Made by a program: the position numbers and the translations under genes
From: Rhizobium sp. Q54
GTDB lineage: Bacteria > Pseudomonadota > Alphaproteobacteria > UBA2966 > CAIVPW01
Assembly (NCBI GenBank): GCA_945889645.1
Contig: CAMDCA010000018.1
Span: 1 to 39,150 of the forward strand
Direction: 5' to 3'
Length of the DNA stretch: 39,150 bases
The notes under the pieces: generated by a model
Seen by the model: the letters and a program-made list of their open reading frames with translations, nothing else
Databases searched by the model: none
What the model was told of the DNA's origin: nothing
In this document: positions 1 through 39,150 of the stretch, in pieces
Numbering within the stretch: the first letter of the stretch is position 1
How the letters are laid out: each line of letters opens with the position of its first letter

Positions 1-84
1 GGCCAGATCAACATGCGCAAGGTCGATGGCTGGCAGACGCTCACCACCAAGACCGACGACCGGCCGATTGACCTGGCCGCCTGA
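1..84 (+). CDS. 3' end of an unrecognised gene (partial)
   Basis: Frame 1 is open from the window edge to a TGA at 82-84. It encodes 27 residues that start GQINMRKVDGW and end RPIDLAA. I do not recognise the family. Downstream, a GGAG at 104-107 precedes an ATG at 117 (MPIPTQPATAPL, stop by 176), as if a second gene of the same operon began here and was then truncated. That second frame runs into the agmatinase remnant on the other strand. The call rests only on an open frame and the following RBS-like sequence. Confidence 0.3.
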   Translation, partial: GQINMRKVDGWQTLTTKTDDRPIDLAA

Positions 85-150
85 ACCGATACCTTCAACC
101 TACCGGAGACCGCGTCATGCCAATTCCAACACAACCAGCGACGGCACCAC

Positions 151-380
151 TTAGTACGCGACCGGTTTGTCGATGATGTGCTTTTGCGCACCCATCTTGC
201 CGTGCGCCACCAGCGAGCCCAGGACGTCGATGATGACGCGGGTACCGAACAGCGCGGTGATCTCGGACGTGTCGTACGGCGGCGACACCCCAACGACTTC
301 CAGTCCGCACAGCCGTTCGGCCGCTACCTTGGCGACCAGCGCGAGAATCTCGCGGGCAAGAAGCCGCCGGGCTCGGGCCA
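151..380 (-). pseudogene. agmatinase/arginase-family C-terminal remnant
   Basis: About 75 residues match the carboxy-terminal end of ureohydrolases (agmatinase, arginase, formimidoylglutamase). They include the family-typical EPGG, then LLAREILALVAK, then GLEVVGVSPPYDTSEITAL, and end at TAA (151-153). The EPGG codons and the following LLAREIL lie in different frames, so one base appears lost near 365. The metal-binding core and all N-terminal parts are missing, so no active enzyme can be made. The fragment is fused directly to the first codons of a different gene upstream. Recognition of the family is from memory of its conserved C-terminal motif. Confidence 0.7.
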
Positions 381-434
381 CCGGTACATGGTCACGCCGT
401 TGAGCAGCGCGTCGAGACGTTCCAGGAGATTCAT
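381..434 (-). pseudogene. 5' stub of a probable membrane flavin/ferredoxin reductase
   Basis: An ATG at 432-434 lies two bases after the ApbE stop codon and opens MNLLERLDALLNGVTMYR. This looks like the start of NqrF/ferric-reductase-like oxidoreductases that follow FMN_bind and apbE genes in many proteobacteria. In those proteins TMYR is normally followed by a hydrophobic membrane segment. Here the sequence switches to agmatinase-like codons. Only the start of the gene survives. The identity is inferred from this short motif and the operon order. Confidence 0.45.
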
Positions 435-436
435 CG

Positions 437-809
437 TCACGCCGTGTAGCGCACGAAGCCGGTGGTCATCGTGGCGATGCCGTCGTTGTCGATCATGTAG
501 CCCTCGAAGCCATCGAGGGACTCAAGGAACCGGATGCCACGTTCGCCCATTGCGAACGCGGCGGTAGCGAAGCGATCCGCTTCGTAAACATCGGGACCGA
601 TGACCGTGACGCTGGCCACGCCGAGCGCCGGCGCGTGGCCGTGCATGGATCGTAAATATGCGGACCGCGCAGATAGGTTCCCGAGGTCGCAATGCCCGTG
701 TCGCTGAGGCGCACCACCTTGACGATGCGGTCCGGCTGGAATGAATGGCGAATGCCGACGGTCCAGGCGCCGCCGTCGGCCGACTGACCGTGCACCTCGA
801 CGCCGCCGT
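437..809 (-). pseudogene. apbE: FAD:protein FMN transferase (ApbE) C-terminal remnant, frameshifted
   Basis: Two frames together give the last third of ApbE, which attaches FMN to threonine in flavoproteins. The first reads GGVEVHGQSADGG, WTVGIRH, then IATSGTYLRGPHIYDP. After a one-base loss near 640 the second frame continues GHAPALGVASVTVIGP, YEADRFATAAFAMG and ends at TGA (437-439). The catalytic and FAD-binding N-terminal two thirds are absent. The upstream end is joined to the FMN-binding gene, so a deletion fused the two. Confidence 0.75.
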
Positions 810-1088
810 GAGAGAGTCTGAGAACGCGCGACTGGTCGGCGTCGCGCCGGAAACGATGTGCACGGACGCACTCTGAATCTGGATCGCCTCCTACTCGACG
901 ATCTGCACATCGACGAGCTGGCCGTTGGCGATGACTGCCGTGACCTGCAGCGGCCCAAAGTACGCGTCGGCGACGGACCCTTTGAACTGGCCGTCGCGGA
1001 ACGGGCCGGCGGCGACCGCCGGGCGCTGCGAGAGCGCGTAGGCGGAGAGAGTCGAAACTACCGCCAGAGACACTGCAACGCGGCGCAT
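810..1088 (-). pseudogene. exported FMN-binding-domain protein, internally deleted
   Basis: ATG at 1086-1088, with GAGGA seven bases upstream, opens MRRVAVSLAVVSTLSAYALS, a signal peptide. An FMN_bind domain follows: FKGSVADAYFGPLQVTAVIANGQLVDVQIVE. A TAG interrupts it, and the same frame resumes with EAIQIQSASVHIVSGATPTSRAFSDSL. The VSGATxTS motif is the covalent FMN attachment site in this family. About 20 residues that normally separate the two halves (YP..RR.S...LP.L) are missing, so an in-frame deletion probably created the stop at its junction. Such proteins are the substrates of ApbE, whose remnant follows. The gene lies 36 bases beyond the methyltransferase stop. Confidence 0.75.
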
Positions 1089-1124
1089 CACTAGATCCTC
1101 GCAAGTGGCATGCTGCTGAATCTG

Positions 1125-2354
1125 CTACGCCGGCGGCAGGCGAACGAAGATGTAGCCGACCCGCCAGAGGAAGGTGAACACCGAGCGTCCGACCACCTTC
1201 GGATCATGGCCGGCCAGCGCTGTGTCCGCGCCGGCGAGGCAGGCACCGATGGATTTGGTGCCATCGACCTGGCGGTACAGGGCCACGGCTGGCGGGTTCA
1301 GAACGTAGGCCGCGGATTGCTTGCCACGCTGGACGGCGATGCAGTCGGGTGGCGTGCCCTGCGGCGGAGGGATGGCCTCCTGGCTGCGGCGCACCGGAAT
1401 GAAGTCGAGGAAAGCGTCCGTGGTGAAGTCGACCTGATAGGTCGGCGTGGGCCTCGACGGGTGGCAGACGCAGAACGAGTGCTGGCCGATGAGGCCCAAG
1501 TAGAGCTCCATCGCTTTCCAAATCTCTTCTTCGGGCAACGCGGCCATGCGGCCGTAGAGGTCCGAAGCGACGTCGAGGTGGCCCTCGGGGTAGCGCAGGT
1601 TGTTGTCCCACCAACCCATGAACGACAGGCCGGCGTCGCGCGTCAGATCGAGGCACTCCTGCACCGTGTAGGCGCGGTCCTGCGGGTGCAGCATGGTGTC
1701 AACGATGCCGGCATCGAACGACAAGTCCTTACTTGCCGCGGCGGGGTCGCGCCCGGTCTGGGCCTCGGGCACCAACTTCAGTGCGCGCCGGACAAAAGCG
1801 ACGTCTGCCGGCGTCTGGCCGACCCCAAGCATCTGGAACAAGTCCCGCAGCATATGGAAACGCAACCGCGGATAGACACCGTACAACATGATGGCGATGG
1901 TGCCGTTCGGCCGCAGGACCTGACCAAGTGCGCGCAGGCCGGCGGCCGGATCGGGCAGGTGGTGCAGGACGCCCGACGACTCGATGAAGTCGAAGGTCTC
2001 GCCGTACGACGCCACGTCCTCAAGCCGACCCTGGTGCAGGGTCAGATTCGTCAGTCCGTGTTTGTGCTTGAGGACTTGCTCGTGGGCGAGGCTGGCGGCG
2101 CTGAGGTCAATTCCCGTCACCCGCGCGCGCCGATTGTGGAACGCGTATCGCGCAGCGGCATTGGCACCACAGCCGGCGATCAGGATGTCGAGATCGTCGC
2201 GAACAGGCTCGGCCGGCCAGTAGGTGATCCAGTTGCGCTGCGGGTCACCGAGGTCGCGCTGGGTGCGCTCGCCCGGCGCCGCCAAATCCTGGATCGGCAG
2301 TGGGTAGACCCACGTCTCGTACTGGGCCTGAACTGGGTCCTTGCTTGCGGTCAT
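1125..2354 (-). CDS. class I SAM-dependent methyltransferase with C-terminal extension
   Basis: The 409-residue protein has a class I methyltransferase fold in its first half. Motif I is ILIAGCGANAAARYAF (about 58-73), followed by the acidic turn GIDLS. Later come LEDV, FDFIESSGVLHHLPDP and LRPNGTIAIMLYG, typical of small-molecule or lipid methyltransferases of the Methyltransf_11/25 type. The last 180 or so residues are an extra region that I cannot assign. The ATG is 12 bases after the lepA stop, so the two genes are probably co-transcribed. The substrate is unknown. Confidence 0.85.
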   Translation of the reverse strand: MTASKDPVQAQYETWVYPLPIQDLAAPGERTQRDLGDPQRNWITYWPAEPVRDDLDILIAGCGANAAARYAFHNRRARVTGIDLSAASLAHEQVLKHKHGLTNLTLHQGRLEDVASYGETFDFIESSGVLHHLPDPAAGLRALGQVLRPNGTIAIMLYGVYPRLRFHMLRDLFQMLGVGQTPADVAFVRRALKLVPEAQTGRDPAAASKDLSFDAGIVDTMLHPQDRAYTVQECLDLTRDAGLSFMGWWDNNLRYPEGHLDVASDLYGRMAALPEEEIWKAMELYLGLIGQHSFCVCHPSRPTPTYQVDFTTDAFLDFIPVRRSQEAIPPPQGTPPDCIAVQRGKQSAAYVLNPPAVALYRQVDGTKSIGACLAGADTALAGHDPKVVGRSVFTFLWRVGYIFVRLPPA

Positions 2355-2366
2355 GCGCGTGTGGCC

Positions 2367-4169
2367 TCAGCTATCGCCCATCTTGAGGGCGGCGATGAAG
2401 GCTTCTTGCGGGATGTCGACCTTGCCGAACTGCCGCATCTTCTTCTTGCCCTTCTTCTGCTTGTCCAGAAGCTTGCGCTTGCGGCTCACGTCGCCGCCGT
2501 AGCACTTGGCAAGCACGTCCTTGCGCATGGCGCTGATGGTCTCGCGCGCCACAATGCGTCCGCCGATCGCCGCCTGGATGGCGATGATGAACATCTGGCG
2601 CGGGATCAGTTCCTTGAGGCGTTCGCACAGCGCGCGGCCGCGCTGCTCGGCATTCTTGCGGAAGACGATGGTGGACAAGGCATCGACCGGCTCGGAGTTG
2701 ATGAGGATGTTCATCTTCACCAGGTCGTTCTCGCGATAACCGGAGATCTCGTAGTCGAAGCTGGCGTAGCCCGACGAGATCGACTTCAGGCGATCGTAGA
2801 AGTCGAACACCACTTCGTTGAGCGGCAGCTTGTATTCGACGATGGCGCGCGCGCCGGTATGCGACAGGTTCGACTGCTCGCCGCGCCGGTCCTCGCACAG
2901 CTTCAGCACCGATCCGAGGTACTGGTCCGGCACCATGATGGTGGCGCGAATCCACGGCTCCTCCATCATCTTGATGCGCATTTCCTCCGGCATGTCGGCC
3001 GGGTTGTGCAGCTCCTTCACCGTGCCGTCGATCATGTGCAGGTGGTAGACGACCGACGGGGCCGTGGCGATCAGGTCGAGATCGAACTCGCGGCTCAGGC
3101 GCTCCTGGATGATCTCCAGGTGCAGCAGGCCGAGAAAGCCGCAGCGGAAGCCGAAGCCGAGCGCCGCCGAGGTCTCCGCCTCGAAGTGGAACGACGCGTC
3201 GTTGAGGCGCAGCTTGGCCAGACTTTCGCGCAAGCGCGGGAAGTCGGCGGCATCGATCGGAAACAGGCCGCAGAACACGACCGGGATCGAAGCCTTGAAG
3301 CCCGGCAGCGGCGTCGCCACTGGCCGGCGGTCCTCGGTGATGGTGTCGCCGACGTGGGTCTCGGCGACTTCCTTGATGCCGGCGGTGAAGAAGCCGATTT
3401 CGCCCGGACCGAGCTGATCGGTCTGCTTGAGCTTCGGCGTGAACACGCCGACCTGCTCGATGACGTGCGCGGAACTCGCCGCCATCATGCGGATCTTCAG
3501 ACCCTTCTTGACGATGCCGTCTTTGACCCGCACCAGCACGACGACGCCGAGGTAGGGGTCGTACCAGGAGTCGACGAGCAGCGCGGCCAGCGTTGCGTTG
3601 ACGTCACCCTGGGGCGGCGGCAGGCGTGCGACCAGCGCCTCCAGCACCTCGGGAATGTTCTGGCCGGTCTTCGCCGAGATGAGGACGGCCTGGGAAGCGT
3701 CGAGGCCGATGACCTCCTCGATCTGCGCCTTGGCCTTGTCGGGGTCCGAGGCCGGAAGGTCGATCTTGTTCAGGACCGGCACGATCTCGTGCCCGGCCTC
3801 AATGGCGAGGTAGGCGTTGGCCAGCGTCTGCGCCTCGACACCCTGGCTGGCATCGACCAGCAGGATGGAGCCTTCGCACGCGGCCAGCGACCGGCTGACT
3901 TCGTAGGAAAAGTCGACGTGGCCGGGAGTGTCCATCAAGTTGAGGATGTACTCCTTGCCGTCGCGCGCCGTGTAGTTGAGGCGCACCGTCTGCGCCTTGA
4001 TGGTGATGCCGCGCTCGCGCTCGATATCCATCGAGTCGAGTACCTGCGCCTGCATCTCGCGCGCCTCCAAGCCGTGACACGCCTCGATCAGCCGATCCGC
4101 GAGGGTCGACTTGCCGTGGTCGATGTGGGCGATGATGGAGAAGTTGCGGATGTGCGGGATCGCCGCCAT
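2367..4169 (-). CDS. lepA: elongation factor 4 (LepA), back-translocating GTPase
   Basis: The 600-residue protein has the full length and domain order of LepA/EF4, a ribosome-associated GTPase that acts on stalled or mis-translocated ribosomes. The P-loop AHIDHGKST lies at 14-22, DTPGH at 80-84 and NKID at 134-137. The LepA-specific C-terminal domain ends with a basic [28 protein letters not shown] region. The start [22 protein letters not shown] is the family norm. No strong Shine-Dalgarno sequence is visible before the ATG. Confidence 0.98.
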
Positions 4170-4261
4170 GGCGGGGCTTTTATCAGCTAGGGGTTAGGGT
4201 AACAAGTTGGCCCACAGGACCAACCCCTTTCGTCTCTCCTTTCCCCTCGGAGATTGCCGTC

Positions 4262-4287
4262 CGCGTAAATAACGCGGGATTTACGCG
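4262..4287. repeat. inverted repeat 1 upstream of lepA
   Basis: Perfect 9-base arms CGCGTAAAT (4262-4270) and ATTTACGCG (4279-4287) flank an 8-base spacer. It could be an operator for a dimeric regulator or an RNA hairpin. It shares the GTAAA/TTTAC core with the next repeat. Confidence 0.7.
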
Positions 4288-4327
4288 TGACTACCTTGCA
4301 CCCGGGGCACTCGAGGTCCCGCCGACC

Positions 4328-4352
4328 ACCGTAAACCACCGGAATTTACGGT
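4328..4352. repeat. inverted repeat 2 upstream of lepA
   Basis: Perfect 8-base arms ACCGTAAA (4328-4335) and TTTACGGT (4345-4352) flank a 9-base spacer. The centre is about 65 bases from that of the previous repeat, and both share a GTAAA-N(8-10)-TTTAC core. No T-run follows on either strand, so a simple terminator is unlikely. Confidence 0.7.
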
Positions 4353-4529
4353 GCTTGGTACCCACGCCACTTGGACTCGGTCGCGCGGGCTTCGATGCAG
4401 ATGGTGTCGCGCCGAGGCGAAGGCAAGGTGGTCGGGGGCTGCCGCGAAGAGACTCCCAGCAGTCGGTCCGGTCCTGGTCCCGCCGGGCGACGCGACGCCT
4501 TCACAAGGGGCGCCCCCTTCCTTTCCGGA

Positions 4530-6929
4530 CTAGGTCCGCAGCACCCCGCCAGTCGCCTTGGTGACCGCCGCTACGACATGGGCGGCGACCGCTTCGATCT
4601 CGACATCTGTCAGAGTCTTTTCCGACGGCTGGATGCGGACGGCGATGGCGAGGGACTTCTTGCCGGGGTCGATGCCTTTGCCGGCGAATGCATCGAACAG
4701 TGTCACGGCGGCGATCAGCGGGTCGGCTTTCTCGGCCGCGCGCACCAAAGCCGCGGCGGACACGGTGGCATCCACCAGGAAGGCGAAGTCGCGGCTGACC
4801 GGCAGCAGATCGGGGGCGTTGAGCTTGGGCCGGTTGGTGCCCTTGTCCTTGGGCAGCGGGATGGCGTTGAGGAACACCTCGAACTGCACCAGCGGGCCTT
4901 TCAGGCCGAGTGCTGCCAAAACGCCTGGGTGTGCTTCGCCGAAATAGGCGAGCACGGCCTTGGGGCCCATCTTCACCGTGCCGGAGCGGCCGGGGTGATA
5001 CCAGGCGGGCGCGCCGGGTTCGATAGTGACGGCGCTGGCGGGCAGGCCGCAGGCTTCGAGAACGGCCTGGGCATCAGCCTTGGCATCGAAGGCGTCCACC
5101 GGGCGCGGCGGACCGGACCATTGGCGCTGGCTGGCGTTGCCCTGACGCAAGCCGCCGGCGATGCGCAGTTGGCCGTCGGGCGTCTCATCGACGTAGGCCG
5201 GACCAACTTCGAACAGCGCGACGTTCTCCGCGCCGCGGTCGAGATTGCGGCCCACGGCGGCGGCGAGGTTCGGCAGCACGGTCGGCCGCATGGTGTCGAG
5301 GTCGGCGGAGATCGGGTTCTGCAGAACGAGGCGCGGATTGGTGGCGCCGAACAGCGCGCCGAGCTTGGCGGAGGTGAACGAGAAGGTCACCGATTCGAGC
5401 AGGCCGCGCGCGGCGAGCGTGCGCTTGGCGAGTACGACGCGCTTTTGCGCCGCGTTAAGCGCCGGGCGCGCGACGCCGCGGGCGCGCGGCAGAGACACGG
5501 GCGGCACTTTGTCGAGGCCGGCGATACGCACCACCTCTTCGACCACGTCGGCCTCGCCGTGAATGTCGGGCCGCCACGACGGCGGCATGACCAGGATGTG
5601 GCCCGGCAGATGCTCGGCGGTGAAGCCAAGGTCCTGCAGAATGCGGCTGGCGTCGGCGACGGGAAGGTCCAGGCCGGCAAGCTCGTGCGCGCGGGCCGGC
5701 CGCACCGCAATCTTGCGGCGCCATTCGGGCTTGGAGCCGGCGAAGACAAGCTCGCTCGCCTCGCCGCCGCAGAGTTCCAGCACCAGGCGCGTCGCTTCCT
5801 CGATGCCGGGGACGACGAATTCCGGATCGACGCCGCGCTCGAAGCGGAAGCGCGCGTCGGAGATGATGTCATAGCGGCGGCCGGTGGACGCGGTGCGCAG
5901 GGTGTCGAAGATCGCCGATTCAATGAAGACATGTTTGGTCGTCTCGGTGCAGCCGGACGGCTCGCCGCCAAGCACGCCGCCCATGGCGAGCACGCCGGAG
6001 TCATCCGCGATCACGGTGACCTGGTCGTCGAGCGCGTACTCCTTGCCGTTGAGGCCGGCGAGCTTCTCGCCTTGGCGCGACAGGCGGACGTGCACGTTGC
6101 CGTTCACTTTGTCGGCGTCGAACACGTGCAGCGGACGCGCGAAGGCGAACGACATGTAGTTGGTCATGTCGACCAGCGCCGAGATCGGGCGCAAGCCGAT
6201 GGCGCGCAGGCGCTTCTGCATCCATTCCGGCGACGGGCCGTTCTTCACGTTGCGCACCAGGCGGCCGACGAAGTAGCTGCACGCGCTCGCGGTCTCGGGC
6301 GTGAATTGGAGCGACACGCCGATGGGCGACTTGAACGTGGCGGCCGCAGGTTTGATGGCGAGCGGCTTCAACCTGCCCAGGCCGGCGGCGGCGAGGTCGC
6401 GGGCGATGCCGTAGATGCCGAGGCAGTCGGGGCGGTTCGGCGTGATGGAGACGTCGATGACCGGATCGTCGAGGCCGCGCAGGGCGGCGAACGAGGCGCC
6501 GACTTGGGCGTCGGCCGGCAATTCGATGATGCCTTCGTGCTCGTCGGACAGTCCGAGCTCGCGCTCGGACACCAGCATGCCGTTCGACTCGACGCCGCGG
6601 ATCTTGGCCTTCTTCAGCACGTCGCCGCTGGCCGGAATGGTGGCGCCGATCGGCGCGTAGACGGCCTTCATGCCGGTGCGCGCGTTGGGCGCTCCACACA
6701 CGACCTGCATCGTTCCGGCAGCGGTCTGCACGGTGCACAGGCGCAAGCGATCGGCGTCCGGATGCAGCTTGGCCTCCAACACGTGGGCGACGGTGAACGC
6801 CTGCAGGGTCGCGGCCGGATCGGAGATGCTTTCGACTTCCAGGCCAATCGACGTGAGCTTGTCGGCCACCGCCTGCACGGATGCGTCGGTGTCCAAGTAC
6901 TCCTTGAGCCAGGACAGGGTGAGCTTCAT
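4530..6929 (-). CDS. pheT: phenylalanine-tRNA ligase beta subunit
   Basis: The 799-residue beta subunit of the alpha2-beta2 PheRS charges tRNA-Phe together with PheS. It begins [17 protein letters not shown] and shows the usual order: the EMAP/OB-like tRNA-binding region (about 40-150), the B3/B4 editing region, B5 ([13 protein letters not shown] onward), the catalytic-like core, and the FDX-ACB anticodon-binding domain ([13 protein letters not shown] to the end). The frame is open further upstream, but the ATG at 6927-6929 overlaps the pheS stop as ATGA, matches the family start, and indicates translational coupling. Confidence 0.98.
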
Positions 6930-8002
6930 CGCACCAGCCCCCCGGACAGCGTCGGCACGTCGAGCGCGGAGAAGCCGTAGTGGCGCAGCCAGCGTACGTC
7001 GGCTTCGAAGAACGCGCGCAGATCGGGGATGCCGTACTTCAGCATGGCGATGCGGTCGATACCCATGCCGAACGCGAAGCCCTGCCATTCGTTGGGGTCG
7101 ATGCCGGCGGCTTCCAGCACCTTGGGGTGCACCATGCCGCAGCCGAGAATCTCCAGCCAGTCGTCGCCCTCGCCGATTTTCAACACCCCGCCCTTGCGCG
7201 AGCAGCCGATGTCCATCTCGGCAGACGGTTCGGTGAACGGGAAGTGCGACGGACGCAGGCGATAGCGCAGGTCGGGGATGCCGAAGATGGCGCGCGTGAA
7301 TTCCTCAAGGCAGCCCTTGAGGTGACCCATGTGGATGTTGCGATCGATCACCAGACCTTCGACCTGGTGGAACATCGGCGTGTGCGTCATGTCCGAGTCG
7401 CAGCGATAGGTGCGGCCGGGCGCGATGATGCGGTGCGGCGGCGGCCCCGACATCATGTGGCGGATTTGCACCGGCGACGTGTGCGTGCGGAGGAGGATCG
7501 TTTCGCCCGTGTCCTTGGGCGGTAGATAGAACGTGTCGTGCATCTGCCGCGCCGGATGGTTGGGCGGGATGTTGAGGGCGGTGAAGTTGTGCCAGTCGTC
7601 CTCGATGTCGGGACCTTCGGCGACCTTGAATCCCATGTCGGCGAAGATGGCGGTGATCTCCTCCGTCACCTGGCTGACCGGGTGGATGCGGCCCTGGGAC
7701 TCGGCGCGCACCGGCAACGTCACGTCAACCCGCTCAAAGGAGAGACGCGCGTCCATCTCGCGCTGGCCGAGCTGCGTCTTGCGCGCGTCGAGCGCGGCGC
7801 TGATGCGGTCCTTGGCGGCGTTGAACGCCTGGCCCTTAGCCTTGCGCTCCTCGGCATCCATGGCCCCGAGGGTCTTCATCAGGCCGGTGATGCTGCCCTT
7901 CTTGCCCAGGGCGGCGACGCGCAGATCCTCGACCGCGGCAGCGCTGTCCGTCGTAGCGACTTCGGCGAGCAGGGAGTTGGTCAGGCGGTCGAGATCATCC
8001 AT
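6926..8002 (-). CDS. pheS: phenylalanine-tRNA ligase alpha subunit
   Basis: The 358-residue catalytic subunit of PheRS is a class II aminoacyl-tRNA synthetase. The N-terminal coiled coil runs from about 1 to 85. The core follows with [26 protein letters not shown], then [16 protein letters not shown] (motif 2 and Phe pocket) and [19 protein letters not shown] (motif 3). The length is normal. A terminator-like hairpin lies 39-74 bases upstream of the ATG, so expression is probably controlled by attenuation. Confidence 0.98.
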
Positions 8003-8040
8003 GTGACGTCGTCCAGTAGGCGCGCGCCGTGCGGCGCGGG

Positions 8041-8076
8041 CAAAGAAAAAGGGGCCACGCGGACGGGGCCCCTTTT
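8041..8076 (-). terminator. intrinsic terminator/attenuator between rplT and pheST
   Basis: On the minus strand, perfect 10-base arms AAAAGGGGCC and GGCCCCTTTT enclose a 10-base loop and run into a T-rich tract (TTTTTCTTTG). It lies downstream of rplT and 39 bases before pheS. Its position matches the pheST attenuator of enterobacteria. No obvious Phe-rich leader peptide precedes it. Confidence 0.8.
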
Positions 8077-8107
8077 CAACGCGGAATTCAGGAGTGCGTC
8101 CGAAGCG

Positions 8108-8467
8108 TTAGGACGCTCCGGCGGCAGCAGCCTGCACGACCAGGAGCTTGAAGGCCCCAGGGTCGCGCACGGCGATGTCGGCGAGCACCTTGCGGTCGAG
8201 CTCGACGCCGGCGGCCTTGAGGCCAGAGATAAATCGGCCATAGGTGAGGCCGTGCTCACGGGCGGCGGCGTTGATGCGCTGGATCCACAGGCCGCGGAAA
8301 TCGCGCTTCTTGGCGCGGCGGTCACGGTACGCATACTTGAGTGCGTGGGTGACGCGGCGGAACGCGATCCGGTAGTTGTTCTTGGCGCGGTTGCGCTGGC
8401 CCTTCGCGTGCTCGAAGATCTTGGCGTGGCGGGCTTTGCGCGGTACGGCGCGGGATACGCGAGTCAT
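8108..8467 (-). CDS. rplT: 50S ribosomal protein L20
   Basis: The 119-residue protein is a standard L20, an early-assembling 23S rRNA-binding protein. The start [14 protein letters not shown], the basic N-terminal arm with [13 protein letters not shown], and [33 protein letters not shown] are diagnostic. It is followed by a terminator/attenuator and then pheST. It starts 4 bases after the rpmI stop, so the two are one transcription unit. Confidence 0.98.
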
Positions 8468-8471
8468 CTAT

Positions 8472-8675
8472 CTAGCTCCGGCCGTACGGCATCCACTGCT
8501 TGGCACGCGTCGCTTCCGGCTTGGAGAGCGCCGCGGTGCCGCGCAGGTTGCGGGTGCGCTTCGGCGAATTGTTGATCAAGCGGTGGCGCTTGCCGACCTG
8601 TGCCGTCAGGACCTTGCCTGAAGCAGTGATCTTGAAGCGCTTCTTGGCGCCGCTCTTGGTCTTCATCTTGGGCAT
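8472..8675 (-). CDS. rpmI: 50S ribosomal protein L35
   Basis: The 67-residue protein is L35. It opens [20 protein letters not shown] and continues [16 protein letters not shown]. The ATG at 8673-8675 is chosen over an in-frame upstream start because it gives the normal MPKMKTK beginning and the usual length. It is the first gene of the rpmI-rplT-pheST unit and has its own promoter candidate about 60 bases upstream. Confidence 0.97.
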
Positions 8676-8735
8676 GACAGGAACCTGGCTCCGGGCCCCA
8701 CAGAACAACTTACGGGGGCAGCCGGAAAGCGTGCG

Positions 8736-8764
8736 TTTATAGCGACTGACCTTGGCCCGCGCAA
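8736..8764 (-). promoter_or_regulatory. sigma-70-type promoter for rpmI-rplT
   Basis: On the minus strand, TTGCGC (8764-8759) and TATAAA (8741-8736) are separated by exactly 17 bases. The -10 end lies 60 bases before the rpmI ATG. The match is good but unproven. Confidence 0.55.
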
Positions 8765-8777
8765 GCCAAGAAGGCGG

Positions 8778-8806
8778 CCGGTACTGGCTGGTTAGGACAG
8801 TACCGG
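8778..8806. repeat. hairpin between the small membrane-protein gene and rpmI
   Basis: Perfect 9-base arms CCGGTACTG (8778-8786) and CAGTACCGG (8798-8806) flank an 11-base loop. It sits just upstream of the rpmI promoter and about 55 bases past the end of the preceding minus-strand gene. It may end that transcript, although the following T-run is weak. Confidence 0.5.
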
Positions 8807-8861
8807 GCGGCCCCCGGTGCGGCTTTTCGTGGCTCCCTTGGCTGGCTGAGGCTCACGGCCC

Positions 8862-9077
8862 CTAGCCGCGGCGCCGGCGCCAGCGCTGCACCGCGACTCC
8901 CGCCCACACCAGCTCCACCGCCCCGAACGGCCAGGCGCCCTGCAGAAAGCCGTAGGCGCTGGCCGCCAGACACGCCGTCGCGAACCACAGGATGAAGACG
9001 GCGCCGCGGTCTTCGAGGGCGTAGAACGCCAGCATCGCGGTGACGGCGGCCAGGCCGAAGAAGGTGAGGAAGTCCAC
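8862..9077 (-). CDS. small integral membrane protein
   Basis: This 71-residue, very hydrophobic protein has two or three membrane segments (TFFGLAAVTAMLAFYAL, AVFILWFATACLAASAYGFL, AWPFGAVELVWAGVAVQRW). It ends in a basic RWRRRRG tail. Similar small proteins with a GFLQGAWPFG motif occur in other alphaproteobacteria, as far as I recall, without known function. The start is GTG (9077-9075), with GGGGGTG just upstream inside the flank of a repeat element. It lies between infC and rpmI, but the function is unknown. Confidence 0.7.
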   Translation of the reverse strand: MDFLTFFGLAAVTAMLAFYALEDRGAVFILWFATACLAASAYGFLQGAWPFGAVELVWAGVAVQRWRRRRG

Positions 9078-9085
9078 CTACACCC

Positions 9086-9221
9086 CCGTCATTGCGAGCG
9101 AGCGAAGCGAGCGTGGCAATCCAGTGTGTTGCAAGCAGTCTGGATCGCCGTCGTGCGGTCAGCACGCAAGCGTGCTGAGCACGCCTGCGGCGTCACGCGC
9201 TGACGCGCCTCGCGATGACGG
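9086..9221. repeat. MITE-like palindromic repeat element
   Basis: A 136-base non-coding element is bounded by 13-base terminal inverted repeats with one mismatch (CCGTCATTGCGAG and CTCGCGATGACGG). Inside, GGCAATCCAG (9115-9124) and CTGGATCGCC (9140-9149) form a second inverted pair. GAGCGAGCGAAGCGAGCG and CAGCACGCAAGCGTGCTG are further short palindromes. The sequence resembles the dispersed CGTCATTGCGAGCGAGCGAA elements common in alphaproteobacterial genomes. It fills the infC to membrane-protein gap. Confidence 0.75.
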
Positions 9222-9230
9222 CTCACGCCG

Positions 9231-9764
9231 TCACTTGGGCGAGATCACCATGGTCATTTGGCGGCCTTCCATGGTCGGGAACTGTTCGACCTTGGCCATC
9301 GCCGCCAGGTCGCCCTGGACGCGGGTGAGGACTTCGAGACCACGATTCTGGTGCGCCAGCTCGCGGCCGCGGAAGCGCAGGGTGACCTTCACCTTGTCGC
9401 CCTCGTCGAGGAACGCCCGCATCGCCCGCATCTTCACGTCGTAGTCGTGAATGTCGATGTTCGGTCGCATCTTGATCTCTTTGACCTCGACGACCTTTTG
9501 CTTCTTGCGAGCAACGTTGGCCTTCTTCTGCTCCTCGTACTTGAACTTGCCGAAGTCGAGGATCTTGCAGACCGGCGGGTCGGAGTTGGGAGAGATTTCG
9601 ACGAGGTCGAGCGACACCGCGACGGCCATGGCCATGGCCTCCTGGATCGTCTTCACGCCGACGTTTTCGCCCTTGTCATCGATGAGTCGCACTGTGGCGA
9701 CGTTGATCATGTCGTTTACGCGCGGGCCCTTGCGGACGGGCGGCGTCGTTTGTGGTCTCCGAAT
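9231..9764 (-). CDS. infC: translation initiation factor IF-3 (AUU start)
   Basis: The 177-residue IF-3 prevents 30S-50S joining and checks the start codon in the P site. Family landmarks are RVND near residue 18, [38 protein letters not shown], then the linker and C-terminal domain with EIKMRP and [12 protein letters not shown]. The first ATG would remove the conserved [17 protein letters not shown] segment. An ATT at 9764-9762, directly after an in-frame TAG and preceded by AGGGAG with 6 bases spacing, restores the full N-terminus. AUU is the known infC start in other bacteria, where it allows IF-3 to repress its own translation. The gene begins 45 bases after the thrS stop. Confidence 0.95.
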
Positions 9765-9809
9765 CTAGCGCTCCCTGGGTTGAGGCCGCCGTTCAAGGGC
9801 GGCCGATCG

Positions 9810-11750
9810 TCACTCGGCGGCGGCCTGCAGATGCTGGCCGCCGACCTGAGCTTCGTGCCGAAGTCTAGTCAGCGCCTCATCGAGCGCAAGGACTTCCTGG
9901 CGCTCTGAGCCGAGGCGGCGGACGGACACGGTACGTTGCTCGGCCTCGCGCTTGCCGATGGCCAGGATCACCGGGACCTTGGCCAGCGAATGCTCGCGAA
10001 TCTTGTAGTTGATCTTGTCGTTGGCCAAGTCAAGGACCGGGCGCAGGCCGGCCGCCTTGAGCAGCTCGTTGACCTCGGTAGCGTAAGCGTCGCTGTCCTG
10101 CGTGATCGTGACCACGGAAACTTGAACGGGTGCCAGCCACAGCGGCAGGCGTCCGGCGTAGTGCTCAATCAGCACGCCCGTGAAGCGTTCTAGCGATCCC
10201 AGGATAGCGCGGTGCAGCATGACGGGGCGCTTGCGCGTGCCGTCCTCGTCAACGAACTGGGCGCCCAGGCGCTCGGGCAGCACGAAGTCGACCTGCAGCG
10301 TGCCGCACTGCCAGTCGCGCCCGATGGCGTCGCGCAACACGAACTCAAGCTTGGGGCCATAGAACGCGCCCTCGCCCGGGTTGAGCTGCACTTCGAGACC
10401 GGCCTCTTTGGCGGCGTCGCGCAGGGCGCTTTCGGCGCGGTCCCACGTCTCGTCGGAGCCGGCGCGCACCTTGGGACGGTCGGAGAACTTCACCCGCACG
10501 TCGGTGAAGCCGAAGTCCTTGTAGACGTCGAGCAGCAGTTCGCAGAACGCCTTGGTCTCCGGCGTGATCTGCGCCTCGGTGCAGAAGATGTGCGCGTCGT
10601 CCTGCGTGAAGGCGCACACGCGCATCAGGCCGTGCAGGGCGCCCGACGGCTCGAAACGATGGCAGCAGCCGAACTCGGCCATGCGCAGCGGCAGGTCGCG
10701 GTAGCTCTTCAGGCCCTGCTTGTAGATCTGGATGTGCGCCGGGCAGTTCATCGGCTTCAGCGCCCACGTCCGGTCTTCCGACTCGGTCGTGTACATGTTC
10801 TGGCCGAACTTCTCCCAATGCCCCGACTGCTCCCACAGCGAGCGGTCGATGAGCTGCGGCGTGTGCACCTCGATATAGTTGGCCTTCTTCAGGCGCGCGC
10901 GGATGTAGTCCTCCAGCACGCGGTACAGCGTCCAGCCCTTGGCGTGCCAGAACGGCATGCCGGCCGCTTCTTCCTGGAAATGGAACAGGTCCATCTCGCG
11001 GCCCAGGCGGCGATGGTCGCGCTTCTCGGCCTCTTCGAGGCGCGTCAGGTACGCGGCGAGTTCCTTCTCGTCGCGCCACGCCGTGCCGTAGACGCGCTGC
11101 AGCATCTCATTCTTCGAATCACCGCGCCAATACGCGCCGGCGATCTTCATCAGCTTGAAGCCCGTGCCGACGTGACCCGTGGTGGGGCCGTGCGGGCCGC
11201 GGCACAGGTCGATGAACGTGCCCTGCTTGTAGACGCTGACTTCTTCGTTGGGCGGGAAGGCGTTGATGATCTCAGCTTTGTACTTCTCGCCCAGGCCCTC
11301 GAAGAAGCTGACGGCCTTCTGGCGATCCCACACTTCGCGCACCAGCGGCTCGTTGCGCTTCACGATCTCGCGCATACGCTCTTCGATGCGCGCCAGGTCT
11401 TCCGGCGTGAACGGCGTCTTGCGCGCGAAATCGTAATAGAAGCCGTCCTCGACGTTGGGGCCGATCGTGACCTGCGTCTCGGGGTACAGCTCCTTCACCG
11501 CCTCGGCGAGGATGTGCGCCGTGTCGTGGCGGATGATGTCGTACACGGTAGCGTCGTCGTCCTTGCGCGTGACGATAGAGACTGTCGCGTCCAGCTCGAT
11601 GGGTCGGGTCAGGTCCCACACCTTGCCGTTCACGCGAATGGCCATGGCGGCTTTCGCGAGCCCAGGGCCGATGTCCTTAGCGAGTTCGGCGCCCGTGACC
11701 GGGCCGGGATACGAGCGGACCTTGCCGTCCGGGAGCGTCAGGGCAACCAC
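9810..11750 (-). CDS. thrS: threonine-tRNA ligase
   Basis: The 646-residue ThrRS is full length. Its N-terminal TGS domain is [16 protein letters not shown] onward, followed by the editing domain with [16 protein letters not shown]. The class II core includes the zinc ligands in MNCPAHI, DDAHIFC and MLHRAILGS, motif 2 around [16 protein letters not shown], and a C-terminal anticodon-binding domain. The start chosen is GTG (11750-11748), with AGCAGG six bases upstream; the frame runs open further up but lacks family resemblance there. A TTGACA-N16-TACCTT promoter lies 35 bases upstream. Confidence 0.96.
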
Positions 11751-11784
11751 GAGAAGCCTGCTTTTCTTAAGGAAACCGGGCCGG

Positions 11785-11812
11785 AAGGTACGGCGATTCG
11801 CTTGAGTGTCAA
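11785..11812 (-). promoter_or_regulatory. sigma-70-type promoter for thrS
   Basis: On the minus strand, TTGACA (11812-11807) and TACCTT (11790-11785) are separated by 16 bases. The TGA inside TTGACA is the stop codon of the upstream glycosyltransferase gene. The -10 end is about 35 bases before the GTG of thrS. Confidence 0.6.
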
Positions 11813-12729
11813 GGATTGCGGGCCTTGAGCGCCGCCTCCAGAACTTCCTCCATGGGCAAGTGGGCCAGGATCGGACGCCGCAGCACGCGCACCACCGGGC
11901 CGCGTGGCGCGCATAGGGCCGGATCGGACGCCTTGGAGAACAAAACGATCGAACGGCACCCGGCCGTTGCCGCCAGGTGCATCGGCCCCGTGTCGTTGCC
12001 GATGGCCACCTGGGCACGGCGGGCCAGCTCCACCAGCTCGGCCAAGGTGGTGTGACCACACAGGTCGATGCCGCCCGCCTGGGCCACCGCGTGGGTCGCG
12101 GCGGCGTCAGACGGTCCGCCGACCGCGACCACGCCGAGGCCGGCCGCGATCAGCTGGCGTGTCAGGTCGGCGAAGTACGAGGCCGGCCAGCGCTTCTCTA
12201 CCCGGTGGGCCGAACCGCCGGGCGCCAGCAGCGCAAACGGCCGCGGCAGATCAAGGTGGGTGAGGTCGGCCTTCACCCACGACAGGTCGGGGTGCGGAAC
12301 ATGGGAGATGCCGGCGAGGCGCAGCTGCTCGGCCTGGCGATCGACCGTGTGCATGTGCACGCGCTCGGCCCACACGTGCGGATGCGACGCGCCGCGCGCG
12401 ATCCCCGACCATTCCGGTTTGGGGCGCCGCATCAGGCGGAAGTAAAAGCTGGAGCGCTTGGACGTCTGCAGGTCATAGACGCGGGCGATGTCGTGTTCGC
12501 GCAAGCGGTGCAGCAGTTCCCACATGCGCGACACGTTCCAGATCTTGGGCCGCGTATCGACCCACACCTGATCGAACAGCCGACTCTGGCGTGCCAGATC
12601 GACGAACGGGGGCGTCGTCAGCAGCGTGACATTGTCACCCAGATGGTGCGCGCGAATGGCCGTGAACGGCCCGGTCGCCAGGACAAAGTCGCCCAACGCG
12701 CCATGCTTGATGACAAGGATCCGCCGCAT
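11809..12729 (-). CDS. glycosyltransferase family 9 (heptosyltransferase-like)
   Basis: The 306-residue protein resembles ADP-heptose:LPS heptosyltransferases (WaaC/WaaF type), which build the LPS inner core at the inner membrane. Landmarks are [20 protein letters not shown] at the N-terminus, [17 protein letters not shown] in the middle, and [16 protein letters not shown] in the nucleotide-sugar domain. Its ATG lies 6 bases after the stop of the GT4 gene, so the two form an operon. The exact donor and acceptor cannot be told from sequence. Confidence 0.9.
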
Positions 12730-12735
12730 CCGGTC

Positions 12736-13884
12736 CTAACGCGGGGCCTTCGGGAACACGAGCGAGCGGTAGACGTCGAGGGTCGCGGCACACATGCCTT
12801 GCAGGCTGAAGTTGCGCAGGATGTGGGTGCGGGCGCGGCGGGCGAGGACTTCGCGCGCCGCGCTGTCGAGATCGAGGGCCTGGTCGAGGTAGGTGGCGAG
12901 CAGGTCCGGGTCGTTGGGCGGCACCAGCCAGCCGGTTTCGCCGGGCATCACCGTCTCCATCGTGCCGCCGTGGCTGGTGGCGACGACCGGGCGGCCCATC
13001 GCCTGGGCCTCGGCGCTGACGCGGCCAAAGGCTTCCGGGTCGGTCGAGGCCGAGACGACCACGTCGGCCAGCATGTAGGCGGCCGCCATGTCGCTCTCAT
13101 GATCGACGAAGCGCACGTGGCGTTCGAGCTGACGTTCGGCGACCAGGTCTTCGAGTTCGCGCGCGTAGCGCGTGTGGCCGCCGCTGCCGCCGATGATGAC
13201 GCAGACGAAGTCGCGGTGGCGCAGGCGCGGCAGCGCTTCGAGCAGCACACGTTGGCCTTTCCAGCGCGTCAGGCGGCCGGGCAGCATGATCACCGGCACG
13301 CCGTCGGGCAGGCGCCAGGCCTTCGACAGGCGGGCGAGACGCGGCGCCGAGACCGCGGCCGGATCGAACGTCGCCGAATCGACGCCGCGCGGGATGGTGA
13401 CGATGCGGTCGTCGTTGATGCGGTAGACGGTGCGAATGTGCTTGGCGATGAACTGCGAGATGGCGATGACGCGATCGCCCTTGAGCATGATCGAGTTGTA
13501 GTAGCGCTTGGCCGGGTTCGAATGGCTGTACCAGCCGTGGAACGTGGTGACGAACGGCACGCCGAGGCTGCGCGCCGCCCCACGCGCCGCCCATGCCGGC
13601 GCCCGGCTGCGGGCGTGGATCAGGCTGACGTCGTGCTCGCGCGCGGCGGCTGCGATCAAGCGGGCATTGCGGCGGAACAGGAACGGGTTGCGTGCGTCGA
13701 TCGGCAGCGTGACGTGGGTGGCACCAGCGCGCATTAGGTCGCGCACCAACGGTCCGCCGGCCGAGGCGACGATGGCGCGCCAGCCGGCTTGGACCAGCGC
13801 TGCGGCAACGTCGATGACGCCGCGTTCGACGCCGCCACCGTTCATTGCCGGCAGGACCTGCATGACGGCGGGCGCACTACGCAA
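12736..13884 (-). CDS. glycosyltransferase family 4
   Basis: The protein of about 382 residues has a GT-B fold of the GT4 type, probably for LPS core or another surface glycan. The N-terminus reads QVLPAMNGGGVERGVIDVA, as in many LPS glycosyltransferases. The C-terminal half contains VIMLPGRLTRWKGQ, FVDHESDMAAAY and the E-x7-E motif PEAFGRVSAEAQAMGRPVVAT. TTG at 13884-13882 is preferred as the start because AGAGG precedes it and the family usually has several residues before QVLP. The ATG at 13863 is the alternative. It is followed after 6 bases by the GT9 gene and is divergent from the hydrolase. Confidence 0.9.
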   Translation of the reverse strand: MRSAPAVMQVLPAMNGGGVERGVIDVAAALVQAGWRAIVASAGGPLVRDLMRAGATHVTLPIDARNPFLFRRNARLIAAAAREHDVSLIHARSRAPAWAARGAARSLGVPFVTTFHGWYSHSNPAKRYYNSIMLKGDRVIAISQFIAKHIRTVYRINDDRIVTIPRGVDSATFDPAAVSAPRLARLSKAWRLPDGVPVIMLPGRLTRWKGQRVLLEALPRLRHRDFVCVIIGGSGGHTRYARELEDLVAERQLERHVRFVDHESDMAAAYMLADVVVSASTDPEAFGRVSAEAQAMGRPVVATSHGGTMETVMPGETGWLVPPNDPDLLATYLDQALDLDSAAREVLARRARTHILRNFSLQGMCAATLDVYRSLVFPKAPR

Positions 13885-13937
13885 CGGCGCCTCTGCTGCG
13901 TCGGGATGTGCGGTGCTAGTCTCTGAGCCGAAGATCA

Positions 13938-14798
13938 ATGAGTTTCCCGGAGGCCGAAAGCAGCCCGCGCCCGAGCGCGGCAACTCCCCCCAGCCGATTG
14001 CGCCGCCCAGGCGACACGCCAGCGCGCGATGGGGCAAGGGCCGCCGTCACTATCGCGTATCGCGGCATCCTCGGCAATTCGCCCGGGATGCTGTTCCTGA
14101 CCGGATACCGGTCGTCGATGAACGGTGCCAAGGCGCTGGCCCTCGAAGCCTATTGCCGCGCCAGCGGACGCGCCTTCACCCGCTTCGACTACCAGGGCCA
14201 CGGCGAGACCGGCGGCGACTTCGAGTCCTGCACCCTGTCGACGTGGATCGGCGACGCCCTCGCGGTGGTGGACGAGATCACCACCGGGCCCCTGATCCTG
14301 GCCGGCTCCAGTATGGGGGCATGGATCATGGTGCGCGTCGCCCAGCTGCGCCCCGAGCGCGTCGCCGGGCTGATCGGCATCGCCGCCGCGCCCGATTTCA
14401 CCGAGACCCTGATGTGGGACGCGTTCGACACGCCCACGCGCATGGCGATCCTGGGCGGCAAGCCGTGGCGCAGCCCGTCGCCCGACGGCGACAGCGAAAT
14501 CGTCGTCAGCCGCGAGTTGATCGAGGACGGCCGCAAGCATCTGGTGCTGCGTGCGCGCCTTGCCATCGGCGTGCCGGTGCGGCTGCTGCACGGCAGCGCC
14601 GACCAATCCGTGCCGGCCAAGTTATCGCAAGCATTGCTGAACCAGCTCGACTGTCCCGACGCCAGCCTGACCGTGATCAAGGACGGCGGCCACCGCCTAT
14701 CGCGCCCGCATGAGCTGGGGCAGATCGTCCGCGCCGCGGACGAGTTGTGCCGTCACACCGAAGACTCTTTGACCAGGGCGGCCAGCCCGCCGCGGTAG
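13938..14798 (+). CDS. alpha/beta hydrolase
   Basis: The 286-residue protein is an alpha/beta-hydrolase of the short serine-hydrolase type. The nucleophile elbow is GSSMG (123-127, Ser125). Likely triad partners are Asp222 in HGSADQSVP and His252 in KDGGHRLSRPHEL. An oxyanion-hole region lies at FLTGYRSSMNG. The first 30 residues look non-conserved, and a start at TTG 13998 is possible. Its 3' end overlaps the convergent SDR gene by 46 bases. The substrate is unknown. Confidence 0.85.
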   Translation: MSFPEAESSPRPSAATPPSRLRRPGDTPARDGARAAVTIAYRGILGNSPGMLFLTGYRSSMNGAKALALEAYCRASGRAFTRFDYQGHGETGGDFESCTLSTWIGDALAVVDEITTGPLILAGSSMGAWIMVRVAQLRPERVAGLIGIAAAPDFTETLMWDAFDTPTRMAILGGKPWRSPSPDGDSEIVVSRELIEDGRKHLVLRARLAIGVPVRLLHGSADQSVPAKLSQALLNQLDCPDASLTVIKDGGHRLSRPHELGQIVRAADELCRHTEDSLTRAASPPR

Positions 14799-15619
14799 TC
14801 CGGGTAGAGCAGGCTTACGCCGAGCTCGGTCTTGATGCGGTCGTTGCGGACCCGCTTGTTGTCGTCATAGAACGACCGCGCGACCTCGGACAGCTTGGCT
14901 TCGGCGAACGGCACCAGCGGTGGCGGCGGCACCCCGAGCAGGTTGGCGGCGAATGCAGTCACCGCGGCCGGCGATGCCGGCTCGTCGTCGCACACGTTGT
15001 AGACGCGGCCCGGATTGGGTTTGTCCATCGATGCGCGCAGCACCGCGACCAGATCGTCGAGGTGGACGCGTGAGAACACTTGGCCGGGTTTGTCGACGCG
15101 GTGCGCTGTGCCGGCGCGCAGCTGGTCGAGCGGGCTGCGGTTGGGTCCGTAGATACCGGCGACACGAAAGATGTGGGACGGCACGCCGGATTCGGTAAAC
15201 AGCATGAACCAGCCCGCCTCGGACTTCACCCGGCGCCAGCCGCGCGTGCCAGACGGCGTCAGGTCGGCGGTCTCGTCCACCCAGGCACCGCCGCGGTCGC
15301 CGTAGACACCGGTGGTGGAGAGGTACCCGGCCCAGCGCAGGCCCTTAGCGATCGCTGCGAGGTCGGCGGCGTGGGCGTCGAGCACCGGATCGCCGAAATC
15401 GTCGGGCGGGATGCTGGCCAGCAGGTGGGTGGTGCCGGCGAGCGCGCCGGCGGGCAACGGCTGTTCGCGATGGAACAGGTGCGCTTCGATGCCGGCGTCG
15501 CGGAGCGCCGCCTGTTTCTCAGGCGTCGTACATGTTCCGGCGACTACCCAGTCGTCGGGAAGGTCCGCGGTCAGCGCCAGCGCGCTGTAGCCGAGGCCGA
15601 AGCAGAACAGCTTGCTCAT
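14753..15619 (-). CDS. SDR/NAD-dependent epimerase family protein (YeeZ-like)
   Basis: The 288-residue protein has a Rossmann-type N-terminus (KLFCFGLGYSALALTADL). It also has LSTTGVYGDRGGAWVDET, FRVAGIYGPNRSPLDQLRAG, HLDDLVAVL and RVYNVCDDEPAS, features of the extended SDR subgroup that includes E. coli YeeZ. The ATG at 15617-15619 overlaps the queG stop (ATGA), which favours it over the ATG at 15634. The substrate is unknown. The last 46 bases overlap the convergent hydrolase gene. Confidence 0.85.
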   Translation of the reverse strand: MSKLFCFGLGYSALALTADLPDDWVVAGTCTTPEKQAALRDAGIEAHLFHREQPLPAGALAGTTHLLASIPPDDFGDPVLDAHAADLAAIAKGLRWAGYLSTTGVYGDRGGAWVDETADLTPSGTRGWRRVKSEAGWFMLFTESGVPSHIFRVAGIYGPNRSPLDQLRAGTAHRVDKPGQVFSRVHLDDLVAVLRASMDKPNPGRVYNVCDDEPASPAAVTAFAANLLGVPPPPLVPFAEAKLSEVARSFYDDNKRVRNDRIKTELGVSLLYPDYRGGLAALVKESSV

Positions 15620-16743
15620 GCGGCGCGCATCCATTCGGCGCGTACGCCTTCGTCAACTTCGTGCGCGAGCTGTTGCGCGCGCACCGAGTCAAACGCCGCG
15701 CGGTCGAGGCGGAACAGCGCCCACACCGCCATGGCGCGCACCAGCGGCGACGAATCGTCGAGGCGCGCGCACACAATTTCGATCAGCGAACGGTCGCCGG
15801 AGTTGCCGATGGCGATCAGCACGTTGCGCACGAAGCGGTCGCGTCCGGAACGCTTGATCGGCGTGGTGGCGAAGCGGGTGCGGAACCCTGCTTCGTCGAG
15901 AGCCGCCAGTTCGGCAAGCGCGGGCGCGGTCGTGCCTTGGTGCGGCAACAGCTTGGTTTCGCGCGCCGCTTGCGCGTACTTGTTCCACGGACACACCGCG
16001 AGACAGTCGTCGCAGCCGAAGATGCGGTTGCTCATGGGCACACGGAATTCTTCGGCGATGTGGCCGGCGTGTTCGATGGTCAGGTACGAGATGCAGCGCC
16101 GCGCGTCGAGCTGGTAGGGCGCCGGGAACGCCGCGGTCGGGCACACCTCCAGGCAGCGCGCGCAGGTGCCACAGGCATCAGTCTCGGCCGCATCGGCGCC
16201 GAGGTCGAGCGTCGTGAAGATCTCACCCAGCAGCAGCCACGAGCCGAATTCGCGCGACACCAGGTTGGTGTGCTTGCCCTGCCAGCCGAGTCCGGCGGCG
16301 GTGGCGAGCGGTTTCTCCATCACCGGCGCCGTGTCGGTGAACACCTTCACGTCGGCGCCCAGCTTGCCGTAGACAAAGTCGGCGACGAACTTCAGCTTGC
16401 CCTTGAGCAGCTCGTGGTAGTCGCGGCCGCGGGCATACGACGCGAGCACGCCGTGGCTGGGGTCGAGGTCATCCACAGTGCCGCCGTAGTTGAGCGCGCA
16501 GACGATGACCGTGCGCGCGTCCGGCCACAGCGCGGTGGGATCGGCGCGCCACTCGGTGCGCTGCTCCATCCAGGCCATGTCGCCATGGCGGCCGGCGGCG
16601 AGAAACGCGCGCAACTTCTCGCCTGCTGCGACGGCGGAATCGGGACGGGCAAAGCCGACGGCATCGAATCCGGCCGCGAGCGCGCGCGATCGAATCGCTT
16701 CTCGCGCGTCCGGCGTACCCTTGCGTAGGCGTGCCTCCGGCAC
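15616..16743 (-). CDS. queG: epoxyqueuosine reductase
   Basis: The 375-residue QueG is a cobalamin-dependent iron-sulfur enzyme that makes the last step of queuosine in tRNA. Visible motifs are FTDTAPVMEKPLA (Asp137, the likely catalytic acid), the 4Fe-4S sets CGTCARCLEVCP (C191, C194, C197, C201) and CDDCLAVCPWN (C244, C247, C251) with C217, and a HEAT-like C-terminus. The likely start is GTG (16743-16741), 5 bases after the GST stop. That start and the first eight or so codons lie inside a partial copy of a dispersed palindromic repeat, so the N-terminus may be recently altered. Confidence 0.93.
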   Translation of the reverse strand: MPEARLRKGTPDAREAIRSRALAAGFDAVGFARPDSAVAAGEKLRAFLAAGRHGDMAWMEQRTEWRADPTALWPDARTVIVCALNYGGTVDDLDPSHGVLASYARGRDYHELLKGKLKFVADFVYGKLGADVKVFTDTAPVMEKPLATAAGLGWQGKHTNLVSREFGSWLLLGEIFTTLDLGADAAETDACGTCARCLEVCPTAAFPAPYQLDARRCISYLTIEHAGHIAEEFRVPMSNRIFGCDDCLAVCPWNKYAQAARETKLLPHQGTTAPALAELAALDEAGFRTRFATTPIKRSGRDRFVRNVLIAIGNSGDRSLIEIVCARLDDSSPLVRAMAVWALFRLDRAAFDSVRAQQLAHEVDEGVRAEWMRAA

Positions 16744-16747
16744 GACG
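16723..16747. repeat. partial copy of a dispersed palindromic repeat
   Basis: The minus-strand sequence begins CGTCGTGCCGGAGGCACG, then CCTACGC. It matches the 5' half of the repeats at 18398-18448 and 35418-35469. This copy covers the GTG start and the first codons of queG. Confidence 0.6.
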
Positions 16748-16748
16748 C

Positions 16749-17417
16749 TTAGAAATCCAGGTTGGCGTAGTGCTTGGGCGGCGGCAGGCCAGGGATGTAG
16801 TCGGCCAGCAGCGGCCGGAAGCTCGGCCGCGACTTCACCCGCGCGTACCAGTCTTTTGCGCCGGCGTGCCCGGCCCACGGCACATCGCCGAGATAGTCGA
16901 CGCAACTGATCTGTGCGGCGGCGGCGATGTCGGCCAAGCCAAAGTTCGCGCCGCCGAGCCAGGTGCGGCGGTCGCACAGCCAGGCGATGTATTCGAGGTG
17001 CGGCACCAGGTTGGCGTGGCCGGCGCGGATGGCGCCCGAGTCCGGCGTGCCCATGCCCATGAAGCGTTTGTAGAGCTTCTCGCCCACCAGGTTGCTGGTC
17101 ACCTCGCGGAAGAACTTCTGGTCGAACCACGCGACCAGGCGCCGCGTCTCGGCCCGGTCGCGCGCCTCGGTGCCAGCCAGCGCGCCGGGACTGTGCGACT
17201 CGTCGAGGTACTCGCAGATGGCGTTGGCGTCGGAAAACACGGCGCCGTCCTGCTCCACCAGCACGGGCACGGTTCCCGCGGGATTGAGCATCAGGAACTC
17301 GCGGCGGCGCTCCCAGTCCTTTTCGACGACTAGGTCGAACTCAAGACCCTTCTCGCCGAGGACAATGCGAACCTTGCGCGAAAAGGGAGAGAGCCAGCCG
17401 TGATAGAGCGTGCGCAT
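16749..17417 (-). CDS. glutathione S-transferase family protein
   Basis: The 222-residue protein has an N-terminal thioredoxin-like domain (MRTLYHGWLSPFSRKVRIVLGEKGLEF, then NPAGTVPVLVEQDGAVFSDANAICEYLDE) and an all-helical C-terminal domain (WLGGANFGLADIAAAAQISCVDYLG). This is the GST layout. The Ser11/Ser14 region is a plausible glutathione-activating site. It is followed at once by queG. The substrate is not predictable. Confidence 0.92.
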   Translation of the reverse strand: MRTLYHGWLSPFSRKVRIVLGEKGLEFDLVVEKDWERRREFLMLNPAGTVPVLVEQDGAVFSDANAICEYLDESHSPGALAGTEARDRAETRRLVAWFDQKFFREVTSNLVGEKLYKRFMGMGTPDSGAIRAGHANLVPHLEYIAWLCDRRTWLGGANFGLADIAAAAQISCVDYLGDVPWAGHAGAKDWYARVKSRPSFRPLLADYIPGLPPPKHYANLDF

Positions 17418-17581
17418 CCTGGACCCGCGAATGCAGCCCGCGTCTCTTCTACAGGGCGGCGCGCCCCGGCGCGAGCGCCGGGCAAGGAAATGGCACGGAA
17501 TTGTGCGCGCTTCATTGCGTGTGGGGGGGCAATCGGCGAAACTTGGGTTGAGCCGCCTTCCTCCCGCGTCGAGGCCCGCGC

Positions 17582-18382
17582 GTGGACCTGCTGCACATAT
17601 TCGCGCTGGCTGCCGTCCAGGGCGTCACAGAATTCTTGCCCGTCGGAGCCGAGGCGCACTTGGCGCTGCTTGCGCGCGTCCTGCCGGCCCCGCTCGATCC
17701 CGGCGTGGTCCTGCTGTTGAACCTCGGCACAGTGCTGGCCGCCGCCGCGTATTTCCGCAGGGAGATGATGCAGGCACTGGTCGGCGGCTATCACCTCAGC
17801 GTCGGCCGCAACAGCGAGAACGCGCGCCTCGCCGTGCGCCTGTTCGTCGGCTGGGTACCGGCCGTCGCGGCTGGCATTGCCTTGCTGCTGCTCGGCCGCC
17901 AGATCGGCGGCGAGATGACGTTGCTCTGGCTCGGCTGGACGATGGTCGGGTTCGGGCTGCTGGTGTTCGTCGCCGACCGGCTCGGCATGCGCCTGCGCCG
18001 CATCGAGCACATGAGCGGCGCGACCGCGCTGGTCATCGGCATCGCCCAGGCCATCGCCCTGGTGCCGGGCGCCGGTCGCATCGGCGTCACCATGATCGCG
18101 CTGCGCTTGTTCGGCTTCGAGCGTACGGACGCGGCACGCTTCGCCCTGCTGATCGGCGTCGTGCCGGTGCTCGCCCTGACAGGGTGGAATAGCTGGTTGC
18201 TGTCGCGTGCCGGCGAGTGGCATGGCAGCTATGACGGGCTGATCGCCGCGGCCGTCTCGTTCGTTGCCAGCTACGTGGCGATCGCGTTCCTGATGCAGTG
18301 GCTGCGCCGCGGCTCGCTGGCGCCGTTCGCCCTCTACCGCGTCATCCTCGGTGCCTGCATTCTCTACGTCGTCTACACGTAG
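17582..18382 (+). CDS. UppP-family undecaprenyl-diphosphatase-like protein with altered motifs
   Basis: The 266-residue polytopic membrane protein follows the UppP/BacA fold. UppP recycles the C55 lipid carrier by removing one phosphate from undecaprenyl diphosphate. It has QGVTEFLP (Q13, E17) and a later PG-R-GVT motif. The usual first motif PxSSSGH here reads PVGAEAH (G22, A23, E24, H26). The usual PGTSRSGxT here reads PGAGRIGVT (R166 and T170 kept, both serines lost). Glu17, His26 and Arg166 remain, so it may be a divergent phosphatase or a paralogue with another role. The start is GTG at 17582. The gene is divergent from the GST gene. Confidence 0.8.
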   Translation: MDLLHIFALAAVQGVTEFLPVGAEAHLALLARVLPAPLDPGVVLLLNLGTVLAAAAYFRREMMQALVGGYHLSVGRNSENARLAVRLFVGWVPAVAAGIALLLLGRQIGGEMTLLWLGWTMVGFGLLVFVADRLGMRLRRIEHMSGATALVIGIAQAIALVPGAGRIGVTMIALRLFGFERTDAARFALLIGVVPVLALTGWNSWLLSRAGEWHGSYDGLIAAAVSFVASYVAIAFLMQWLRRGSLAPFALYRVILGACILYVVYT

Positions 18383-18397
18383 TCATCCCGCGCCCGG

Positions 18398-18448
18398 CGT
18401 CGTGCCGAAGGCACGCTACGCGCGCCTAGCGCGCGTTCCGCGCGACGC
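18398..18448. repeat. dispersed palindromic repeat, copy B
   Basis: A 51-base element between convergent genes begins CGTCGTGCCGAAGGCACGC and ends GTTCCGCGCGACGC. It aligns along its whole length with copy A at 35418-35469, with one gap and only a few mismatches. Internal palindromes are GTGCCGAAGGCAC and GCGCGCCTAGCGCGC. The ends are also inverted repeats (CGTCG...CGACG). Confidence 0.7.
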
Positions 18449-18457
18449 TTGCAACAC

Positions 18458-18470
18458 CCCCGTCGCGGGG
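18458..18470. terminator. short GC hairpin between convergent genes
   Basis: CCCCG-TCG-CGGGG lies 3 bases beyond the stop of the NDUFA9-like gene. It may act as a termination hairpin, but no clear T-run follows. Confidence 0.3.
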
Positions 18471-18473
18471 TCC

Positions 18474-19436
18474 CTAGACCAGGCGCGGCATCACGAGGGC
18501 GTTGCGGCGGAACCGTTCCAGCACCGATGGGGCGATGGTGGCGACCGGAGTCGGCGCGACGCCGAGATCCACGAGCCCGCGGGCGCGTCCTGACACCACC
18601 GTGTCCCGGTGCAGCTGGCGCAGGTGATCGAACGTCACGCGCAGCGGCGCGAGCGGCAGGACCGGCGACACCAGGGCCGCGAGCAAGCCAACCGCCCACG
18701 GCAGGCTGGCGATCGGACGGCGGCGCCCGGTTTCACGCAGCACGAATTCGAGAATCGCGCGCCACGTGAAGGTGTCCGGGCCGCCGAACTCATACAGGTG
18801 GCCGGCGGGTTCGCGTGTACCGACGATGCGGAACAACGCCTCGGCGACGTCGCCGACATAGACCGGCTGGAAGCGGCAGCCGTCATGGTCACCGAACACC
18901 GGCAGCACCGGCGACAGGCGCGCCAGCGCGCCGAAGCGGTTGAGGAATCCATCCTCGGCACCGAACACGATGGACGGCCGCACGATCATCGCGTCCGGGA
19001 ACGCTGCACGCACCTTGGTCTCGCCCGCTGCCTTGGAGCGTCCGTAGCGCGACGGGCTGGCCGCGTCGGCGGCGACCGCCGAGACATGCACGAAGCGCGC
19101 GGCCCCTGCGGACCGCGCCGCCCTGGCGACGCGCTCGGCGCCGTCGACATGCACCGCATCGAACGTCTGCCGCCCGCGCTCGGCGAGCACGCCGACCATG
19201 TTGACCACCGCGGCGGCACCGCGCACGGCGCGCGCCACCGAGGCGTCGTCGCGCACGTTGGCAGCGACAAGGTCGATCTGGCCCACCGCGCCCATGGGGC
19301 GCAGGAACAGAGCGCCCTCGGGATCGCGCACGGCGACGCGGACTGGCCGCCCGGTCGCTGCCAGGCGTTTGACCAGGTAGCGGCCCAGGAATCCGGAGCC
19401 GCCGAAAACTGTGATGAGTCCGCCCGTGTCAGCCAA
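18474..19436 (-). CDS. complex I NDUFA9-like SDR family protein
   Basis: The protein of about 320 residues is an atypical short-chain dehydrogenase. The NAD(P)-binding N-terminus is ITVFGGSGFLGRYLVKRLAATG. It is followed by NMVGVLAERGRQTFDAVHVDGA, FVHVSAVAAD, YGRSKAAGE, MIVRPSIVFGAEDGFLNRF and FQPVYVGDVAEA. This series is typical of the NDUFA9 accessory-subunit family, which binds NADPH at complex I in alphaproteobacteria and mitochondria. TTG at 19436-19434, preceded by GGGGGA, fits the family start. An ATG at 19475 is the alternative. It is convergent with the UppP-like gene. Confidence 0.88.
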   Translation of the reverse strand: MADTGGLITVFGGSGFLGRYLVKRLAATGRPVRVAVRDPEGALFLRPMGAVGQIDLVAANVRDDASVARAVRGAAAVVNMVGVLAERGRQTFDAVHVDGAERVARAARSAGAARFVHVSAVAADAASPSRYGRSKAAGETKVRAAFPDAMIVRPSIVFGAEDGFLNRFGALARLSPVLPVFGDHDGCRFQPVYVGDVAEALFRIVGTREPAGHLYEFGGPDTFTWRAILEFVLRETGRRRPIASLPWAVGLLAALVSPVLPLAPLRVTFDHLRQLHRDTVVSGRARGLVDLGVAPTPVATIAPSVLERFRRNALVMPRLV

Positions 19437-19511
19437 CGCTTGTCCCCCCGCGGGCGCGCATACTAGCGCGCTCATTGCGCCGCCGCGAACGTGGACTGAA
19501 TGTCGCGCGTT

Positions 19512-19536
19512 CCGGAGGGCGCCGCCGGCCCTCCGG
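19512..19536. repeat. hairpin upstream of the tRNA-Leu gene
   Basis: Perfect 9-base arms CCGGAGGGC (19512-19520) and GCCCTCCGG (19528-19536) flank a 7-base loop. It lies between the divergent NDUFA9-like gene and tRNA-Leu, just upstream of a TTGACA. Its role is unknown. Confidence 0.5.
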
Positions 19537-19547
19537 GGAAAGCGTCG

Positions 19548-19576
19548 TTGACATAGCCGCTGCCGACCGGTACCCG
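19548..19576 (+). promoter_or_regulatory. possible promoter for tRNA-Leu
   Basis: A perfect -35 TTGACA (19548-19553) is followed after 17 bases by TACCCG (19571-19576), a weak -10. The tRNA begins 34 bases later. The -35 makes it credible; the -10 is poor. Confidence 0.4.
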
Positions 19577-19609
19577 AGGGGCCTCAAACGCAAGCCCTGC
19601 CCCAATAGT

Positions 19610-19696
19610 GCCCAGGTGGCGGAATTGGCAGACGCACTAGTTTCAGGTACTAGCGGCCGCAAGGTCGTGGAGGTTCGAGTCCTCTCCTGGGCACCA
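19610..19696 (+). tRNA. tRNA-Leu(CAG)
   Basis: The 87-base class II tRNA includes an encoded CCA. The acceptor arms GCCCAGG and CCTGGGC pair perfectly. The anticodon stem CTAGT/ACTAG encloses loop TTCAGGT with anticodon CAG, reading CUG, the main leucine codon in such a GC-rich genome. A long variable arm (GCGGCCGCAAGGTCGT) and the T-arm GGTTCGAGTCC are present. RNase D begins 43 bases downstream. Confidence 0.97.
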
Positions 19697-19739
19697 ATCT
19701 TCTTCACCGCCGTGGCTCCGCGCGGAGCGGCGTAGCGGC

Positions 19740-20351
19740 GTGACCGTCACCCTGCATCGCGGCGATCTGCCGGCCGGCCTGCGGTTCGGCGATTGCGTGG
19801 CGATCGACACGGAGACTATGGGCCTGGCGCCCACCCGCGACCGGCTCTGCCTGGTCCAGCTGTCGAGCGGTGACGGCAACGCGCACGTTGTCCAGTTCCG
19901 CCGCGGCGAGTACGGCGCACCCAACCTGCGTGCTCTTCTTGAGGACCAGAAGGTCACCAAGCTGTTCCACTTTGCGCGCTTCGATGTCGCAACCCTGCGC
20001 CACTACCTCGGCGTCCCGACGACGCCGATCTGGTGCACCAAGATCGCCTCCAAGCTCGGCCGTACCTACACCGACCGCCATGGCCTGAAGGACCTGTGCA
20101 AGGAACTGCTCGGCATCGAGCTGTCCAAACAGGTCCAGTCGTCCGACTGGGGCGCCGACACCCTGACCGAAGAGCAGATCGCCTACGCCGGCTCCGACGT
20201 CCTCCACCTGCACCGCCTGAAAGCGGAGCTGGAGCGCATGTTGACCCGCGAGAACCGCCTGCAGCTGGCGCTGGCGTCGTTCGCCTACCTGCCCACCCGC
20301 GCCGAGCTCGACCTGGCCGGGTGGAGCGACGTGGATATCTTCGCGCACTAG
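19740..20351 (+). CDS. rnd: ribonuclease D (short form)
   Basis: The 203-residue DEDDy 3'-5' exonuclease consists of the nuclease domain only, without the HRDC domains of E. coli RNase D. Short forms like this are common in alphaproteobacteria. Metal and catalytic residues are visible: D23 and E25 in AIDTET, D82 in FHFARFDV, and Y149/D153 in YAGSDVLHL. It probably trims tRNA or other small RNA 3' ends. The start is GTG at 19740, soon after tRNA-Leu. A CtrA-type box lies just beyond its stop. Confidence 0.92.
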   Translation: MTVTLHRGDLPAGLRFGDCVAIDTETMGLAPTRDRLCLVQLSSGDGNAHVVQFRRGEYGAPNLRALLEDQKVTKLFHFARFDVATLRHYLGVPTTPIWCTKIASKLGRTYTDRHGLKDLCKELLGIELSKQVQSSDWGADTLTEEQIAYAGSDVLHLHRLKAELERMLTRENRLQLALASFAYLPTRAELDLAGWSDVDIFAH

Positions 20352-20373
20352 GGAGCTTGCCGAATCGGCAGAG

Positions 20374-20390
20374 GTTAACGATTCGTTAAC
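20374..20390. promoter_or_regulatory. CtrA-type box upstream of kdsD
   Basis: GTTAACGATTCGTTAAC is a 17-base near-palindrome containing a full TTAA-N7-TTAAC match, the consensus of the alphaproteobacterial cell-cycle regulator CtrA. It lies about 110 bases before the GTG of kdsD. The right half-site could serve as a -35 element, with AATAAT (20407-20412) or TAATCA (20409-20414) as -10. A second palindrome, TGCCGAATCGGCA, lies at 20358-20370. Confidence 0.65.
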
Positions 20391-20498
20391 GCGCTGCTAT
20401 CACAGCAATAATCATGCCGGTTGCCTTCCGAGGCCGAGCCGACCATAGTTGGCACGAATTTCGGCCATTTCCGGCCGTTTTGCGACCCCGGAGCCTGC

Positions 20499-21557
20499 GT
20501 GGCACGCGTTTCTAAGTCCGCCCGCCAGCCGATCGAGCGCACGTCCCCCAGCCCAACGCTGGCGGCGGCGGCCCGCGTTCTGTCGCTTGAGGCGGAAGCG
20601 CTGCGGGCGATCGAGACCGCATTGGGCGCCGGCCTGGGCGCTGCCGTCGAGCGTACGGTCGACCTGCTGTTCGCCGTGCGCGGACGCGTCGTCGTCAGCG
20701 GCATGGGCAAGAGCGGCCATGTGGCGCGCAAGATCGGCGCGACGTTGGCCAGCACCGGCACGCCGGCGTTGTTCGTCCATCCAGCTGAGGCGAGCCATGG
20801 CGACCTCGGCATGATCACGCGCGACGACGCGGTGCTGGCGTTGTCCAATTCGGGCGAGACGGCGGAGCTCGCCGACATCATCACCCATTGCCGCCGCTTC
20901 TCGATTCCGCTGCTGGGCATGGTCGGCCGGGGCGACTCGACCCTGGGGCGCGCCTCCGACATCGTGCTGGCGCTGCCGCGCATGCCCGAGGCGTGCCCGA
21001 TGGGCCTCGCGCCCACGACCTCCACCACCATGATGCTGGCGCTCGGCGATGCACTGGCCGTCGCGCTGCTCGACAAGCGCGGGTTCTCCAAAGAGAGCTT
21101 CCAGGCACTGCATCCGGGCGGGAAGCTTGGGCGCAAGCTGGTGCGGGTGCTCGACCTCTATCACACCGGCGACGCCGTCCCGCTGGTCGCGCCCGCTACG
21201 GCGATGACCGAGGCGCTGCTCGAGATGTCGCGCAAAAGCTTTGGCTGCGTCGGCGTCATCGACGCCCGGCGCCACTTGGTCGGCATTATCACCGACGGCG
21301 ACCTGCGCCGGCACATGGCGCACGGCCTGCTGGACCGCACCGTGGACGAGGTGATGACGCCCAACCCGAAGACCATCCTGCCCGAGGTGCTGGCGTCCGA
21401 AGCCCTCGGCCGCATGACCGCGGCCAACGGCGGCAAGGGCATCACCAGCCTGTTCGTCGCCGACGCCGAAGGCCGCGCCGTCGGCATTCTGCACATCCAC
21501 GATTGCCTGCGGGCCGGGGTCGACATGGATGTCGCCGACCCGCGCGACGGCGAATGA
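20499..21557 (+). CDS. kdsD: arabinose-5-phosphate isomerase (KdsD/KpsF)
   Basis: The 352-residue protein converts ribulose-5-phosphate to arabinose-5-phosphate, the first step toward the LPS sugar Kdo. The SIS domain (about 50-190) contains VVVSGMGKSGHVARKIGATLASTGTPALFVHPAEASHGDLGM and ALSNSGET. Two CBS domains follow from about residue 220. GTG at 20499, with GGAG five bases upstream, is chosen because the frame above it has no family resemblance. The stop overlaps the start of lptC (ATGA). It heads the kdsD-lptC-lptA-lptB-rpoN cluster. Confidence 0.95.
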   Translation: MARVSKSARQPIERTSPSPTLAAAARVLSLEAEALRAIETALGAGLGAAVERTVDLLFAVRGRVVVSGMGKSGHVARKIGATLASTGTPALFVHPAEASHGDLGMITRDDAVLALSNSGETAELADIITHCRRFSIPLLGMVGRGDSTLGRASDIVLALPRMPEACPMGLAPTTSTTMMLALGDALAVALLDKRGFSKESFQALHPGGKLGRKLVRVLDLYHTGDAVPLVAPATAMTEALLEMSRKSFGCVGVIDARRHLVGIITDGDLRRHMAHGLLDRTVDEVMTPNPKTILPEVLASEALGRMTAANGGKGITSLFVADAEGRAVGILHIHDCLRAGVDMDVADPRDGE

Positions 21558-22210
21558 GCCCGTTGCCGCGCCTCCTCCTCGACGCCCAGGCGGCCCGGCG
21601 CGCGCCCGACGTGCGGCGCAGCCGGCGCTACAGCCGGTTCGTCGGCCTGATGAAGTTCCTGCTGCCGCTGACCGCGGTGGTGCTGATCAGCCTGATCGCC
21701 GCGTGGCCGCAGATCTACGGCAGCGAAGAAGGCTTCCGCTTCTCGTTCGCCGACCTCGCCCGCGACAAGGACGGCCAGCTGGGCGTAACCAAGGCGCGCT
21801 TCGCCGGCACCGATTCGGCCAACCGCCCGTTTGTCGTCACAGCCGAGCGCGCGGTGCAGAAGCAGGGATTCGACGTGTTCGATCTGACGACCCTGCAGGC
21901 CGACATCACCACCGCCGACGGCACCTGGCTGTCGATCACCGCCGGCAAGGGCGAGTACAGCCGCACCGACCGCACGCTGGCGCTGACCGGCGTCATCGAT
22001 ATCTTCTCCAACGTCGGCTTCGAGCTGCACGCCACCAACGCGGTGGTCAACCTGCTCGAAGGCACGGTGATCAGCCGCGAGCCGATTGAGGGCCACGGGC
22101 CGCTCGGGGTGCTGAACGCCGGCACGATGACGTTCTCCAGCACCGATAAGCGCCTGGTTCTCTCGGGCGGCGTCCGCGTCGTCATGAACCCAGCCGGCGA
22201 GGGCGCCTGA
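21554..22210 (+). CDS. lptC: LPS export protein LptC
   Basis: The 218-residue protein is LptC, the bitopic inner-membrane protein that passes LPS from LptB2FG to LptA. It has a short cytoplasmic basic N-terminus, one membrane segment (FLLPLTAVVLISLIAAWPQI) and a periplasmic beta-jellyroll domain (VTKARFAGTDSANRPFVVTAERA onward). The start ATG overlaps the kdsD stop, and its own TGA overlaps the lptA ATG by one base (TGATG). Identity comes from the fold pattern plus position. Confidence 0.93.
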   Translation: MSPLPRLLLDAQAARRAPDVRRSRRYSRFVGLMKFLLPLTAVVLISLIAAWPQIYGSEEGFRFSFADLARDKDGQLGVTKARFAGTDSANRPFVVTAERAVQKQGFDVFDLTTLQADITTADGTWLSITAGKGEYSRTDRTLALTGVIDIFSNVGFELHATNAVVNLLEGTVISREPIEGHGPLGVLNAGTMTFSSTDKRLVLSGGVRVVMNPAGEGA

Positions 22211-22728
22211 TGCGCGTCGCATTGCTCGTGTTGCTGAGCCTGAGTCTGGGCGTGACCAGCGCCGCCGCGCAGATCGCGGCGACCCAGATGAACACGCGCG
22301 ATCCGATTGAGATCATCGCCGACACTCTCGACGTGCAGCAGGATCGGCGTACCGCGACCTTTGCCGGCAATGTCAACGCGACCCAGGGCGTATTGCTGCT
22401 GCGCGCCGACAAGCTGCTGGTCGCCTACGCCACCGGCGGCGCACCGAACGCCATCAACCGCCTGGACGCCACGGGCCGCGTTTTCCTCTCCACGCCGCAG
22501 GAAACCGCGCAAGGCGCCACGGCCACGTACGACGTCGGTGCCGGTATCATTACGTTAACCGGTACCGTGGTACTCACCCGAGGCGAGAACGTCCTGCGTG
22601 GTGAACGATTGGTCTTGAACCTTGCGACAGGTACCAGCCGCATGGAGGGAGGAGCAGGCGCCGCCGGCGGTGATGGCCGCGTGCGGGGTCTCTTCGTTCC
22701 GACCGAGCCGGGAGCGCCAGCTCCCTAG
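22210..22728 (+). CDS. lptA: LPS transport periplasmic protein LptA
   Basis: The 172-residue protein carries a signal peptide (MRVALLVLLSLSLGVTSAAA, cleavage near 20) and an OstA-like domain: DPIEIIADTLDVQQDRRTATFAGNVNATQG, then TGRVFLSTPQETAQG and ITLTGTVVLTRGENVLRGERLVLNL. LptA polymerises into the periplasmic bridge that carries LPS to the outer membrane. It is translationally coupled to lptC and is followed 21 bases later by lptB. Confidence 0.95.
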   Translation: MRVALLVLLSLSLGVTSAAAQIAATQMNTRDPIEIIADTLDVQQDRRTATFAGNVNATQGVLLLRADKLLVAYATGGAPNAINRLDATGRVFLSTPQETAQGATATYDVGAGIITLTGTVVLTRGENVLRGERLVLNLATGTSRMEGGAGAAGGDGRVRGLFVPTEPGAPAP

Positions 22729-22749
22729 GCGCGGGCGCAATGGTCCCCC

Positions 22750-23547
22750 ATGACGCAAGCCGGCTCCAAACCCACGCCTGACGAGGCGCCCAAGGACTCC
22801 AACGGTCCGCGCCTCATTGCGCGCAATGACGGCCTGCTCGCCCACAAGATCGGCAAGGGCTACAAGCGCCGCCCGGTGCTGCGCGAGGTGTCGCTATCGC
22901 TGCAGCGCGGCGAAGCCGTCGGCCTCCTCGGCCCTAACGGCGCCGGCAAGACGACGTGCTTCTACATCCTGTCCGGGTTGATCGCGCCGGACTACGGCAA
23001 CATCTTTCTCGACGGCCACGACATCACGACGCTGCCGATGTACCGGCGCGCGCGCCTCGGCGTCGGCTATCTGCCGCAAGAGGCGTCGATCTTCCGCGGC
23101 CTGTCGGTCGAGAACAACATCCGCGCCGTGCTCGAAGTCGTCGAACCGATGCGCGATGCCCGCGAGGCGCTCTTGGACGAGCTGCTCGCCGAATTCTCCA
23201 TCAGCCATCTGCGTCGCACGCCAGCCCAGGCTCTTTCCGGCGGCGAGCGCCGCCGCGTCGAGATCGCCCGCGCCTTGGCGACGCGCCCGTCGTTCATGCT
23301 GCTCGACGAGCCGCTGGCCGGCATCGACCCGATCGCCGTCGCCGACATCCGCGACCTTGTCTCGCACCTGAAAGATCGCGGCATCGGCGTGCTGATCACC
23401 GACCACAACGTGCGCGAGGCGCTCGACATGGTCGATCGCGCCTACATCCTGCACGAGGGCCGCGTCCTTATGGAGGGCGCGCCGGCCGAGATCGTCGCCC
23501 ACAAGGACGTGCGGCGCGTTTATCTGGGAGAGCGCTTCAGCCTTTAG
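22750..23547 (+). CDS. lptB: LPS export ABC transporter ATPase LptB
   Basis: The 265-residue ATPase powers extraction of LPS from the inner membrane with LptF and LptG, which are not in this window. Walker A is GPNGAGKTT, the signature is LSGGERRRVEIARAL, Walker B is FMLLDEPLAGIDP and the H-loop is LITDHNVRE. LptB-typical stretches are YLPQEASIFRGLSVENNI and the C-terminal VRRVYLGERF. An N-terminal extension of about 25 residues precedes the ATPase domain. rpoN starts 11 bases downstream. Confidence 0.97.
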   Translation: MTQAGSKPTPDEAPKDSNGPRLIARNDGLLAHKIGKGYKRRPVLREVSLSLQRGEAVGLLGPNGAGKTTCFYILSGLIAPDYGNIFLDGHDITTLPMYRRARLGVGYLPQEASIFRGLSVENNIRAVLEVVEPMRDAREALLDELLAEFSISHLRRTPAQALSGGERRRVEIARALATRPSFMLLDEPLAGIDPIAVADIRDLVSHLKDRGIGVLITDHNVREALDMVDRAYILHEGRVLMEGAPAEIVAHKDVRRVYLGERFSL

Positions 23548-23558
23548 CGCGCCCCAGC

Positions 23559-25064
23559 ATGGCAATCACACCCAGACTAGAGCTCCGCCAGGCACAGACC
23601 CTGGTCATGACGCCGCAGCTGCAGCAGGCGATCAAGCTGCTGCAGCTCAGCAACCTCGAACTCGCCGACTACGTCGAAGGCGAGCTGGAGCAGAACCCGC
23701 TACTGGAGAAGCGCGAGGCTGAGCGCAATCCGGCCGACGAAGTGCCGACCGGCAGCGACGCCTTCACCGAGAAGACGCACGAATCGACCACCGCGCTCGA
23801 CACCATCGTGCGCGAGGGCAAGGTCGATGAGACGCCGCTCGACGTCGGCATGCGCGAGGCGATGAATGCCGACGAGCCCGCTGTGGGCGACAACGGCGGC
23901 GATATGTTCCTGCGCACCAAGAGCGGGCGCAGCGATTTCGACTCGGAAGAATTCGACTTTGAGCAATCGACCTCGAAGGACGAGTCGCTGCAGGATCATT
24001 TGCGTTCGCAGCTCGGTCTCGACATCGGCGACGTCGTTGACCGCGTCATCGGCGTGCAACTGATCGACCTCGTCAACGAGGCCGGCTACCTGGTCGGTGA
24101 CCTGGAAGCGGTGGCCGACGCGGTCGGCACCACGGTGGAGCGCGTCGAGGCGACCCTCGGCCGCATGCAGCGCTTCGATCCCGCCGGCGTGTTCGCCCGC
24201 ACCCTGGCGGAGTGCCTGGCACTGCAGCTCAAGGAACAGAATCGTCTCGATCCCGCCATGCAGGCGGTGCTCGCTCGCCTCGATCTGGTGGCGCGCAACG
24301 ACGTGCCGGCGCTGTGCAAGGCGTCGGGACAGGGCAGCGAAGACGTGCTCGACATGATTTCCGAGATCAAGGCGCTCAACCCGAAGCCGGGCCTCGCCTT
24401 CGGCACCGATCTCGCGCAGACCGTGGTGCCCGACGTGTTCGTGCGCGCGCGCCCGATGGGCGGCTGGCTGATCGAACTCAACGCCGACACGCTGCCTAGC
24501 GTGCTGGTCAACACGCGCTACTACGCGCGCATCTCTGCGACAGCGAAGGCCGATGGCGATAAGGCATACCTATCGGAGCGCCTGAGCTCGGCCAACTGGC
24601 TGGTGAAGTCGCTCGACCAGCGCGCCAACACGATCCTCAAGGTCGCGACCGAGATTGTCGCGCAGCAGGAAGGGTTCCTGGCGCACGGCGTGTCGCGCCT
24701 GCGGCCGCTCAACCTGCGCGACATCGCCACCGTCATCGACATGCACGAGAGCACGGTGAGCCGCGTCACCGCCAACAAGCACATCTCCACGCCGCGCGGC
24801 ATCTACCCGATGAAGTACTTCTTCACCTCGGCGATCGCGACCGTGGACGGCGCCAGCACCCATTCGGCCGAATCGGTGCGGGCGCGCATCAAGACCCTGA
24901 TCGAACGCGAGACGCCCGACCAGATTCTATCCGACGACCGGATCGTCGAGATCCTGCGCGGCGCCGACATCGATATCGCGCGCCGCACGATCGCCAAGTA
25001 CCGCGAGGCGATGCGCATTCCCTCGTCGGTCGATCGCCGCCGCCTAAAGAAGCAAGTCGCCTAA
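23559..25064 (+). CDS. rpoN: RNA polymerase sigma-54 factor
   Basis: The 501-residue sigma-54 recognises -24/-12 promoters and needs an ATP-dependent activator. Region I is MAITPRLELRQAQTLVMTPQLQQAIKLLQLSNLEL (Gln/Leu-rich, 1-52), followed by an acidic linker. The core-binding domain, the helix-turn-helix (DIATVIDMHESTVSRVTANK) and the RpoN box ARRTIAKYRE (474-483) come next. The ATG at 23559 matches the family start. Its TAA lies in a small palindrome (AGTCGCCT-A-AGGCGACT). Confidence 0.98.
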   Translation: MAITPRLELRQAQTLVMTPQLQQAIKLLQLSNLELADYVEGELEQNPLLEKREAERNPADEVPTGSDAFTEKTHESTTALDTIVREGKVDETPLDVGMREAMNADEPAVGDNGGDMFLRTKSGRSDFDSEEFDFEQSTSKDESLQDHLRSQLGLDIGDVVDRVIGVQLIDLVNEAGYLVGDLEAVADAVGTTVERVEATLGRMQRFDPAGVFARTLAECLALQLKEQNRLDPAMQAVLARLDLVARNDVPALCKASGQGSEDVLDMISEIKALNPKPGLAFGTDLAQTVVPDVFVRARPMGGWLIELNADTLPSVLVNTRYYARISATAKADGDKAYLSERLSSANWLVKSLDQRANTILKVATEIVAQQEGFLAHGVSRLRPLNLRDIATVIDMHESTVSRVTANKHISTPRGIYPMKYFFTSAIATVDGASTHSAESVRARIKTLIERETPDQILSDDRIVEILRGADIDIARRTIAKYREAMRIPSSVDRRRLKKQVA

Positions 25065-25668
25065 GGCGACTACGAAGTCCTCCACGCATCGCGGCAATGC
25101 GAGGACGCGCCACCAGGAAACGCACGCTTGGAACGAACCGCATTGAAACTCCCTGGGTGGAGGGCGAGAGCGGGGGACGTTGGGAGGGGGACGCCCCCGC
25201 TCGATCGCTTTCCACGCGACACCATCGGCGTCGCACCCCTTATGTAGTCGACTGATGTATCCGGCATTGGCCAATTGCGTGTCGGTTCGTTGCAGGGGAC
25301 CGGCAATCGGTAACGGACCGTTTCAGGGCGGGGTCGCGCAGCGGCCGCAACGCCCCCGAAAAACCCCTTGAAAGCCAAGAAAACAGCCAATTTCTGTTGC
25401 GTTGACACCCCCCGAAGGCGAGCCTAACTTCACGCGTTCAATGCGCGCGGAACCCGTGCTTGCTGCGGAGTCCTACCCCGCCCGCCGAGTGAATCGGACG
25501 GGGCTTAGAGCGGCGCGCATCGATCGGTTGCCGCTGTCGGCGACCTGACTCCCCGGTCGACGGTTTCCTCCCGCGGCGCAGACGAGCGCCCCGCGGCCGG
25601 GGCCATTTGGCCGGGTCTCCACGCGTAGGTTCCACAACCCATTTTCCAGTAGAGGGCGAGGTTCGGTC
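25065..25668. other. 604-base intergenic region between rpoN and ptsN
   Basis: I see no gene here. Many proteobacteria carry hpf (raiA) at this position, and no such protein appears in any frame. It holds a GC-rich imperfect hairpin with arms GCGGGGG (25170-25176) and CCCCCGC (25194-25200), a perfect TTGACA promoter candidate at 25402-25430, and a long GC-rich leader before ptsN. Short minus-strand frames in it lack any family signature. Confidence 0.6.
25402..25430 (+). promoter_or_regulatory. sigma-70-type promoter for ptsN
   Basis: TTGACA (25402-25407) and TAACTT (25425-25430) are separated by 17 bases. Transcription would begin near 25437, giving a 5' leader of about 230 bases before ptsN. 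Confidence 0.55.
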
Positions 25669-26133
25669 ATGGATTTGAGTGCTTTGCTCGGCCCAGGCAA
25701 CGTCGTGCCAACGCTGAAGGCCACCACCAAGAAGCAGGTGTTCGCCGAAATGGCCGCGCGTGCCGCCAAGGTCACCCACTTGGACGAGCGCCAGGTGTTC
25801 GACGTCGTTCTGGAGCGCGAGCGCCTCGGCACCACCGGCATCGGCGGCGGCATCGCGATTCCGCACGGCAAGATTCCGGGACTCGACCGCCTGTATGGAT
25901 TCTTCGCCCGCGTTGAGACGCCGGTCGATTTCGATGCGGTCGACGGCGAACCGGTCAACCTGGTGTTCATGCTGCTGGCGCCCGAAGGCGCTGGCGCCGA
26001 TCACCTCAAGGCACTCGCCAAGGTTTCGCGCGTCCTACGCGATCGCGTGATGTGCGAGAAGCTGCGCGGTTCGCGCAATGCCGACGCGCTCTATGCGCTG
26101 CTGACCGAAAGCGCCACGCCGCACGCGGCGTAA
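25669..26133 (+). CDS. ptsN: nitrogen-type PTS EIIA protein (PtsN)
   Basis: The 154-residue protein is an EIIA-Ntr domain, the last phosphate acceptor of the regulatory PTS. It links nitrogen, potassium and carbon status rather than moving sugar. The active-site His66 lies in GGGIAIPHGKIPGL. FVLDVVLERERLGTTGI-type sequence (here FDVVLERERLGTTGIG) and VNLVFMLLAPEGAGADHLKAL are typical. The ATG at 25669 is preceded by GCGAGG. It follows rpoN in the conserved order, but 604 bases away. Confidence 0.95.
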   Translation: MDLSALLGPGNVVPTLKATTKKQVFAEMAARAAKVTHLDERQVFDVVLERERLGTTGIGGGIAIPHGKIPGLDRLYGFFARVETPVDFDAVDGEPVNLVFMLLAPEGAGADHLKALAKVSRVLRDRVMCEKLRGSRNADALYALLTESATPHAA

Positions 26134-26240
26134 CCAAAGTCCCGCGCGCGGGACCGAACGATCAAGTTGTAAGGATTGCTCACCAAGCGGCGGCGCGGGG
26201 ACGGACCTCCGGTCCTTTGGCCCCCGCCGCTTGCTGGTGG

Positions 26241-26444
26241 CTAGTGAACCGACGCGGGCTCGAGCTCGTGCTGGCGCACGGCGGCGAATGCGACTTCGCG
26301 CGTCGGCGCGATGGCAAGCTGGGTGCCGTCGGCCAGATAGATTCCGTATGCCTTCACGCCTTCGATGGTGACGGACTTGATGTAAGCGACGCTCGGGTCG
26401 ATCAGCGGCGGAAGGCCCGCCGCACCGAGTTCAATGCGTTCCAT
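26241..26444 (-). CDS. DUF1150 family protein
   Basis: The 67-residue protein matches the alphaproteobacterial DUF1150 family: LPPLIDPSVAYIKSVTIEGVK, then YGIYLADGTQLAIAPTREVAFAAVRQHELEPASVH. The function is unknown. ATG 26444-26442, with AGGAG eight bases upstream, is preferred over an in-frame GTG at 26453 that lacks room for a ribosome site. It starts 20 bases after the hsp20 stop, and this pairing is common, which suggests a stress-related role. Confidence 0.85.
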   Translation of the reverse strand: MERIELGAAGLPPLIDPSVAYIKSVTIEGVKAYGIYLADGTQLAIAPTREVAFAAVRQHELEPASVH

Positions 26445-26464
26445 GGGTACCACTCCTGCCGGCG

Positions 26465-26944
26465 CTAGCCGGTCACCTTGATGCGCGGTCCAACGCCGCC
26501 AAGGGCGCTAGAGCCAAGACCGCTACTCGTCTTGGGGGGCGCCTTGATCTCGATCTTGCGGCTCACTTGTTCCGCTGTCGGCCGTTCGAGGTCGATGCTG
26601 AGGAGGCCGTTGTCGAGTCCGGCTCCGACGACTTCGATCCCGTCTGCCAGCACAAAGGCGCGCTGGAACTGCCGCGCAGCGATGCCACGATGCAGGAACA
26701 CGCGATTTTGGTCGTCGTGCTCCCCGCGATGCTTGCCGCGAATAACGAGTTGGTTCTCTTCCACCGCCACATCAAGGTCGTCCTTGGTGAAGCCGGCCAC
26801 CGCGATGGTGATGCGGATGCCGTTGTCACCAAGTTGCTCGATGTTGTACGGCGGATACCCATCCCCCGCCGATTTGGCAATGCGGTTCAAGGTACGCTCG
26901 AACTGCTCGAACCCGAGCAGAAAGGGACTTTCGAACAGAGTCAT
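26465..26944 (-). CDS. Hsp20/IbpA-type small heat-shock protein
   Basis: The 159-residue ATP-independent holdase chaperone starts MTLFESPFLLGFEQFERTLNRIAKSAGDGYPPYNIEQLG, typical of the alphaproteobacterial IbpA-like class. The alpha-crystallin domain (about 35-125) includes IRITIAVAGFTKDDLDVAVEENQLVIRGKH, VFLHRGIAARQFQRAFVLADGIEV and GLLSIDLERP. The C-terminal IKV of GPRIKVTG is the I-x-I/V motif for oligomer assembly. ATG 26944-26942 has GAGGAG four bases upstream. A ROSE-like structured leader precedes it. Confidence 0.95.
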   Translation of the reverse strand: MTLFESPFLLGFEQFERTLNRIAKSAGDGYPPYNIEQLGDNGIRITIAVAGFTKDDLDVAVEENQLVIRGKHRGEHDDQNRVFLHRGIAARQFQRAFVLADGIEVVGAGLDNGLLSIDLERPTAEQVSRKIEIKAPPKTSSGLGSSALGGVGPRIKVTG

Positions 26945-26998
26945 GGTCTCCTCGTCATGAGCGAGGGCGAGGGAAGACCCAAATTGGCGTCTTCCCTC
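26945..26998 (-). promoter_or_regulatory. ROSE-like RNA thermometer in the hsp20 leader
   Basis: On the minus strand the leader forms a strong hairpin with 10-base arms GAGGGAAGAC/GTCTTCCCTC (26998-26969), extended inside by CCAA/TTGG. A short weak hairpin CCTCG-N7-CGAGG (26966-26950) follows and covers the Shine-Dalgarno sequence. The segment UCGCU (26964-26960) opposite AGGA (26952-26949) matches the U(U/C)GCU/AGGA pairing of ROSE thermometers, which control small heat-shock genes in alphaproteobacteria. The fold was judged by eye. Confidence 0.6.
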
Positions 26999-27053
26999 AG
27001 CCACCTGGCACCCAGCGCCTAGTTGCACGCCGGGTACCGCAGACCATCATGTG

Positions 27054-27070
27054 GGGGGCGCCACGCCCCC
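27054..27070 (-). terminator. terminator-like hairpin after speE
   Basis: GGGGGCG-CCA-CGCCCCC has perfect 7-base arms and lies 8 bases beyond the speE stop. No long T-run follows on the minus strand, so termination may be weak or factor-assisted. Confidence 0.45.
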
Positions 27071-27078
27071 GATCAAGG

Positions 27079-28260
27079 TCAGCGCTTGGCGCGCCGCGCG
27101 GCCTTCTTGGGGGCCTTGCGGGCCGCCTTGATGACCTTGCGAGCCTTGCCTTTCGCAGCAGCCGCCTTGGGCTTGGACGCCTTGATTGCTGCGGCTTTGC
27201 GCTTCGCCGGCCGCTTCAACAGCCGTTTGGCTGGTTTGGCGACCTTGGCAGCCTTGGCCGGCTTGGGAGAGGCCGCCTTGGCCTTTGGCGCCTTCTTGGC
27301 CTTTGGCGCCTTCTTCGGCGTTACCGCCTTCGGGGCGGCACGCTTCGGGCCAGGCTGGTCGGCCAATCCCGCCCACAGCTGCTTCAGGCCGGTGCGACCT
27401 TCTTCGTGGCCCTCGGCGATCAGCGGCCGGATGTTGTTCGGCAGGGCGAAGAACGCCGCGTGCACTTCCGGGTTGTAGTGGCGCGTCTCGATGCCGCTCG
27501 CTGTCAGGCGGCGGCGGATGGTCGCGCCCGGCACGTTGGGCAGGTCGAGCGACTGGCTGGCCCAGCCGAACGCCATGTGGCCGCCGACGTAGGCCGGGAT
27601 CGGCGACAGGTACGCGCCCGCCTTCTTGAACACCTGCAGGCGGTGGTGGTGCGCCTCGCGCAACTCGTCGGGCTGGTAGTAGGACACGCCGTTCTGGGTG
27701 ACCATCAGGCCGCCCTTCTTCAGCACGCGCAGGCAGTTGCGGAAGAACGGCGCTTGGAACAGCACGATGCCGGGCCCTTGCGGGTCAGTCGAGTCGACGA
27801 GGATGACGTCGAAGCGCTTGTCGGTCTCGGCCACGTACGCGGCGCCGTCGCCGGGCAGGTTGACGGTGCGCGGATCCTCAAAGGCGCCGGCGTGATGCAG
27901 CGGCAGATGCGCGCGGCAGATGTCGATCAGCTCGCCGTCGATATCGACGATGACGACTTCCTTCACCGGGTGCCTCAGCACTTCGCGCAGGATTCCGCCG
28001 TCGGCGCCGCCGACGATCAGCACGCTCTCGACGCGGCCGTGGGCGAACATGGCCGGGTGGGTCATGCTCTCGTGGTAGTAGAACTCGTCGCCTTCGGTGG
28101 TCTGCACCACGCCGTCCAGGCACAGCACGCGCCCCAGGCGTTCGTTGCTGATGATCTCGACCGACTGAAACTTGGTCTGGCCGCGATAGAGCACGCCGTC
28201 AACGCGGATGCCTTGGCGGTAAAAGGGATACAGCGTCTCGTCGAACCAAGTGTCAGCCAT
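27079..28260 (-). CDS. speE: spermidine synthase with histone-H1-like basic tail
   Basis: The first 300 or so residues are a complete spermidine synthase, which transfers aminopropyl from decarboxylated SAM to putrescine. Landmarks are the N-terminal beta domain, GDEFYYHESMTHPAM, the cofactor site VLIVGGADGGILREVLRHP (84-89 core), IVDIDGELID, DVILVDSTDPQGPG (catalytic Asp region 156-160) and NGVSYYQPDEL. From about residue 302 to 393 the protein is a run of Lys, Ala and Pro (PKKAPKAKKAPKAKAASPKP and similar), like histone H1 or AlgP. This tail is not part of normal SpeE. The ATG is at 28260. Confidence 0.93.
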   Translation of the reverse strand: MADTWFDETLYPFYRQGIRVDGVLYRGQTKFQSVEIISNERLGRVLCLDGVVQTTEGDEFYYHESMTHPAMFAHGRVESVLIVGGADGGILREVLRHPVKEVVIVDIDGELIDICRAHLPLHHAGAFEDPRTVNLPGDGAAYVAETDKRFDVILVDSTDPQGPGIVLFQAPFFRNCLRVLKKGGLMVTQNGVSYYQPDELREAHHHRLQVFKKAGAYLSPIPAYVGGHMAFGWASQSLDLPNVPGATIRRRLTASGIETRHYNPEVHAAFFALPNNIRPLIAEGHEEGRTGLKQLWAGLADQPGPKRAAPKAVTPKKAPKAKKAPKAKAASPKPAKAAKVAKPAKRLLKRPAKRKAAAIKASKPKAAAAKGKARKVIKAARKAPKKAARRAKR

Positions 28261-28396
28261 GCGGCGGAGCCTTTCGGATGATCGCGGCGAAGGAGCCTGG
28301 GCCGACCATGCCCACGTGCCCGCTCGCCGTCAACGCACACGATAGCTGCGCGAGGCAATCGCCCCGCGTACACCGCGGTGTTACTGTACCGCCAAG

Positions 28397-29329
28397 ATGA
28401 CAGGCATGCCGCCTCGCGTTCGCCGCTACTACGAGGAGCGCCACGACCGTCTCGTCTACATCGGCCGCCCGACAACGACCGAGACATGGGATGACTGGTG
28501 GCGTACCGGCGCGTTACGCCGGGCGGTAACGGCGCCGCGCAACTGGTTCGTGGTCGGCAACACCAAGAAATACCTGCCGCTGGGTGCCCGGGTGCTCGAC
28601 GGCGGCTGCGGGCGCGGCGACAAAGTGTATGCCTTGAGGCGCGCCGGATTCGACGCCGTCGGGATCGACTTTGCACCGAAGACTGTGCACGCGGTGCGCG
28701 CGGCGGTGCCCGAGATTCCCATCATATGCGGTGACGTGCGGCGGCTCCCGTTCGCCGATGCCAGCTTCGATGGCTATTGGTCTCTCGGCGTCATCGAACA
28801 CTTCTTCGGCGGCTACGGCCGCATCTTGCGCGAGATTCGCCGCGTCGTGCGGCCAGGCGGCGTCTTATTCCTGACGTTTCCGTCGATATCCCCGCTCAAC
28901 CGCTTTGGCATCTGGCGGGGAGCCTATCCGCCGTTCGTCGACAGCGATGAACAGCGCGCCGTGTTCTGGCAGTTCGCCTTCCCGAGCGCGGCCGTCGCGA
29001 GCGTCTTCGTCCGTGCCGGATTCGAGCTGCTGCACGAGGAGGGCCGCGGCGGCATGATCGGATTGCGCGAGGAAATGGGCGGCATGGGCCGCGCCCTGCA
29101 CTACGTTGAAACGCACCAGGAGTTCCCGCCCTTTCGGGCATTCTTCGTGGCCGGAAACCTGCTGCTGTCGCCGTTGGCGTATCACATTCGCTTTCTGGTC
29201 CTGCGCCGCCGCAGTGGGTCCGCTACCGGCGCAAGCCGATCCGGAAGCATTCCCGCACCGGCAACGGCGCCACCGTCACGGCCCCGAACCGGCCGGAGGC
29301 GGTCCTCAGGTGGTGAAGAAATTCCATGA
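28397..29329 (+). CDS. class I SAM-dependent methyltransferase
   Basis: The 310-residue protein has a Methyltransf_11-type core. Motif I is RVLDGGCGRGDKVYALRRAGFDAVGIDFA (about 65-93), then IICGDVRRLPFADASFDGYWSLGVIEHF and LREIRRVVRPGGVLFLTFPS. The family contains many small-molecule, lipid and glycan-modifying enzymes. The substrate is unknown. The last 35 or so residues are low-complexity Ser/Pro/Arg and come from the 107-base overlap with the convergent surface-carbohydrate gene. Position next to that gene hints at a role in glycan modification (inference). Confidence 0.85.
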   Translation: MTGMPPRVRRYYEERHDRLVYIGRPTTTETWDDWWRTGALRRAVTAPRNWFVVGNTKKYLPLGARVLDGGCGRGDKVYALRRAGFDAVGIDFAPKTVHAVRAAVPEIPIICGDVRRLPFADASFDGYWSLGVIEHFFGGYGRILREIRRVVRPGGVLFLTFPSISPLNRFGIWRGAYPPFVDSDEQRAVFWQFAFPSAAVASVFVRAGFELLHEEGRGGMIGLREEMGGMGRALHYVETHQEFPPFRAFFVAGNLLLSPLAYHIRFLVLRRRSGSATGASRSGSIPAPATAPPSRPRTGRRRSSGGEEIP

Positions 29330-30590
29330 TCTCGCTCGCCGAGATGCCGGGGTTCTTCTGGCGGGCGTAGTCGGAGAAACCGCGTCCCATACGAAGGCGC
29401 CGCACCGGGGCAGCCATCACATGGCGCACCTGCTCCACCAGTCCGCGCATGCGTGCGGCCGCACCGGCCCGATACTCCGCGGGTGCGATGGCTAGTTCGG
29501 ACAATCCGTCCACCACCCGCTCTGCCGCCCACGCGCCCTGGATCGCGGCAACGTAGCGCGCTGCTTCGGCAGCGGCGCCTTCGGGCGGCGCCAGCGTGCC
29601 GTTGAGGGCGGCAGTGACCTTGGCGATGAGTTCGTCCACTGTTGCCGCCGCCTGACTCAAGGTGTGCGGCAGATGCGAATCCAGCACCGCGTCGGTGGCG
29701 GGCCGGTATGCCACCACCGGGCGGTCAAGCAGATACGCCTCGACGCCGGTGGTGCAGCTATTGTGCAGCAGCACATCGCACCCGGCGATCCACGGGATGG
29801 CACTGCTCTCGAACGCCACCGTGACGCCAGTGAGACCCGCCACTTCCTTGCGCCACTGGTCGTGATTCTCGGACGGGTGCGGCCGCACGATGATGGCGTG
29901 GTCTGGGAATGCTTTGCGCAACGCCGGCAGCGCCGCGACGAAACCGCTGTACAGAACTTCGATGTAGTCGCGCCAGCGATGGAAGAACGCCAACTGCTCG
30001 TCGCTGGCGATGGTGCCGCGCTGGCGCAGCACGTTGATCCAAAAGTCGTAACCCATGAAGTGGTTGAAGCGGCTGAAGTTGGTCGCCACCAGGATGTAGC
30101 GCCCGTAGCGGCGGCGAATGTCCGCCACCTCGGCGTCGTAGACGGCGCGCAGATCGGGCCGCAGCAAGTCGAAGCGCGGATGCCCGGTGACGCGAATTTT
30201 CGCCGCCGCCTCGGGCGCCTTCAACATCGTGTCGCCGTGCTGCACGTCGCCCCAGGCAAAGAAGCGCTCGACCTGCGCCAGCGATTCGTTGTGCACGCGC
30301 TCGTGCAGGTAGGTGTCGCGGTCGCGGTAGACCAGGCCTTCCTCGCACCACGACGCCAGGCGGAAGCCGAGGCCGTGGGCGCGGCGGAAGATCGCCGCCT
30401 TGGGACGGTCGACGCTCTTGTCGACGATGACGCCACGCGGCAACTGGACGAGGGCACGCTGCAGCGCGTTCTGCTCACCGATGACGACGTCGAAGCCGCG
30501 CTCGGCCGCCACCGCCGCCTGCAGCACCTTGGCGTGGAACTCCCGCGCCTTGATCTCGACGGGCAGGAGAATCCAGGGGCGGGCCGTCAT
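29223..30590 (-). CDS. surface carbohydrate biosynthesis protein
   Basis: The 455-residue protein starts MTARPWILLPVEIKAREFHAKVLQAAVAAERGFDVVIGEQ, the signature of a family annotated as surface carbohydrate biosynthesis proteins. It is followed by HERVHNESLAQVERFFAWGDVQ, VTGHPRFDLLRP, IIVRPHPSENHDQWRKE and LLHNSCTTGVEAYLLDRPVVAYRP. The second half resembles GT-B or CDP-glycerol-transferase-like folds, so a glycosyl- or polyol-phosphate transferase activity is plausible. ATG 30590-30588 gives the family start. Its 3' end overlaps the convergent methyltransferase gene. Confidence 0.82.
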   Translation of the reverse strand: MTARPWILLPVEIKAREFHAKVLQAAVAAERGFDVVIGEQNALQRALVQLPRGVIVDKSVDRPKAAIFRRAHGLGFRLASWCEEGLVYRDRDTYLHERVHNESLAQVERFFAWGDVQHGDTMLKAPEAAAKIRVTGHPRFDLLRPDLRAVYDAEVADIRRRYGRYILVATNFSRFNHFMGYDFWINVLRQRGTIASDEQLAFFHRWRDYIEVLYSGFVAALPALRKAFPDHAIIVRPHPSENHDQWRKEVAGLTGVTVAFESSAIPWIAGCDVLLHNSCTTGVEAYLLDRPVVAYRPATDAVLDSHLPHTLSQAAATVDELIAKVTAALNGTLAPPEGAAAEAARYVAAIQGAWAAERVVDGLSELAIAPAEYRAGAAARMRGLVEQVRHVMAAPVRRLRMGRGFSDYARQKNPGISASEIMEFLHHLRTASGRFGAVTVAPLPVRECFRIGLRR

Positions 30591-30642
30591 GGCTACCCTT
30601 CTAGCGGCGCTGCTGGCGGAACAGAAGAGTCGCCGCAAACGC

Positions 30643-30672
30643 CAAGGGCCCGACGTTGCCGTCGGGCCCTTG
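30643..30672. terminator. strong bidirectional terminator-like hairpin after tRNA-Ala
   Basis: Perfect 13-base arms CAAGGGCCCGACG (30643-30655) and CGTCGGGCCCTTG (30660-30672) enclose a TTGC loop. It lies 12 bases past the tRNA-Ala 3' end and upstream of the surface-carbohydrate gene. Flanking T-runs are short (TTTC on plus, GTTTG on minus). Confidence 0.6.
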
Positions 30673-30684
30673 TTTCGCTGCATC

Positions 30685-30760
<76 letters not shown>

Positions 30761-30803
30761 GTCGCCCCGGAGCGAACTCCAGGCGACATGTATTTGGGCG
30801 CGA

Positions 30804-30838
30804 GGGGGTACCCCCGCGAGCGGCCGACCTTAAGTCGG
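30804..30838. repeat. two palindromes between the FYDLN gene and tRNA-Ala
   Basis: GGGGGTACCCCC (30804-30815) is a perfect 12-base palindrome with nearly matching CGCG flanks. CCGAC-CTTAA-GTCGG (30824-30838) is a small hairpin. Both lie downstream of the FYDLN gene on the minus strand and may end its transcript or mark the tRNA promoter region. Confidence 0.45.
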
Positions 30839-30866
30839 CGCCATCTTGGGAATCAAGGAGCTTGGC

Positions 30867-31199
30867 CTACTTCTCTTCGGGCTCGGGCTCGAAGACTTCG
30901 GCTTCCTCCTCCTCTTCCTCCTCGACGAATTCCTCTTCGTCGTCGAAGGCAGCGTCCTCTTCCGTCTCCGGCACGACGGCCGCCTCGGCCTCTTCGCCCT
31001 CCTCGGCCGCGCGCGGCGCGGGCTTGGGCTTGGGCTTCGGCTTTTCCACGGCCGGAGCCGGGGTTGCCGCCAGCTTCACAGCCGCGGCGGTGTACGCGGT
31101 GCCGCAACGCGGGCAGATCGGCGGCTCATTGCCGAGATCGTAGTAGCGGGTCCCGCAGCTCGGGCATTCCCGCTTGGATCCCCATTCCGCTTTCGCCAA
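30867..31199 (-). CDS. FYDLN acid family protein (TIGR02300-type)
   Basis: The 110-residue protein has an N-terminal zinc-ribbon (C12, C15, C29, C32 in KRECPSCGTRYYDLGNEPPICPRCGTAYT) and a long acidic C-terminal half ending in EEEFVEEEEEEEAEVFEPEPEEK. The YYDL stretch is the FYDLN motif of this alphaproteobacterial family of unknown function. TTG at 31199-31197, with AGGAGG eight bases upstream, is the evident start. It sits between tRNA-Ala and a divergent aroA, as in many relatives. Confidence 0.92.
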   Translation of the reverse strand: MAKAEWGSKRECPSCGTRYYDLGNEPPICPRCGTAYTAAAVKLAATPAPAVEKPKPKPKPAPRAAEEGEEAEAAVVPETEEDAAFDDEEEFVEEEEEEEAEVFEPEPEEK

Positions 31200-31472
31200 G
31201 GATGAAACCTCCTGTCGGGTGCTTCGGCAGCCAGCGCCGAGCACAGGGGTGCGTCTGTCTGGGTGGGCGGCCAGGTTCGGCCTTGCTTGGCCGGCGCCTG
31301 CCGGGCGCACCGGAAAATTTGGCGCGTCCGTGTGCCACGGCCACACCGGCATGTCCACTGATTTGGCGCCGCTACCTGCGCGCACAAGGGTGGCCGCCCG
31401 CCCTGGCCTCGGGGCGGAGGCCTATGCTACAGACGCGGCGCTTTTGGGGCCGAGCGGGGTTGGCTCGGGCGT

Positions 31473-32825
31473 ATGGTGCGGGCCGTGGCCAAGCTTCGAG
31501 CATCTCCTTCTGGTCCCCTGAAGGGCACCGTGCGCGTGCCCGGGGACAAATCCATTTCGCACCGTGCCCTGATTTTGGGTGCGCTGGCGGCCGGCCGCAC
31601 GACGGTTTCCGGCATGCTGGAGGGCGACGACATCCTCGCCACCGCCGGCGCCCTGCGCGCCCTCGGCGCCCAGATCGAGCGCGGCAAGGACGGCCGCTGG
31701 CTGGTAGACGGCCCCGGCCTCGGCGCCCTGCGCGAGCCGGCCAGCGTCCTCGACCTTGGCAATTCCGGCACCGGCGCCCGCCTGATGATGGGCGTGGTGG
31801 CCAACCACCCGTTCACCAGCTTCTTCGCCGGCGACGCGTCGTTGTGCAAACGCCCGATGTCGCGCGTCGCCGAGCCGCTGCGGCGCATGGGCGCGCAAAT
31901 TCTGTCGCGCTCGGGCAACCGCCTGCCGCTGGCGGTGACCGGATCGGACGAGCCGACGCCGATCGAGTACACGCTGCCCGTTCCCTCGGCCCAAGTGAAG
32001 TCCGCCATCCTGCTCGCCGGCCTCGGCACCTCGGGCGAGACCACCGTCATCGAGCCCGAGGCGACCCGCGATCACACCGAGCGCATGCTGCGCCGCTTCG
32101 GCGCCACCGTGCGCGTGAGCGACGAGATGATCGACGGCAAGAAGATGCGGCGCATCACCGTGGTGGGCGAGCCGGAGCTGCGGCCGAGCGCCGTCGTGGT
32201 GCCCGGCGATCCAAGCTCCGCCGCGTTCCTCGCCGTCGCCGCACTGATCCTTCCGGGCTCCGAAGTGCGCATCGAGAACGTCGGCATGAACCCGCTGCGC
32301 ACCGGCCTGTTCGATTCGCTGCTCGAGATGGGCGCCGACATTCGCTTCGAGAACCAGCGCGAGAAGGACGATGAGCCGACCGCCGACATGATCGTGCGCG
32401 CGAGTGTGCTGAAGGCGATCAAGGTGCCGGCGTCGCGCGCGCCGAGCATGATCGACGAGTACCCGATCTTCGCCGTGGCGGCCGCGCTCGCCCGCGGCAC
32501 GACGCGGATGGAGGGTCTCGCCGAGCTCAAGGTCAAAGAGAGCGATCGCCTTTCCGCCATCGCCAAGGGCCTGCGCGCCTGCGGCGGCAAGGTGGCGGAA
32601 GATGGGGACGCACTCACCGTCGAGGGCTCGGGCGGGGCGCTGCCGGGCGGCGCCAACGTCGATGCCGCTCTCGATCACCGCATCGCCATGGCGTTCCTCA
32701 TCGCCGGACTGGCCTCGAAAAGCGCCGTGACGGTCGAGGGCACCGAGACCATCGCCACCAGCTTCCCGGGCTTTGCCGCCCTGATGGAAGGCCTTGGCGC
32801 CACCCTCGCCTCGCCGAACCGGTGA
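31473..32825 (+). CDS. aroA: 3-phosphoshikimate 1-carboxyvinyltransferase (EPSP synthase, class II)
   Basis: The 450-residue enzyme makes EPSP from shikimate-3-phosphate and PEP in the shikimate pathway. It is of class II: VPGDKSISHRALILGALAAG, LDLGNSGTGARLMMG (97-107), RPMSRVAEPLRRMGAQI, SAQVKSAILLAGL, TRDHTERML, SMIDEYPIFAVAAA and ELKVKESDRLSAIA all match the Agrobacterium CP4-like class. The position equivalent to Ala100 of CP4 is Gly99 here. GTG at 31485 is a possible alternative start. cmk follows 10 bases later. Confidence 0.97.
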   Translation: MVRAVAKLRASPSGPLKGTVRVPGDKSISHRALILGALAAGRTTVSGMLEGDDILATAGALRALGAQIERGKDGRWLVDGPGLGALREPASVLDLGNSGTGARLMMGVVANHPFTSFFAGDASLCKRPMSRVAEPLRRMGAQILSRSGNRLPLAVTGSDEPTPIEYTLPVPSAQVKSAILLAGLGTSGETTVIEPEATRDHTERMLRRFGATVRVSDEMIDGKKMRRITVVGEPELRPSAVVVPGDPSSAAFLAVAALILPGSEVRIENVGMNPLRTGLFDSLLEMGADIRFENQREKDDEPTADMIVRASVLKAIKVPASRAPSMIDEYPIFAVAAALARGTTRMEGLAELKVKESDRLSAIAKGLRACGGKVAEDGDALTVEGSGGALPGGANVDAALDHRIAMAFLIAGLASKSAVTVEGTETIATSFPGFAALMEGLGATLASPNR

Positions 32826-32835
32826 TCTGCCAGCG

Positions 32836-33468
32836 ATGATCGTCGCCGTTGACGGTCCAGCCGCGGCGGGCAAGGGCACCCTGGCCCGCAAGCTGGCGCA
32901 GCATTACGGCCTGGCCCACCTCGACACCGGCGGCCTGTACCGCGCCGTCGCCTTGCGCGTGCTGCGCGCGCGCCTGGACCCCACCGAGCCGGTGGGGGCG
33001 GAAAAGGCGGCCCGCGCCCTGGCCCCGGCAGACCTGGCGGACCCGGACCTGCGCCTGGAGCGCACTGCCGAGGCGGCCAGCAAAGTGGCCGTCATTCCGG
33101 GTGTGCGGGCCGCCCTGCTGGAGTTTCAGCGCGCCTTTGCCTTTAAGCCGCCGGGGGGCGCCAAAGGCGCCGTTCTGGATGGCCGTGATATCGGTACGGT
33201 CGTGCTACCCGACGCCGACCACAAGCTGTTCGTCACCGCCTCACCCGAGTCCCGCGCCCGCCGCCGCTGGGCTGAACTGGCCGCCGTTCCCGGCCGTCCC
33301 AGCCTGGCCGAGGTCGAGGGTCAGGTGCGCGAGCGCGACGCCCGCGACCGCGAGCGGGCGGTTTCGCCCCTGAAACCCGCTCCAGGCGCGTTCTTGCTTG
33401 ATACGACCGATTTGGATATAGACGCAGCGTTCGCGGCCGCGAAAGCGTACATTTCCGGCCCTAACTAG
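32836..33468 (+). CDS. cmk: cytidylate kinase
   Basis: The 210-residue (d)CMP kinase has a P-loop at GPAAAGKGT (7-15). It continues LDTGGLYRAVALRVL, KGAVLDGRDIGTVVLPDADHKLFVTASPESRARRRW and VRERDARDRERAVSPLKPAPGAFLLDTTDLDI, the last being the Cmk lid and C-terminal hallmark. The length is typical. ATG 32836 is the start; no strong ribosome site is visible. The aroA-cmk-rpsA order is conserved in proteobacteria. Confidence 0.97.
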   Translation: MIVAVDGPAAAGKGTLARKLAQHYGLAHLDTGGLYRAVALRVLRARLDPTEPVGAEKAARALAPADLADPDLRLERTAEAASKVAVIPGVRAALLEFQRAFAFKPPGGAKGAVLDGRDIGTVVLPDADHKLFVTASPESRARRRWAELAAVPGRPSLAEVEGQVRERDARDRERAVSPLKPAPGAFLLDTTDLDIDAAFAAAKAYISGPN

Positions 33469-33482
33469 CGTGGTTGGCAGAG

Positions 33483-33522
33483 GTCCAGCGGTTGCGTCCG
33501 CCTAGGCGGTGCAACGGTGGAC
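33483..33522 (+). promoter_or_regulatory. imperfect long hairpin in the rpsA leader
   Basis: GTCCAGCGGTTGCGTCCGCC (33483-33502) pairs with GGCGGTGCAACGGTGGAC (33505-33522), with two bulges and a TA loop. It lies 80 bases before the rpsA ATG and just after cmk. It could end the cmk transcript or form part of the structured leader through which S1 represses its own synthesis. No T-run follows. Confidence 0.45.
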
Positions 33523-33601
33523 TCATTTGTGCCGACTCCAAACGCGATCGATTTTGTTCAACCCCTAACCCCCCGCCAAGGGAGAGAGCTTCGGCAACCT
33601 C

Positions 33602-35374
33602 ATGACAACCAGCACCTCCACCGCCGCGACCGAGAATTTCGCCGAACTTCTGAAGTCGTCCTATGGGTCCAGCGATGGCCTCGAGGGTTCAGTCGTTAAG
33701 GGCCGAGTCATCGCGATCGAGAACGACACCGCGGTCATCGACGTCGGACTGAAGTCCGAAGGTCGCGTGGCGCTGCGTGAGTTCTCCGAGCGCGGCCACG
33801 CATCCGAGATCAAGATGGGCGACGAAGTCGAAGTCTTCCTCGAGCGCATGGAGAACGCGCAGGGCGAAGCAGTTCTGAGCCGCGAAAAGGCCCGCCGCGA
33901 AGAAGCGTGGGCCGAGCTCGAGAAGTCCTTCAAGGCCAACAAGCGCGTCTCCGGCGTGCTGTTCGGCCGCGTGAAGGGCGGCTTCACCGTCGATCTTTCC
34001 GGCGCCGTGGCGTTCCTGCCCGGCAGCCAGGTCGATGTGCGTCCCGTGCGTGACGTCGCGCACCTAATGGGCACCGATCAGTGGTTCCAGATCCTCAAGA
34101 TGGATCGCCGCCGCGGCAACATCGTCGTGTCGCGCCGCGCCGTTCTTGAAGAGACCCGCGCCGAAGCGCGTCAGGAACTGATCGCCAACCTGACCGAAGG
34201 CCAGATTCTCGACGGCGTCGTCAAGAACATCACCGACTACGGTGCGTTCGTCGACCTCGGCGGCATCGACGGCCTGTTGCACGTCACCGACATGGCGTGG
34301 CGCCGCGTCAACCACCCGACCGAAGTCGTCGCCATCGGCGACACCGTGAAGGTGCAGGTCATCCGCGTGAACCCGGATACCCAGCGCATCTCGCTCGGCA
34401 TGAAGCAGCTCGAAGCCGATCCGTGGCAGGGCGTCGAGACCAAGTACCCGGTCAGCAGCAGGTTCAAGGGTCGCGTCACCAACATCACTGACTACGGCGC
34501 ATTCGTGGAGTTGGAGCCGGGCGTCGAAGGCCTGGTCCATGTCTCCGAGATGAGCTGGACCAAGAAGAACGTCCACCCGGGCAAGATCGTTTCGACCTCG
34601 CAAGAGATCGAAGTGATGGTGCTCGACGTCGATCCGAACCGCCGCCGCGTTTCGCTGGGCATCAAGCAGTGCACGGAGAACCCGTGGACCGTGTTCGCCG
34701 CGTCGAACCCGGCCGGCACGCTCATCAAGGGTGAGATCAAGTCGATCACCGAGTTCGGCCTGTTCGTCGGGCTCGATAACGGCGTCGATGGCATGGTCCA
34801 TCTGTCCGACCTGTCGTGGGACAAGCCGGGCGAGCAGGTGATTACCGAGTACAAAAAGGGCGACATGGTCGAGGCGAAGGTCCTCGACACGGACGTCGAG
34901 AAGGAGCGCATCAGCCTCGGCATCAAGCAGCTGTCGGCCGATCCGCAAGCCGGCGTCGTCAAGTACAAAAAGGGCGACACCGTCACCTGCACCGTCGCGG
35001 CGATCCATGCCGGCGGTATCGACGTGTCGTTCGGCGAAGGCCTCACCGCCTATGTCCGCAAGCAGGACCTGGCGCGCGAGCGCTCGGAGCAGCGTCCGGA
35101 ACGCTTTGCCGTCGGCGACAAGGTCGATGCCAAGGTCGTCACGGTCGATTCCGACGCACGCAAGATCGGCCTGTCGGTGAAGGCGCTGGAGATCTCGGAC
35201 GAGCGCGAAGCCATGGCGCAGTTCGGCTCTTCCGACTCGGGCGCCAGCCTCGGCGACATCCTCGGTGCGGCGCTGAACCGTGCCAAGGGTGACACCGAAG
35301 AGAAGCCCAAGAAGGCCGCCAAGAAGAAGAAGGGCGACGAGACTGAGGCCGAGGGCGAAGGCGACGCCGAGTAG
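33602..35374 (+). CDS. rpsA: 30S ribosomal protein S1
   Basis: The 590-residue S1 has six S1 RNA-binding repeats. Clear repeat starts are [118 protein letters not shown] and [17 protein letters not shown]. It ends with a charged tail of Lys then Glu residues. S1 recruits mRNA to the 30S subunit. The nearest purine-rich sequence (GGGAGAGAG) is about 13 bases from the ATG, which fits the weak ribosome site known for this autoregulated gene. Confidence 0.98.
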
Positions 35375-35417
35375 TCGCCCGCCACCCTCCGTCGCCGCAC
35401 CAAATCACCCCTCCCCA

Positions 35418-35469
35418 CGTCATGCCGGAGGCATGCTAGCGACGCGCTAGCGCGCTTTCCGCGTGACGG
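35418..35469. repeat. dispersed palindromic repeat, copy A
   Basis: A 52-base element starts CGTCATGCCGGAGGCATGC and ends CTTTCCGCGTGACGG. It aligns with copy B at 18398-18448 along its whole length. It is flanked by further inverted arms, CCCCTCCCC (35409-35417) and GGGGAGGGG (35470-35478), which extend the palindrome. It lies between rpsA and sppA. Confidence 0.7.
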
Positions 35470-35499
35470 GGGGAGGGGTTATTCTTAGGTACAGAACGC

Positions 35500-36411
35500 A
35501 TGTCTCTCGACGCCGACGCCATTACCGACCGCCGCCGCTTGAAGCGTGGCCTCGTTGTATGGCGTCTGCTGGCGCTGGTGATCCTGGTCGGCGCCATCGC
35601 CGCCGCGATGTGGAGCAGCGACCGCATCACCCTCGGCGACCGCGTCGCCCAGATTGACGTCAACGGCGTGATCCTCAACGACGAGGAGCGCCTGATCGCC
35701 CTCCGCCGCATCGCCGGCGACAGCGCCATCAAGGCCCTGGTCGTGCGCATCGACAGCCCTGGCGGCACGGTGGTGGCCGGCGAAGAACTCTATCGCGCGC
35801 TGCGCGAGGTTGCGGCGCAGAAGCCGGTCGTCGCCGTCATTGGCGGCACCGGGGCCTCGGCCGCTTACATGATCGCTCTGGCCGCCGACCGCATCGTCGT
35901 GCGCGAGAACTCCATCACCGGATCGATCGGCGTCATCCTGCAGTCGTTCGATATCTCGCAGATGCTGGGCAAGCTCGGCATCGATCCCACCCTCATCAAA
36001 AGCGCGCCCCTGAAGGACCAGCCGAACCCGTTCGAGCCGATCACGCCGGCCGGCCGCGCCGCCATCCAAGCGGTGGTGGACGACACCTACCGCTGGTTCG
36101 TCGATCTGGTGATCCAGCGCCGCGCACTGTCCCCGACCACTGCCCTGCAGCTCTCCGACGGCCGCGTCTATACCGGCCGCCAGGCAGTGGCGCTGAACTT
36201 GGTGGACGCCGTGGGCGGCGTGGACGAGGCGCGGGCCTGGCTGGCGGACAACAAGGCAGTGCCGTTGACCCTGCCGCTGCACCGCATCGAACCCGACCGG
36301 GCCCTCGACGTGCCCGCCGGTATCTTCGGCCTGGTGCGAAAAACGCTTTTATCTGAAACACTTAGGATTGACGGCCTAGTGTCCCTCTGGCAACCTGAGG
36401 CCCTTCGCTAA
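35500..36411 (+). CDS. sppA: signal peptide peptidase SppA
   Basis: The 303-residue membrane serine protease is of the short SppA type, which degrades cleaved signal peptides. One N-terminal membrane segment (about 19-38) is followed by [20 protein letters not shown]. The nucleophile Ser120 lies in [20 protein letters not shown], and the general-base Lys172 in [33 protein letters not shown] is also diagnostic. It follows rpsA and precedes ihfB in a conserved order. Confidence 0.95.
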
Positions 36412-36454
36412 GCTATCGACCGTGTCGGCCGAGGCTCCTGCGAGGAGGCCTCGA

Positions 36455-36775
36455 ATGGTCAAGTCCGAGCTTATTGCGCGACTCGCCGAACGAAATCCGC
36501 ACCTGTTCCAGCGCGACATCGAGCGCATTGTGACCACGGTGTTCGATGAGATCTCCCGCGCCATGGCGCGTGGCGACCGCGTTGAGTTGCGCGGATTCGG
36601 TGCCTATTCGGTCAAGCAGCGGGCCAGCCGCATGGCGCGCAATCCGCGCACCGGTGAAGCAGTCTATGTCGCCGAGAAGCACGTGCCGTTCTTCAAGACC
36701 GGCAAAGAGCTGCGCCTGCGCCTGAACGCCGACGGCCCCGCTCCGGCGCCGGCCAAGGCCGGAGCCAAGGCTTAA
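36455..36775 (+). CDS. ihfB: integration host factor beta subunit
   Basis: The 106-residue DNA-bending protein of the HU/IHF family starts [26 protein letters not shown]. It continues [29 protein letters not shown], with the beta arm and its NPRTG tip, then [15 protein letters not shown]. It pairs with IHF-alpha to bend DNA at sigma-54 promoters and other sites. ATG 36455, with GGAGG six bases upstream, is clear. A short Ala/Pro/Lys tail ends the protein. Confidence 0.97.
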
Positions 36776-36840
36776 GCGCGCACCGCCGTCAGGCGCCCCC
36801 CAGGCGGGGCTCGCCCGCCATCAGGAGTAGATAGCTCCCC

Positions 36841-37200
36841 GTGCGATTCCTGTTCTGGCTGGTCGTTCTTCCCCTGGCCGTGGCGATGGCGTTCTTCGCC
36901 GTCAACAACCACGAGCGCACCTTCGTTCAATTCACGCCGCTGCCCTATGAGATGCAGCCGCCGCTGTATGCCCTGATCCTGGGCGCCATCGTGCTAGGCC
37001 TGGTGATCGGCGGCCTGGCGGCTTGGGTCGGCCAGCATCGCTGGCGCGCCCAGGCGCGCACCCTGCACCGCCGGGTGAAGCACTTGGAAGGCGAGATCGA
37101 GGGCTTCCGTGCCCGCACCGCGCCGCCGGGGTCTGCACCCACGCCGGGCACGACCGTGGCGGCTCCCGGAGCCCCACCGCAGCGCCCCAACGCCCGCTGA
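36841..37200 (+). CDS. lapA: LapA domain-containing inner-membrane protein
   Basis: The 119-residue protein has two membrane segments (FLFWLVVLPLAVAMAFFAV and LYALILGAIVLGLVIGGLAAWV) and a short cytoplasmic coiled coil (RTLHRRVKHLEGEIEGFRAR). This is the DUF1049/LapA layout. In E. coli, LapA with LapB regulates LPS synthesis. No lapB is seen in this window. The start is GTG at 36841. The tail is Pro/Ala-rich. The position between ihfB and trpF is typical of alphaproteobacteria. Confidence 0.88.
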   Translation: MRFLFWLVVLPLAVAMAFFAVNNHERTFVQFTPLPYEMQPPLYALILGAIVLGLVIGGLAAWVGQHRWRAQARTLHRRVKHLEGEIEGFRARTAPPGSAPTPGTTVAAPGAPPQRPNAR

Positions 37201-37214
37201 TCCCCACTGATCCC

Positions 37215-37855
37215 ATGCCGGTGCGCGCCAAGATCTGCGGCGTGAACTCCGCCGCCGCGATGGACGCTGTCGCCGCGGGCGACGCGGCGTTCGTCGGCCT
37301 GATGTTCGTGCCGAGGTCGCCGCGCTACGTGACCGTGGCCGCCGCCAAGGAGCTTGCGGCCATGATGCCGCGCGCCATCCTGCGCACTGGCGTTTTCCTG
37401 GACCCCACCGATGCGCTGCTGGATGAGGTCCTGGCCGCCCTACCGCTGGACGTCATCCAACTGCACGGCAGCGAGACCCCAGCCCGGGTGGCGGAGGTAA
37501 AGGCGCGGACCAAGCGCGCCGTGATGAAGGCAGTTTCCATCGGTTCTGCGGCCGATGTCGCCGGGGCGCGGGCCTTTGAGGCGGTGGCCGATTGGTTGCT
37601 GTTCGACGCCAAACCCCCTAAAAACAGCGCCTTGCCGGGGGGCAATGCCGTTGCGTTCGACTGGACGCTGCTGGCGGGAAGCCGCTGGAAGCGCCCGTGG
37701 ATGCTGTCGGGCGGGCTGACTCCCGAGAACGTCGGCGCCGCGGTGGCCGCCACGGATGCAACGGTGGTCGATGTGTCCTCGGGCGTCGAGGACGCACCCG
37801 GCCGCAAGAGCCCCATCCGCATCAAGCAGTTCTTGGAAACCGTGCGCGGCCTGAA

Positions 37856-37859
<4 letters not shown>
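37215..37859 (+). CDS. trpF: phosphoribosylanthranilate isomerase
   Basis: The 214-residue TIM-barrel enzyme of tryptophan synthesis isomerises PRA to CdRP. Family motifs are [10 protein letters not shown] (catalytic Cys), [46 protein letters not shown] (catalytic Asp region) and [10 protein letters not shown]...[23 protein letters not shown]. The ATG at 37215 is chosen by family alignment. The stop overlaps the trpB start as ATGA. Confidence 0.97.
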
Positions 37860-39066
<1,207 letters not shown>

Positions 39067-39070
<4 letters not shown>

Positions 39071-39150
39071 GCCGCATTGCCTCCCGCTTCGCGCAACTGC
39101 GTGCCGAAAACCGCGGTGCCCTCATCCCCTTCCTCGAAGCCTGGGACCCC
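39067..39150 (+). CDS. trpA: tryptophan synthase alpha chain (5' part)
   Basis: The ATG at 39067 overlaps the trpB stop, and 28 codons are visible before the window ends. [22 protein letters not shown] is the usual TrpA start. The next residues are LEAWDP where many TrpA proteins have VTAGDP. The catalytic Glu and Asp lie beyond the window. The identity is secure from the start motif and position. Confidence 0.95.

Follow-up and report, generated by a model that had tools for sequence, protein, structure and literature searches.

Does the hsp20 gene of Rhizobium sp. Q54 carry an RNA thermometer in its 5′ leader, and if so of which kind? The sequence analysed (hereafter the window) is a stretch of 39,150 nt from this organism (contig CAMDCA010000018.1, assembly GCA_945889645.1, positions 1-39,150). 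An original prediction, made from the letters of the window alone, had placed a ROSE-like thermometer ahead of hsp20 and had described the leader as short, formed of two hairpins only and perhaps minimal. The 159 aa product of the gene matches the Pfam HSP20 family (E = 2e-18) and its best NCBIfam match is the IbpA model (E = 6e-33, below the model cut-off). It shares 45% identity with E. coli IbpA, and counterparts of residues R93 and Y34 are present. On the minus strand the sequence ahead of the start codon reads ...GGCUGAGGGAAGACGCCAAUUUGGGUCUUCCCUCGCC-CUCGCUC-AUGAC-GAGGAG-ACC-AUG. The features discussed below are as follows.

27072..27077, minus strand: RpoH (sigma-32)-type -35 element CTTGAT, directly after the spermidine synthase stop codon
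27049..27056, minus strand: RpoH-type -10 element CCCCACAT, aligned with congeners and family members
27007..27038, minus strand: predicted hairpin I, 12 bp, GGTACCCGGCG..., from the fold of the predicted 97-nt leader and outside the stretch first described
26966..27002, minus strand: hairpin II, stable, with a conserved bulged G at 26988 below CC/GG apical pairs, from fold and conservation
26948..26965, minus strand: hairpin III, the Shine-Dalgarno (SD) hairpin CUC[G]CUC - AUGAC - GAGGAG, with UCGCU at 26964-26960, the bulged G at 26962 and the SD sequence GAGGAG at 26953-26948
26468..26944, minus strand: hsp20, IbpA-type small heat-shock protein (sHSP), 159 aa, ATG at 26944

We consider it highly probable (roughly 0.88) that the hsp20 leader is a ROSE-type RNA thermometer. 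This reading is well supported because the leader is conserved across the class, its helices covary, its promoter is of the RpoH type, and its core and computed stability equal those of E. coli ibpA.

Predicted promoter and hairpins of the leader

The gene upstream of hsp20 encodes spermidine synthase, and its stop codon immediately precedes the hsp20 promoter. The spermidine synthase (speE) product carries a long Lys/Ala/Pro-rich C-terminal tail (KAPKAKKAPKAKAASPKPAKAAK..., window 27079-27350, minus strand) outside the Pfam-matched enzyme domains. Comparison of upstream regions placed CTTGAT and CCCCACAT at the same position in members of the genus and the family. The promoter pattern CTTGA..CC..AT was recovered from 57 of the 106 upstream regions of homologues, shuffled sequences giving 0.6, and a search upstream of hsp20 for a sigma-70-like promoter found none. 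This conserved pattern indicates that hsp20 is transcribed from an RpoH-type heat-shock promoter (27077-27049). From the position of the promoter, the transcript is predicted to start near 27041, and the predicted leader is therefore about 97 nt long with three predicted hairpins.

The lowest-energy fold of this predicted leader comprises hairpin I (27038-27007), hairpin II (27002-26966) and hairpin III (26965-26948). The description of the leader as minimal thus does not hold for the predicted transcript: the element probably has a third, 5′ hairpin, which had probably been missed because the stretch first considered left off the upstream sequence. Two-hairpin leaders of 56-67 nt are predicted in some more distant relatives (loci L008, L041 and L070). 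The spacer that separates -35 from -10 (window 27054-27071, minus strand), just behind the speE stop codon, is a GC-rich inverted repeat (GGGGGCGTGGCGCCCCC) with no T-run, and the congeneric loci L003-L005 show a similar arrangement of a G-run and a C-run in the promoter spacer. This repeat may be what is left of a terminator, or may act as an operator.

Hairpin I folds better than expected for its composition (z = -3.4), and its sequence differs between congeners. A 5′ hairpin recurs nonetheless in the unrelated sequences of L003, L004, L006, L007 and L009, and weakly in L005, and was more stable than shuffled sequences in 5 of the 6 relatives tested (z from -1.8 to -5.4). Hairpin II is the stable hairpin that the original prediction had noted, and it is indeed present (-25.4 kcal/mol; z = -5.3); 200 dinucleotide shuffles yielded no fold as good. 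It was rejected as a terminator, having no T-run, and a terminator scan found none. By its computed stability, hairpin II is too stable to act as a thermosensor.

Pairing and stability of the Shine-Dalgarno hairpin

In hairpin III, UCGCU (26964-26960) lies opposite the AGGA (26952-26949) of the SD sequence, leaving G 26962 bulged. This pairing with its extra G, the core of the earlier claim, is possible at 26965-26948 and is widely conserved (see below), but it is barely populated in the stretch for which it was claimed. When exactly 26945-26998 (54 nt) is folded, the ROSE register accounts for only ~2% of the predicted structures, being outcompeted by a shifted CCUCG/CGAGG hairpin. Adding the four upstream bases 26999-27002 raises it to ~70%, because GGC/GCC then closes hairpin II and occupies the competing C residues. 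In the predicted 97-nt leader its share at 30 °C is ~72%; appending 30-90 nt of the coding region lowers this to 10-39% at the same temperature, the SD sequence then being mostly paired in other registers. From these folds we infer that hairpin II sets the register of the SD hairpin. The base before CUCGCUC is C in the window and A in the congeners L003-L005, and therefore the shifted register should be weaker in those congeners; the register competition may be special to the species of the window.

In the ROSE register, hairpin III has a computed stability of -4.3 kcal/mol at 37 °C, close to the -4.1 kcal/mol of its E. coli ibpA counterpart. The calculated penalty for freeing AGGA declines similarly in the two leaders as temperature rises. 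Folding at different temperatures had been suggested as a check on the thermometer. In these folds the SD sequence is mostly paired at 30 °C, and it opens only gradually between 25 and 48 °C, with no sharp switch. We regard this gradual opening as weak counter-evidence, because the validated E. coli leader behaves in the same way. Since the energy model yields a sharp switch for neither leader, it neither proves nor disproves heat sensing.

Conservation among related leaders and known thermometer classes

Homologous hsp20 leaders were drawn from two sources, 61 related genomes and the GTDB contig collection. The motif UYGCU, followed 3-16 nt later by a correctly placed AGGA, is present in 81 of the 108 unique hsp20 leaders, mostly across alphaproteobacteria, whereas dinucleotide shuffles give a mean of 1.0 and a maximum of 4. 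Of 94 SD-bearing leaders that precede other genes at these loci, 0 have it. Moreover, 58 of the 83 motif-bearing leaders (two duplicates included) have, ahead of the motif, a hairpin of at least 4 pairs whose bulged G sits below CC...GG, against 5.2 in shuffles.

A covariance model, R1, was built from only six leaders (seed A2); an earlier MAFFT alignment of 26 leaders (A1) had been dropped because differing loop lengths misaligned its SD side. Run over 400 kb from 100 loci, R1 returned 47 matches at E<=1. An hsp20 start follows within 60 nt of 46 of them, and the remaining one falls in one of those same hsp20 leaders. In the window's own genome R1 finds nothing but the hsp20 leader at E<=1, and the hsp20 leader is also the top R1 match of each genome in the genus and the family. 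Two further matches were taken as chance, one at window 22689-22737 (minus strand), which is antisense to an ORF, and one shared by R1 and the Rfam model ROSE_3 at G023:C1:2775600, which lies inside a coding frame.

In the model-fitted alignment, which favours the structure by construction, 95.9% of cells are paired and both-sided changes occur in 11 of 15 pairs; the motif and bulged-G hairpin counts given above were made independently of this alignment. Both-sided changes were seen in 117 cells, against 41 in shuffles, and none of 500 shuffles reached as high a value. Sliding the partner columns by 1-3 positions destroyed the covariation, giving far lower values. The signal extends to both 3′ hairpins, with both-sided changes in 8 of 9 pairs of hairpin II (93% of cells paired) and in 3 of 6 pairs of hairpin III (99.7% of cells paired).

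The Rfam ROSE models, also suggested as a check, gave a negative answer for the window itself, which they did not match at the gathering cut-off, nor at an E of 10. At the gathering cut-off they likewise gave no ROSE match in 20 related hsp20 loci, though most of these bear the motif. Low-score Rfam matches in the region (SNORD14, Guanidine-II and SNORD17) were dismissed as chance. Relatives within the genus do match ROSE_3 (RF02523), all of them below its gathering threshold of 43 bits: the congener leader L003 matches over the full length of the model at 26.0 bits, and when ROSE_3 was run on the 61 whole genomes, the top match was the hsp20 leader of the congener G004 (29.4 bits, E = 4.4e-4). 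The hsp20 leader of G030 took third place in that search. The window leader is not assignable to ROSE_3, or to any Rfam family, at cut-off. It shares with ROSE_3 the two 3′ hairpins in the same order, namely a bulged G before CC...GG and then CUC[G]CUG...CAGGAG over the SD sequence, but it obtains no score with the model and has an extra 5′ hairpin.

The founding rhizobial ROSE element, that of Bradyrhizobium hspA, has four hairpins and non-canonical core pairs. The window leader resembles it in the class of organism, the type of gene, the U(U/C)GCU/SD hairpin and the presence of several upstream hairpins, but differs in that its core pairs are all Watson-Crick, except for the bulged G. The validated ROSE-like leader of E. 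coli ibpA has the same core (UCGCU...AGGA, a bulged G, 6 pairs and a near-equal hairpin energy), and it too precedes an sHSP gene and has a sigma-32-type promoter; its upstream hairpin sequences differ, and its loop is of 4 nt rather than the 5 nt of the window.

ROSE-like thermometers are defined by U(U/C)GCU facing the SD sequence with a bulged G, ahead of an sHSP gene, in a leader of two to four hairpins (PMC3669281, PMC11342760, PMC4166951). By its sequence and predicted fold, the window leader falls within this published structural definition. Its 3′-most hairpin pairs U(U/C)GCU imperfectly with the SD sequence; an extra, bulged G (26962) stands opposite the SD sequence, though not in the dominant register when only 26945-26998 is folded; and the gene is an HSP20 gene whose leader has three predicted hairpins. 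Sigma-32-controlled transcription, which is usual for ROSE-like elements, is indicated in silico by the RpoH-type pattern. The short ROSE elements of Pseudomonas ibpA, about 61-62 nt with two hairpins, likewise have U(U/C)GCU over the SD sequence in the last hairpin and a stable hairpin before it (PMC3669281), but the window leader does not belong to this two-hairpin, ~60-nt type, its predicted length being ~97 nt with a third predicted hairpin. Nor is it a ROSE-G thermometer, which has a CUGCU motif and bulged Gs facing each other (PMC12857270), as its motif is UCGCU and the SD strand of the ROSE register has no unpaired G. A fourU thermometer was also rejected, no run of four U residues facing the SD sequence. 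The leader therefore appears as an ordinary but solid addition to the known ROSE type, with one extra hairpin. It provides a well-supported example from an alphaproteobacterial lineage in which Rfam makes no ROSE call, and the set of about 80 leaders would permit a better ROSE family model.

Proposed mechanism and alternative readings

We propose that transcription from the RpoH (sigma-32)-type promoter, which immediately follows the spermidine synthase gene, would produce a three-hairpin leader of ~97 nt. At growth temperature, hairpin III (CUC[G]CUC / GAGGAG) would hold the SD sequence and keep translation low. The bulged G and the short helix would leave hairpin III marginally stable, so that on heating it would open and allow ribosomes to bind. 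Hairpin II would stay folded on heating, its end flush against hairpin III, and would bind C residues that otherwise draw hairpin III into a more stable, shifted register.

The conserved leader, above all hairpin II and its bulged G, may instead be chiefly a site at which the sHSP binds to repress its own translation when it is not occupied by aggregates, the thermometer function being secondary or shared. E. coli IbpA represses translation of its own mRNA through the ibpA 5′ UTR, which needs R93, a residue reported to be conserved in alphaproteobacteria (PMC10474464). With this precedent, the R93 and Y34 counterparts in the window protein speak for such a site, as does the strong conservation and covariation of hairpin II despite its being too stable to sense heat. 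However, a literature search gave no binding data for any alphaproteobacterial sHSP, and in Pseudomonas thermoregulation is kept after deletion of hairpin I (PMC3669281), a result that has no bearing on protein binding. We regard autorepression as the chief function as unlikely. The thermometer and sHSP feedback are nevertheless compatible functions, and hairpin II could serve the latter.

A related and slightly more doubtful proposition is that hairpin II forms a control element of its own, distinct from the thermometer and shared by the sHSP leaders of alphaproteobacteria, either a docking site for sHSP feedback or a register clamp. If so, the leader would combine a thermometer with an aggregation sensor. 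The role of the upstream hairpins of ROSE elements has been described as not fully understood (PMC3669281), and a strongly conserved hairpin that does not melt offers a concrete target for this question.

It is very improbable that the leader simply folds without any regulatory role, its anti-SD motif owing its conservation to chance or to some other cause. The leader is rich in GC and forms structures easily, and the shifted register shows that several SD pairings are possible, but chance is excluded by the enrichment of the motif, the specificity for hsp20 leaders and the covariation. Hardest of all to credit is a coding leader, in which hsp20 would start at an upstream in-frame GTG (27028) with the hairpins inside the coding region. 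No stop interrupts the frame over the 102 nt that precede the ATG, but a good SD sequence (GAGGAG) stands just ahead of that ATG, and in 37 of 110 related leaders a stop codon falls in frame no more than 60 nt from the start. Moreover, the spacing of hairpin II and the start codon changes by 5 nt from the window to the congener L003, so that the frame is not kept.

Returning to the ROSE-type thermometer, similar motifs were seen in other leaders. A second sHSP gene of the same genome (L002 1433-1455, G000:C39) has UUGCU...AGGA ahead of its ATG and a promoter-like CTTGAA...ACCCACGT upstream, and its leader was not detected in the R1 search. From these motifs, both sHSP genes of this genome are probably under ROSE-type control. 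The leaders of L079, L083, L084, L096, L098, L108 and L111 (Roseibium loci together with L098 and L108) carry a second ROSE sub-type, GGUCGCUU...AGGACUU, whose SD helix has G-C in place of C-G as its outer pair; at the Rfam cut-off, L079 and L098 gave no call. Lastly, the leader of the second sHSP gene of another genome (L125, G008:C24, 308-400, UUUGCUUCAAAGGAG) is matched by R1 at E = 0.71, which suggests that the model reaches paralogous sHSP leaders too.

Follow-up and report, generated by a model that had tools for sequence, protein, structure and literature searches.

What might a long, lysine-rich tail be doing at the end of a spermidine synthase (SpeE)? The question is posed by a minus-strand open reading frame (ORF), 28260..27079, within the 39,150 nucleotides of contig CAMDCA010000018.1 (Rhizobium sp. 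Q54) that were analysed here and that we refer to as the window. An earlier note on this DNA had read the frame as a complete SpeE continued by an H1/AlgP-like polycation of Lys, Ala, Pro and Arg (K/A/P/R), and had proposed that the tail keeps the enzyme on nucleic acid, the chief binding partner of spermidine, where the product would be released. In what follows G000 is the genome of the window and G000 to G007 are the eight genomes of its family (f1).

Domain layout and predicted structure

The ORF has 393 codons and runs uninterrupted from ATG to TGA. It divides into three parts:

27415..28260, minus strand: catalytic part of speE (tetramerisation domain and aminopropyltransferase fold), residues 1-282, from Pfam and NCBIfam matches
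27352..27414, minus strand: linker, residues 283-303, low-confidence, in which a short helix is predicted at 292-300
27079..27351, minus strand: K/A/P/R tail and stop codon, residues 304-393, from composition and pLDDT

The Pfam domains Spermine_synt_N (residues 5-56, 53.5 bits) and Spermine_synth (residues 59-237, 167 bits) both match above their curated cut-offs, and the NCBIfam model NF002010 covers residues 2-282, scoring 319 bits where the cut-off is 260. The best solved relative, by sequence and by fold, is the SpeE of E. coli (3o4f), and with this enzyme and NF002010 the protein shares the catalytic and tetramerisation parts, the active-site residues and the predicted fold. It differs from E. 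coli SpeE in having about 110 extra residues at the C-terminus, and in that its genome has no recognisable SpeD. In the AlphaFold model the pLDDT is mostly above 90 in the core and about 40 in the tail, with no secondary structure predicted beyond residue 300. The 90 residues from 304 to 393 include 37 Lys or Arg and no Asp or Glu, and 87% of them are Lys, Ala, Pro or Arg. The tail is thus predicted to be disordered, and the domain matches, composition and disorder prediction together bear out the earlier description of the protein. That this is a SpeE with a long basic tail is confirmed.

The tail codons look coding, since they retain GC-rich third positions (GC3 of 0.82, compared with 0.91 in the core). 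Along the tails Ala, Lys and Pro codons are interspersed and do not follow one repeated unit, while an 18-nucleotide unit is present in the tail DNA in 2.2 copies with no mismatch (27277-27315).

Such tails are rare, and this one is more than a chance occurrence. The speE ORF is the sole one in the window to pass our tail filter and, with a looser 25-residue filter, the sole one among the 424 ORFs called over 439 kb of the window genome. With a 40-residue filter no ORF was picked up in 400-kb samples of G000 (0/373), G004 (0/375) and G010 (0/308). Queries with the tail sequences themselves against the same genome or genus are nearly blind, because composition correction masks sequences of this kind; with the G001 query the tail of G000 went undetected.

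The earlier note would have given up its reading had a frameshift removed the normal stop. This is excluded: counted from position 276, separately assembled G001, G002 and G004 carry in-frame basic tails of 92-98 residues, compared with 117 in the window protein, and short ones are found in G003 and G007. The synteny around speE is also intact, which argues against an assembly artefact. There is next to no chance that the sequence past residue 300 arose from either kind of error.

Distribution of the tail

A survey of SpeE homologues of the kind that the earlier note had called for was carried out. SpeE was present in 44 of the 96 relatives searched, among them seven of the eight family genomes, none being found in G005. 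The comparison comprises 52 rows, deriving from 61 loci after removal of eight duplicates and one fragment; for one sequence set 15 of the 23 listed were used, L042 being left out on account of a stop and seven more also being left out, with ends trimmed by one codon. Long in-frame tails are found in four of the five genomes of the genus (G000, G001, G002 and G004). The fifth, G003, has a short basic end of about 12 residues, APAPRRAAKRKA, and there is a short basic end in G007 of the sister genus as well, KPKARAKAAKPKARRSR. Family member G006 has no basic tail, nor has any of the 45 SpeE rows from outside the family. One of these, L029, has a C-terminal extension of 50 residues, the composition of which is different from that of the K/A/P tails. 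The linker stretch 289-300 (RTGL...) can be aligned among the long-tailed members of the genus only.

In a tree of the SpeE core the seven family members group together with support of 100/99, in the order G006, G007, G003, G000 and then G002, G001 and G004. This order matches a series from no tail through a short to a long one, so that on the tree the tail lengthens stepwise within a single clade. The titles of the matching contig records refer to lake and other open-water metagenomes; the bearers of the tail are uncultured bacteria, probably of fresh water.

As far as the titles and abstract openings of the open-licence literature go, we recognised no SpeE with a lysine-rich tail, in line with the earlier statement that none of this kind had been described, and no SpeE retained without SpeD.

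Selection on the core and the tail

Between G001 and G004 the SpeE core has a dN of 0.016 and a dS of 0.25, and the tail 0.07 and 0.64. Between G001 and G002 the values are 0.064 and 0.39 for the core and 0.40 and 1.37 for the tail, the tail dN amounting to about 1 when it is set against the core dS. In more distant pairs the identity falls to 39-59% in the tail as compared with 87-90% in the core. The core is under purifying selection, and so the gene does something.

For the tail, neutral drift was simulated by mutating the sequence to the divergence of G001 and G002 while rejecting stop codons. Over 1000 runs the median outcome was 4 Asp or Glu and 18 Lys or Arg, and only 0.7% of runs ended with no acidic residue. 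All four of the real long tails have no Asp or Glu and 25-37 Lys or Arg. The charge is therefore held above what neutral drift would give and the tail seems to be kept by selection, though the simulation is support rather than proof as repeat expansion could restore the composition. It is rather unlikely that the tail is instead near-neutral, having grown by expansion of GCC- and AAG-type codon repeats in a GC-rich genome and been accepted by a tolerant, disordered C-terminus. Such an origin would fit with the local tandem duplication of the 18-nucleotide unit, with the variation in tail length and sequence between species and with the finding that the tails of different genes of G000 have only short DNA matches in common, as would be expected of independent origins. 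On the other hand, the mixture of Ala, Lys and Pro codons does not reduce to a single repeated unit, the lack of acidic residues and the high content of Lys and Arg lie beyond the neutral simulation, and very few of the sampled ORFs have gained such a tail.

The missing partner of SpeE

SpeD is the AdoMet decarboxylase that is the source of dcAdoMet, the aminopropyl donor for SpeE. The SpeD profile PF02675 found no match in any of the eight family genomes, which are 79-98% complete. Overall it matched 34 of 96 genomes, and the control was positive in 8 of 14. Outside the family 34 genomes have a SpeE at an E-value of 1e-20 or better, and SpeD was detected in 33 of these; in the only exception, G039, the SpeE is cut by the end of the contig. 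The class II decarboxylase profile PF01536 was likewise without a match in the eight genomes, though here the control was silent too. The alternative decarboxylase of the carboxyspermidine route, nspC, was found in none of the eight. Among proteins matching PF02784, LysA alone was found in G000, and several relatives have a second copy; that of G004 (L112) has lysine/ornithine decarboxylases as its nearest relatives of solved structure.

The order mates G012 and G013 have the locus speD-speE-hsp20-DUF1150, facing ptsN. In the family speE-hsp20-DUF1150 and ptsN are kept and speD is absent. In the window the genes next to speE are:

26465..27028, minus strand: gene adjoining speE, which we take to encode an HSP20-like small heat-shock protein, the start of the ORF being uncertain; a neighbour of speE in 7/7 family loci and in G012 and G013
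26241..26453, minus strand: small gene, presumably DUF1150-like, syntenic with speE-hsp20

Given that the family is one clade, the absence of SpeD is best read as one loss, and in the order of the core tree this loss precedes the growth of the tail, which leaves room for a SpeE that has been repurposed. The absence lowers the case for the protein making spermidine, not for its being a SpeE homologue. In a study on the subject, SpeE is described as the obligatory partner of SpeD and SpeD without SpeE is treated as anomalous, such cases having led to new decarboxylases (PMC10407285).

Active-site residues

The residues expected of a SpeE for binding the donor and the amine are present. Gln53, Asp58, Tyr62, Glu64, Asp87, Asp108, Asp138, Asp156, Asp159, Gln189 and Tyr224 are conserved in all seven family proteins; most of these sites are invariant or almost so among SpeE. 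There are departures from the usual residues at G86A (7/7), P70A/G (7/7), M65S (5/7) and P193S/Y (5/7), and sites 65, 70 and 193 are near-invariant in other SpeE. G86A was considered as a marker of the SpeD-less clade and rejected, as L018 of G009 has the same change with speD next door.

Putrescine N-methyltransferase, a descendant of SpeE with a changed donor, provides a precedent for a change of function: replacement of one Asp in a plant SpeE is reported to give putrescine methyltransferase activity (PMC3725402). In the family this residue, which maps to Asp87 by the GGxDGG motif, is kept in 7/7 and the window SpeE thus differs from the methyltransferase; a switch of that kind is unsupported.

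A broader form of repurposing, in which SpeE after the loss of SpeD would bind or modify another substrate (a polyamine, nucleic acid or a ribosomal target) with the tail taking it there, strikes us as quite unlikely. It draws on the loss of SpeD from all eight genomes, at a locus where G012 and G013 retain the gene, on the purifying selection still acting on the core (dN of 0.016 against dS of 0.25 for G001 and G004), on the changes at near-invariant sites 65, 70 and 193 and on the tree order, which places the loss before the growth of the tail. Set against this are the conserved acidic and aromatic sites (Tyr62, Glu64, Asp87, Asp108, Asp138, Asp156, Asp159 and Tyr224, all 7/7), the retention of the Asp of the methyltransferase switch and the G86A change of L018, with speD adjacent, which deprives that substitution of diagnostic value. 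More specifically, and as something of a long shot, the SpeD-less SpeE might have become a protein tethered to nucleic acid or ribosomes: an enzyme that acts on RNA or ribosomal targets by way of a novel donor or acceptor, or else a sensor of polyamines or AdoMet derivatives. The H1-like tail would have brought it there, next to the similarly tailed YbeY described below.

Similar tails on other proteins

A KKA...KKA codon pattern performed better than the tail-sequence queries and matched six of the eight family genomes, though its hits include out-of-frame matches, it recovers only part of the tails and it gave no hit in G002 and G003 despite the YbeY tails there. YbeY, an endoribonuclease, has a K/A/P-rich C-terminal end in all eight family genomes, 32-181 residues from the DPY motif (counted inside the family only). 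The proteins located, those other than YbeY through in-frame hits of the codon pattern, are:

L219 (G000:C4), L218 and L220-L225: YbeY loci, each with a K/A/P-rich C-terminal tail
L191:10-1890, plus strand: phosphoglycerate kinase (PGK) of G007, with a K/A/P-rich tail of more than 200 residues
L192:1042-2421, plus strand: AHSA1-domain protein of G005, continued by K/A/P repeats over about 300 residues
L194:1497-1907, minus strand: free-standing small H1-like protein of G000, rich in Lys, Arg, Thr and Ala
L216:1159-1545, plus strand: free-standing small H1-like protein of G004, rich in Lys, Arg, Thr and Ala, with a weak HC2 match
L210:1348-1944, plus strand: glyoxalase-like protein of G004, in which the K/A/P-rich stretch is N-terminal, not C-terminal

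In-frame hits also revealed K/A/P-rich ends on ribosomal protein L21 (G004 and G006), a YCII-domain protein (G001) and topoisomerase I (TopA; G007). The contig of locus L199 (G000:C49) is 99.7% identical to G004 over 1942 nucleotides, compared with 73-84% at other loci; it is probably misbinned, and the L21 tail that it carries was dropped as one of G000's own. Copying of the SpeE tail from another gene was also considered, but its DNA has only short, low-complexity matches to the YbeY, L21 and H1-like tails and no clear donor emerged. Apparently, other proteins of the lineage have gained K/A/P tails independently.

These findings bear on the proposal that an ordinary spermidine synthase is tethered to nucleic acid and delivers spermidine there, to its chief binding partner. 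The intact SpeE signature and the H1-like tail speak for it. The usual source of the donor is missing, however, with SpeD and nspC each found in 0/8 family genomes, and delivery of spermidine would leave the tails of YbeY, PGK and other proteins unrelated to polyamines unaccounted for; a free small molecule would, moreover, be expected to diffuse away fast, making a local effect hard to obtain. The proposal therefore appears highly improbable, and of the earlier interpretation it is the SpeE with a disordered H1/AlgP-like polycation that stands and not the purpose of spermidine delivery.

Discussion

The gene is a vertically inherited speE whose product has acquired a polycationic C-terminus, predicted to be disordered, in a single alphaproteobacterial clade. 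By analogy with described tails, we suggest that this end would most likely act as a modular electrostatic anchor holding the enzyme loosely on polyanions such as RNA (ribosomal or other), the nucleoid or polyphosphate. Tailing of unrelated proteins would then be a habit of the whole family, of which the SpeE tail is an instance, rather than a device specific to polyamines. On balance we find this reading narrowly probable; the binding of polyanions by the tail, and a benefit from it, are what we infer. It is consistent with the composition and predicted disorder, the order of the tree, the charge above simulation, the tailed YbeY, PGK, L21, AHSA1, YCII and TopA proteins and the free-standing H1-like proteins. 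Against it, such tails are rare, the habit extending to a handful of proteins per genome, the tail sequence turns over fast and G003 has only its basic stretch of about 12 residues, so that not every member of the genus requires a long tail.

In Pseudomonas, AlgP and PhaF have K/P/A domains that are the nearest described analogues of the SpeE tail. Both are reported to bind DNA, and such domains also serve in granule placement, that of AlgP being needed for the spacing of polyphosphate granules (PMC9239181). The likeness lies in a long C-terminus, disordered, acid-free and rich in Lys, Ala and Pro, that is joined to an unrelated N-terminal domain (PMC9239181). AlgP and PhaF have tandem KPAA repeats, whereas the SpeE tail has no KPAA and an irregular order of Lys, Ala and Pro; the N-terminal part is here an enzyme, and binding of DNA or granules by the SpeE tail is putative. 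Chlamydial HC2 and bacterial H1-like proteins (PF07382) have a lysine-rich composition in common with the tail. The HC2 profile matches the YbeY tails and the free-standing protein of the same genus weakly, below the cut-off, and gave no match to the window SpeE at an E-value of 0.01.

What we describe is thus a known type of tail on an enzyme for which we found no such description in the open-licence literature, in a SpeD-less lineage that tails several of its proteins, and the tail is apparently selected. A clade in which SpeE is under selection and SpeD is absent is the mirror image of the cases of SpeD without SpeE (PMC10407285). Within a single clade of the family, a soluble metabolic enzyme has received a modular polycation in steps, and the natural series of no tail, about 12-17 basic residues and 67-90 residues is usable for tests of what the tail does.
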